Source: Panopea generosa (taxonomy: Eukaryota > Mollusca > Bivalvia > Adapedonta > Hiatellidae). From it: a DNA stretch of 64,000 nt. This document shows, one piece after another, positions 1 to 64,000 of the stretch. The position numbers were made by a program, and so were the translations under genes. Within the stretch, counting starts at the first letter, position 1. Each line of letters starts with the position of its first letter. Where the stretch lies: the NCBI GenBank assembly GCA_029582155.1, contig CM055895.1, forward strand, positions 61,419,078 to 61,483,077. The letters run 5' to 3'. Below the pieces are notes generated by a model. It saw only the letters and a program-made list of their open reading frames with translations. It was not told the DNA's origin and did not search any database.

Positions 1-369
1 GTATTTCATCATACTATTTATAATCATTATTACATTATTGTACTTCTTTAAATTGTGTTCATTACTTGGTACAGCTGTTAAAATTGTCTAATCTTGACAT
101 AATTTTTCATTTATTTTCAATTTAGTCTGATATAACTGCTAATAAAACAGGACTTTACACCATAAAATGATCTGCTCACCTGAGGCAAGGAATCAAAGAG
201 GGCTTTCTGACAGCACTATGCCAATTGTTTTCATCCTTCTATACAAATCTATAGCATCCAATTTTTAATTAAATCTTGACTAAATTTACAAAATAATGTG
301 TGTGTTTTTAATGGGCTAAACATCATAATCATGACAGGATGTAATATTATACGATACATCCATTTTTAT

Positions 370-592
370 TCCTGGAGGGAGACCTCAGAATGAAATTGGG
401 TAGATCCACCATCCTTCCACGATTAATAACTGGCAAACTTTCTCGCATGGATATTTTTTACTCAAACCCACAACCTCAGCAGTGAAAAGTAAGTTGTCAT
501 TAGATGACAGCACTACCACCTTATTAAATAACTTGGCCAAGGAGGACGACAGACCCTCATAGTTGTTCATAGATATCACCATTACAACTCTG
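370..592 (-). mobile_element. SINE-1 family, tRNA-derived
   Basis: Reverse-strand copy with the body (accatccttccac, aactggcaaactttctc) and a degraded tRNA-like head ending near ttggccaaggaggacgac. Its Pol III A and B boxes are weak. Confidence 0.75.
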
Positions 593-777
593 ATGAAAAG
601 TTTTCATCTTGCCAAATCTGAAATTTAATGACTGCATTGCTGCCAGTGAATAATGAGAAATTGCATCATTTGGCCATGTGCATTATCAGATCTTTACCAA
701 ACTTAAACAGTGCTCATATTTAACCAAATGTCTTTGTCAAGTTTTTGAATTGGATAAGTAATGGCTGATTTATTGTC

Positions 778-1020
778 CTTGTCAGGGTCCTCTGTGTCCG
801 AGTGGTCTAAGGCTCTGTCTAAGATCTCACTCTCACCGTTAAGATTGTAGGTTCCAGTACTGCTCACTCTAAAAACTTTATGTGAGAAAATTTGCCAGTT
901 ACTTGCGGAAGGCCAGTGGTTCTATACCCAGGTTCATTCTGAAGTCCACCAATAAAACAGGATATGCCATATTTAACCTGGAATGTGTTGGAAATGGCGT
1001 TAAACCCCATTAAAAAAACT
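778..1020 (+). mobile_element. SINE-1 family, tRNA-derived
   Basis: The head carries a tRNA-like A box (tccgagtggtctaaggc) and B box (ggttccagtactgctc). The body is gagaaaatttgccagttac ttgcgg and the tail is ataaaacaggatatgcca ending in ggcgttaaacc. This is the most complete copy. Confidence 0.85.
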
Positions 1021-1029
1021 ACAAAAAAC

Positions 1030-4000
1030 CTCTCTGAATTGTCCGAATAAATTAAAAATTGCTTTATTTACCACTATCTCATATTTCGCAGGTGAGCAAA
1101 TCATGCATGAAAACTAATGTTTAAGTCTGTTTGTATAATATCATCTGCTTTGTTGATTTCACAGTGACTGCCAGCAATAATTGGTGTTGAGTAGCAGCAG
1201 CAGGTGGAGAAGTATTCACATCATGCATGTATTAATTACATGGTGTAGATTGTCCACATCAGACAGAGTTGCTAAATATAAATCTTAACAAATCATCGTT
1301 TCCATTCCATTTATGATGTATTTCAGATATTTGCTTTAAAACCAAATGAACTAAACCAAAATTGCAGCATCACAGATATTGGATATATGACTGGGTCATT
1401 GTATAACATTTGTAGCATTTGTAAAATTTTATGTAAATACTTAAAAAATGAATTTGAGGGTTTAGTGCAACACTGTTTTATCATCATACAAAAACATAAG
1501 GTAATAGAGCAGTGTTGCATTAGCCATCAGAATGTGCTAATATTAAAATTCATAATGATTCGTTGTTTATGTTCTTTAGTCGTAATTTCTTTGTACAGTT
1601 TTGCAAACACCATTTTAAGCAAATTGTATTTGAATGAATTTAATTATTATTTCTATTATCCCTAATGGAATAAGCAATATTAAAAGGTCCCGAAATAATG
1701 CTTGAGTAATACAAATTTAATTTTCTAATACATTTTAATACCAGTGCAGTGCTCCATATAATTTGCGTATTTCACTTGAATAAATTCACGGAAAACGCAA
1801 ACAATTTTGTTTTTAAGCATACCCGATACGCAAGTAATGTTCCTTTCACGCAAAACATTGTCAGTACATACGTATCCAAACAGCTGTTTCACATTTCCTG
1901 TATTTTGGTAAACAGGTTACAGCGAGATAAACTGGTTTCTGGTTATTACGGCTCATACCTCACAGGCTATTACATGTAGCAGAGTGAAAGTAGAAATGAG
2001 TACCAGTTTATTCAGCCTTCTCATACAGGAGTTTGCATATTATTCATATGTGGAATGAAAAACCTCTAGATGATCAAGATGATACACTTTGACAAAATGT
2101 TGCAGTGAGAACAAAAATCTCAGCTTGCAAAGAAAAAACACGTTCTATCCCGACTCAAAAGTACAATTTTGAGTAACTTCTTGCCACCAACACCAATTTC
2201 TTCAATAAGTATTTTAAAACTATATTATTTTGCATTGTCAACGACAAATAAGACAAGAAAATCTGAGTTGCAGGCAGCTGCATTTATGCAAGAAGAAACT
2301 AGTTTATTCAGCAACATTTGATACAATACTGATAATGTAAATCAAGAGTTGCAATTAGCAACAATTATACAATACTGTGCATTTAATATAGGCTAGTTTA
2401 ATCAAGATAAGACATTTGAATTACTTTCATTCAGACAATACTCCATGTTTCACTCAATTAATGTAAACTTACTGAGTGAAAATCACCCATTTAATTCTTT
2501 GATTATAAGATTTCACTCAATTATTTTAATTTTGAAGAGTTTTCACCCCATTCAGTCAATTCTTATCTTGAGCACTGCCAGTGGTACTGTGTTTTATATA
2601 GATTTCAATATTTCTTTTATCGGGATTTGTTTTCTGTTCTTAGGTTCAACGTCATACACACCAAATTCACACACATTAAAAATGACTTGGGTCATGGAAT
2701 AGAGAGATAAAGGAATGTTTGTTCAAATATTGAAATATTGAAAATCTTATCTGTCAAACTGTTTGATTAGATTTAAACATATTTTCAAGACAGTGTATCA
2801 GGAAAATTCAGTATGAATGTATAAAAAAAATAAAATAAAGATAAAAATGAATTTATATCATTTGAGTAGCATTTATCACAAAAATACAAATGATTTAGAA
2901 ATTCAGACCCACCAAAACATGACTAACAATATTTTGATCAGAGTCTTGAAATAGAAACAGAATTACGATTCTAAAATTGTGGATAACCTTAGCCTCATCA
3001 TTCGGGCTCTATCTTAGATCCAGAAACATCCAAATTCACCAATATCTACTAAAATACGTACTAATCTGAAGTGATTATTGCAATTTTAAGTGAGAAAGTT
3101 GTGGTGAGAAGGTCAAGTTAGGAAAATATATTATTTTGTTATCTTTAAATAGATACCTTTATAGCAGCAGGGCCTTAGTGATTCTATCTAAGAATAATAT
3201 ATTAGAAAAAAATGTTCTATTTTGAAAACCCCTGATATACTGCCTTGAAAGGATTCTTTTTCAGGTTTTCGTCCTCTTACTTTCAATGTGTTATTTGCTT
3301 TGTTAAAGAACACTAAAATTGTGATTTTGTTTCTCACGCTAAATACTTTCCTTTGTAGATTTATTAACATCTCTTAAGTTGATGTAAGTGTTGTGTATAC
3401 ATAGTGATCATATACAAATATGTTATGCAGTTGTGTGTTTTTATGTCATTCATGCTGGCTTAGCCTTTGCATGCCAGACAATGTTCTGTGGCATGCATTT
3501 GGTAAATGGTGAATCTTACATGTGGCTACTCTTTTATTTTTGTCCATTATGCTTATTTTTTATGGATGTTACTTGTCATGACACTGATGTCATGTTTAAC
3601 CACCATGGGGTTCAAATATTTTTTTTTACATAGCTTCTGCATATATGAAGGACACTTTAAAAAAAAACTACAGTTGTGAGGGATTAGATATTTTATGTGT
3701 CTGTCGACCTTTACAGCAGTCGGGGCCCCCTTTTGATTAAATTTTTGATAAAATTTTCATATAGCCTTCAGTGAAGGTAATTCTAGCTTTAATATTCCCA
3801 TTCAACATTTAAGTACTTTTTACTCAGACAGCTGATATTGGAGAAAGGAAATATACATATTTATCATTAAAATGGAATTGTCGCCTCTCTCCTGATACAT
3901 GGATATAAGGATCAGTAATGTGTGGCAAGAAAATATAGGTCAAGTCGGGATCATCTGTGTTTTTCTTATCTGTCATCAAGTATTAAAGCTATATTTGTTC

Positions 4001-4100
4001 ATTTATATTTAGAATGTAGGTCAATAATGCTATTGTTAGGAGTATAAAATTAAATTTTCTATATGACAAAGTATATGAATTATTGCAGATTTGATTCAGC
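1030..4100. other. upstream intron, no feature recognised
   Basis: AT-rich sequence with many in-frame stops. I found no exon with homology to the N-terminal OGDH segment before RGHH and no mobile element with clear ends. A few 60-90 codon open frames look random. Confidence 0.6.
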
Positions 4101-4104
4101 TTGT

Positions 4105-4352
4105 GTTTTTATTCCTTTACTCCATAGATACTCGTTTTCCCGCACCACTCACAGAAGGCCTTTGAAAACAGTGCAGGAAGAGTTCAGATTGTTCGTAACG
4201 AGCAATCTGTACACTTTATGCACTGTTTTCCACTCTGTCAGTTAATATAAACATGATTCACCCAATAATTCAAAAGCCTTCTATATTTGGTGTCCAAAGG
4301 CGTCTATATTAGAGGTGTCCAAAGGCGTCTATATAAAGTAAAGGGTTATCAC
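4105..4352. mobile_element. TTAA-type palindromic MITE, copy 1
   Basis: Reverse-oriented copy: it starts at tttactccatagatactcg and ends gtctatataaagtaaagggtt. The central hairpin (ggaagagttcagattg...gagcaatctgtacac) is partly decayed, as is the left end. Confidence 0.78.
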
Positions 4353-4364
4353 TTGTTTCGAACT

Positions 4365-4428
4365 GGGAGGTGCGGGGGGAGTGGGTGGGGGTAGGTGCGG
4401 GGGGAGTGGGAGGGGGGTGGGTGCGGGG
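4365..4428 (+). repeat. G-rich tract
   Basis: The + strand holds about twelve runs of three or more G in 64 bp (ggggggagtgggtggggg is typical), starting about a dozen bases after MITE copy 1. It could form G-quadruplexes. Confidence 0.8.
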
Positions 4429-4537
4429 TAGTAATATTGTATTTCCTTCAGTCTGTTTTGTTTCTAATCTGTAAGTAAATAAATAAAACACCTGCCGCTT
4501 TCAAAACTTTACACGCATACTGTCAACCATATGAAGG

Positions 4538-4765
4538 GTCCTCCATGGCCAAGTGGTCGAAGGCACCTTCTCAAGATCACATACTTCTCACTGCTAAGGT
4601 CATAGATTCTAGTCTGGCTTGCTCAATAAAACATTATGTGGGAAAATTTGCCAGTTACTTGCAGAAGGGTGGTGGTTCTTGTAAGAATCGTCTTCTTCCA
4701 CCAATAAAACAGGTTATGCCATATGTAACCTGAAATGTGTTGAAAATGGCGTTAAAACTACATTC
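4538..4765 (+). mobile_element. SINE-1 family, tRNA-derived
   Basis: Head ggccaagtggtcgaaggc, shared body gggaaaatttgccagttact tgcagaagg, tail ending gaaaatggcgttaaaac. Confidence 0.85.
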
Positions 4766-5535
4766 AACCACATATTGATAATTCTTTTGTAAATAGGGTC
4801 AGTAACTCAAAGGTTAAGGACACTGTCACTCTAATCATGCAAAAGTAAAAATAGCTGATGAATGTAAAACATAACTCATAATCTCATATATCTTCGACAA
4901 CGTTTCAGATTTCATACACTTTTAGTTTAATGTTAATTCCCTGTCTATAGGTTTAAATGCTCCCAAAAAATAACAAGGGTTGAGGTGCACATGGTTTACC
5001 TGTTGTTCCATCCACTATCTGGTCTGGAACATAACTTTCCTGTCCTGAGCATTACTTGAACACCATGGAAGATAGTTCCTTCAAACTTTGTATGTTTGGG
5101 AAGCAAAAATAAGGTGTATTGTACGAAGGTATAATTGTAGGTTCAAGAACATATTTACGTTATTTCTCACATTTTCATTTTAAAAGATGTTTGAGCTACA
5201 AGATTGGATTTAAAACATTGCTTTTAAACTGGAAAATCTATTTAAGTCTACCCTGGGTGTGTAGGCCAAATTAGTAAATCGCATTTCAGTATAATTTTTT
5301 GAATGTTTAAATATATTCCCTTATGGCAATACAGGATCAGAGAGTACATGTAAATAATTATAGAGGCATGATGATTATATTGAAATTTATTTATTTTTTT
5401 TCAGTTTTGAAATTTTGAAAAATCCTGATAAACTTCCTTCAATGGATAATAAGCTAGCATTTTGTATTAAACATGCACAACAAGAAACATAAATTTGAAG
5501 CAATTAATCTATCCCCGTATTATATGGTATTGTAG

Positions 5536-5638
5536 ACCCGTGGACACAATATAGCATCCTTAGATCCACTTGGTATCTGTGATGCAGACCTGGACTCAGA
5601 AACCCCAAAGGAACTTGTCCTGGACAACTATTCGTTAG
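5536..5638 (+). CDS. OGDH: OGDH alternative exon A (Ca2+-motif form)
   Basis: The exon follows a ttgtag acceptor and ends before a gtaggt donor. It enters in phase 0 and leaves in phase 1. It reads [20 protein letters not shown] and then [14 protein letters not shown], matching the RGHH..QLDPLGILDADLDS segment of vertebrate OGDH. DADLDS is the motif proposed as a Ca2+ site in mammalian E1. A second GT lies 4 nt downstream (GTAGGTAA); using it would shift the frame into a stop. Exon B is its alternative. Confidence 0.9.
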
Positions 5639-8600
5639 GTAGGTAAAGTGGTGGCCATCTTGGCTGGTATCCATAACAACAGTGGGGAATTGTGGAAAAT
5701 ATATATGTATTAACATATATATACTTCCTTTTTTGTTTGTTGCTGTTTACTGTTTAATATTGTTTGCTGGCGATGCAGCAGGTGTTTCATGTTTGAATTG
5801 TTAGATATATATAGACACACTTAGGGTATCTTAGTAACCTAACTGTTGAATTGTGGGATATCCTGTTAGTATGCTATGTATGGCATCTTAGGTAGCTAGG
5901 TGCATGTCTGTGTGTACTAACTACCTGTGGTTAGCATAAAATAACCAAAACTTATATTTTTAGCAGGTAGACAAACCAGTCTGAGGGAGAAATAAATGGA
6001 GACAAACTTTACTAATCTTTTTTTTTTTTTTGGTAATATTATACTTCGTTTACAGAGGAAAGTTTTTAAAAATTTAAATTATTTCTTGCAGTATGTTAAA
6101 TACAAGTAGTGTTTTTAGATAGATTTTTGTTGTTAAAGGGACACACTGCAATGTTGAAACCAAATTTACAATTTACACATATTGACGCAGTATATCAATC
6201 TTTACACCCCCGTGAACATATAACCATTCTGAAATATTATTCTGCGTGTACAGCTATCTGAAACTTAATCTTTATGAAACTATTAATACATTTTGTAAAA
6301 CTACTGTAGTGGTGTGACATGTTAGTTTAGGGGAAAAAAAATACAATTTAAATTTTTCACGATTCTAGTGAAAACTGATGAAATAATAATTAAATTTTAA
6401 GCTCTTTATCCTGGTTGCCCACAATGAATGAGCGGAAAGACTACAAAGAGGAAAATTAAAAAGATTTTATTTTTCTCATCATTAAAAAATCATTAGGATT
6501 GGAGCTAAAAATAGGGTTTGCAGGGAAACCGAAACAAACACTTTTTTGTTATGCCTCGTTTAAAAAAATACACCAATATAGAGATGACAGTTAGGGTCTA
6601 TATATTAATACTGGGGTATTTTAACATCATTTGATTAATATAAGAGATATATATATATATATAGAAGCAGTTTTCAAAAACTTTGTTGTGTAAAATTTGA
6701 CCAAAATTGTTATGTGTCCCTTTGATGGTCAGGTATGCATCCCAGAATTTGGAAATCGTTAGGACTGCCCAGCTAGAAGATCAAGGACACAGATTTTTTA
6801 ACTAAGTATCTTTAAATCACAGTATAGTATGAATTATGTTTTCTTTCACAGACTGGTTGAAATTTTGACAATGTGGAACATGGGCGTGCTACACTACCTT
6901 AACTCTAGTCACCTTTTTGTTCTGTGTTAGTTAACTTATAAACAACCTTTCTTTTCAGCATTATAAGGTTCTTTCGAGCTTAGACACATTTTTTTAACTT
7001 CTCATACCCTAGACAGACTCATGGCCTGTTTGCAGATGCACTGGGTTGGCTTGGTAATCAGTTTTATGCAGACAGCTCCGTCATTACTCACATGAGCCTA
7101 TGCATCATTCGCCTATATTCTATATTAGTTAACACATGGTATGAAATCCAAGATGTCATGTATGATGTTTGTTAGATGGCAATTAACCTCATACACTGCC
7201 TATTCGTACGAAGTCATCAACACTAACCCTGTGGGTGCAAGCATGCCGTGAAGGTAATACACCGTACTTACTAGCCACTCATATGTTTTTGTTGTCTTTG
7301 AACTTTCCTTGTAGCTCCGAGGCCACCATTATGCTGACTTAGACCCACTTGGAATCACAAAACCCTTTCAAGAAGCACTCAAGCACCCAGAATTTGGTAA
7401 GGTGAAACTGACAAGTCCTTTTTTTATGGGACGTCTTGCATGATGTCATTGTGGACGGTCGGCTGGTTCGTTCTGGCGTTTAGCTTGCTATGTTTTAACA
7501 AGTTGATTTCACACTCCAAGACTTAATATCACATCACTAATAATTTATATAAGGCGTAGGTTATTAAGTTATATTAGTTTGTGGGTTCTGTTATTGTGAA
7601 TGTTGTACTGACCATTTCTAGAGCAGCTTTTTAATGTGCATGCACTTTGGGCTTTCAATATGATGATGTTTTGTGTTGTATAATCTTGTTGGTACTTTCA
7701 TAATTATATGAGAAGTTCAAATATTTCCAATTCGCAGAAAAAGATTCTAAGACACTTGTAATGCTTCTACTCAACTGGTCTATAGGGTAAATATGTGATA
7801 TTTTATACAGTGTGTTTGTGTGTGTATAAGAAATACAACACTATTGGCAAGGGTGTTGCATATTTCAAGCCAGTCTTTTCGTGCTAGGAAAATAATTGTA
7901 CTAACAATTTTTTGAGAATGCCGGGAACTTTTACTCATTTCATTTTGCAAGTTTGCAAGTGCTGCTTTCACTCCCTGCATACATTTACAATGTCCTTTTC
8001 TGAAAAAACCTGAGACGTAAATTTAATCCCTTCATGCAGTTTCAATGTAATTATTTGATTTATATGAAAAAAATAAATTGAGACATACATGTGTTACACT
8101 ATATTTTTAGCTCACCTGAGCAAAGCCCAATGTTAGCTGTTCTGATCATCCTGTGCCCGCCTATTGTCCTGTCATTAACTTTTGAAACTGTTTGACAGTT
8201 TCAGCAAATTTGGTGTGAAACATTGTTTCATAAAGTTCCCTCAAGCTTGTTCAAATCAATTTGACCCCACCCCAGGTCTTATCAGGTTTGTTTCTTCAAA
8301 ATTTCAAAAATATATTTCTCTGAAAATGTAAGGCATGGAGCTTTGATATTTTGCATGTAGTATCACCTGATATCAGTTTCTCTCAGATTTGTTCAAGCCA
8401 TGACACTAGGGTCAATATTTACCCGCCCAAGGAACAGTTTATAATAGGGAAATTTTCATTAAAATACTTTTCTCAAGAACTGACCAGCCAAATTTGTTTA
8501 TATTTAGTATAAATGGTCGCTATGAAAAGGGTTTTTAAATTTGTTCAAATAAAGGGGTTCGGTTCCATTGGGGTCCAGTAAAGTGATTTTGATTTTTACA

Positions 8601-11600
8601 TACCTTATATCGTCGGCCATAAGTCGAATTTTTCAGACTCCAAAATCACTCTCTGAATCCCTACTCGACTTATGGCCCCGTCCTAGTCCCGAGTGATGAT
8701 TTTTTTTACCAACGGTCAGCTCCTACTGAAGTTTTGAACGTCGAATTTCAGTTTCAGCAACAGTCTATATGAACAATGACACCAAAGTGCAGAATTGAAT
8801 TACACTCTTGTCAATCAACTATGCATCTCGCAAACACAAAGGATGATTACGTCATACGTGGAAAGTTACTTTGTTCATGGAAAACTCTGATTGACAGTTG
8901 AAAAAAATGATCGGTTTCAATTAGACGCTTGATGTTTTAACTCTATGCAAGGGAAACCTTGATCTTGGTCAGCCGAACGATTGCGTTGCCTAGCAACCTA
9001 TACGATGTTGGCACGGGGTGTAAACATATATGTCAAAAATTGCCTTGGGATATTTGGGTCAGAAGTAACCGATTATTGCAATTTGCATTCCCACATATGT
9101 GGTGACACTTATCCACGGATTACAGAATATACCAAATATTCAACAGATGACTCCATTTGTTTGTCGGCATCATATTTGCCGTTGATTCGATAACGGTACA
9201 TGAACGTATACTGGCGTAAGGTCAGTTGTGAGTGCAGGCAATCGCTACTGTAGGAATTTTAATATTTAGGTGACCAAAATCTCACCCACTTCCTTTTCGA
9301 AAATTCTGGGTCGACTTAAGGAAGGGTCAATGCAAAAAACTGAGATCTGAAGGTCAAAAAGTCCCCTCGACTTATGGCCCGACTCGCCTTATGGCCGACG
9401 ATATACGGGTAGGAATACTATGGGAAAACCGGAAATTATGTTTTTCTCATTTATTGTAGGTATTTTTTCAAATATCTAGATGTCATGGGCATTGTTTAAT
9501 CATAACAGCTGGGAGTGTGTCCTTTAAAGGGAAATTAATACATGTAATGGTCAGCAGGGACCCAAAAAGGGGACAAATTGTGAATTTCTAAAAATCAAAA
9601 AATCTTCTTTTGTTCATATTTGGTATAAATGGTCCATGTGAGTAGGGGTTTCAAGTTCATTAAAATAAAGGGACTAGTGTTCATTGGGGTCCAGAAAGGG
9701 GACTTTAGTTTTTACATAGGAATACTATGTGAACACAGATAATTCTCAAAGTTTGAAAAGAAGTAACAGGTGAAATAAGGTGAGCGACTTAGGCCCATTT
9801 TGGCCTCTTGTTATTTTAGTTTAGTTCTAGGAAAATGAGTGCTTGATACGTTCAATCTAATTGCTATTATTGTTTTAACTAGAAAAGAAAACGGTTGTAT
9901 TTGCATCTGCAGTATTTTGTATATACCGGTAGGTAAGATTGTGAAATACACCTTGCAACTAATGTAATTGATCCATAATCAAATTGTTTGTCACTCACTC
10001 GCTGTGAGAAAGGTTGGGATTTGGACTAAATTATTTCCAATGGTAGGGAAATATTTCGGGAGAGACTATTGTAGCATATTTTCAATGTGTAATCAGTGAC
10101 CAGTATGATCCAAGGTGCTGTTTCTAATCACCACCTATCTCTTACAGCCGAGGTCATGGGTTCAAGCTTAGATCAGTCCAAAAACATTATATGGGACAGT
10201 TTGCCAGTTACTTGCAGAAGGACAGTGGTTCCACTCAGATTCATTCCGAGGTCTTCCTTCATCAATGAAACTGCATATGCCATATGTAACCTGTCATGTG
10301 TTTAACCTCATGCAAACAAGAGCCAGATTTCAACTTTGTATTAACAGTGATCTCAGAATATACTTGTTCGAATTTAAATATTTAAAAACAATTGCTATAG
10401 TTTTTGCCACATTTTCCGTTAGTATAGAATTTTATGAAGCTTCTCAGTATTTAAGCTCAAAGTATGTAAATACAATATCAGAAATAAAATCACATGTTAG
10501 TGTGCAGATTTTTTGGTATTACCTCAAAAACATACCTGTCCTTGAAAGTTGGCAAAATAATGTAGATTTAACAAGCAATGCTTAAAAAATATTTAAAATT
10601 GTTTCCATCTAGAACTTACATTTATGCATGCAAGTAATATTAGTTTTCATGAAAGTGGTAATTACAAGCTTGAATTTAACTGTTTAATGTTTACACAAAC
10701 AAAATCATTTCGGCAGAGTTTCAATTGTTTTTCAATTTTGTAATAAAAATATTGTGTTTATTTAATATTTTGATATAGTGTATGGATACATTTTGCTTGA
10801 AACCTCACAAAATACTCTCTGATACGTATTCTTATGACAATCAAAATAAAAAAAAAACACTTTACCGCATAATTTGTGAAAAAAATAGTTCTTAAAGTAT
10901 GCCATTGTAAAATAAACTGCATTTGCAGAATTAACGTTTTTATACTAATTCAGCATATTTGTATAAATATTAAGATTTCTACTATATTTCATATCCAAGT
11001 TAAATTGCCTTAAACAATTATTTTATACCAGTATGCATATTTCATATATTGAACACAATATAAGAGACCAGTTTTAAGTGTATCTGTAAATGATTGTGCC
11101 ATCCAAAATATGGTCAATTGTAGTATAGCGATACGTAGTGACTTTGGCAGGTCTGGACAAAATTGCTTCCATTTGTGCGCAGGACTGGTGCGCATGAAAA
11201 ACTATAGCAATCATCCACAACAGTTGATTATTAAAAAGGTTAAATGATCTCGAAAGTTGCAGTTTCATGCATCTTATGAGGTTATCTTATAATGTTTGTT
11301 ATTACATTTCTTCAGAAATACTTCAGTTTATGGTAAACAATTTCATCTATTCATACATAATGATATGCTTAATTTTTTTACGCTGCTATCATTTTATTTC
11401 AAGCAATTTTCTCCCTGTTACTCTCAGCATTTACAACATGCACATATTTAAGTAACATGAGTTTAGGCAGTCAGTATTTTGCTATTTCAGCAGTGTTTGC
11501 ATATACTTGGTATAATAAATGCAAAGTGGGAAGGTATTTTGCTGTTTGTTGCAAGGTATATTAAAATCAAACGGTCGGTTTATTGCTGTTTCACCTGTAT

Positions 11601-14600
11601 AGAGCATGCAAGGTATATTAAAATCAAACTGTCCGTTTATTGCTGTTTCACCTGTATAGTGATTGCAAGGTATATTAAAATCAAACTGTCGGTATATTGC
11701 TGTTTCACCAGTATAGCGCATGCAAGGTATATTAAAATCAAACTGTCGGTTTATTGCTGTTTCACCTGTATAGAGCATGCAAGGTATATTAAAATCAAAC
11801 TGTCGGTATATTGCTGTTTCACCTGTATAGTGATTGCAAGGTATATTAAAATCAAACGGTCGGTTTATTGCTGTTTCACCTGTATAGTGCATGCAAGGTA
11901 TATTTAAATCAAACTGTCGGTTTATTGCTGTTTCACCTGTATAGTGCATGCAAGGTATATTTAAATCAAATGTTGGTTTATTGCTGTTTCACCTGTATGG
12001 TGCATGCAAGGTATATTGAACTCAAACTGTCAGTATATTGCTGTTTCACCTGTATAAAGCTTGCAAGGTATATTGAAATCAAACTGTTGGTATATTGCTG
12101 TTTCATCTGTATAGTGCTTGCAAATTATATTGAAATCAAACTGTTGGTTTATTGCTGTTTCACCTGTTTGGTGCATGCAAATTATATTGAAATCAAACTA
12201 TCAGTATATAGCTGTTTCACCTGTATGGTGCATGCAAGGTTTATTAAAATCAAACTCGATTTATAGCTGTTTCACCTGTATGGTGCATGCAAGTTATATT
12301 GAAATCAAACTGTCCGTATATTGCTGGTTCACCTGTATAGTGCTTGCAAGGTATATTAAAATCAAACTGTTGGTTTATTGCTGTTTCACCTGTATAGTTA
12401 CCAAAGTAAGTGCTGTGTTTTATGTCAAAGGTTAGTATTTTAAGGCCATCAGCACCCTCTTGTCTTTTGTTGTCTTAGTGAAACATTGAACACAGTTGCC
12501 ACAGGCAGTCCAAGTTTAGATTACGATGGGATGTAGTTTTAAGGTCATCATTTATTGTTGTGTTGCTGCGTACCAAATAATAATTATAATGTACAGAGAT
12601 GACTGGTGATATTGAGTCTTGGATACTGTTGTTTTTTGAGCTGTGAAATGCAGACTAGTAGTGTAGCTCTGTTGTTGTGTGTGCATTGCCAATAGATATT
12701 AAATGACACCCCTCATGCTTCTGCTTCTATTGTTGTTGTATAACTGGTTTGCTGTTATAAATGTTGTCTTGATGTTGTGTTGTAGATATTTAGAAAATAC
12801 AAACCATTGCCAGTTATTCTGGTTGTGGCGAAAAACTATAAATTTAGGTCAAGGCTTGAGATTCACGCTTCTGTAATTGTGAACACCACATGAAAACAAC
12901 ATTCTCACAAATCACACACTGCTGATCTCAATCTTTTCCTCGGGAAGCTTGTGTACTTTAGCTTGAGACTTTTCTTTAGAAGAAATCAATATCTGTAAAT
13001 AGAAACTTTGCTAGACTGTCTTTCATCATAGAGATCAGCATATTTGCCCGATTGTAAGATGTATGGATACTATGCATCAGACAGAACAAGGCTTTATTTT
13101 ATAGGATGTTATTTGAAATGAGTTGCAAGCATAATATGAATAAATATGAACAAAGCAGGGAGGTAGTCTAATGGATAGAGTGTTGGCCGCTCACGCCAGA
13201 GGTCGTGGGTTTGATCCCCAGCTCGACCCAATGCCTCTCATAAAACAACAATTAGTACTGGTTCTACCCAGGAAGTGGACCCGAGACTGGTTCATATAAG
13301 CTCTGAGCTTTCATCAAAATCAAGCTAAAACAAATTAGTATAAACTAATATGAATAAATTACTTCATATGATATCTTTGTATAAATCATAACATTATAAA
13401 GTGAGTCTATGTAGTGTGGAGTATTTAAAAAGTTGGAGTGGTGATCAGATTGTATTTTATAATAAATTTTTATGCCCCATCCCAAAATTCACCAACATGA
13501 CATGACGACATGCCATGCATCAGACCGACACCTGTACCTCAACAGTCAAGGTCACACTTTCAGTTTGTTTGATATTTCGTGTCTGGTTTGCAACTTTGTC
13601 TTATATGGAGAGATTTAACTTTACTCAATTGATCAAGATGACATGACGACAAGGTCACACTTTGAGTTTGACAACACTTCAAGTCTGTTTGAGATTACAA
13701 GTCCGATCTAAAACTTTGTCATACATTGATGGATTTCAAAAAGGCTTGGCTCATTTGATCAATATGACATAATGACTTGTCACATGTAAGACCCAGAACC
13801 TTACCTCAACGGTCACGGTCACACTTTAAGTTTGTTTGATGTTTCATGTCTTGTCTGTTACTTTGTCTTATATGGAGGGATTTAATTTGGCTCAATTGTT
13901 CAAGGTGATATGATGATATGTCACACTCAAGACCCAGACCTGTACCTCAAAGGTCAAGGTCACACTTTCAATTTGTGTGATATTTAATGTCTGGTCTGTA
14001 ACTTAGTCTTGCATGGAGGGAATTTAAAATATCTTGACACAACTGATCAACATGTCATGATGATGTGTCACCTGCATTTACCTGTAGAACTACCCAGACC
14101 TTTACATCAGATGTCATGGTCACATTTCAATGTAAAAAACATGAAATTGCGTGTCTAGTCTGAAACGTCATTCCATTACTCTTTATATTCATGGATTCAT
14201 TTAAATCCCTACCTATAATAAAGTGTATGTCGTAATTTTCACAGAACATTTGGGGGGCATGTGACACTTACAGTGACATTTCTTGATTTTTACACATTAT
14301 AAATGAGTTCGGCATTTTTAAAGTTCTATATAGATCTCTTTTTTTGTTACTTAAGTTAAAATGATAATTTTTAATAGATATTAAACAGGTCCAATGCGAC
14401 CAAAGGGTCTAAGGTGTTTGCATCTAATGACCACTTATTTCTCACTGCTGAGGTTGTGTGTCGGTCCAAAAACTTTATGTGAGAAAGATTTCCAGTTACT
14501 TGCAGAAGAACAGTGTGCATGATTCTATGTAAATCCATTCTGAGGTATTTCTCCACCAATAAAACTGGATATGCCATATATAACCTGTCATTCTGAGGTA

Positions 14601-17600
14601 TTCCTCCACCAATAAAGCTGGATATGCCATATATAACATATCATTCCGAGGTATTCCTCCACCAATAAAACTGGATATGCCGTATATAACCTGTCATTCT
14701 GAGGTATTCCTCCACTAATAAAACTGGATATGCCGTATATAACCTGTCATTCTGAGGTATTCCTCCACCAATAAAACTGGATATGCCATATATAACCTGT
14801 CATTCTGAGGTATTCCTCCACCAATAAAGCTGGATATGCCATATATAACATCATTCTGAGGTATTCCTCCACCAATAAAGCTGGATATGCCATATATAAC
14901 ATATCATTCTGAGGTATTTCTCCACTAATAAAACTGAATATGCTGTATATAACCTGTCATTCTGAGGTATTCCTCCACCAATAAAACTGGATATGCTGTA
15001 TATAACATATCATTATTTAAAATGGTTTATAAACCCCAATTTGTAGATCTAATAATCAGGGATTTCATGAAAAAAGTATGATTAAGGAAGGGAAAACAGA
15101 AGTTTTCAAAAAAGCTTTTTTCCTTATTTTTGTGAAAAATCTCCGAACAATACATTTGTATTGGACAGAAGTGTCCTAATATACATAAGTTATTATTATA
15201 AAAATAGAAACCCATATGTTTCGCTGTCACCTTTATTTTTAAAGGTGTATTTTGATGGTTACTTGATAGCAAGGTGTGCTATAGCCAACAATGTAACTAT
15301 TCATGAACACTTCCTGATTTTACAGTTTATGACTGATGTAAAGAATTAAGATCTTTAGCATAAGAAACGACCACTGTAAGGGAATTTTTTTTTTAACTTT
15401 GATCCAAAACTTGGGGCAGACTATATATTAAAGGTAACGTTTCAATTAACCCTTTACTTCATATATATGCCTTTGGACACCTCTAATATAGATGCTTTTG
15501 GACACCTCTAATATAGAAGGCTTTTGAATTATTGGGTTAATTATGTTTATATTAACTGACAGAGTAGAAAACAGTGCAGGAAGTGTTCAGATTGCTGAAT
15601 GAGCAATCTGAACACTTCCTGCACTGTTTTCAAAAGCCTTCTGTGAACAAATATCTATGGAGTAAAGGAATAAAGGACAAATCTGAATTGGGGTGAAATG
15701 ATCTGTTTCGTGTTATTGATATTTTTAACGTTATTTTTACTGCCTGTAATCTGATAAAACCCAATCCTATTGTGACGTCATTCCAGTGCTATCAACCATA
15801 ACCAAAATCAATAAGAAAACTCTTAATCAGAATTCTTACCTTTGACATCTAAATTGGTTTTGGCCCCTGACAAGAATAATATTTACCACCTATGTCAATC
15901 ATCCCAGTGTCATTTGTTTCTTGGTCTGTTACTTGGCAGTATTTAAATTAATTGATGTTTAAGTAAAAGCAAAAACAGGATTAAGACATTTTCTGTTGGT
16001 GGTAATCCAGTTGAGGTTTATGTGACTTAACATAATCTCCTAAACAACTTGTTATTCGACATTATGACATTGGTATAGAAAGTTACACAAAAGGTTACAC
16101 AAGTGACCTTACACAAAAGTGTTGATACTTGATATATTTAATAGTTAGTTAAACTTCATAGTAAGTAAATAACCAGTCCCTCAGGTTTGTCTATTCTGTC
16201 TTTGTGGTGTTTTTTTCTGAAATATGAGTGAAACATGTACTGATAAATGTACCATAACAAAGTGTCTCACCCCCACCCTTCCCCAGCAACTTCCTAAATT
16301 ATTTTTTAACCAACTTTCAATACTTTTCCAATCAAGTCCTTTAAAGAATGTTGACAAAAATGATTGTTTAAAGAGTGGGTTAGTTTGTTGTAAAATCACC
16401 CGTATTGGTTAAGGATATACAGTAAAACCCCTCTACTACCTATGGGACCAGGCAAAAGAAGTCTTTTAAATAGTGGGGTGGTCTTATTATCGAATTTCAG
16501 AGTCATTGGCAAAAGTTGCCGGCCTATGTAACTGTAATGGTAAATTGATGTATACTAGATTGTGCATATGTGTGCATATACTGTTATATAATGATAATTG
16601 ATAATAATAATAAAAAAAATAAATCCTTTTACTCTAATTATGGGTTTGTTGCTGTTTTTACCTATTATTATCATTATTTTAAATGTATGCACATGTAATA
16701 ACGAGGGGATAATTAAAGTAAATATGTTGTTTGTTGTATGGTTTATCTTTTAGTTACATACATAGAATAATAACAAGTAAAGAGAACACATTAAATATTT
16801 CAACATTATGCTTCTCATGGGGTCCTTAGTAGGGTCGTTACCCTTCTTCTGGCATTCTATCCTTATCAATAAACGTATTTGGACTTCCATTTCAACATTG
16901 TCATGACCCTGAAAACAAAAAAGAAAACAGAAAGATGTCATGAAAATATAGAAATTATAACAACAGTTTTACTCTTTATCATCATTTAAAATTGCTATTA
17001 TTAATAAGAGTATCATTTTCTTTAAGAGTAAGTTCATTGTATTTTTGTTTCTCCATTTCTACAGACGTGTTTTATTTTACAGTAAAATTTTTGCGATTCG
17101 CCACATCATGAAAGACCATCGATATCACTCAAATAACAATTAAACAATTAAAAGATGCTGACTTACCAGTTTTCATTCTCCATAGTCACCTGTTTTTTGA
17201 AACGGTGCATATTCCAACGGTCACAAAGTTTGTTTTTACAACACTCTCCGGTGTCCATTAATTGTTTACTCGAAAACGTCACACCTTTAATGACAACCAT
17301 AAATCATCTCGTTGATTATGTTGTACATTTTTCCTCGAGGCGTGTTTGATCCCACAAGTGGTTGTAATTAAGAATATGAATAAAGACCGCAATCGGGACA
17401 AATTTGGTGGTCGTAATACCGGATTAGCGGGATGCCCGTATTATCATAGTTAACGACCATTGAATAAAGAAGGAAAAATTCCGTTCCTAAAATAAATGCC
17501 GATAATAGCGGGGTGGTCTTAATATCGGGGTGGTCATAAGGTGGAGTTTTACTGTACCATTGGCTGCTCTAAAGGTCAAGTTCCTATTGTTAAATGTACC

Positions 17601-20600
17601 TTGAATGCGTTATAAAATGATAAACTATAAAATGTTATTTTCCATTTTATCTCAGATACACTTATGATTAAATATTTAACACTGTAGCAATCAGGGGGGT
17701 GGGGGGGTATTATTTGAAAAACATGAATAAGCTTGACCAAGTGGAGGAGTTGGTTTTATGGTGTTTAACCCCACTTTTGACAATTGTTCAATTGTAATGA
17801 CCCAATGTCTGCTTGAGACAGTATTCTAAGTGCTGCCACACTGGAGTGTCTTGCCACTGATATGATATGATATCTCACCCAATCACATTATACTGACACT
17901 GGGCCTACCATTCCTAGAACTATCCTCTAAATGCTGAGCATCAAGCGAGGAAGCTTCTAGAACTTTTTTTCAAGTATTTGGTATGACCTGGCTGGGGATC
18001 AAACTCGCTAACTTCTAGACCTGCACTACTGTTCAAAAGGATCAGTGGTTACATATTATAAAAAGGCCGCTAATACTAGAGGTTGTTGGTGGGTATTCTA
18101 TCCAGTCACCTCAAAAAACAACACCCAGCACTGATTCTGCCTAGAAAACAGACTTCAGAGTGATCAACAGTAACTTGAGTTAAGTCCACAGGTTTGCAAT
18201 CAAGCTAAAATAATTTGAAACATGGGCATCAAGCAAATTTAAAACGCACAAGTTAAAAAGCAGTACTGGAAGCATTGAGTTTTTTTCAAAAATGTAATAA
18301 CATTGGTTTGCCTGGCTGTGTTGGTATGTTTAATGTTAATCCTTAATGTTAGCTCCCAGTCTTAATGAATTGGGTTTTGTAGAAAAAGGTATATACATGT
18401 AAAAGCTTTTTGTTGTTGTGTACTTTGTGATGTTATATTGGTATGTTGCTAGAAAAAAAAAGCTTTTTCATTGCTGTGATGGTTTGTTTGAAGTCTAACC
18501 ATTAATGCCATTTTTCTGTAGATTTTGAGACACGGCTTTCAAATTAGACATGAATTGCAGATAAGGGATGTGGAATTTCATATGAATCTGTTTACGAGAA
18601 TTATGTCCCTTGTTTTTTTACTTTTTTTATCATATTATAGTAAAATGAATGAAGTTTAATATATGTAAATTTAAAAAATGGCGCATTTTTGTGCAAGCAA
18701 GAGTGAATGTTCAAAATGTGTTGTTTTTAAACCCGCATTTAAACCAACCCCGTCGTAATGATTAGACGGGAAAGTGACATAATTTGTATTTTATCTGTGT
18801 AAAAGTTATATTCTTCCCACAGGTAATAAAATTAGTAATGTAAAAATGTTATCAAAAACAATGGAACCTTTCATGTTTAAAAACATATGATGAATAGAAG
18901 CATTTTCTAATAGTTATCAATTAGTGGGTGTGGTGGGGTGGGGGAGGGGGTAAATTGGGTCATATAAAAAGTAATAACCAGGAAATTGTATGTCATTACA
19001 TCAGCAAATTAATCTGTTATTTCATTGTCTATCGGTTATCATTTCCCTAAAAAGTTTTATTTGAAGTTGTGCATACTAATGTTGTTCCAGTGCTTGTTAT
19101 TAATGCAAAAAGCCTAATTTTTCTAACTTGCATATTAACATAAATTTAATACTGTTACAGTTGTGTTAACACTTAATGTACTTGTTTTTAATTGCTGATT
19201 TCACGATTTTTATGCCTCCCAAAAATTTTTGGGGGGTGGCATATACTAATCACAGCGTCTGTCCGGTATTTTGTTTTCGGCCTGTATCTTTGTCATGCAT
19301 AGATGGATTTTGTTGATACTTGGTACAAATGATCAACATAACATGACGACATGTCGCAAGTAAGACCCACACCCGTACCTCAAAGGTCAAGGTCACTATT
19401 TGAGTTTGTTTGACAACACTTCGAGTTTGTGTGAGATTTCGTGTCCAGCCTGTAACTTTGTCATGCATAGATGGATTTTATAAATACATGCTACAAATGA
19501 TCAACATAACATGACGACATTTAGCGAGTAAGACCCACACCTGTAACTCAAAGGTCATGGTCACTATTTGAGTTTGACAACACTTTGAGTTTGTGTTGGA
19601 TTTTGTGTCTGGCCTGTAACTATGTCATGCATAGCTGGATTTTATAAATACTTGCTACAAATGATCAACATAACATGACGACATGTCACAAATAAGGCCA
19701 CACCTGTACCTCAAAGGACAAGGTCACAATTTGAGTTTGTTAAACAACACTTTGAGTCTGTGAGATTTTGTGTCCGGCCTGTAACTTAGTCATACATAGA
19801 TGGATTTTAATGATACTTGCTTCAATTGATCAACATAACATGATGACACGTCGCGAGTTAGACCCAAACCCGTACCTCAAAGGTCAGGTCACAATTTGAG
19901 TTTGACAACACTTTGAGTCTGTGTGAGATTTCGTGTCCAGCCTGCAACTTTGTCATGCATAGATGGATTTTTATAAATACTTGTTATAAATGATCAACAT
20001 AACATGACTCCCACTTCAAAGGTCAAGGTCACAATTTAACTTTTTTGACAACACTTTGTCATTTTGACATTTCTTGTCCGGTCTGTCATCTATGGATAAA
20101 TTTTAAAAACACTTGGCTCAGTTGATCAACATGACATAGTTAAGTGCTGCATGTAAGACCCAGAACCTTTCCTCAAAGATCAAGGTCACACTTTCAATTT
20201 GTTTGATATTGTGTGTATGGTCTGTGACTTTAACTTGGCTCAATTTATCAAGATGACATGACGACGTGTCATAAGTAAGACCTAGACCCATACCTCAAAG
20301 GTCAAGGTCACACTTTTAGTATGTATGACAACACTTTGAATCTGTTTGAGATTTCAAGTCCGTCGTTTAACTTTATCACACATGGATGGATTTAAAAAAC
20401 ATTTGACTCAATTTATCAACAATTGATCTGTAACTTTGTGTTACATTTAGGGATTTTAAAATAGCTTGACTCAAGTGATCAGCATGTCATGATGATGTTT
20501 CAGCAGCATTTAACTGTTTAAATGCCTAGACTATTACGTCAGATGTCAAGGTCACACTTAAATGTAAAAAACAATGAAATTGCATGTATAGTCTGAAACA

Positions 20601-23600
20601 TCAGTCCATACTCTTTATATTCATGGATACATCGCTACCTATTATAACATAAATATATTGTTATTTTTCAACGACCATTTGGGGGGCATGCAACACTTAC
20701 CAGTTACATTTCTTGTTTGGTTATTATATTTCATGTTATTTTATTTAATTTCGTTATTTTCGAGTGTTTATACTGTGTGACAAGTTCAACACAATAAATG
20801 TTTATCTTTTAATCCCCTCTCACTGCTTTAAGGATAAGGGATATGTAAATTTATACATGGAAGGATCTCATTTTTTTAATAACGTTTAGATGTTCGCCTC
20901 ATTAAGATGACGTTTAAAGTACAATGACCTGGTTCTTCGCTCAAAGGTCAAGGTCTGAAAAAAACCCAACAAACTCAAACCTGTTTATAGAAGAAACTTA
21001 TTTCTACTCCATTATAACTCTCACATGAATGGAAGAATTTTGAGGTACGCCTCTGAAAAAAGATATTTAGCTAAAAGTGTTAAATGAAATTTTTATTTAT
21101 TTGAACTTGTTTATAGCTATTAATCTTTATGGGCTTTTCTAAGCAAATCACGTCATTACAGGTTAGCTGTGGATGGACAGCTTTTTTATTATTTTGATAT
21201 CTGATCTGCTGTCCATTTAGGAAGACAGAAAATAAGTTTTTTTTAAAGGCTCCTTTAAATTAAAAAGTACAATTTGTCGCACTACAATGCAATTCAACAT
21301 GTTGTTTCATATCATATTAATGAAATACACATATATATATTATATACATTTTGTTGAATAACTGGTGACGTCAAGATTATTTTTTTTAAACAAGTTATAT
21401 GTGACTGTTACTCATCTGTATTGATGTTGACGATAATGAAGTGGTGTGCATGAATAAATCTGTCTATGTCAATACTTAACATGGTTGATCATGTCCTGTA
21501 TTAATTGGCTGACAGCCAGTAAAGAAAGTAGAGTATATTGCAGAAATCGTAATTTATTGGATTAACCCTTTACTTCATATAGACGCCTTTGGACACCGCT
21601 AATATAGAAGCCTTTGGACACCTCTAATATAGAAGCCTTTGGACACCTCTAATATAGAAGGCTTTTGAATTATTGGGTGAATTATGTTTATATTAACTGA
21701 CAGAGTGGAAAACAGTGCAGGAAGTGTTCAGATTGCTTGTTACGAGTAATCTGAACTCTTCCTGCACTGTTTTCAAAGGCCTTCTGTGATTGGTATCTAT
21801 GGAGTAAAGGGTATTACGTTATTTAGATTAGAGAACCATTAAACAATGTACATACATATTGTAATTTAGACAAAGAAATGGTTGAAATGATACAGAAGGC
21901 TATTATGACAATGACAATAGTTTATTCAAGTTATTTAGGCCACTGGCCCATAATACAAATATACACAAATATAGTAATACAACAATGTGCCAAAAGGATA
22001 AGAACAATATCAGGAATAAAAAAAGAGAAAGAAAAAACATCAATTAACAAACATCAAGTGTCTAAAATGTTATATCGGCATTTACCAGCATTACTTGAAT
22101 CTTATAAACGGTGTAGCATAATCATATTTTAGTTTGTGTCAGCTTGGACTTGAATAAAGTAATTCAGTTTATTGTACATTTCTTGTACTCAATTGGAGAG
22201 TTTTATCAACAAATTATCGTTATGTGTACTTATCAATTTATAGAATAAATTTAATCCACTATGATTATTACATGAAATTCGTCCACTATTTCTCCAATGT
22301 TACACAATTTCATCAAAAGGCATTTTCTTTATTCATATGGTATATTGGTATGTCTTCCCGTTTCATCTAAAAGTGAATGAGCTGAACATCTTAGTTTAGA
22401 GAGTGCTATTTTAAACCAAATTGTGAAATAACTTTCTACATCAAGATTTGTTTTAAAATACTTATGTCTGACTTTGATATAGATTGGCATGCCAATTTTA
22501 TAACGAACAGTATTATAATAACAGAATATTATATATATATAAATATGTTAATGTACAGTCAAACCTGTCTTAAGCAGCCAGTCAAGGGAAGGAACAAAAT
22601 AGCCTTTTAAGACAGGTTGTTGCTTAAGGTTAATTTGCTCTGAAAGCATAGACATGGAAAATAACTGCTTAAGACAAGTGGCTATTCAATAGAAGCAAAC
22701 AGTTACAGGGTTTGAATGTATATAGATGCATCCTTTCTCTCAATATGTATTACTCGATAGAAATAGTCTTGGATAAATGTAGTTGTTTTGATTTATTACT
22801 TGTAGTAACTGGTATAACTCAACACTTTGGTAAGGTTTTATGTTAAATACCTCCTGGTTATAACTACCCATCATGCAGGCTGGAGAACATGTTATGTTTA
22901 CATAAATAACAAGGTATAAGCCCACTCAAGCCGAAGGTTTGGCAGGCTTTTCTGATCATCTGGTATCTGTTGTCCATCAATCCAGTAATTTTGAGGTCTT
23001 GCACTCAGGCATCTGGTGTCCTGTTTCACTAACTGTTGAAAGTCTTAAGATTTTTATAGGAGCAAAATTATTGCAAATTTTAAAAAGAAAATTATCGAAA
23101 TATTAAAATGAATTTCATAGTTTTTGTAGCCCACTTTAGCACAAAGTGCACATTATAATGAGCTATTGTGATCACGTGTCCACAGTGTGTCGTTTGCTTC
23201 AAACAAATTCTTCTCTGAAATGGCAATTGTAAGAAAAAACTTAAAAAATCTTCAAGTCAGAATGACTGGCTCACTTGTGAAATTACTTCACAGAAATTTT
23301 CCATGGATGACTTACCAAGATTACTCTTCCTGTTGGGATTGACCACCATGAGTGTGGCTCATTTTCTATGTCTTTGAAAGTGAGCGATACAAGGCCATTC
23401 TGACCCCCTTTTTTTTGTACCTTTAAATTTCATACCAGGAAGTTTGTAAGCTTATGAATGCCTGCGAACATGAAATGGACCCTGCACCTCTTCAACAAAC
23501 ATATACAGCAGTAATATAACCATAGGATTATGGTAAGTTATTTTTTTGGCCAAATTGAAAATTATTGTCTAAATTTTGGCCCTTGAATCATCAAAAGCTA

Positions 23601-24911
23601 TTATTAGACCATGTGTCCACTGTAGGACCTGCTTTGGTCTGATTTTCATTTCACAGAAATTTTATAACCATAAGGCTATACTAAATTTCTTGATTGTCAT
23701 CTCTGTCCTCTCCCTAATTTTCATGCCACACCGACCCTTTTGATTTTCATTAAAAAAAAAAAAAAAAAAGAATAAAAAAAAAAAAGTATATAATTTTTTT
23801 ATAAATATATATATACAGTAAAACCCTAATAAGACTACCTTTGGGACCTGGCAAAAGTGGTCTTAATAGTGGGGTGATCATATTGTCGAGGTCCAGAGTC
23901 ATTGGCAAAAGTTTCAGGCCTTTTGTAGCCGTAATAGTAAATGTATGTATACTATATTGTGCATATGTGTGGATTTACTGTTATACCAATGATAATAATA
24001 ATAAAAAAATAAATCCTTTCTTTCTAATTATGGATTTGTTAATATTTTTAGGATATAATTAAATCAAATATGTTGTATGGTTTATCTTTTATTTACATAC
24101 ATAATATAATAACAAATAAATACAACACAAAAATTATTTTAACATTATGCTTGAGTAGATATAGTTCTTGACGTGGAGTCCTTAGTAGGGTCGTTTCCTT
24201 TCACTTATGGCATTCTATCCTTATCAATGAACGTATTTGAACGTTCATTTCATCATTGTCAGGACCCTGAAAACAAAAAAGAAAGCAGTAAGATGTCACG
24301 AAAATATAATAATTGTAACAACAGTTTCATTCTTAATCATCATATTAAATTGCTATAATTACCAGTCATAAGAGTACCATTTTCTTTAAAAGTAAATTCA
24401 TTGTATATTTGTTTCTCCGTTTTTACAGATGTGTTGTATTTTCACAGTAAAATTTAGAAATGCAATTCACCATATCATAAAAGACCATCGATATCACTCA
24501 AATAACAATTAACCAATTAAAAGATGCAAACTTACTGGTTTTCATTTTTCGTAGCCACCTGTTTTTTCACAGGTTGCATATTCTATTGACCGCAAAGTTG
24601 TTTTTACAATACTCTCTCCGGTGTCCTTTATGGCATTGTTTACCTGAAAACGTCACACCTTTAACGACAACCACAAATCGGCTCGTTGATTATGTTGTAC
24701 ATTTTTCCTTGAGGCATCTTTGGTCACACACGTGGTTGTAATTAAGGGTGTGAAAATAGAACAAAGACCGTGTTTGGGACAGATTTGGTGGTCGTTATAC
24801 CAGATTAGCGAGGTGCCCGTATTATCGAAAAAATCCGTCCCTAAAATAAATGCCCGTAATAGTGGGGTGGTCTTAATATCGGGGTGGTCGTTAGGTGGAC
24901 TTTTACTAATA

Positions 24912-24945
<34 letters not shown>

Positions 24946-27900
24946 TTCTTTTTTAAATAACAAACAAAATTTATAAAATAAAACAATTTTTCGCTGCTCA
25001 CACTTTTTAAGATAAATTTGCATGAGAATTCATCAATATGGCCTAAGACATTGGACAGGTTGAAATGGCCCCCAACTGGATAATCAGTGTCTGACTTTTG
25101 CAACATCTGAGATAACTTAATATATATGCTGCATTGCATCATTAAAATCTAAATGTTCAGGTAGCAAAAACTGGGGGGTGTTTATTTATGGGTCAGTTTC
25201 TGGTTCCACAGGTGAGCGATTTAGGGTCACCATGACTCTTTCTAATACAGAACTGTTTTGTAGTTTTTTCATCTGAACATAACATGGTTTCCTTCTGGGG
25301 CTTGCATTATTATTTTTATTCATTGAAGTTGCTCTGGTTTTACTACTGCTTTGAAAACTGTATTTTGTGATATAGAATTAAACTTGCACCCTGTATGTCT
25401 AACAGTTCACATGTTCTCCAGTCTCTTGTCTTTGCAAGTATTGTCTTGGAAGTCGGTCCAACTGCCTACCGTAACATACTGTTAGGATTGTGACATGCAG
25501 GAATAATTTCACTCATGTCTCCTAGAATTGTCAGTATTTAAAGGTAAAATTGTAAATCATGGAAAACTGGTTGTTATATTTGACATCACTGAAATCAATC
25601 ATGATTAAACACAATTTTAAGCTAGTTAACTTGTGAATTTCTGCAAATAATTAAATATTGCCATTTCCTGTAACAAACATTGATCTTTGCAAAATATGTA
25701 TATATATATACATTGTACAGTCAAACCTGTCTTAAGCAGCCAGTCAAGGGAATGACGAAAAGTGGGTTTTTTTTCAGATGAGTTGTTGCTTAATACAGGT
25801 TAATTTGCACTAGACAATAAATATAGGAAATAGCAGATGTGGCTGCTTAAGACAAGTGGTTGCTCAATAGAGGGGACCACTGACACAGATTTGACTGTAC
25901 ATAATGCTGCTTTGGGGAGATGGACAGAACATTTTTATAGGTAGAGGTTTTGGGTTACTGCAATGTTTCCATTGCAGTTATGATGATTTGCTCCAGTGAT
26001 AAAATATATAATATGTATGTAAATGTTGATTGTAATGGCCGAAGCTAGTGACAGGGAGCGTCTGAAGCAGATGGGCTGGAAACAAACATTGCTTTATGAG
26101 ACTTTCTGTATTCAAAGAAGTGTAAATTACTTCCTTCATTTGCAGAGACAAGTATTCACCGTGTGATTTACTTATATTCTGATTCTATTAAAAACAAATC
26201 TGTCTACTCATATTTATTTGACTATTTTCATTTGTATTGCATGATTCATGATTCATTTGATTTCAGGGTTATAATAATTAAAATAGCACCTTGAGAATGA
26301 GTTTAATAACTTTGACCAATAGGTTATTGTCCCAAATTTAATTTGGGGAGCAGAATATTTTTCCAAACTTTGAAAGTCAGTGATGAGACCAGATCTGAGT
26401 TACCTGTACATGTATATAGTATGATAACGCTTGTCCTGATTTTAAAATTGTGTTACCTGTGGAAGAAACAAATCCAGGATTCATTTATCACAAAAAGCAA
26501 TATTTATAATAGTTTCATCTGAAAATTAACAATACATGTGTTCAAATTCTGACTATTTACCATTTGTTTCAATTTAAAAGTGATTATGATTTCTGATATT
26601 CAATACCTTCGTTAATAATTTGATACAGTTAATTGTGTGAGATAATTATGTTGCCCTGCTTGAATTGATTGCAATATTTTGTGGTTGATCTAGCATTGTC
26701 TACTGTGTTATATAAAAACATATTTAACGAGTTGAAATGCAGTACATGTACATGGAAGGATATCTTCACTTAGTATCTTTCTGAAACAGATCTAGTATTT
26801 GGTAGTTAGTTTTCTGAAATTACACAGCAAAGCAATTCATTGTTTCTTCTGGTCACATTTTACTTATTACACCATCCACTGCTCTTTCAAACAACTTAAC
26901 GGATATATGTGTGCAAGGTGGTCAGCATCGTGCAACAGCGGAATGGGAAAAAATGGAGGGAAGAAAACATGCACAAAAACAGCACCTGAGAACCATGCAA
27001 AGAAAGTGCAATGCACACAGTTAAAACAGAGATTTTACATGTTTTGAATGCCATAAGCTGCTGATGTGTTGAATAATTCTGATGATTAAAGGAGTTTGTA
27101 ATGACCCTGAAATATCTTTGAAAAGTTTTGCTGTGCAATGTTTATACTTTGCCTATATTCTGGTACTTTGGATAACTGGTGGAGTCTAACCCAGGGTTAC
27201 ATGGAATATTATACCCCAGTAAAATGGTAGATAGACAATGTGTCTCAGACACCAAAGTCATGTTATGGGCAATATGCCGATGTATGGTTCCTTGCTCATT
27301 TACAGTAAGAGCCGAGAACCAGATAAGATGTGGAAGAATTGAATATCTTAAAATCAATTTAAATACGTGTAATAATTTTTCATTATTATGTTAATACATT
27401 TTATCAAGGTAAGCTGTGTACATTTTAATTTGATAATATCATTCACATGATTTGTATCATGAACCGATCCAGGATTTTTTTGCCAGGTGGTAGTCCATCA
27501 ATATTACAGAAGGGTGGGTGGAGTTTCAAATAAAATACATGTACTGATATTTTAAAAAAATTTGCTTGAAAATACTATCATTTAGCAAAATTTAAAGACA
27601 AGGGTTATTAATGGCCCAGTGGACCCACTTCCTGGATCTACCAGTGTGTATTTTGAGGAGTTTGTTAATAAATTTTGTGTATCTTATTTCAGTTTAGCAG
27701 CTTTTATCTTAATTAACAATCAATATTTTGTTATGTTAGGCCATAATAAATTAATTGCTAGATTATCATCCCCGCCTGCCATCTAATTTTCAAGCCGCCC
27801 CGACCTTTTTTATTTTCATAAAGAAAAACCCATCAAAAATATTAAAAATAAAAAAAAAATAAAGTTCTCCTGCCCTCTCCATTTTTAAGAAAAATTTGGA

Positions 27901-30900
27901 TGGTAACCTAGCAGTTAAATTATAATGGCCTTATGCAGTTTTTCTTCAGCTTTATATCAAGCACAGTTTTTAGCTTAGTGCATCTTCCTTATACATTGCC
28001 TGTATATTAGCATTGATGACCTAAAGGGATGGCTTCTGCATTGTCTTGTCTCCGACACAGCGATCATAAACACACTATTTAATACATGTTATAAATATAA
28101 ACGTATACTATATGATTATCATATGTGTGTGAAATAACTGAAATTCAGTTGAATAAAGGCGTAAAACAACATACAAACAAATGCAAAACAAGAAAACCAA
28201 CAATCAAGAGCAAATAATTTGTTTTAGAACGAGAGCTATATCTCATATTTTCTACATGTTTGTGAGTTCAGCTTTATTTTAATGCACATTGTTCTTTGTT
28301 CCTGTACTTACAAGCTGTTTAAGTACTTCCCAGATGATTTACTACTGGCTTGATTATGTTGGCTCCCTGGTGTTTAAAATCTTACCAACAAAATTGTTTG
28401 AATGAGAAGCGCACATCCTATTATGATGAAAACCTCTACATTTCTTAGGACAATTGATTGATTGCTTAATTTAGCGTCATTTTTATGCCATCAAGGGCTA
28501 ACAGACGATCAGTTAACCTAACCACTGTTTCCTGGGATTAACCAGTACTCGAGCACATCTCCACAAGTAACTGATAATTTTCCCACTTGAATCAGCGGTG
28601 AGGGATGAATGATAATGAGACACAATGTCATATATCAATCATCACAGAGACTGTTGCCGGGCGGGGATCCGAACTCACGACCCCTGGATTGAATCAGACG
28701 CATAACCGACTGAGCTAATTGGGCCCATCTTTCTTAGGACAAAAAATACTATTTCGCTGTACTGATTCGTTCATGAATTGGCTCAAATTTAAAAAAAGTG
28801 TGATCATTGAATTTCATACATGTATTCCATGAATATTTTATTAAAGTTTGTGTGCAATGAGATATTTAACTAACGTATGTATTTCTTTGTATCTTTAGTT
28901 ACATGATTATCTTCGTTTTCTTAGTTTGTATTGATGCAAAAAGGTTATTTAATCGAGAGATCATCATGCTATTACACTTGAGCATTTTTTTGTTTATTCA
29001 TACTTTTCAAAATCAGATGTAATTTGATAGGACAAAACTTTACAAAAGCAATAGAAAACCAATGGCTATAAACTGTACCGCCTGTGTTACGAGGGCCAGA
29101 ACTTGACTGGCGAGTTAAGGCCCAGTTTATTTATAGATTTATACTCTAAAAGTTGATCAATGAAGCAAGCCAGACTGGAACATTGATATTAAAATTTGAA
29201 TGTCTGTGAATTTTTAATTAAGTATATAAATGTTTATCATCTGCTGTCAGACTTGTTTCACAAAACTGTATTAGAAGGCATAGGTTTGAATTCTGCTAAA
29301 AAATGGAACAAATCTGTCTTTGTTTTTGATAAGTCTGAATAAAGTATTGAAGAATGAATGTATAAACATTTTCTGTTTACATTGTGTAATGACACCAGTT
29401 TTGTTCTTGTGTTTTAGGTGAGGAAGATCTGAACAGAACATTCCGTCTGCCAGATACAACAAATATTGGAGGCAATGAACATGCTCTACCACTCCGTGAC
29501 ATCATTGACAGATTACAGGTCAGTCTTGTCATACTTCTATACAGCTAGAATGTGTATTGTCACTGATATTTCATGGTGTTTAAAGGAAGGATGAAATGAA
29601 TGGTTTAGATAACTTGTAAGGCTACACATACATGTAGCAATGTATTGAAATATTGGTGAATCGCAGTACCCTTCATAGCAATATGGCATATCATATCGGC
29701 TGTTTCTTTATCTGCAGTATTGCAATACAGAACGTAACCAACTAAAATACAATTTCCAACACAGAAGTATGCCTGTATAGTACTGTGTTGGCTTTAACAT
29801 ACACTCAGTGCTGAACTATAGCTAGTGTAGGGTATGATATAACATACACTCAGTGCTGAACTATAGCTAGTGTAGGGTATGATGTAACATACACTCAGTG
29901 CTGAACTATAGCTAGTGTAGGGTATGATGTAACATACACTCAGTGCTGAACTATAGCTAGTGTAGGGTATGATGTAACATACACTCAGTGCTGAACTATA
30001 GCTAGTGTAGGGTATGATGTAACATACACTCTGCTGAACTAAAGCTAGTGAAGGGTATGATGTAACAAACACTCAGTGCTGAACTAGAGCTAGTGAAGGG
30101 TATGATGTAACATACACTCAGTGCTGAACTATAGCTAGTGTAGGGTATGATGTAACATACACTCAGTGCTGATCAAAAGCTAGTGTAGGGTATGATGTAA
30201 CATACACTCAGTGCTGAACTAGAGCTAGTGTAGGGTATGATGTAACATACACTCAGTGCTGAACTAGAGCTAGTGACGGGTATGATGTAACATACACTCA
30301 GTGCTGAATTAAAGCAAGTGTAGGGTATGATGTAACATACACTCGGTGCTGAATTGGAGCTAGTGTAGGGTATGATGTAACATGCATTCAGTGCTGAATT
30401 AAAGCTAGTGTAGGGTATGATGTAACATACACTCAGTGCTGATCTAAAGCTAGTGTAGGGTATGATGTAACATACACTCAGTGCTGATCTAAAGCTAGTG
30501 TAGGGTATGATGTAACAAACACTCAGTGATGAACTAGAGCTAGTGAAGGGTATGATGTAATATACACTCAGTGCTGAACTAGAGCTAGTGTAGGGTATGA
30601 TGTAACAAACACTCAGTGCTGAACTAGAGCTAATGAAGGGTATGATGTAACATACACTCAGTGCTGAACTTAAGCAAGTACAGTGTACGATGTAACATAC
30701 TCTTGGTGCTGAACTAAAGCTAGTGTAGGGTATGATGTAATATACACTCAATGCTGAACTAGAGCTAGTGTAGGATATGATTAAACATACACTCAGTGCT
30801 GAACTAGAGCTAGTGTAGGGTATGATGTAACATACACTCAGTGCTGAACTAAAGCTTGTGGAGGGTATTATGTAACATACACTCAGTGCTGAACTAGAGC

Positions 30901-33900
30901 TAGGTAAGGTATGATGTAACATACACTCAGTGCTGAACTAGAGCTAGTGTAGGGTATGATGTAACAAACACTCAGTGCTGAACTAGAGCTAGGGTAGGGT
31001 ATGTTGAAACATACACTCAGTACTGAACAAGAGATAGTGTAGGGTATGATGTAACATACAGTCAGTGCTGAACTAGAGCTAGTGTAGGATATGATGAAAT
31101 ATACACTCAGTGCTGAACGAGAGCTAGTGAAGGGTATGATGTAACATACACTCAGTGCTGAACTAGAGCTAGTGAAGGGTATGATGTTAAATACACTTAG
31201 TGCTGAACTAGAGCTTATGAAGGGTATGATGTAACATACACTCAGTGCTGAACTATAGCTAGTGTAGGGTATTATTTGCTGAAAATCATCCATCCCGAAA
31301 ACAGAGTTTTTGTCATGATGAGTATATGAGAATATTTATTTTACAGTAAATACTAAATGTTAAAAGTTACTATAAAGTTACTGTCATCTGGAAGAGTAAA
31401 ACTGACTTAAATTAAAACTAAAAATGACCGTTTCGGAAGTTTAATGAGCCTTTAAACTGTATGTGCAATTTATAATCTGCCATGTGTTGTAAATGATGTC
31501 AATCTCATTATTTTAAAAAAAAAAAAGTGAATGGTGTCTAAGTTAACACTACATTGTATTTTATTGTATTTACTACAAACAATGCCTCATGGCCAGGGGG
31601 CGGATATTGGTGTTATCATTTCTATTACAAAACATTTACTGTAATCATATTGGGGGTTGAGTACATGTTTATCACTTTTATTACAGAACATTTACTGTTA
31701 TCATGTCAGGGGTTGAGTACATGTTTATCATTTCTATAACAGAACATTTACTGTAATCATGTCAGGAGTTAAATACATGTTTATTATTTCTATTACAGAA
31801 CATTTACTGTAATCATGTCAGGAGTTAAATACATATTTATCATTTCTATTACAGAACATTTATTGTAATCATATTGGGGGTGGAGTACATGTTTATCACT
31901 TTTATTACAGAACATTTACTGTTATCATGTCAGGAGTTGAGTACATGTTTATCATTTCTATAACAGAACATTTACTGTAATCATGTCAGGAGTTAAATAC
32001 ATGTTTATTATTTCTATTACAGAACATTTACTGTAATCATGTCAGGAGTTAAATACATGTTTATCATTTCTGTTACAGAACATTTACTGTAATCATGTCA
32101 GGGGTTGAGTACATGTTTATCATTTCTATTACAGAACATTTACTGTAATCATGTCAGGGGTTGAGTACATATTTATCATTTCTATTACAGAACATTAATT
32201 GTAATTACGTCAGGGGGTGGAGTACATGTTTATCATTTTGTTACAGAACATTTACTGTAATCATGTCAGGAGTTAAGTACATGTTTATCATTTCTATTAC
32301 AGAACATTCTCAGTAATCATATCGGGATTGAATACATGTTCATCATTTCTATTACAGAACATATACTATAATCATCTCAGGGGTTGAGTACATGATTATC
32401 ATTTCTATTACAGAACATCTACTGTAATCATGTCAGGGGTTAAGTACATGTTTATCATTTCTATTACAGAACATTTACTGTAATCATGTCAGGGGTTAAG
32501 TACATATTTATCATTTCTATTACAAAACATTTACTGTAATCATGTCAGGGGTTGAGTACATGTTTATCATTTTTATTACAGAACATCTACTGTAATCATA
32601 TCGGGGTTGAATACATGTTCATCATTTCTATTATAGAACATTTACTGTAATCATGTCAGGGGTTGAGTACATATTTATCATTTTTATTACAGAACATCTA
32701 CTGTAATCATATGGGGGTTTAATACTTGTTTATCATTTCTATTACAGAATATCTACTATAATCATGTCAGGGGTTGAGTACTTGTTTATCATTTCTATTA
32801 CAGAACATTTACTGTAATCATGTCAGGGGTTAAGTACATGTTTATCATTTTTATTACAGAACATCTACTGTAATCATATCGGGGTTTAATACTTGTTTAT
32901 CATTTCTATTACAGAACATCTACTATAATCATGTCAGGGGTTGAGTACATGTTTATCATTTCTATTACAGAACATTTACTGTAATCATGTCAGGGGTTAA
33001 GTACATGTTTATCATTTCTATTACAGAACATCTACTGTAATCATGTCAGGGGTTGAGTACTTGTTTATCATTTCTATTCCAGAACATTTACTGTAATCAT
33101 GTCAGGGGTTAAGTACATGTTTATCATTTCTATTACAGAACATTTACTGTAATCATGTCAGGGGTTGAGTACATGTTTATCATTTTCTATTACAGAACAT
33201 TTACTGTAATCATGTCAGGGGTTGAGTACATATTTATCATTTCTATTACAGAACATCTACTGCAATCATATCGGGGTTGAGTACTTGTTTATCATTTCTA
33301 TTACAGAACATCTACTGCAATCATATCGGGGTTTAGTACATGTTTATCATTTCTATTATAGAACATCTACTGTAATCATATCGGGGTTTAGTACTTGTTT
33401 ATCATTTCTATTACAGAACATCTACTGTAATCATATCGGGGTTGAGTACATGTTTATCATTTCTATTACAGAACATCTACTGTAATCATATCGGGGTTGA
33501 GTACATGTTTATCATTTCTATTACAGAACATCTACTGCAATCATATCGGGGTTTAGTACATGTTTATCATTTCTATTACAGAACATCTACTGTAATCATA
33601 TCGGGGTTTAGTACTTGTTTATCATTTCTATTACAGAACATCTACTGCAATCATATCGGGGTTGAGTACATGTTTATCAACAACCAGGAGCAGACAGACT
33701 GGATCAAGAGGAAATTTGAGACGCCGGGCATCATGCAATTTGATAAGGAAGAGAAGGGTCTCATTCTAGCCCGACTTATACGTTCCACAAGGTACAATAG
33801 CATGATTGGACACCAGTTTATTATTATGTTTTTGAAAAATGTAGCAGACATATTATTAAGCCATCCTTAAAACTTGCCATTGCAGAGGAAGTGGGTCAGT

Positions 33901-36900
33901 ATTCCGGATTTTTTTTTAGCACAAAACTTAAACAAAAATTAGAGTTTGTATATTTGTTTGATTTAACTCAGCATTGTGAAATTCAAGCTTGTCTTTTTGA
34001 AAAAAAAAGGAAGAGCTAAATGCATGACACTGGCATTGTTGTCGTCGTCCATTTTAAGTTTTATGTTTAGCTCAACCTTTACTCAGTTTTAGAACAAACT
34101 CCTTATAGTGACTAAACTTCATAAACACATTCATATCGTGTTGTACAAATAATGTATATAGCTAAGCTTTGGACTCTAAAACCTTGGATTAAAAGTTTTT
34201 TTTTGTTTGAATTTTATTTTTAAATCTATTTTATTTTTCAGCAATAGATATTGATTCTGTAAGCTGATAACCATCATATTAAAACAGTTTACATCACTGA
34301 CCTTGACCTACTTAACCCTTTACTTCATATAGACGCCTTTGGACACCTCTGATATAGAAAATTTTTTAATTATTGAGTGAATTATATTTATATTAACTGA
34401 TAGAGTAGAAAACAGTGCACTGCACATGTCTTCCTGCACTGTTTTCAAAGGCCTTCTGTGATTGTTGCGGGAAAATGCGTATCTATGAAGTAAAGGGTTA
34501 ATGGACTAATCAAATACTTGAGTTGCCCAATTAAAGTTTTATGTTTAGCTCAGATTTTTCTTTTTCATAACAAAACTACCTGTGTTATAGTGACTGAACT
34601 TCATAAATACATTCATATCATGTTATACAGTGTATATAGCTAAGTTACATTAGTTTCCATGCATTAGGCTCTGAAACCTTAGGTTACATTCTTCATAGCT
34701 TGGGTTTAAATGCTTTTAAATCAATTTTTTTTTCAGTAATACATGTAGTATTGAATCTGTACACTGAACATCATCATGTTAAAAATGAACATCACTGGCC
34801 TTAACCTGCTTAAGGGAAAAAGGGAAGTGTATTCACCTACTTGTGGGGCTCTTGTGAATATTCAAAGTGCCTTTCACTCCCAACACCCATAGAAATATGT
34901 TTAACCCCAGGAAATATAAATTGGTTGGCCATTTACAGGCAACCAACATATTTGTTTATTATATTGGCCTATACAGTTTTCTTTGGCACCGAAATACAGT
35001 TACGATAGAATGATAATAAAACTTTCTAACTTTATTTTCAACAATGTCAATATTTCTATTATTGAAGTTGATTTGATCTGTGATGCCTTGTTTGTGTCTA
35101 AGTCTTATACATGTACATACTTATGTAATATGGTATATGTTTCTAGTTGTACATTGAAGCTGATGTTGATGATGATGATTGATGATGATGATTGGTATTA
35201 GGTTTGACACATAACAATTTGATTTATATTCTAAAAAATTCGAAAAAATAAATGGCAAGTTTGACATTTTCTTCAAATATTTTGATTCACGTCTGATGGA
35301 TAGTGCATACTTTGTTCTGTGACCATGACTTCCCACATCTGGATATGTGGGGAAGTAGTCAATGACTCGCTGACATTAGGTGTGTCTAGTACTGGTTGAT
35401 GGCTTTGCAGATCCCTGTGAATAGGTGTGCCGACCGCCATTAAATAAAATAAAGCGTAAAACTTGTACAAAAAAAACAACAGCTTCATGGCTTTATTGAA
35501 ATAATGTAGAAAGAATTATGTGTTGGTGACTTAAAAAGTAAAACTAAACAAAAAATTGGCAATATACAAGTTACAGTAGTTCTATATTCTGCATACTGGA
35601 TCATAACAGACCTGCAACATATACATAGAGTAACTATAATCACTGCAACACTTGTATCGTGCTGTAAAGTTTATGTTCATAAACTTAATAAAATATGGTA
35701 AGTTTAACAGTAGATACTTTTGGATGGAATATGGATATAGGTCTAATACTTTGTTTAAAGCCTCATTAAACTTCCAAAATGCCCAATTTTTAATAATAAC
35801 AAAAATGATTTCAATTAGATGTGTTTATAGTATTGCTAAAACCATTCCTGTAGACCAAGCTTTTAACTACATGTATTGTTTACATTTTTGTAATTCTGTA
35901 ATGACTTGGTTGCTTTCCTACTGTACCTCCGCCATTGTTCGGAAGTACACAAATGAATACATGTATTTTGATGCGCACATCATCCAGATTCGGCAAAGAA
36001 GATATTGAAAACAGTGAGATGAGACAACTTTACTCTCTGAAGATTTTTTATTACACAGTTGGGACATAATTAAGTGTTAAATGTTTAGGTGACATACCAG
36101 TTTATTTTTAAGATAAGCGAAATGCAATGGTAGTGAGCAGATTAAGACCATTAGATAAGGGGTTCATTAACAAGATTAGAAAAATTATGGCTTGACGAAT
36201 ATTATGCATCATTATTCGGTTTTCTTTTTCTTTTCTTTTTTTTTTTAAATTTAGCTAATGGGTGTTCATTAATACTCTGAGGGAAATAAAAGGGATGTTC
36301 ATAAAAACTATCTAACCACATCCCCTACAGTTCCCCATACTATGTTTCTCTCTGAAGGGAATTGATCACATATTACCGACCGACGCATTTCTGAACAAGC
36401 TTTGTAACTCCCCATTTTCTGCCAAATGGGGTTTATCGAAAAGAGACAAACATAATTTGTAAACAAAACTCATTCTTAGTTATGTACTAACAAATGCTTT
36501 ATATTTATTTTTTCATTTGCAAAGTTTCTCAGTGATCAAAAAAACATGTATTCTATAATCGGGAAGAGTAAAACTGACTTAAATCATGACTAAAAACGAC
36601 CGTTTCTGAAGTTTAATGAGTCTTTAATTGACAAGTAAATTTTTTTTTTCTTTCAAATTCTTGTATGATCTACAATTTACAGTTTGTATGTATACTTACT
36701 TACACAATAGCAAATACTTTACAAAAAAAAACAACATTGGATTTCTCTTAATCACATCAGACTTGAAGAATTCCTTGCGAGAAAATTTTCATCGGAGAAA
36801 CGTTTTGGACTGGAAGGATGTGAGGTGTTGATCCCATCCATGAAAACTGTCATTGACAGCTCCAGTGCACTTGGGGTAGAGAGTTTCGTTATTGGAATGC

Positions 36901-39900
36901 CTCACAGGTATGTACTGTGCATTTTGTCCTTGATATTAGCTCATGTAAATAACCTTTTTAAGGTTACACTCGCACTATTACTCTTTTCCAGTACATGAGG
37001 TTGGCAGATCTGCTTTTGTTCTTGCTTAACTATTTCTATTTCAAATACAACCAGTTGCCTCCAATTTATAAGAAATAATTGAAGAAAATCTTAATGTTTA
37101 GAAAAAGTGATCCAAATATAGAAAAATGTAATAATCGCTAGTTAAAATTTGTTTCATTTACATTGATTGTGGAACAAGTTCTTACAATTTTTAAAAATCA
37201 CGCTTCATATGTTTCTGTGTAGAATGAGTAGTAAGCATATAATGATCATGTCCTTAAATTCTTAATCAACGACAACACATTATCCTGGTCGGGGAGAGGG
37301 TTGGGGGGATCAAACATGTCATCTAGCCTTGGGTCAATGCTTTAATGATAGATTACACATTCCTCAATAATTGCTACACTTCATGTGGCATATTAAAACA
37401 TATTGTTTTTGTATTTTTGTAATAGTAATATAATACTGCCAATAATGATCCAGTGAAATTAGGATATGTGTGAAAGATGTCTAAAGAACATCTTACTCAT
37501 TTAAAGACCAGTCACTTTAACTGTTAGTCAAATAGAATAACACTTATATCGAGTGACAGCCTGTCAGAAAAAAATATAATTTGATATGTTACCTGAGTTT
37601 GTTTACAGTGATTTTTGTTTTGCTTTGCAGAGGACGACTGAATGTGCTGGCGAACGTGTGTCGCAAACCTTTGGAGAAGATATTCTGTCAGTTTGATTCT
37701 AAGCTTGAGGCTGCTGATGAGGGATCCGGAGATGTAAAATATCATCTCGGTATGTCCGTGGAGCGACTGAACCGTGTCACAAACAAACAAATCAAACTTG
37801 CTGTTGTGGCAAACCCGTCCCATTTGGAGGCTGTCAATCCAGTGGTACAAGGAAAGACACGCGCCGAACAGTTTTACAGAGGTGACACTGAGGGTAAAAA
37901 GGTGTGCTGATTTTCTGGTATAAAATAATTTAACATAATAATAATAATTTTTTCTTTAATTACTTGTAATAAATTTACATTTGTGTAGATCTAACCTCAA
38001 TGATTACCTGTTGGAGCCCATGGTCTAAACATTAAGGACGAAATCATTAATCTAAAACATGTATTCCATCTAACATGCATAATTACACTAAATTTATATT
38101 TCTTACATTACAAATCAAAATTGATAAAAATTGATTTTAAAAAAATATTACCAAAATATTTAAGGAGGGACTTTATATGAATCAGTTAAAATCATAATTA
38201 TAGCACTTTACAGGAATCAGTTAAAATCATATAGCACTTTATAGGAATCAGTAAAAATCATATAGCACTTATAAAGAAATCAGTTACAATCATAAAGCAC
38301 TTTATAAGAATCAGTTAAAATCATATAGGATTTTATAAGAATCAGTTAAAATCAAAAAGCACTTTATAGGAATCAGTTAAAATCATATAGCACTTTATAG
38401 GAAACAATTAAAATCATATAGCACTTTATAGGCAGGGCCTCCACTGGAATTGACCAATGTCGCTAAATGGGAAGGAAATTTTTAATTCGCAAAAGATTTT
38501 CCTCTCGCGAAAGTGGTTGTGACAAGGAAATCAATGGCCGATTCTCGTATTCAAATTTTCATGCAAAATCAAGTGTCTCGAACTGTAGAAATTATCTTGG
38601 CTAATCTATTTAACTGTCTCATCCCAATCAACAACTATGACAATTAACAGATTAAGCAGCACCTAGCTGTGATATCTCCCTCGGGCAATTGCACTGTCAC
38701 ACATCATAAATATCAACACGTGTAAGATGACATTAAGCTAAAAATAGCATATGCTAAAGACAGTCACCTGGTAGCGTAATGATGAAGGCATATTTGTATT
38801 TTTAATTATTATATATATTTACATTTTTTAATCATATAGAAATTTAATATGTCTTAAAATATACTAAATAGATCAAGAATAATTGTTTATGCCAATACAC
38901 TGTCAACTATACTTGCATGGGTAATCCCAATTTTTTGTCAACAAACAGTAAGTTTCAAAATGGCGGCTTTCAGGATAAAAACAATAAATGACTTTAGATT
39001 TTGTCTGTAAAATCATTTTGCTTATTATGTCAGCGATAGATGTTGGTTGTTTTATATCAATACCAAGGTTTTACAATAACTAGATTTGTTTTGATCTATA
39101 TGCTTTGTTGTTATAATGCTAATATTGATCATATTCATACCGAGTCTGAAGTTACAAAGTGGGTGGGGTAATAAGGATATTTAGAAAATGTTATAGAATG
39201 TTTAAACCAAAGGCAATTTCATTCAGTAGGCTAGCTGGAAATCCATTATTTGTGTTAATAATTTTAAAATAAATTGATGTGTACAAATTTTAAATAATAA
39301 TTATAAAATACACTATATGGGGTTTTGTGAGAATAGCATGCTATAGAAAAAATAAAACCAGAACAAAGTAAGGCTCAAACAGCTGTTATTTATGTGCATA
39401 AACGCACAAACATTGACAAAATCAAACAAGTACAGAAACATGACTGGGACTGTTTTGGTTTTTGACTGTGCTCCATTTAAACTTACGCATCATTTGCAAT
39501 ATAAATCAACAACTTAATACCAATTGTTGCTTCCCTTAATTATCGACTTCATGCACTTTGAACAATAATCAACAAGATAATAATAATTTTTAATAGATTT
39601 TAATAGATTTCTGTTTGAACAGTTTTATTAATCACGATAATACAGCCCTTGAGATTTAAACTACACGAACAATCTGGATTTAGTGGGCACTGTTTGTTAC
39701 TCATTCAATTCCCACAGACAGTGAGATACTCAATGGCTATTAGAAATTTCTAAATGTATATATAATTGTCATGAACTATTTTGTATCAATATTTCTGTTT
39801 TTGTACAACTAAATTGAAATAAAAGTTACAAAAAAACAAAAACAAAACAAAAATAATAATAATTTTTAATAGTATTGCAATATACAATAAAACTTATATT

Positions 39901-42900
39901 CATAAAAATTGTGTATAATTCAAAAGCTAAAACATGCAGTAAGTTACTTTAAACTTATGAGTAGTTTGATAATGATTTAAAGAACATTGGCCAAGGTATG
40001 GAATTCAGTTAGCTACAAAAATGGCTCCTTTTTTTAGCTCTACTGGCCAAAGGCCAGAAGTGCTTATGCAAAGGCGTGTTGTCCGTAGTCTGTTAGCAGC
40101 ACTTTCTCTGAAACCACTAGGCCAATTAAACTGAAACTTCACATGCATGTTTCTATTGCATAGGAGACTATACAGAAGATTTTTTTTTTCGATCTGAAAT
40201 TCAAGATGGCCACCGTTACTAAAAACTTGAGGATAAAATATGGGAATTACTAAATTTGTTTTCTTAAGAACCGGTATGTCAGATTTGTTCATATTTTGCA
40301 TAAATTATCCCTATGTGTAGGGGTTTGATTGCAGATAAGAATTTAGGGGATAAAATTTATAGGAGCCTGTAAGGGGATTTACAATTTTACATAGGGATAC
40401 TATGGGAAAATAGAAAATTCTCTTTTTTATTTCATCTATTCTGAAACCACTAGGCCAATTAAACTGAAACTTCACATGGATGTTTCTGTTGCGTAGGAGA
40501 CTATACCAAAGATTTTTTTTTCTATCTTAAATTCAAGATGGCCTCCGTTACTAAAAATAGTCCAAAACTTAAAAAAATATTTTTCTCATGAACGGTCCAA
40601 CAGATTTTCAAAAAGTTTATGTAGTTATGATGACCAACTATAGTTTTGTTACATTAGTTCAAATGGTGTCTCTAGGGTAAAAAATGACCCTGCCCCGATG
40701 TTTCTATTGCATAGAAGAATTTCAAAAAGTGCTATGGCCACTATGAGTCAGAAGAGCGTCCTCAGGCCCTCTTGGGCCTCTTGTTTTTAATTGGGCTCCA
40801 ACTTTTCAAATATGGTGAAAGTAGTGGCGAAAAGAAAGAAATAGCCAGAGGAGGCTCTGATAGGAATCACTTAAAATCATATAGCACTTTATAAAAAAAT
40901 CAGTCAAAATCATAAGGCACTTTATAAAAATCAGTTAAAATCATATAGCACTTTATAAAAATCAGTTAAAATCATATAGCACTTTATAGGAACCAGTAAC
41001 ATTTATGACTGTACATCATGCAGGTAATCTCTATTACTTGTTGTAATGATGACTGATCCAAACTACCTAACTTGGTTGCTACCAAAAACCAGCCTGATAC
41101 ATTCATCCATGTCAATGTAGAAGTTCCTTAAATAGTTGAAAATATATTGGTCTAAGTAATACCTCTTCATTCAAAATACTTGCTCTCAACAAATATATGT
41201 CCTGGAAAGGAAGTTTATATCAGTGTTTAAAAAATTGGCCTGATCCGACCATACATGTCAGAATTATTGCCCTTTTAAATTCATCGAAATCCTCTTAAAC
41301 AGTTGAAGTTTCCTTGGGTTTGAGTATTTTAGAAGTTAATAGGTACTTTATTGTAAGTTCTGTAAAGAGCTTATCAACAATATTGTTTAATGTATGTGCA
41401 CAATGTTGTATGTTGAATGGTTTCTGTGTAGATTTGTCTATAAGTACCTGTATCACAGCCATTTTCGTATCCACTAATCCCTGTAGCACTCAGCATACTT
41501 CATGATTGACTGACTGTATATATCTGGTGTGATCAATTAATTCATCATACATTTTTCTACTCAATTTTAGGTGATGAGTATGCTTCTTCACGGAGATGCT
41601 GCGTTTTCTGGCCAAGGTGTCGTTTACGAGACGTTTCACTTGAGTGACCTGCCTGCTTACACCACTCATGGAACTGTACATATTGTGGCCAACAACCAGG
41701 TCTGTAGCATTCAATTTAAATGTTACAACTACTACTTTTAGATAAAGATTAGCCAAACCAGGCTTTAATATGACGTGTCAGTGATTGAAGAAGAAAAAAA
41801 GCACATACCAAGGGAGATAATCATATATACAAGTTTAGTTCAGTTTATGTCAGCTGAAAACATTGTTTTACCGTATATATCAAAATACAAGCTAAATGAT
41901 GCTAAATATTAAATCAATCAATAAATCACTTTGTGGCATCTGCACATTTTTCTGGAATTTCTATTTTACAACAAATGTTAGAGATAGTTATTCTTGTTCC
42001 AATTTTCCAATCTAAATGATTGCTAATAGTGCAGACTAAGAACATCACTGGCACACATTATTGAATACACAGCATGTAAAAAGATGATATCCACAAAAAT
42101 GATGTCATGTTTTATAGATTGGATTTACAACTGATCCCCGCAGTTCTAGATCCTCACCTTATTGCACAGATGTGGCACGAGTAGTTAATGCCCCGATATT
42201 CCACGTTAACGCAGATGATCCTGAGGCAGTCATGTACGTGTCAAAGGTTGCCGCAGAATGGAGAGCAACATTTGGCAAGGATGTCGTAATCGATCTGGTA
42301 AGTTTGTGGGTAAAGTATTTGTTTAACATATCTGTAGTTTAATCATGGTAGATATTTTCTTTCAATAAGTTTAAACTTTACTTATGTTTAGGAGAACATG
42401 TAAATCCGCAGTTTGAAAGGTTCTTAACAATTGATTGTTGCAGTTCCATTTGAGTTGAGTTTGGAAATGGTCTTGCGTTCATGCTGAGTAAATGAAGCCA
42501 TATTTTTGATGGTCTGTGTAAAACTGATCTGTATCCGTTGTTCTGGCAGGTATCGTACAGAAAGAATGGACATAATGAGATAGATGAGCCCATGTTCACA
42601 CAACCCCTCATGTACAAACAGATTGCCAAAATGCCGACGGTGATGGTTAAGTACGCAGAGAAGCTTCTGGCCCAGGGCATTGTTACACAGCAAGAGTATG
42701 AGGTGGGTGTTGTGTAGACACTTGTATAACATTTAAGTCAATAAAAATTATGTACTTGTATCACATTTATGTCTATAAGTACTTGTATCACATTTATGTC
42801 TATAAGTACTTGTATCACATTTAAGTTTATAAATACTTGTATCACATTTAAGTTTATAAATACTTTTTTCACATTTATTTCTATATAAGAACTTGAATCA

Positions 42901-45900
42901 CATTTATATCTATATAAGTAATTGTATCACATGTATGTCTATATAGAACTTGTGTCACATTTAAGTCCATAAGTACTTGTATCACACTTATGTCTATAAA
43001 TATTTGTATCACATTTAAGTCTAAAAGTACCTGTATCACATTTAGATCTATATAAGCACTTGTGTCACATTTATGTGTAAATAAGTTCTTGTATCACATT
43101 TAAGTTTGTAAATACTTTTATCACATTTATGTATATATAAGTACTTGTATCACATTTATGTCTATATAAGTACTTGTATCACAGTTAAGTCTATAAGTAC
43201 TTGTATCACATTCAAGTTTATAAGTACTTTTGTCACATTTATGTCTATAAGTACTTGTATCACATTTAAGTCAATAAGTTCTAGCATCACATTTAAGTCT
43301 ATAAGTACTTGCATCACATTTCAGTCTACTAGCACTTGTATCACATTTAAGTACTTTTGTCACTTTTAAGTTTTATGAATACTTGTATCACAGTTATGTC
43401 TATAAGTACTTGTGTCACATTTATGTCTATAAGTACATGTATCACATTTATGTCTATGAATACTTGTATCACATTTATGTCTATAAGTACATGTATCACA
43501 TTTATGTCTATACATACTTATATCACATTTAAGCCTGTAAGTACTTGTATCACATTTGTGTCTATTTGAGTACTTGTATTACATTTAAGTCTATGAGTAC
43601 TTGCATCACATTTAAGTCTATAAGTAATAAATATGTATTATGTTTTATGAGGATCAAATATCATCCTTGCTTATGTGGTTTCCAGCATTTCAGCATTTCT
43701 TCAATTATTTTAAAGGATCATAGGAAAAAAACTGATATGATCTGAAATTATATCGGGTGTAGATGCTGTTGTGTACACAATGGGCCTATTTCCATTTATT
43801 TTTTTTGAGGCGCAGATTTTCTGGTGTCTCATTATTAACAATTAATTCCTCGTATCACCGTAAAATCATTTAGGATACACATTTGTATCTTTAATGCATT
43901 ATGGCAGTAAATTGAAAGTCTGTATAGTGTCTAGTGTATATTTGATGTTATCCAGATATTGTATTGAAACAACGCGTTACTCAATTTCACATCCTTTCAA
44001 CAGGAGGAGGTATCTAAGTATGATAAGATCTGTGAAGAAGCATCTATGTTAGCCAAAAAGGAAATATCTGTCTCGAATGCCGATTGGCTGGATTCTCCAT
44101 GGGAAGGATTCTTCGACAACAAGGAGGCCATGGTGCTGCCAAAGACAGGGGTAAAAGAGGAGGTATTAAAACAGATAGGAGAGGCTTTCAGCTCCCCACC
44201 CCCAGGAGACTTTGTTATTCATGGAGGTAAGTGGAATAATTAGTATAAAGGCCTTGTCTATTATTCAGAGTTGTATTACCTATTCAGACTAAATACACAT
44301 GTGCTTTTTATTGCCATTAAGCTGTTCTTTTTTTTTTTTTTTTTTTTTAAGCTGTTCTTAACAAACCATTTGTTTGCCCCTATGCACTCACTCGAAGTTG
44401 CAGCTACCCAAACTTTTTATTGACTTTGAAAGTGTTGATTTTATCCCCCCATGTTTTTTGTTTAAAATGACTATATAAAGGCAAAATTAATGAACGGTCC
44501 AACAGATTTTCAAAATGTTTATGTAGTATTGATGACCAACTATAGTTTTGTTAGATTTGTTCAAATGGTGTCTCTAGAGTAAAAAATGACCCCGCCTCGA
44601 TGTTTCTATTGCATAGGAGAATTTCAAAAAGTGCTATGGCCACTATGAGTCAGTAGAGCATCCTCAGGCCCTCTTGGGCCTCTTGTTTTAATACACGCTG
44701 CTATAGCAAGATTAGGGATTTAACTTCTGATTAAAAGAAATTTATTGTGTATGCTCATTTTTTTTTTTTACAAATGCAAATAGCTTTCTGTGTTTTGCTC
44801 TCATTTATTTACCCCAGATGGAGAAAGTCAAAAACATGATTTGTTCTGCAGGTGATGATTTTCTCTGAAGTTCGGTTTCTGCTTGAATCAAATTTTACAG
44901 TTACTACTTCTTTTTGACTTATTTTTGGGTAAAAAATTGTCAGACACATTTCTAGTTGTATTTCTCCATCATACAAATCATAAATATAAGTTTAATGCTT
45001 TGAACAAGAGCTACTAAATCATATATTGTTCTTTATTTTTTATATCAAATTATGTTTCTCACTGTCTAAGCGTTGTATACTGATCTTGTTTGTCAGGTTT
45101 GAAGAGAATATTGAAGAGTCGCATGCAGATGGTAAATGAACGTACTGTTGACTGGGCCCTGGGTGAGGCCTTGGCATTTGGTTCCCTGCTTAAAGAGGGT
45201 GTGCATGTACGTCTCAGTGGGCAGGATGTTGAGAGAGGAACATTCAGGTTTGTGCATACCTTTGTTGTCTTGATCATCTGTGATGCTTGCTTTTCTGAAA
45301 GACAACCATATTGAAAGATTTGACCATGCACAAAAATGTAACGGTATCCTGATAAAATTTTTGATTGGTTGATTTAAACAATCAGACTACCTCGGCGATT
45401 TCCATAGTATTTCAAAAGAATATCATTTAGACTTTTATTTCTATGTTCATATTTCTTATTAGGTATTTTCTTTTTGACAAAAATCTTGTACAAGATAACT
45501 GAATGACTATTGAAACATGACTGTTGCAGAATGTGTTTGTTTAAGCAAATCAGATCTTACTTCCAGATGTAAACGTTTCTTCTGCACAACTTGTCAAGAT
45601 GTTTATCTTTCAGAAAAGCAAGCGTAAATGATCAAGACTAATATTTTATTAAACAAAATAAGATCAAAATCAATATTTTCAGTTTCCTAATTAAACGTCA
45701 GTTTCCTAGTCGATGATATAGAATAGAAGATAAAGAATAGAAGAATAGAAGAGAAGATTAGTGTTACAGAATACTTTCATGTACTGTTATACGGATTAAA
45801 TGTTGAACCTATTGTTATATTGATTACAAGATTTTTAGTGTGGGAGACAACCCAGAGTTAACACAGCTCAACTACTAGGTGACCACAATATGGACCTTGA

Positions 45901-48900
45901 AAACAGATGCCAAAACATGACTTTGGACTGGGGTAACAATGGATTGTGAACATCACTAATCAGTCAACGTATAAAATTGTACATTTTCATAAAGCCAAAA
46001 CTTTTACCTTCAAGTGCTGTGTAACCCCAATGTTATAGATCGTCAATCTCTACAGTGTTTTTTTTTCACTATTTTGGAAAGATGATCCATACCCTTGGAA
46101 ATTGGAATTTTAGCAGCATTTTCATTAACATTTGGAAAACTTTGGCATTAAATATATTTGTTCAACTTCATAAACATGTGTACACTTGCTTCTCTGGCCA
46201 TTTAATTAAAGAATGAATGCCATACTCAATTCAATATGAGGAAAACTTTGATTATTTTTATCAAGGAATTATGGCAAGTTCCAATTTACAACTATTAAAG
46301 CTTTCAACTGGGAATTTGTACCACTCAATTTGGGAAAAAAAGGTACTATTTGCCATTGAGAATATGACCCAATAACGGCTTTAAATATGGCCAAAAAAAC
46401 ACTGCTCTATCAACTTGTAGAGCAAGTTAAGGATTATCTTTAAGCTATGGCTTTGTCACAATCATCATAAGAAATACAGGTTATAGAAACCATTTCATAT
46501 TTGTGTGTACTAAGTTTTCTTACATTTTTTTAAATAAGATAGAAGATTTCATATCATTGATTTTTGTAGCAAAAGGATTTCTTTAAAAAAAAAAATTTTT
46601 TTTTTTTTTTAATGCGATTTTAACACCATTTTCGACAGATTGCAGGTTATAGTATTTGTTTATAGTAGTGTCGCCCTTATTGAAAGGGTCAGCCACACTT
46701 GGCTTATGAGAGACACCTTTATGCTGTACACAGTTACTTCTCGAAAGCTATCATTGCCAGGCGTAACGCTGGTAGACGTTCAGTACCCCTCGATTTAACT
46801 TGCTGCTGAGTGAGCAGCTGGCTGCATCAGAAAAAATCCAAGTGCTTCCACTGAGATTCAAACTTTTGACCTCCCGCCGACCCACTAGGCCACAGAAGAC
46901 GGTTATATATGGCATATCCAGTTTAATTGGTGGAAGAAGACCTCAGAATGAATCTGAGTAGAACCACCGTCCTTCCACAAGTAACTGGCAAATTTTCTCA
47001 CATAGTTTTTGGAGTGAGCGGTACTCGAACGTACAACCTAAACAGTAAGTGGCACCTTAGACCACTCGGCCAAGGAGGATATCTGAAACAATTACTGAAT
47101 ACAGCTTTAAAATCTTGAGTTACAAATAGGAATTGGCATTTGTATATTGTAGCAATTATTACGTAATACAATTTAGTCTCTTTTATTAGAATATTGCAGC
47201 AATTATTACGTAATATAATTTAGTTACTTTCATAAGAGTATTGGAGCAATTATTACGTAATATGATTTAGTTACTTTCATTAGAGTATTGGGGCAATTAT
47301 TACGTAATACAATTTAGTCTCTTTCATTAGAATATTGCAGCAATTATTACGTAATATAATTTAGTAACTTTCATTAGAGTGTTGGGGCAATAATTACGTA
47401 TTACAATTTAGTCTCTTTCATTAGAATATTGCAGCAATTATTACGTAATATGATTTAGTCACTTTCATTAATAGACTATTGCAGCAATTATTACGTAATA
47501 TAATTTATTCACTTTCATAAGACTATTGGAGCAATTATTACGTAATACAATTTAGTCACTTTCGTTAGAATATTGGAGCATTGATAATGTAATACAATTT
47601 AGTAACTTTGGTTAGAATATTGTAGTAACAGTTACATATATATTTTAGTCAGTGTTTTTTTCAATATTTTAGAAAAAGTTTCATATACAATGTAATTCAG
47701 TCAGTGTTTTTTGAATATTTTAGAAAAAGTTTCATGTATATTTCAGTCAGTGTTTTTAAAATAATTTAAAAAAAGTTTTATATATATATTTCAGTCACCG
47801 ACATCATGTGCTGCACCACCAAAAAGTTGATAAGGACATGTATGTAGCATTGAACAACTTATATAAGGGTCAGGCCCCTTACACGGTGTGCAACAGCTCG
47901 CTGTCCGAGTATGGAGTCCTGGGTAATTTCATTGTTTCTATAATCTTCCAGAAATCTGGCTGAATATTTATTCACTTGTTAGTCCCCCTACCAGTCTCTC
48001 CAGAGGAGACTATAGGTTTACCCTCCGTCTGTCTGTTAAACAGTGTCTGGCTGGCTGGACTAGTTATATCCCCAGATACAAAGTATATGGGGGCTTTATA
48101 GGAGTCACGCTTGTCCCTCTGTCCGTCAGTTAGTGTGTCGACAATTTTTGTGATCACTATTTCTCCATAACCTTTTCATTGAAACTTCACTTGGGTGACT
48201 GGTACCAAGCTTAGTTGTGCATATTGTTGGCATGTTGCACACAAATAATTTTTCATTGAGTTATGGACCTTGGAATTTTTCTTACATATTCTGCTGTCTG
48301 CAGACAATTTTTGTGATCACTATTTCTCAGCAACCATTGGCATGAATTCAATGAAACTTTCCAAAGTGACTGGTACCAAGTGTAGTTGTGCATATTGTCA
48401 GCATGTTGCCTGAAAATAATTTTTCATTGAGTTACGGCTCTTGAATTTTTCATACATATTTTTTGTGGTCACTATTTCTCAGCAACCATTGGCTGGAATT
48501 TATCGAGACTTCACAAAAGCAATTGGTACCAAGCCTAGTTGTGCGTATCATCGGCATGTTGCGGGCAGCAAAAGGGTACAATAGCTGTGTTGGGGGGCCA
48601 TCTGGAGTTATTCATTACCTTCAGTAATATTTCTAGTTTATGAACTTTGCATGTGGATAGAGGGCATTTTATTTTTACAGTCGGTCAACAATTGTGGTTA
48701 CAATGGCAACAAAATAGGTAAAATTACAGATGCAACCTGAATCCCGTGGTAAAACAAAAAGTATCAAAGTTACATTTGGTGAATTTTGGCATGTGGATAA
48801 AGGGTCTTGTTTAATTCAACTCTGGATATAAATGTTCTAGAAACTGATTAACAGTTTATATTCTAGAAACTATCCTTTGATTAACAGTTTATATTCTAGA

Positions 48901-51900
48901 AACTATCCTTTGATTAACAGTTTATATTCTAGATACTATCCTTTGATTAACAGTTTATATTCTAGATACTATCCTTTGATTAACAGTTTATATTCTAGAT
49001 GGTTATTGAAAGTCAAATATAAAGGTATGTTTTAATATTTATGTTTAAGTTGTCTTTGAATATTTTTTTTTACCAATTAAGTTGGGTTTACGTTATTATT
49101 ATTTGATATCTGTCTTAGACAATATGAGCTCAGATTATGACAAGGGACCTTAAAACTAGCTACAGGATAACAACTTTTGCAGGAATTATTACAAAAAAAT
49201 TATATGTTTCAAGTAGAAAATAACTGCAATTTTCAAAAAGTTGACTTTTCCTTCTTTCAATCAGGTTTTGAACTTGGCTACTCACTAACCAATCCAAATG
49301 CCTTGGTATGTTGGGAGGCCCAGTTTGGGGACTTCGCCAACACTGCCCAGTGCATAATTGACCAGTTCATCAGCAGTGGACAGGGTAAATGGGTGAGACA
49401 GAACGGCATTGTTCTGTTGTTGCCGCATGGATATGAGGGAATGGTGAGTTATATCTTCATGTATTTCTTAATGCTTCTGTTTTTGTTTAAATGTTGTTTT
49501 TAGAAGTTGAAATAAAACAAAAATGGCGAGGTCATAAATTTACTTAAATTTAAAAAGAAGAATGACTTTTAAGTTGCTGGTGATGAAATAAACTTGTGTA
49601 CAAAAATTAATTGATTGATTGACTATTAAGTGTCATTTATATGCAATCGAGGGCTAACAGATGATCAGTTAACCTTACCACTGTTTCCTGGGATTAACCA
49701 GTACTCGAGCACACCCATCTCTGCAAGTAACTGATAACTTTCCCACTTGAATCAGTGGTGATAGACAAATGATAATGAGACACAATGTTGTATATAAATC
49801 ATCACGGAGACTGTTGCCGGGCGGGGATTTGAAATCATGACCTTCAGATTGATAGTCGGACGCATAACTGACTGAGCTAATCAGACCTGGCCCATGTACA
49901 AAGAAAACACTAGGCAAAATGGCAATCAACCCTTTATTGGACCCAGATAGCAATGAACAAAGTAAAAACATTTTTTAGAAAAATATGGCAGAAATATCTT
50001 TACAACAAAACTGCAATAAATATTATAAAGTAAAATACTGCATGACATGCAGCATCGTCAATTAAAATTTTTTATATCTGTATGAATAAAAATGTTGTAA
50101 GAAGAACAAATAATAAATTGGTTCAAAAATCAAATTAAGTCAATAAACAAATTACAGTTTCTTATCTTATTTGTTTATTGTTGACATGGCAAATCATTCG
50201 GAGTTTATTTATGATCATGAGATGATTTTTATTCATTTTAATAATTATTTATTTTTTAACACATTATTAGCATTTTTTCCCTGATTTACTCCCTTTAACC
50301 CTTTACTCCATAGTTACGCGTTTTCCCGTACCAATCACAGAAGGCCTTTGAAAACAGCGCAGGAAGAGTTCAGATTGCTCGTTACGAGCAATCTGAACAC
50401 TTCCTGCACTGTTTTCCACTCTGTCAGTTAATATAAACATAATTCACCCAATAATTCAAAAGCTTTCTATATAAGGTGTCCAAAGGCATCTATATTAGAG
50501 GTGTCCAAAGGCGTCTATATGAAGTAAAGGGTTAATGTTTCCACTGTCTTCAAAGTGATTGGCTTTCATAATTAATATGATAGTGCCTGGTTAAAATGTC
50601 AGTCTAAATGCCATGTTACAGTGCCAGGGCTGGGCCTTTGTTTTGTTTGAATTTAGATTTTTTCAGTGGCATTTGTAAAGACAAAACAAGTTTTGTAAAT
50701 ATCATTTGTGCTACAGTAAGCTATTGCAGTACATCCAACATCCAGTTACATTGTGAAAACAAGCAATTCATCATTTTTAGTGACAAATACTTGTGATTCT
50801 ACCATTTCAGGGTCCCGAACACTCAAGTGCCAGATTGGAAAGATTCCTACAAATGAGCAATGATGATCCAGATCATTTCCCTGTAAGTATTGTACGAGTA
50901 GGATACCGATATGGCTTTGTTTTCTAGTTCTGTGTATGTCGTGTTTCAATGCTTTCTATCACTGACAACTTAGAAACGATGGAAATAGAACTGGATAATT
51001 CCTTTAGTCTTGAATGTTGTTGATACTAAATACGTTATTCATTCTGTGTTAACCAGCCCCCAGTTTCACTAAACATCTTAACTGGAGATTTTCCTCAACT
51101 CAAATTTTTGAACTTGATTTACATTAATCATTTTGCATGTTATCCTTTGTCAATGAGTAAAGATTGTCCTGACTTCAGCTTTGTATAGTCATTTAACCCT
51201 TTACTCCATAGATACCAATCACAGAAGGCCTTTGAAAACAGTGCAGGAAGAGTTCAGATTGCTTGTGACTTCCTGCACTTTTTTCCACTTTGTCAGTTAA
51301 TATAAACATAATTCACCCAATAATTAAAAAGCCTTCTATATTAGAGGTGTCAAAAGCCTTCTATATTAGAGGTTTCTAAAGGAGTGTATATGAAGTAAAG
51401 GGTTAATGTGTAATGAGTTCAAGCAATGATTTTGAGATATTGAAATTTTGGAATTGAGGAAAATCTCAGCTTGAGATGTTTAGTGAAACCAGGCTCAGTT
51501 ACTAGGAAGTTTGGTTGTGCCGGATATATTGTGTTAAAGTTTATTTTACATGCCTGATGAAACAAGTTCCTGCAACATTTAGTTTAGTGTATACTCAATT
51601 TTCTGCCCCTTACTAAAATATGAACAGTTTAAGTGCCTTACGAAATATGAACAGTTAAAGTGCCTTGCAAAATATGAACAGTTAAAGTTCATCACAAAAT
51701 ATGAACAGTTTAAGTGCCTTACAAAATATGATCAGTTAAAGTGCCTTTAATACAAAAAATGATCAGTTAAAGTGCCTTTAATACAAAATATGAACAGTTA
51801 AAGTGCCTTTAATACAAAATATGAACAGTTAAAGTGCCTTACAAAATATGTAAAACTAAAGTCCCTTACACTATTTGTACAACTAAAGTGCTTTACAAAA

Positions 51901-54900
51901 TATGTGCAACTAAAGTGCTTTACAAAATATGTACAACTAAAGCGCCTTACTTCAAGTCATGCACTGACATCTTCATGCAGATTTAGATTTAAGTGAACAG
52001 GTCAAGAGTCCGTCATTTTACCTGTTGAAATCATAGTCTTTCTGCCAATCAAACACATGGATAAAGAATCTCACTTTCAGCATATAGTCAGTATGTAGTT
52101 TAGGGGAGGGCAGTTATATGTATTTACCTGTTCTACACTCTGCCAGATTTTTAGTCGACTTAATTTAATACTTGCTAATTGCTTTTATGGGTGTGTATGT
52201 GGGGAGGTGATAATATTTTATGTTTATGATTTCAGAGATATGATTATGGTCAGGTAAATGTTGATTCTTACAATGTTTTACCTTCAGATATCAATTCAGA
52301 TTGTTCTTATTTCATTTTACTGTTCCTTGTTTATCATTCAGACCATTTATGAATATATATAAAGCACATACAAGTGATGAAGTTCTTGTAATAAATTGAT
52401 TGATTTAATACTTAGCATAGCTTTATGCCATCATGAGTTAACAGACAATCAGTTAACCTAACCACTGTTTCCTGGGATCCTGGAAGGTTAACCAGTACTC
52501 ATGCACACCTATCTCTAGAAGTGACTGATAACTTTCCCTCTTGAATTGGGGGTTGAGAGACAATGAAGTGCAATGTTGTATATCATTCATCACAGAATGT
52601 GACCGGTTGGGGATTCAAACTCATGACCCCTGGATTGATAGTCAGATGTGCGACTGACTGAGCAAATATGGCATGGCTGTGTAATAAATATGGTTGGGAG
52701 AACATTTGACAAATGATTGTCATCAACCCCCATAGTTTTAACTTTCAAGGACTACTTAGTAATTTGGAGTAATAATCATGTTGTTTTTTAATGTTAAGAA
52801 AATAAATAAATATCCAGCTTGCTTTCAGTAAATATAACTTGAAGCGCAATATTATGGTTGAAATATAAATAATGTCCAAAGAAAAAAAAAGATACTCTAA
52901 ATGCAATCATAGCAGGTATTAACATTTCCAGAATCGCCCTCAAGAAATAATGATTTATGGGAGTTAAAATTTATTTCTTGCAAACACATCTGCTATCATC
53001 AGAGCAAGAAATATTTTACTATAATAGCTTCACAGCTTCAACCATGATTTTTGCCAGAATGGAACTGACCGACATTTCTTTAAAAAAAATGAATAATTGA
53101 CTGTGTTTGGAATCCTTTGTAATCACTATGTATTGAATATACAGTATCAATCTCTGGATGACATTAGCAGACATATATTATAAGAATCTTGCATGGGTTT
53201 GAGGTTCGGATAGAAAAATTCTCCCCCGAGGGATAACTGTTTTGGCGTGAACAACGACTCTGCCTAGTTACCATGAAAACAGTGTTCCCAAGGGATGGAA
53301 TGTTCTATCCAAGTCGAAAAAGACGTGAATGATTCTTTTTCTTGCATACCAAACATGTTGAATTATTATTTTGATTCATTGTTGTATTTCTTACCACCAA
53401 TCGCTTTTAAGACGTTGTTTTATATGATTTATGTCATAGATGGTTCCCACATCACAGCGTGAAAATTTTATGTTGACCTTGGGGTTAGATGGGATTAAAT
53501 AGAAATATCTAACCCTGGTAAAAATGCAGCTATCCTTATTTGGTGTGCAAGAAAAACATCTTCCCTAGCATGTATTATGCTTTAAAATGTGCAGATAATT
53601 CATAAATGTTCCCAGACTTTTACAACCTTCAGATGGTCTTTGATACATATAATTCTATACATGTTTTATTATAGGTTATCGCATTAGTATTGAGAAAATC
53701 ACTTGGGACAAGACTTTTTTGGCAGAGGATAATGCCAAAAGTGTCCCAAGAAATGATTGTCTATACTAATGCAAGAAACTTTTTATGGTATACTTTATAT
53801 TGTTAAGCAAATAAATGAATATTTAATGAGTTTTTTTACTACTTTCTTTTTTTTTAATAAATCATAATCATATTTAGCAATAAAAAGCAAATCCATTCCA
53901 ATGCAGGAATTAATTTTAAATTGTTGATCGGAAATACAATTTATTTTATAGTACCAGAACCTCTATGTGTGCTATGGCACCTGAAACATATGTAATGATC
54001 AAGTTTTGTGATATTTTTAATGTTTCTGAATATTGTTACTTTTATACCTTCCAAATTAGATCGCAAAGCAATTATTCCATCAGTATATATTCAAAAGTTT
54101 AGTGTGCAGTATTATTGCATTTTGTGATTTCCATTCTTAACTTGCTTGTCCTTACTTACAAGTTGTGTAATCAAGCTTTCCATTAAAAAATCATGAAACT
54201 GTAAGACCACGGCATAGTCTAGCGGTAGAGTGTCTCTTTGCATGCAGAAGTTTCCTCACTTGGCGCTCAGCATTTAGTGGTTAGTTCTGGATGGTCTGGT
54301 GTCAGTATAATGTGACATGGTGGGGTATCATACCACGTGTTTGCAGCATGATACTCCAGTGTGGCATTGCTCAGAACACAGTCTCAAGTAGACACCATCG
54401 TGATATGATGGATTGTTGAAAGTGACCAAAACAACATACAACAACAACAACATAATACTGTAACAAATAGTAAAGCAGTGCAGATATTGATATTACATCA
54501 TACCTGTGCAAATTGTTAATACCCATTAAAAGTTCTGGTCCTTGTATTATGCATTTTTTTTTACCATTTGAGCTTTGGAAATATTCACTGTGAAAAAAAT
54601 AATATTACATACATGTATAATTATTGTATAGAACAAAATTCAGCTGTATAGTGTAGCAAGGACTATACTTTTGCCCTGTTATGTGAAATGACTTGAAAAA
54701 AGTCATGCGTGGAAAATGTGTGATATGAACTGATAAACATTCAGTTCGGCTTTAATTCAATCAGTAAAGTTCTTTGTCAATAAAAAGTTTTAACAATTTT
54801 AATAATTTGAAATGAGTAAAACCATGTTGATGCGTCCTATAATTATGTCATCAGATGAATATTTATTAACTTCATGAATTTCATCTTTGCAAGTTTGGAA

Positions 54901-57900
54901 AGTGATTTTTTTTAAACAAGGTATGTAAGAGTGACATAGTTATGGTTTGTTTGCTTTGTTGCAGAAAGAGAGTGATGACTTTGAGATTCAGCAGCTTCAT
55001 GAGATAAACTGGTTTGTTGGCAACTTTACCACGCCTGCAAACCTCTTTCATGCCTTGAGAAGACAGATTTCCCTCCCCTTCAGAAAACCTGTAAGTATGT
55101 AGTAGGTCCGAGCCCTGTTTGGTCCGGAAAGCTTTATTTGAGGAAGTTTGCCTGTTACTTGCAGAAGTACATTCGAAGGTCTTTCTCCATCAATTAAACT
55201 GGATGCTATATTACGAGGGGCATTCAATAAATTCTGTCGTTAATGATTTTCTGTAGGAACAATGTTGCGTAAGTACATGAAAAACTTGTGCAATTGTTTG
55301 GGGATATTTATTCAATAAACTAGCGAATTCTTAAGTTAATCTAATTATAATTGACCAAGATATTCATTGTTGAATTATACACACTCGTGTACAGTGGCTA
55401 TTTTTCAATGTCATAATGAAACCTAAGAAAAATTAGAAATAAGGGCTTATATTAAAGCCCGAGTTTCTTTGCAGTTATCGCCAAAAGAGATTTATTCTGA
55501 ATTGTGACGTATGCATGAAAGTTCTACTGTAACATTAAGAACAGTTTTTCGTTGGGTTAAGAAATTTAAGGGGGTGGGGTCAGCATAGCCTGCAAGAAGA
55601 TAACCGCCAAGGTAGGCCTGTTGTTGCAGTAACAAAGGAAAACATTAGTGCTGTTAGAGCTATTGTAGAAGAAGATGGAAGGTATACTGTTTCACAAATA
55701 GCTTATAGTCTAGGCATTTCAAAAAGCACCATACATATTATTCTGACAAACTGTTTGAAATTAAAGAAGCTTTGTGCAAGATGGATCTGCAAAAATCCTG
55801 TTCCTGTGAAAATCTTAAAATCCAAAAACATGTAATGTTGTAAATGGTATAAAACTTCATTAAAAAATGTATAGATATTACAAGGTCGCCTGAGACTTTG
55901 TCTCGAGTGACCTTTTGCAATTGCCTCTTGTCCGTCATCGTGAGGCATCCGTCGTGCGTAAATAATTCACATTTTTTACTTCTTCTCAAAAACTGTTTAC
56001 CGATTGTAATGAAATTTTATATGTAGTTTTGGTACTTAAAGGTGAATCAAAATTGTGAATTTCATGGTCCCCACACCCGGTATGGGGTCTTAGGGATGGG
56101 GCCTAAACAGCCAATTTCATGGTAAACTTCTTAATTCGGGAAGCGCTGGGAAACAAATTGCAAGCATACTAGTAACATACATGTGAACCCTTTTTGAAAA
56201 CAATGAGGGAGATTTGGTTTTGAAATGAAGGAGATTGGATGCAAATGAGGGAGATTTTTTTTCGCGCCATAAAATTTGAAAATATTGTCATTTTGGCACA
56301 ACTTTACATAATTTCTTAATAATTCAAGTATATTAATCTATAAAAGATGGTGTTTGTCATTATATATAGATAGAATATCAATTAATAACAAGAGTCATGA
56401 TTTTTTCATTAAAATTTTCGTTTCTTCATTAAAGCATATAAAAGTTGTTGAGGTGGGTGGGTGGGGGGGGGGGGGGGGTGTAGTTGTTGTGACCAAATTC
56501 TTTTCTCTACCTTTGGTTGGAATTTTATGAAACTTGCTAGGGTGCATCATTATCAAGTGCAGATGCGCATACTGTCTGTGTTCCGGTTCAATGATTTTTC
56601 ACGGAGTTATGGCCCTTTGATTCTATTTGTGACCAAATTCTTGTCCGCGCTATTTCTCTACAATCCCATGTTGGAATTTTATGAAACTTACTAGGATGTA
56701 TCATTACCAAGTGCAGATGCGCATATTGTCTATGTGTTCCGGTTCTTTGATTTTTCATGGAGTTATGGCCCTTTGAGTCTGTGACTAAATTATTGTCCGT
56801 GCTATTTTTCTACAACCCCATGTTGGAATTTTGTGAAACTTGCTAAGATGCATCATTACGAAGTGCAGATGCGCATATTGTCTTTGTGTTCTGGTTTGAT
56901 GATTTTTCTTGGAGTTATGGCCCTTTGATTCTATTTGTGACCGAATTCTTGTCCGCGCTATTTCTCAACAACACCATGTTGGAATTTTGTGAAACTTGCT
57001 AGGATGCATCGTTACCAAGTGCAGACGGGCATATTGTCTTTGTGTTCCGGTTTGATGTTTTTTCATGGAGTTAGGGCCCTTTGATTCTATTTGTGACCAA
57101 ATTCTTGTCTGCGCTGTTTCTCTACAACCCCATGTTGGAATTTTATGAACTTTGCTAAGATTCATCATTACCAAGTGCAGATGCGCATATTGTCTATGTG
57201 TACCGGTTCAATGTTTTTTCACGGAGTTATGGCTCTTTGATTGAGTCTGTGACCAAATTATTGTCAGCGCGATTTCTCTACAACCCCATGTTCGAATTTT
57301 GTGAAACTTGCTAGGATGCATCATTACCATATTCACATAACTCTATTGAATTGCAAGGATACTCAGGTGACTATTAAGGCTCATAGGCCTCTTGTATTTA
57401 TATAAGTCTCTGTTTATAGAGGTTCAAGGATAAAAAACGTATGATCATGACTAATTTCATGTAATGTGGTTCTAATGTTTGATTACAGAAACTGGTTATA
57501 ACAAAGTAAAGTAAATGTTTAAAGTGTTAATGATGTTTATATATTGTATACCTTACACGGACAAACCGGTCTTAATTCCAGTCAATGGAATGAGCAAAAG
57601 TAGCCTTTTAAGACACATTGTTGCTTAATACAGATTAATTCTCTGTTAAAGCATAGAAATGGGAAATAGCAAATATGGTTGCTTAAGACAAGTGGCTGCA
57701 TAATAGAGGTGACTGCTTACACAGGTTTTACTGTATACTGGTTGTAGACAGCAGACAAACTGCTCAGTTGTGACTAGTGACTCAAAACTATGAAGAAAAG
57801 TGAAAATGTGCAGCGTTACAGTGTTCTGTGGAAAGCAACACTTCTGTTTTTCCTCATAGAATGAATTAGAATTAATTGAAGATAATGCTTCTGTTTTGGG

Positions 57901-60900
57901 GATAATTTTTATGAATGTATAGCATAAAAGCAACATTTGCATCAATGCATTGCACATGTGACATGACTGAAATATGCCATTAGACTATTAATTTTAATCT
58001 ATGCTAAATAGTAATGCAAGTAAATACATTCAAAAGAAATCTGGACATAAAAGCAGGTGATTGATAGCATTGTTTTTAAATATTTACAAAAAGCCCACCA
58101 GAAAAAGGTAGATCACTTTTGAATAGGATTGGAAAAATGAAAATTGGCCATTTAGTCTTAGTATCATAGTCAAGTATGAGCGATTTGTTTTATAATATCA
58201 TAGTCAAGTATGAGTGATTTGATTTATAATATCATAGCCAAGTATGAGTGATTTTATTTATAATATCATAGCCAAGTATGAGTGATTTGATTTATAATAT
58301 CATAGTCAAATATGAGTGATTTGATTTATAATATCATAGCCAAGTATGAGTGATTTGATTTATAATATCATAGTCATGTATGAAATATTTTATTTATAAT
58401 ATCATAGCCAAGTATGAGTGATTTGATTTATAATATCATAGCCAAGTATGAGTGATTTGATTTATAATATCATAGTCAAGTATGAAATATTTGATTTATA
58501 ATATCATGGTCAAGTATGAATTATTTGATTTATAATTTCATAGTCAAGTATGAGTGATTTGATTTATGAAATTATTTATGATATCATAGTCAAGTATGAG
58601 CAATTTGATTTATAATATCATAGCCAAGTATGATTGATTTGATTAATAATATCATAGTCAAGTGTGAGTGATTTGATTTATAATATTATAGTCATGTATG
58701 AGTGATTTGATTATTAATATCATAGCCAAGTATGGGTGATTTGATTCATAATTCCATAATCAAGTATGAGTGATTTGATTTATAATATCATAGTCAAGTA
58801 TTAGTGATTTGATTTATAATATTATAGTCATGTATGAGTGATTTGATTATTAATATCATAGCCAAGTATGAGTGATTTGATTCATAATTCCATAGCCAAG
58901 TATGGGTGATTTTATTTATAATATCATAGTCAAGGATGAGTGATTTGATTGATTCGATTTATAACATCATAGTCAAGTATGAGTGATTTGATTTATAATT
59001 TCATAGTCAAGTATCAGTGATTTGATTTATAATATTATACTCGTGTATGAGTGATTTGATTTATAATATCATAGTCAAGTATGAGTGATTTGATTGATTC
59101 GATTTATAATATCATAGTCAAGTATGAGTGATTTGATTTATAATTTCATAGTCAAGTATGAGTGATTTGATTTATAATTTCATAGCCAAGTATGAGTGAT
59201 TTGATTTATAATATTATAGTCAAGTATGAGTGGTTTGATTTATAATTCCATAGTCAAGTGTGAGTGATTTGATTTATAATATTATAGTCAAGTATGAGTG
59301 ATTTGATATATAATTCCATTGTCAAGTATGAGTGATTTGATTTATAATATCATAGTCAAGTATGAGTGATTTGATTTATAATATCATAGCAAAGTATGAG
59401 TGATTTGATTCATAATTCCATAGTCAAGTATGAGTGATTTGATTTATAATATCATAGCCAAGTATGAGTATTTGATTTATAATATCATAGTTAAGTATGA
59501 GTGATTTTATTAATAATATCATAGTCAAGTATGGGTGATTTGATTCATAATTCCATAATCAAGTATGAGTGATTTGATTTATAATATCATAGTCAAGTAT
59601 GAGTGATTTGATTTATAATTCCATAGTCAAGTATGAGTGATTTGATTTATAATATCATAGCCAAGTATGGGTGATTTGACTCATAATTCCATAGTCAAGT
59701 ATGAGTGATTTGATTTATAATATCATAGTCAAGTATGAGTGATTTGATTTATAATATCATAGCCAAGTATGGGTGATTTGATTCATAATTCCATAGTCAA
59801 ATATGAGTGATTTGATATATAATATCATAGTCAAATATGAGTGATTTGATTTATAATATCATAGCTAAGTATGGGTGATTTGATTCATAATTCCATAGTC
59901 AAGTATGAGTGATTTGATTTATAATATCATAGTCAAGTATGAGTGATTTGATTTATAATATCATAGCCAACAATGGGTGATTTGATTCATAATTCCATAA
60001 TCAAGTATGAGTGATTTGATTTATAATATCATAGTCAAGTATGAGTGATTTGATTTATAATTCCATAGTCAAGTATGAGTGATTTGATTTATAATATCAT
60101 AGCCAAGTATGAGTGATTTGATTCATAATTCCATAGTCAAGTATGAGTGATTTGATTTATAATAGCATAGCCAAGTATGAGTGATTTGATTCATTATTCC
60201 ATAGTCAAGTATGAGTGATTTGATTCATAATTCCATAGTCAAGTATGAGTGATTTGATTTATAATTCCATAGTCAAGTATGAGTGATTTGATTTATAATA
60301 TCATAGCCAAGTATGAGTATTTGATTCATAATTCCATTGTCATGTATGACATTTATAATAATTATCACTTTGTGTTATTATGTTATATATATCATCTCCC
60401 ATATTTTACAGTTGGTTATAATGACCCCAAAGAGTTTACTTCGTTTGCCAGAGGCTCGTTCCAGTTTTGATGAGATGGATGAAGGCACGTGTTTCCAGCG
60501 ACTGATACCAGAGGCTGGTGTTGCGTCCGACAACCCAGGTAGTGTGAAGAAGGTGATTTTCTGTAGCGGCAAAGTGTATTATGACCTTGTCAAAGAGAGA
60601 GAGAAGATGCACATGCAGGACAACATCGCCATTTCCAGAATAGAACAGGTCAGTTGTTAGAATAGAACAAGTGAGTTGTTACAATAAAACTGATGAGTTG
60701 TCAGAATACAATCTGTGATATGCAGGCTGTCAATCAAGGAAGTCAGTAAGCAAATCAGCGATCAATAATGCCATATTCCTGACATGCTGACAGTCTCTGA
60801 GTCAACGAGATATTGACTTTACTTGGACAAACAACGTTTATGTAACCAGTGGGTGGAGAGATAGTCTTTCTCTCATCAGTTCAATTCGTTCTTTAATCCA

Positions 60901-63026
60901 ATGTGTTTTACTAACTTTCAATAGTTGTTGCCCATACCTTGATACTATGTTGCTTGCAAGAAATTACCCATTTGTTGACAATATGTTGCATCCTAAACCC
61001 AGACCATTAGCTGATAGGTCACCATCACACTTAGTGGTTAAACATGAAAAGTACTTGTATATGTATAAATAAGGTGGTATTTAAGTTTGGTCTGTCTGTA
61101 ACTGTGAAATAGCTTGTCACAATTGATCACCATGGCATGATGATGGTTTGCACAAGACCTAGGTATACAGAAAGTATTATTCTTTTCCAGTCTGTTTACT
61201 GGGTCATATATGAAGGGTGATTTTGAAATAGCTTGCCATTAATGATCACTGTGACATGACAATGTGTCATGCACAAGAGTTAGGTCCTTAGCACATAGAT
61301 CAAGGTTACACTTATATGAATATAGAAAGTAGTATTTGTGTCCAGTTTGATTCTTTGTCATTCTGTGAGAAATCACATGTTGTATTTGTATTACGACTGA
61401 TTCTTTTTACATAGTTTGATTACATGTGATCATTTTCCCATTATTTCAGTTTCCTGAAAACCTTTTTTTTTTAAATTGTCTTATCATTCCCCATGAGGTG
61501 GTTGTTGTTAAAATATACCGAAGTAGAATACATACACATTCATATAATTGAAACTGACAATAGTACATGCAATTTTTCTCACGTTTTTTATTCTTACTTT
61601 TCAGATCTCTCCGTTCCCATTTGATCTAGTGAAAGCTGAGATACAAAAGTACCCCGGTGCCAAGATTGCCTTCTGTCAAGAAGAGCACAAGAACCAGGGT
61701 TCATGGTTCTATGTGGAGCCACGTATACGCACTGTCCTCAAGAAAATAGCAAAGACAAACAGCATGAGGTTGATTGACGTGGAGTAAGTTTCTGTTTATT
61801 GACATTTTAAAGATTTCTTTGGATATGCCCAAAATGACCTATTTATGTGTCGATGTGCCATAAAACACCGTTCATTCTTTGGATAATACAAACTAATAAT
61901 GATGCTTATATTATATGTACTATAGTGTGGTAGTGTAATGAATAGAGTACTTGTCACTCATGCTAGAGGTTGCTGGTTCGATCACAAACTCGACCAGATG
62001 GTCCATCAAAAAGCAACACTCAGTACTGTTTCTACCCAGGAAGCGGATTTAAGAGCAGTTAATTTAACCTGAGCTTACTTCGCAATCTAGCTAAAATAAA
62101 TTGTTATACCCTACTATAAAATAAGATTTTACACAATCCTTGGCACTTTAAAGAAGTTATGTAAGTGATTGATTATGTGACTTGTCAGTTTCACTTACAT
62201 TAACAACTGTACATGCAGATTGTCATACACCATGATTAACCTCGGCCATTTTCATGACAAAGATGATTTTTTTAATGGGGTTTTAACACCATTTTTAACA
62301 CATGACAAGTTATACATTTATTCATGACATATCAGGTTACACATGACATATCCAGTTATACATGACATATCAAGTTATACATGACATATCCAGTTATACA
62401 TGACATGACAAGTTATACATTGACTTATCCAGTTATACATGATATATCAAGTTATACATGACATATCCAGTTATACACGATATATGTATTTATACATGAC
62501 ATATCAAGTTATACATTACATATCAAGTTATACATGACATAAACAAGTTATACATTGACATATCCAGTTATACATGACATATCAAGTGATACATGACATA
62601 TCCATTTATACATGACATATCCAGTTATACATGACATATCCAGTTATACATGACATATCAAGTGATACATAGCATATCCAGTTATACAGTATATGACATA
62701 TCCAGTTATACATGACATCCAGTTGTATTGGTGAAGGAAACCCTCAGAGCGAATCTGAATAGAACCACCGTCCTCAGCAAGTAACAAACTTTCTAACACC
62801 AAGATTATGATGCCAACTTACCTAAATAAATCACTATAATATATAGTTGTAGCATCCTATATAAAAAAAGATGCAGATAAAATCTCAAATAATGTTTAAT
62901 TGTATTCTTTTTCTGCACCACAGGTACATTGGTCGATACCCATCTGCCGCAGCAGCTACAGGAAATAAAAGCAAGCATCTGTGGGAGTTCTCCGAGTTTA
63001 TGAGACATGCCATGAGAGTGGATTAG
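5536..63026 (+). CDS. OGDH: 2-oxoglutarate dehydrogenase E1 component, mitochondrial (5'-partial, 18 exons placed)
   Basis: This is the thiamine-diphosphate-dependent E1 subunit that decarboxylates 2-oxoglutarate in the TCA cycle and passes the succinyl group to E2 (DLST) in the mitochondrial matrix. Exon order by start is 5536 (A) or 7315 (B), then 29418, 33637, 36761, 37631, 41571, 42118, 42550, 44004, 45097, 47795, 49265, 50811, 54965, 60412, 61605 and 62924. The A-containing join is 2637 nt, 878 residues plus TAG, with no internal stop. Numbering from exon A, the dehydrogenase E1 domain covers about residues 115-440. It includes PHRGRLN (His168) and the ThDP/Mg motif HGDAAF (Asp268) to NNQ (Asn300-301). 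A transketolase-type pyrimidine domain follows at about 510-720 and a C-terminal OGDH domain at 725-875. Motifs such as [29 protein letters not shown] and CQEEHKNQG identify OGDH rather than DHTKD1. The presequence and N-terminal exons are off the window. Total length would be near the usual 1000-1020 residues. Confidence 0.97.
6134..6726. mobile_element. inverted-repeat element with AAAGGGACACA ends
   Basis: Left end taaagggacacactgc and right end gttatgtgtcccttt are inverted repeats of about 12 bp bounding 590 bp of AT-rich, non-coding sequence, in the intron between exons A and B. Confidence 0.65.
7315..7396 (+). CDS. OGDH: OGDH alternative exon B (lacks the Ca2+ motif)
   Basis: The exon lies between ccttgtag and gtaagg. 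It has the same entry (0) and exit (1) phases as exon A and a related start, [14 protein letters not shown], followed by [13 protein letters not shown]. The conserved RGHxxAxLDPLGI block is kept, but the acidic DADLDS motif is replaced and the exon is seven codons shorter. Joining A to B, or skipping both, brings a stop codon into frame within a few codons, so exactly one must be used. No transcript was available to confirm use. Confidence 0.85.
8111..9813. mobile_element. dispersed bivalve-type repeat with internal duplication
   Basis: Runs from gctcacctgagcaaagccc to aggtgagcgacttaggccc and ggcctcttgtt. An internal block (gttcatatttggtataaatg gtcc...ttggggtccag) occurs twice. A separate inverted-repeat element is nested at 8603-9413. 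Confidence 0.65.
8603..9413. mobile_element. nested inverted-repeat DNA transposon, non-coding
   Basis: Ends tatatcgtcggccataagtc and cttatggccgacgatata are near-perfect inverted repeats; tcgacttatggcc repeats subterminally. It is flanked by the two halves of the host element. The 70-residue open frame inside resembles nothing I recognise. Confidence 0.8.
9830..11540. other. intron B-C stretch apart from one SINE
   Basis: AT-rich DNA around the SINE at 10095-10305. Nothing else is recognised. The 106-residue open frame at 10265-10585 begins inside the SINE and has no recognisable domain. Confidence 0.55.
10095..10305 (+). mobile_element. SINE-1 family, diverged
   Basis: B box region gtcatgggttcaagc, body gggacagtttgccagttact tgcagaagg, tail atgccatatgtaacctgtca. 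The A box is poor. Confidence 0.75.
11553..12405 (+). repeat. 57 bp minisatellite, about 15 copies
   Basis: The unit contains gcaaggtatattaaaatcaa, actgtcggtttattgctg and tttcacctgtatagtgcat. The early copies are nearly identical and the later ones drift. At 57 bp (19 codons) it stays open on both strands, which explains overlapping sense and antisense open frames here. It lies in the intron between exons B and C. Confidence 0.93.
12410..13150. other. intron B-C stretch, nothing recognised
   Basis: TTG-rich on the + strand around 12460-12790, otherwise plain AT-rich intron. Confidence 0.5.
13153..13330 (+). mobile_element. SINE-2 family, tRNA-derived
   Basis: The tRNA-like head has tagtctaatggatagagtg (A box) and gtgggtttgatccccagc (B box), followed by tactggttctacccaggaag and an end near atcaagctaaaa. 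No cloverleaf with a proper acceptor was found, so it is not called a tRNA gene. Confidence 0.82.
13465..14290. mobile_element. dispersed element with ~150 bp tandem core, copy 1
   Basis: Starts tttttatgccccatcccaaa and ends catttggggggcatgtgac. The core repeats blocks such as caaggtcacactttcagttt, aactttgtcttatatggagg and gatcaagatgacatgacgac about five times. Confidence 0.7.
14388..14600 (+). mobile_element. SINE-1 family, parent of the 53 bp array
   Basis: Head gcgaccaaagggtctaagg, body gagaaagatttccagttact tgcagaag, tail ccaccaataaaactggata tgcc, which continues directly into the tandem array. Confidence 0.82.
14536..15013 (+). repeat. 53 bp tandem array derived from a SINE tail
   Basis: About nine copies of cattctgaggtattcctcc, accaataaaactggatatgc, catatataacctgt. 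The first copy is the 3' end of the SINE at 14388-14600, so the array arose by amplification of a SINE tail in place. Copies differ by a few substitutions and one short deletion. Confidence 0.9.
15446..15675. mobile_element. TTAA-type palindromic MITE, copy 2
   Basis: Ends TTAACCCTTTACTTC and ggagtaaagg, with the central inverted repeat ggaagtgttcagattgct / agcaatctgaacacttcc. The TTAA remains on the left side only. Confidence 0.83.
16418..17556. mobile_element. Tc1/mariner-like non-autonomous element, copy 1
   Basis: Bounded by TACAGTAAAACCCC and AGTTTTACTGTA, inverted repeats next to a TA target site. Subterminal blocks (tagtggggtggtcttatt; atcggggtggtcataagg) repeat at both ends. No transposase frame survives. 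Copy 2 is at 23814. Confidence 0.78.
17742..18045 (-). mobile_element. SINE-4 family, minus strand
   Basis: The reversed tail gttttatggtgtttaaccc, the reversed body gccacactggagtgtcttgc and attatactgacactgggcc, and a reversed B box ggggatcaaactcgctaac are all visible. Confidence 0.7.
18053..18228 (+). mobile_element. SINE-2 family, head degraded
   Basis: Related to 13153-13330 in the body (actgattctgcctagaaaac) and tail (caatcaagctaaaata). The Pol III boxes are mostly lost. Confidence 0.65.
19208..20715. mobile_element. dispersed element with ~150-180 bp tandem core, copy 2
   Basis: Starts ttttatgcctcccaaaaatt tttggggggtggc and ends accatttggggggcatgcaa, the same type as 13465-14290 but longer. 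Around eight or nine core units hold aaaggtcaaggtcac, gtaactttgtcatgcataga and gatcaacataacatgacgac. Confidence 0.75.
21562..21812. mobile_element. TTAA-type palindromic MITE, copy 3
   Basis: Starts TTAACCCTTTACTTC and ends atctatggagtaaaggg. The internal block ggacacctctaatatagaag is present two to three times. Confidence 0.85.
22554..22712. mobile_element. short TA-flanked MITE, copy 1
   Basis: Starts TACAGTCAAACCTGTCTTAA and contains cttaagacaagtggct. The right inverted end is decayed (cagggtttgaatgta). Copies at 25716 and 57550. Confidence 0.75.
23814..24909. mobile_element. Tc1/mariner-like non-autonomous element, copy 2
   Basis: Same element as 16418-17556 along its whole length (aaaaagtggtcttaatagtg; aaagaccatcgatatcactc), diverged by scattered substitutions. 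The right end abuts an (AT)n/T-run. Confidence 0.78.
24911..24950. repeat. (AT)n followed by a T-run
   Basis: A simple (AT)n/T-run microsatellite adjoins the right end of the Tc1-like element. Confidence 0.9.
25716..25903. mobile_element. short TA-flanked MITE, copy 2
   Basis: The intact ends TACAGTCAAACCTGTC and ACAGATTTGACTGTA are inverted repeats. About 188 bp, non-coding. Confidence 0.83.
25910..28440. other. intron B-C stretch, nothing firm
   Basis: AT-rich intron. A 43-codon frame at 26037-26168 starts [17 protein letters not shown] but has no splice context or recognised homology. Confidence 0.5.
28446..28730 (-). mobile_element. SINE-3 family, tRNA-derived
   Basis: Minus-strand copy. 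Its head, read backwards, has gatccgaactcacgacccc (B box) and cgactgagctaattgggcc (A box). The body includes agtaactgataattttccca, the reverse of the block shared with SINE-1. Confidence 0.82.
29418..29518 (+). CDS. OGDH: OGDH exon C
   Basis: The exon lies between gttttag and gtcagt. Its first two bases complete the Gly codon left by A or B. It encodes [18 protein letters not shown] and then [15 protein letters not shown], equivalent to vertebrate DLDKVFHLPTTTFIGG and the following ALPLREII segment. It leaves in phase 0. A 22 kb repeat-filled intron precedes it. Confidence 0.93.
29793..31275 (+). repeat. 45 bp minisatellite, about 33 copies
   Basis: The unit reads aacatacactcagtgctgaa followed by ctagagctagtgtagggtat and gatgt. 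The length is a multiple of three, so long spurious open frames appear, including a 249-residue Ser/Ile-rich one on the minus strand. It starts about 275 bp after exon C and holds no exon-like sequence. Confidence 0.95.
31610..33660 (+). repeat. 55-56 bp minisatellite of duplicated 3' splice sites
   Basis: About 37 tandem units run directly into exon D. Each unit carries tttctattacag, then a copy of the first ~30 nt of exon D (AACATCTACTG...), then a short joining stretch. About 34 of the 36 upstream units keep the AG. Units next to the exon match it best (ATCTACTGCAATCATATCGG). More distal units share TTTACTGTAATCATGTCAGG, suggesting older amplification. The in-frame repeats of [14 protein letters not shown] seen upstream are therefore copies and not separate exons. 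Confidence 0.93.
33637..33791 (+). CDS. OGDH: OGDH exon D (its start is copied in the upstream minisatellite)
   Basis: The exon lies between tctattacag and gtacaa and exits in phase 2. It encodes [19 protein letters not shown], then a segment with FETPGIMQF and ending LARLIRST, matching vertebrate YCQHIGVEFMFI...[10 protein letters not shown]. Its first ~30 nt and the preceding acceptor are the sequence amplified in the tandem array at about 31610-33636. The true exon is the last unit, recognised because only here does the coding sequence continue. Confidence 0.95.
34050..34815 (+). repeat. ~270 bp direct duplication flanking a MITE
   Basis: 34050-34311 and 34533-34815 are diverged copies (ttttatgtttagctca; catattaaaacagtttacat versus catgttaaaaatgaacat; ending in gaccttgacctacttaa and ggccttaacctgcttaa). 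MITE copy 4 sits between them. Confidence 0.7.
34312..34502. mobile_element. TTAA-type palindromic MITE, copy 4
   Basis: Flanked by TTAA on both sides (TTAACCCTTTACTTC...GAAGTAAAGGGTTAA). The central hairpin is shortened. It sits between two copies of a ~270 bp duplicated segment. Confidence 0.87.
34820..36755. other. intron D-E remainder
   Basis: AT-rich, with a short GAT microsatellite near 35165. The segment near 36555-36620 (actgacttaaatcatgacta; cgtttctgaagtttaatgag) recurs near 31395-31450, indicating a small dispersed repeat. No coding sequence is recognised. Confidence 0.5.
36761..36907 (+). CDS. OGDH: OGDH exon E
   Basis: The exon lies between cacatcag and gtatgt, with phase 2 on both sides. 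It encodes [20 protein letters not shown] followed by [13 protein letters not shown] and GMPHR. The terminal PHR starts the PHRGRLN active-site segment, and the Arg codon is completed by the next exon. Confidence 0.96.
37631..37901 (+). CDS. OGDH: OGDH exon F
   Basis: This is the longest coding exon, between tgctttgcag and a gtgtgc donor. It encodes [16 protein letters not shown], then [33 protein letters not shown] and [12 protein letters not shown], all hallmark blocks of the E1 dehydrogenase domain. Exit is phase 0. The donor is weak, but the next exon begins with the expected Val-Met. Confidence 0.97.
38165..38432 (+). repeat. 31 bp tandem array, left half
   Basis: About eight units of ggaatcagttaaaatcatat agcactttata. 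The array is interrupted at 38432 by a 2.4 kb insertion and resumes at 40858. Confidence 0.88.
38433..40857. mobile_element. hAT-like non-autonomous DNA transposon inserted in the 31 bp array
   Basis: The insert begins CAGGGCCTCCACTGG and ends with the inverted partner CCAGAGGAGGCTCTG, so the termini are imperfect inverted repeats starting CAG. ATAGG is present on both sides as a short target duplication. No transposase frame is visible. CAGGG-type ends suggest hAT; the length of the target duplication cannot be settled in repetitive DNA. A second element (about 40034-40790) lies inside it. Confidence 0.7.
40034..40790. mobile_element. dispersed bivalve-type repeat, nested
   Basis: It runs from agctctactggccaaaggcc to gccctcttgggcctcttgtt. 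It contains two related internal blocks (aaaccactaggccaattaaa followed by ctgaaacttcacatg). A partial copy of its 3' part is at about 44488-44690, and related sequence occurs at 8111-9813. Confidence 0.65.
40858..40992 (+). repeat. 31 bp tandem array, right half
   Basis: About four further units of the same aatcagttaaaatcatatag repeat, continuing the array cut by the inserted element. Confidence 0.88.
41571..41699 (+). CDS. OGDH: OGDH exon G (ThDP-binding motif)
   Basis: The exon lies between tcaattttag and gtctgt, 43 codons, phase 0 to 0. It opens [12 protein letters not shown] and ends [11 protein letters not shown], which together form the GD...NN thiamine diphosphate and Mg2+ binding motif. 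[12 protein letters not shown] in between is nearly invariant in the family. Confidence 0.97.
42118..42297 (+). CDS. OGDH: OGDH exon H
   Basis: The exon lies between ttttatag and gtaagt, 60 codons, phase 0 to 0. It encodes [20 protein letters not shown], then [18 protein letters not shown] and KDVVIDL. It continues the ThDP fold directly from the NNQ of exon G. Confidence 0.97.
42550..42702 (+). CDS. OGDH: OGDH exon I
   Basis: The exon lies between ttctggcag and gtgggt, 51 codons, phase 0 to 0. It starts [20 protein letters not shown], matching the vertebrate [17 protein letters not shown] block. It ends in [10 protein letters not shown]. Confidence 0.97.
42719..43628 (+). repeat. 27 bp minisatellite, about 33 copies
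   Basis: The unit is acttgtatcacatttaagtc followed by tataagt. The array starts only 16 bp after the exon I donor and fills most of the intron to exon J. Multiples of 27 give spurious Thr/Ile/Ser open frames. Confidence 0.93.
44004..44226 (+). CDS. OGDH: OGDH exon J
   Basis: The exon lies between tttcaacag and gtaagt and exits in phase 1. It starts [13 protein letters not shown] and contains [13 protein letters not shown] and the linker up to FVIHG. This is the less conserved linker between the two ThDP-domain halves, and it includes a Pro-rich SSPPPGD stretch. Confidence 0.95.
44488..44690. mobile_element. 3' fragment of the 40034-40790 repeat type
   Basis: Nearly identical to the last 200 bp of 40034-40790 (tgaacggtccaacagatttt; aagtgctatggccactatg; gccctcttgggcctcttgtt). 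Confidence 0.8.
44700..45090. other. intron J-K end, nothing recognised
   Basis: AT-rich with a T-run at about 44758. Poly-T also occurs at 44328-44348. Confidence 0.5.
45097..45247 (+). CDS. OGDH: OGDH exon K
   Basis: The exon lies between tttgtcag and gtttgt. It completes Gly and encodes [48 protein letters not shown]. This is the start of the transketolase pyrimidine-binding domain. It exits in phase 2. A foldback sequence begins about 15 nt after the donor. Confidence 0.97.
45262..45643. repeat. foldback inverted repeat after exon K
   Basis: gtcttgatcatctgtgatgc ttgcttttctgaaag near 45270 is matched in inverse orientation by ctttcagaaaagcaagcgta aatgatcaagac near 45607, with weaker pairing inwards. 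It is probably a small inverted-repeat element. Confidence 0.7.
45650..46600. other. intron K-L stretch, nothing recognised
   Basis: AT-rich, ending in an A-run and T-run at about 46585-46611 next to a SINE tail. Confidence 0.5.
46611..47085 (-). mobile_element. SINE-1 copy split by another tRNA-like SINE
   Basis: Minus-strand SINE-1 tail (ttttaacaccattttcgac) at 46611 and SINE-1 body and head at 46905-47085 (accttagaccactcggccaa). They are separated by about 240 bp carrying its own reversed B and A boxes (gagattcaaacttttgacc, ccactaggccac). This looks like one SINE inserted in another. Confidence 0.6.
47145..47800 (+). repeat. 47 bp tandem array ending in the exon L acceptor
   Basis: About 14 units of roughly 47 bp (gcaattattacgtaatataa, then tttagtcactttcattag) run up to exon L. 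The last three units change to a T-rich variant (ttttagaaaaagtttcat... tttcagtcagtg). The final unit contains the real junction tttcag|TCACCG. In most upstream units the same place reads tttag|tca or tttag|tta, so the splice site and the first exon bases belong to the repeat unit. Confidence 0.8.
47795..47922 (+). CDS. OGDH: OGDH exon L
   Basis: The exon lies between atatttcag and gtaatt. It encodes [17 protein letters not shown], then [16 protein letters not shown], matching vertebrate [10 protein letters not shown]...[15 protein letters not shown]. The acceptor is the last unit of a 47 bp tandem array. Confidence 0.96.
47980..48650. mobile_element. dispersed element with ~130 bp tandem core
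   Basis: About three units containing tttttgtgatcactatttct, ttggtaccaagc and tagttgtgcatattg. The element ends in gggggccatctggagttatt, another version of the tandem-core plan with a different sequence. Confidence 0.65.
48823..48996 (+). repeat. 33 bp tandem array, about 5 copies
   Basis: The unit is aacagtttatattctagaaa ctatcctttgatt, with near-identical copies. It lies in the intron between exons L and M. Each copy holds two AG sites after short pyrimidine runs. Confidence 0.9.
49265..49443 (+). CDS. OGDH: OGDH exon M
   Basis: The exon lies between ttcaatcag and gtgagt. It encodes [35 protein letters not shown] and [19 protein letters not shown], the most conserved part of the C-terminal half. 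It exits in phase 0. Confidence 0.97.
49612..49892 (-). mobile_element. SINE-3 family, tRNA-derived
   Basis: Close copy of 28446-28730 (gattaaccagtactcgagca; ttgccgggcgggg; aactgactgagctaatc). Confidence 0.82.
50296..50536. mobile_element. TTAA-type palindromic MITE, copy 5
   Basis: Complete copy with TTAA on both sides, termini CCCTTTACTCC / GAAGTAAAGGG and an almost perfect central hairpin (gttcagattgctcg / cgagcaatctgaac). No coding capacity. Confidence 0.9.
50811..50882 (+). CDS. OGDH: OGDH exon N
   Basis: This 24-codon exon lies between accatttcag and gtaagt, phase 0 to 0. It encodes [15 protein letters not shown] followed by SNDDPDHFP. It is too short to be found by length alone but is fixed by homology and strong splice sites. 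Confidence 0.96.
51057..51497. mobile_element. inverted-repeat element hosting MITE copy 6
   Basis: Termini cccagtttcactaaacatct and agatgtttagtgaaaccagg are inverted repeats and extend inwards (gagattttcctcaa / ttgaggaaaatctc). Without the nested MITE it is about 225 bp. Confidence 0.75.
51192..51406. mobile_element. TTAA-type palindromic MITE, copy 6 (nested)
   Basis: Complete ends with TTAA on both sides and a shortened centre. It is inserted inside another inverted-repeat element (51057-51497). Confidence 0.88.
51600..51955 (+). repeat. 27-31 bp tandem array, about 12 copies
   Basis: Units read ccttacaaaatatgaacagt taaagtg, with a longer form containing tttaatacaaa and a later form in which gaacagtta becomes gtacaacta. 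It lies in the intron after exon N. Confidence 0.88.
52236..52253 (+). CDS. candidate 18-nt OGDH microexon
   Basis: An 18-nt segment sits between a good acceptor (tatgatttcag) and a strong donor (CAG|gtaaat) in the 4 kb intron after exon N. It would insert RYDYGQ in phase 0 between DDPDHFP and KESDDFE, a loop that varies in length across the family. The main frame does not need it. The splice sites could be chance. Confidence 0.25.
52398..52678 (-). mobile_element. SINE-3 family, diverged
   Basis: Third copy of the family, with a 10 bp insertion in the body (gggatcctggaaggttaacc) and a decayed A box. Confidence 0.78.
53205..53800. repeat. cluster of three inverted repeats
   Basis: Pairs are ggatagaaaaattctc / gaatgttctatcc (53208-53318), ttttcttgcataccaaac / tttggtgtgcaagaaaa (53336-53553) and gcattagtat...cttgggaca / tgtcccaag...atactaatgc (53680-53773). 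They look like small MITE-type insertions side by side. Confidence 0.6.
54205..54450 (+). mobile_element. SINE-4 family, tRNA-derived
   Basis: Head catagtctagcggtagagtg, then ggtctggtgtcagtataatg, gatactccagtgtggcat and a CAA-rich tail. This body type is widespread in molluscan SINEs. Confidence 0.75.
54965..55090 (+). CDS. OGDH: OGDH exon O
   Basis: The exon lies between tgttgcag and gtaagt, 42 codons, phase 0 to 0. It encodes [20 protein letters not shown], then [14 protein letters not shown] and LPFRKP, matching vertebrate NCSTPGNFFHVLRRQ...LPFRKP. Confidence 0.97.
55115..55212 (+). mobile_element. SINE-1 fragment
   Basis: Body and part of the tail only (gaggaagtttgcctgttact tgcagaag; ccatcaattaaactggat). 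It ends where the mariner fossil begins. Confidence 0.65.
55213..55850 (+). pseudogene. mariner-family transposase fossil (N-terminal part)
   Basis: It starts with the inverted-repeat-like ttacgaggggcattcaataa. From about 55430, frames broken by stops and a frameshift read [30 protein letters not shown], then [32 protein letters not shown] and [10 protein letters not shown]. These are the two helix-turn-helix segments of a mariner transposase. The DDE catalytic domain is missing and no function remains. Confidence 0.8.
55877..57400. mobile_element. dispersed element with ~160 bp tandem core
   Basis: Starts aaggtcgcctgagactttgt and ends aggctcataggcctcttgta. About five core units from 56480 carry accaaattcttgtccgcgct, atgttggaattttatgaaac and agtgcagatgcgcatattg. 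A G-run lies at 56455-56480. Confidence 0.7.
57550..57736. mobile_element. short TA-flanked MITE, copy 3
   Basis: Starts acacggacaaaccggtctta and ends acacaggttttactgta. Internal cttaagacaagtggctgc matches the other copies. Confidence 0.75.
58160..60345 (+). repeat. 34 bp minisatellite, about 64 copies, with higher-order structure
   Basis: The unit is tatgagtgatttgatttata atatcatagtcaag. From about 59400 on, variants alternate in a three-unit order (…tcatagtcaag, …tcatagccaag, …attccatagtcaag after gggtgatttgattc), giving a period of about 102 bp. It ends about 65 bp before the exon P acceptor. Confidence 0.93.
60412..60648 (+). CDS. OGDH: OGDH exon P
   Basis: The exon lies between atattttacag and gtcagt, 79 codons, phase 0 to 0. 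It encodes [36 protein letters not shown], then [10 protein letters not shown] and AISRIEQ. This is the transition into the C-terminal OGDH domain. A 2.2 kb minisatellite ends about 65 bp upstream. Confidence 0.97.
60950..61345. mobile_element. degraded tandem-core element
   Basis: Two to three decayed core units related to 19208-20715 (ttgatcaccatggcatgatg; tagcttgccattaatgatca). The termini are not recognisable. Confidence 0.5.
61605..61783 (+). CDS. OGDH: OGDH exon Q
   Basis: The exon lies between acttttcag and gtaagt and exits in phase 2. It encodes [37 protein letters not shown] and the following [12 protein letters not shown] is an invariant family motif. Confidence 0.97.
61922..62102 (+). 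mobile_element. SINE-2 family, tRNA-derived
   Basis: Head tggtagtgtaatgaatagag and B box gctggttcgatcacaaac, then tactgtttctacccaggaag and a tail like the copy at 13153. Confidence 0.8.
62264..62800 (-). repeat. SINE-1 tail amplified on the minus strand
   Basis: It starts with the reverse complement of the SINE-1 end (ggggttttaacaccattttt). About 20 copies of an 18-21 bp unit (tacatgacatatccagtta) follow, and it ends in SINE-1 body sequence (gaatagaaccaccgtcctc). It is a SINE whose tail has expanded in tandem, as at 14536. Confidence 0.85.
62924..63026 (+). CDS. OGDH: OGDH terminal coding exon R
   Basis: The exon lies after tgcaccacag. It encodes [33 protein letters not shown] and TAG. YxGR.P.AA.ATGNK is the typical OGDH C-terminal signature, and the tail is slightly shorter than in vertebrates. 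Confidence 0.95.
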
Positions 63027-63240
63027 ATTTAAACATGGTCTAAATGTGACCAGTGCCATGACGTCCATTGAATTCACGCCTTGTTGCCAAGAATGGACTC
63101 GAGATACGATATTTTGTACTTTGTTAAGTTTGTCATGGATATGAATGTAATATATAATTGACTTTAATATCAAGTAAAATCTCTTGTGCTCATTTTGTGG
63201 TGTGTTGATCTATATTTCAAATAAAGCTTCCAAGACGTGG
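63027..63240 (+). other. OGDH: OGDH 3' UTR (approximate end)
   Basis: The stop codon is followed by about 210 nt of non-coding sequence up to a likely cleavage site just after the AATAAA at 63220. No conserved element is visible. The end is an estimate. Confidence 0.6.
63220..63225 (+). promoter_or_regulatory. polyadenylation signal AATAAA
   Basis: This canonical hexamer lies 194 nt after the stop codon and is followed by a GT-rich stretch. Further AATAAA-like hexamers near 63774 and 63838 could support longer 3' UTRs. Confidence 0.6.
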
Positions 63241-64000
63241 CCTTGATTGATACATTTGCAGGATATATTGCCGTGTAAACATTGCTATTTACAGTTTGTT
63301 TTTTTGTAGCTTTGTATCACTTGTTTACATACTTCAGTGATCATTTGATAAAGATTACTTAAGCAAGAGTTTGGTATAGGCACACATAGAATACACATTC
63401 ATCTAACCGAGAAATGTACTGGTTTGTGGTATTTCGGTTTAATACACTGTTAAAAAAGTAACTTACTTTCAAGGTGTGGGTATCTCGGGTCCTTAGGAAA
63501 ACGACACTGAAATAGAGGATGTAATAGTTTTTTTTATTTTTCAATAATGGATGTTATAGGATTTATAGTATTCTTTTGAAATTATTACACTCTCCGTCAT
63601 TGTTCAGTGGAAGTTATTGTGAATTCTAGCGATCTGGAGTTTGGTTACAGTGGTTTTACACTGACAAATTGTTAAATAGTTTGACTTAAAAACTTCAGCT
63701 GGATTAAATGAATCTATAGGTGTTTAGCAATGTACTTGTTGTTTTATTTTGGAACGTAGGTAGTTTTATGATGAATAAATAGTTAAAATTGTTTTTGGAA
63801 TAATAAATTACTTTTGAAAGTATTATTTCAGTAAATGGAATAAAAGTTATGTGATAAGTTACTTATGTCCGTATGATTCTGTAGTCTTGACCCTGTGGAA
63901 AATTTACATATTTGGTCACGATTTAGTCGCACTAGAGATACTAGGTATATTGAGAAGAATTGTGTTTGACATCGACTACAGGACTATGGTATTTTCAGTA
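63241..64000. other. 3' flank of OGDH
   Basis: AT-rich DNA with several AATAAA-like hexamers. No further gene is visible up to the window end. Confidence 0.5.

Follow-up and report, generated by a model that had tools for sequence, protein, structure and literature searches.

Tandem repeats that lie over exon-intron boundaries were named mirages in the amphioxus Adh3 gene. Amphioxus mirages are described in the globin genes BflGb6 and BflGb9, in Adh3, in TnC (troponin C), and in PGBD5, with AG or GT kept in many units and with partial homogenization among the units (PMC3087553; PMC3902484). The units of the Adh3 mirage are given as 10–72 bp (PMC3087553; PMC3902484), and no apparent interference with regular splicing was reported (PMC3087553). 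A related system is intron 7 of human F7, which is described as containing 37-bp repeats of which normally only the most upstream, exon-nearest donor is used (PMC6627357). How the spliceosome chooses among equal sites is an old question, for which engineered constructs have usually been employed, or natural examples like factor VII. Conserved genes that carry arrays of at least 30 near-identical acceptors or donors put site choice to a natural test, in which upstream scanning predicts the use of the first acceptor and exon definition predicts the use of the last.

The array described here lies at the acceptor of exon D of a Panopea generosa gene, within a window that is the whole 64-kb stretch of DNA analyzed. 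The greater part of an animal OGDH gene lies in the window, on the + strand, with matches to a human OGDH query running from 5539 to 63023, and the gene looks like OGDH. Exon D (33637–33791, + strand, 155 nt) was placed by its protein match to human OGDH, the translation of 33637–33792 matching the human protein (7wgr) with an E value of 1.5e-19. Its upstream partner, exon C (29418–29518, + strand), ends at 29518 with the donor CAG/GTCAGT in a phase that agrees with exon D. The intron between the two is 4118 nt long; 2094 nt of it precede the array, and 1478 of these belong to a separate array of 45-bp units. In the 5′ part of the gene, two OGDH exons at 5536–5638 and 7315–7396 encode the same protein segment, with a DADLD motif in the first only, and look like mutually exclusive exons.

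At exon D, Tandem Repeats Finder (TRF) returned one array, at 31613–33679 on the + strand, with a period of 56, 37.1 copies, and 90% matches. Division at the acceptor resolves this array into 37 units of 55–57 bp. A 20-base pattern crossing the acceptor, with at most 3 mismatches allowed, has 37 matches in the 64-kb window against a chance expectation of 0.01, and all of them fall within the array. The first exon-like bases of 36 decoys run from 31631 to 33582 at a spacing of 55–57 bp, followed by the true exon start at 33637; the stretch of decoy units, taken to open with the exon-like part of the first decoy and to close just before the true exon, is thereby 31631–33636 (+ strand). Each unit is composed of the last 12 intron bases (TTTCTATTACAG) and the first 43 bases of exon D. 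A 56-bp form of the unit has one extra base in its exon part (44 instead of 43), and one unit has an additional T in its intron part. An initial sequence-only reading of this DNA had put the coding part at about 30 bases; because it measures 43–44 bases, the whole unit is junction sequence, with nothing foreign in it. The units support what that reading had proposed for the origin of the unit, namely that it derives from the exon D junction and that the exon is the last unit: the terminal copy of the array draws its exon part from the opening 43 nt of exon D. The initial observation thus holds and, if anything, was slightly understated; 36 decoys were counted in addition to the true exon at 33637. 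Two DNA searches of the genome, which skip very common words, placed the unit at this one locus and nowhere else, and as far as these searches reach, we rejected a dispersed repeat as its source.

Like the amphioxus mirages as they are described, the OGDH array spans an exon-intron boundary with the true boundary as one terminal unit, keeps the AG, and has partly homogenized units; unlike them, it is found in a mollusc and not in a cephalochordate. Its 37 units of 55–57 bp compare with the 3 and 6 units (in two haplotypes) of 150–160 bp given for BflGb6. It resembles F7 intron 7 in that closely matching repeats are lined up beside an exon, whereas the F7 repeats are on the donor side and the exon D array sits on the acceptor side, which sets it apart from donor repeats of the F7 type; a small array at OGDH exon P is also on the donor side. 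In F7 the first site in the direction of transcription wins, whereas in OGDH the last must win. F7 intron 7 also has fewer copies than the OGDH array. The intronic minisatellites of ABCA7 and C. elegans are, as in OGDH, intron tandem repeats tied to splicing, but nothing in the matches listed for them describes their units as derived from the splice site of the adjoining exon. A splice-junction minisatellite in a mollusc did not appear among the literature matches listed, and a bivalve-specific search returned nothing, a weak absence given that it refers to open-licence PMC. On its sequence, the OGDH array would be a very large mirage-type case in another phylum, extending mirages from lancelets to a mollusc. 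The novelty implied by the initial reading, which was aware of no described case of this size in a housekeeping gene, is not supported, as the kind is known from the amphioxus mirages and the array is one of 11 found here.

Because the protein is conserved, exon D is the source and the array is the copy. The hexamer TTATCA is present at both edges of the array, on the distal side at 31613–31618, where we propose it as the seed repeat, and on the exon side at 33674–33679, inside exon D (both on the + strand), and similarity ceases immediately outside these two edges. The ancestral intron end and exon D may both have carried TTATCA, 55 bp apart, in which case slippage between the two short direct repeats would have copied the acceptor together with 43 coding bases. 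The edge match, which is 6 bp long, could be of chance origin. The array would then have been enlarged by single-unit copies and by blocks of three or four units, and such block copies are observed in three places: in the distal part, units −36 to −33 differ from units −32 to −29 at 3, 1, 0, and 1 columns; at the exon edge, units −7 to −4 differ from units −3 to 0 at 2, 0, 1, and 1 columns; and in the middle, units −17 to −15 differ from units −14 to −12 at 1, 2, and 0 columns. In view of the four-unit blocks in the distal part and at the exon edge and of the three-unit block in the middle, we rejected growth strictly in single-unit steps starting at the exon.

The identity of the decoys to exon D climbs toward the exon with a Spearman coefficient of 0.754 over the 36 decoys, which are not independent units, in agreement with the earlier statement that the proximal units are the most exon-like. 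Nearby units are somewhat more similar than distant ones (Mantel rho 0.215, with 1 of 2000 permutations as high). Units of the exon type are also found far from the exon, at −24, −19, −17, and −14. The initial reading had interpreted the gradient as growth or gene conversion starting at the exon edge, and this holds in part: the proximal units are the closest to the exon, but near-identical blocks also occur in the distal and middle parts. A tree of the units set against their position gave a similarly divided picture, with the exon copy placed among proximal units on the one hand and, on the other, the proximal units not grouping together, units −17 and −14 from the distal side sitting with −5 and −1, and good support being limited to 3 of the 29 inner branches. 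Partial homogenization, as in mirages, is indicated by the block copies and the effect of position, with the tree being poorly resolved. As the last copy alone is coding, selection on the protein would hold this copy while the decoys drift, and the proximal block that includes the exon copy is probably among the most recently copied parts. We consider it probable that the array is a splice-junction (mirage) minisatellite, formed by a slippage seed and block duplications, with selection acting on the coding copy and with splicing at the exon-proximal site.

Repeats are often misassembled, as is reported for one of the amphioxus mirages (PMC3087553), and the array could in principle have been falsely expanded or shuffled during assembly. 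We regard such an artefact as very improbable, since neighboring units differ by approximately 9% on average, the window is free of N, and the genome of 1.47 Gb is assembled in 39 contigs, one of them of 100 Mb. The number of units in the assembly may nevertheless be off. The location of the copies also bears on whether the array is a trace of intron birth. Introns have been proposed to arise by tandem duplication of an exon piece containing AG/GT (PMC4974935; PMC3087553), which would leave two copies of the exon piece bounding the intron. In OGDH the copies were found at the acceptor end only, all matches of the acceptor pattern in the window lie inside the array, and in 29419–31612 the score of the unit does not exceed that of shuffled sequence (25 of 200 shuffles as high). 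We therefore rejected a gain of this intron by tandem duplication, and intron birth as the explanation of the array is exceedingly improbable.

The 37 acceptors hardly differ as sequence. Of the 36 decoys, 34 have the AG, so that the splice signal is kept in the repeats as in mirages; the two exceptions, at 31631 and 32526, have AA instead. With a textbook consensus weight matrix, 24 of the 36 decoys equal or exceed the score of the true site. With the reading phase set by exon C, a stop is first met at codon 10 in 29 decoys, at codon 23 in 3, at codon 42 in 2, and at codon 78 in 1, and 1 decoy has none; among the 34 decoys bearing AG, the corresponding numbers are 27, 3, 2, 1, and 1. The figures of about 34 of 36 for AG retention and of a stop mostly within about ten codons, both given in the initial reading, are thus borne out by the counts. 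The stops arise because of one inserted base or a single codon change: the 56-bp form has ATGTCAGGGG where the other units have ATATCGGGG, which shifts the frame, and in several 55-bp units GAG is replaced by TAG or TAA. The decoy that remains open is at 33472, 165 nt upstream of the true acceptor; the three units that follow this decoy (unit −3), at 33472–33636 on the + strand, are stop-free and in frame with exon D, and its use would add 55 residues with the frame open through exon D.

OGDH is a core enzyme and exon D is intact, and therefore the last acceptor must be used enough. On the conservation of the protein, the true acceptor is probably the one in use. A genome search with the joined exons C, D, and E, in which a spliced retrocopy would have revealed the acceptor choice, found none. 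The last acceptor is most likely chosen through pairing with the exon D donor across the 155-nt exon, that is, exon definition by proximity. If the spliceosome instead chose the AG that comes first downstream of a distal branch point, it would hit the distal decoys and produce truncated messages, and the products of decoy use would mostly be destroyed by nonsense-mediated decay.

Exon D is not the only OGDH junction with such an array. A second acceptor array is located at exon L (47615–47797, + strand), with a 46-bp unit containing about 3 exon bases and with 3 decoys, all retaining AG, in addition to the true acceptor (47795). At exon P, whose last base is 60648, a donor array at 60637–60708 (+ strand) has approximately 3 copies of a 22-bp unit, with GT in 1 of 2 decoys. 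The neighboring minisatellite in the C-D intron (29795–31272, + strand; 33 copies of a 45-bp unit) was compared with 18 OGDH exon blocks, and an exon origin was rejected, with 167 of 200 shuffles scoring as high. A 34-bp array of 63 copies is located just upstream of exon P, at 58162–60349. Tandem arrays with a period of at least 10 make up 19% of the window.

The most interesting extension is that junction arrays seem common in this genome. Our survey of the same genome took in 55 of the 81 Pfam matches to Myosin_head and 30 of the 57 to ABC_membrane, spread over 80 partly overlapping loci; the sample consists of these two families with the best-scoring matches taken first, and 19 AMP-binding matches are outside it. 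An array lies across an exon edge in 8 of the 85 sampled myosin and ABC-transporter exons (95% interval 4–18% of exons). Six of these are at donors (L016, which was called by eye, L034, L058, L060, L061, and L069) and two at acceptors (L021 and L033). Excluded from the count were L030, where the array abuts the junction without spanning it, and L076, L077, and L084, where the array is near an edge. Together with the 3 in the OGDH window, the total is 11 junction arrays. Array L060, at an ABC-transporter donor, continues into L080 (G000:C18, approximately 12.580–12.583 Mb) and is about 2.5 kb long, with approximately 31 units of 80 bp, each made of the last 76 bases of the exon and 4 intron bases; GT is present in all 18 decoys read in L060. 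In L058 (G000:C6), a Myosin-head donor is repeated with a 29-bp unit over approximately 0.9 kb, with GT in 19 of 21 decoys read. The OGDH exon D array is therefore large and is not alone in scale. Arrays account for 14% of the sampled survey bases, as counted before reorientation and with overlaps counted twice.

For a rate expected by chance, we used random intron points in the same loci under the same terminal-crossing criterion, a null that may include unannotated exons. The junctions were predicted from sequence, and 126 of the 170 exon edges of the 85 matches scored well enough to be included, leaving 44 unscored. In the survey, 5.07 crossed junctions were expected among the 126 (1.89 acceptors and 3.18 donors) and 7 were found automatically (2 acceptors and 5 donors; P = 0.23), or 8 with L016 called by eye (P = 0.14). 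In OGDH, 3 of 36 exon edges, including the stop-codon end of the last exon, are crossed against approximately 1 expected (P = 0.09). The pooled count is 11 against 6.1 expected (P = 0.047), with OGDH having been chosen because of its array. Arrays thus cross junctions about as often as they cross other points in introns, with no clear enrichment or depletion; the pooled count leans above the null, and there may be a weak enrichment. The OGDH and pooled counts would fit a model in which junctions are hot spots where minisatellites arise, with R-loops or breaks linked to splicing as one conceivable cause. Such hot spots appear unlikely to us, given that the survey alone shows 7 or 8 against 5.1 and that OGDH was picked for its array.

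The retention of splice dinucleotides was compared with that of the other columns in the same way for one array and for all. For the OGDH array, 34 of 36 decoys retain the AG pair, against a column-pair mean of 29.9 with the exon copy as reference or 31.4 with the decoy consensus as reference, and its mid-rank among all column pairs is 0.60 with both references, by which we rejected a special conservation of the decoy AGs in this array. Across the 11 junction arrays, AG or GT is kept in 105 of 111 decoys read, against 91 expected with the exon copy as reference (P = 0.06) and 98 expected with the decoy consensus as reference (P = 0.13). The decoys look neutral; retention leans above expectation (P = 0.06), and a weak selection may keep the dinucleotides. 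These numbers bear on regulated unproductive splicing, in which a share of the transcripts would use the decoys, be destroyed, and thereby set OGDH output, with the array length tuning the share. A stop at codon 10 in 29 of 36 decoys and before the exon end in 35 of 36, AG in 34 of 36, and the high-leaning retention over the 11 arrays would suit such a mechanism, but the stops need no selection, as one inserted base or a change from GAG to TAG is enough, the AG does not stand out among the column pairs of the OGDH array, and similar arrays are found at both donors and acceptors of myosin and ABC-transporter genes. We therefore find regulation of this kind quite improbable.

The broader reading is that junction arrays are pervasive and near-neutral in this genome, affecting about one exon in ten in what is a small sample, presenting up to approximately 31–37 near-identical donor or acceptor sites, and leaving the exon-proximal copy to be taken; we give this generalization an even chance of holding. 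If many such arrays are tolerated, splice site choice would depend less on the sequence of a site than on its position and exon context, and if they are pervasive, the genome would offer a natural series of experiments in which the spliceosome has to select one of several identical sites. The survey also came across myosin heavy chain genes in four closely similar versions, two on G000:C14 (approximately 63.32 and 63.36 Mb) and two on G000:C2 (approximately 64.83 and 64.89 Mb). Compared with solved myosins, one of the four is a muscle-type gene whose exons, as suits a mollusc, best match eight myosin sequences, which we take to be from squid and scallop, at 361–362 bits, with Myosin-7 next at 305.
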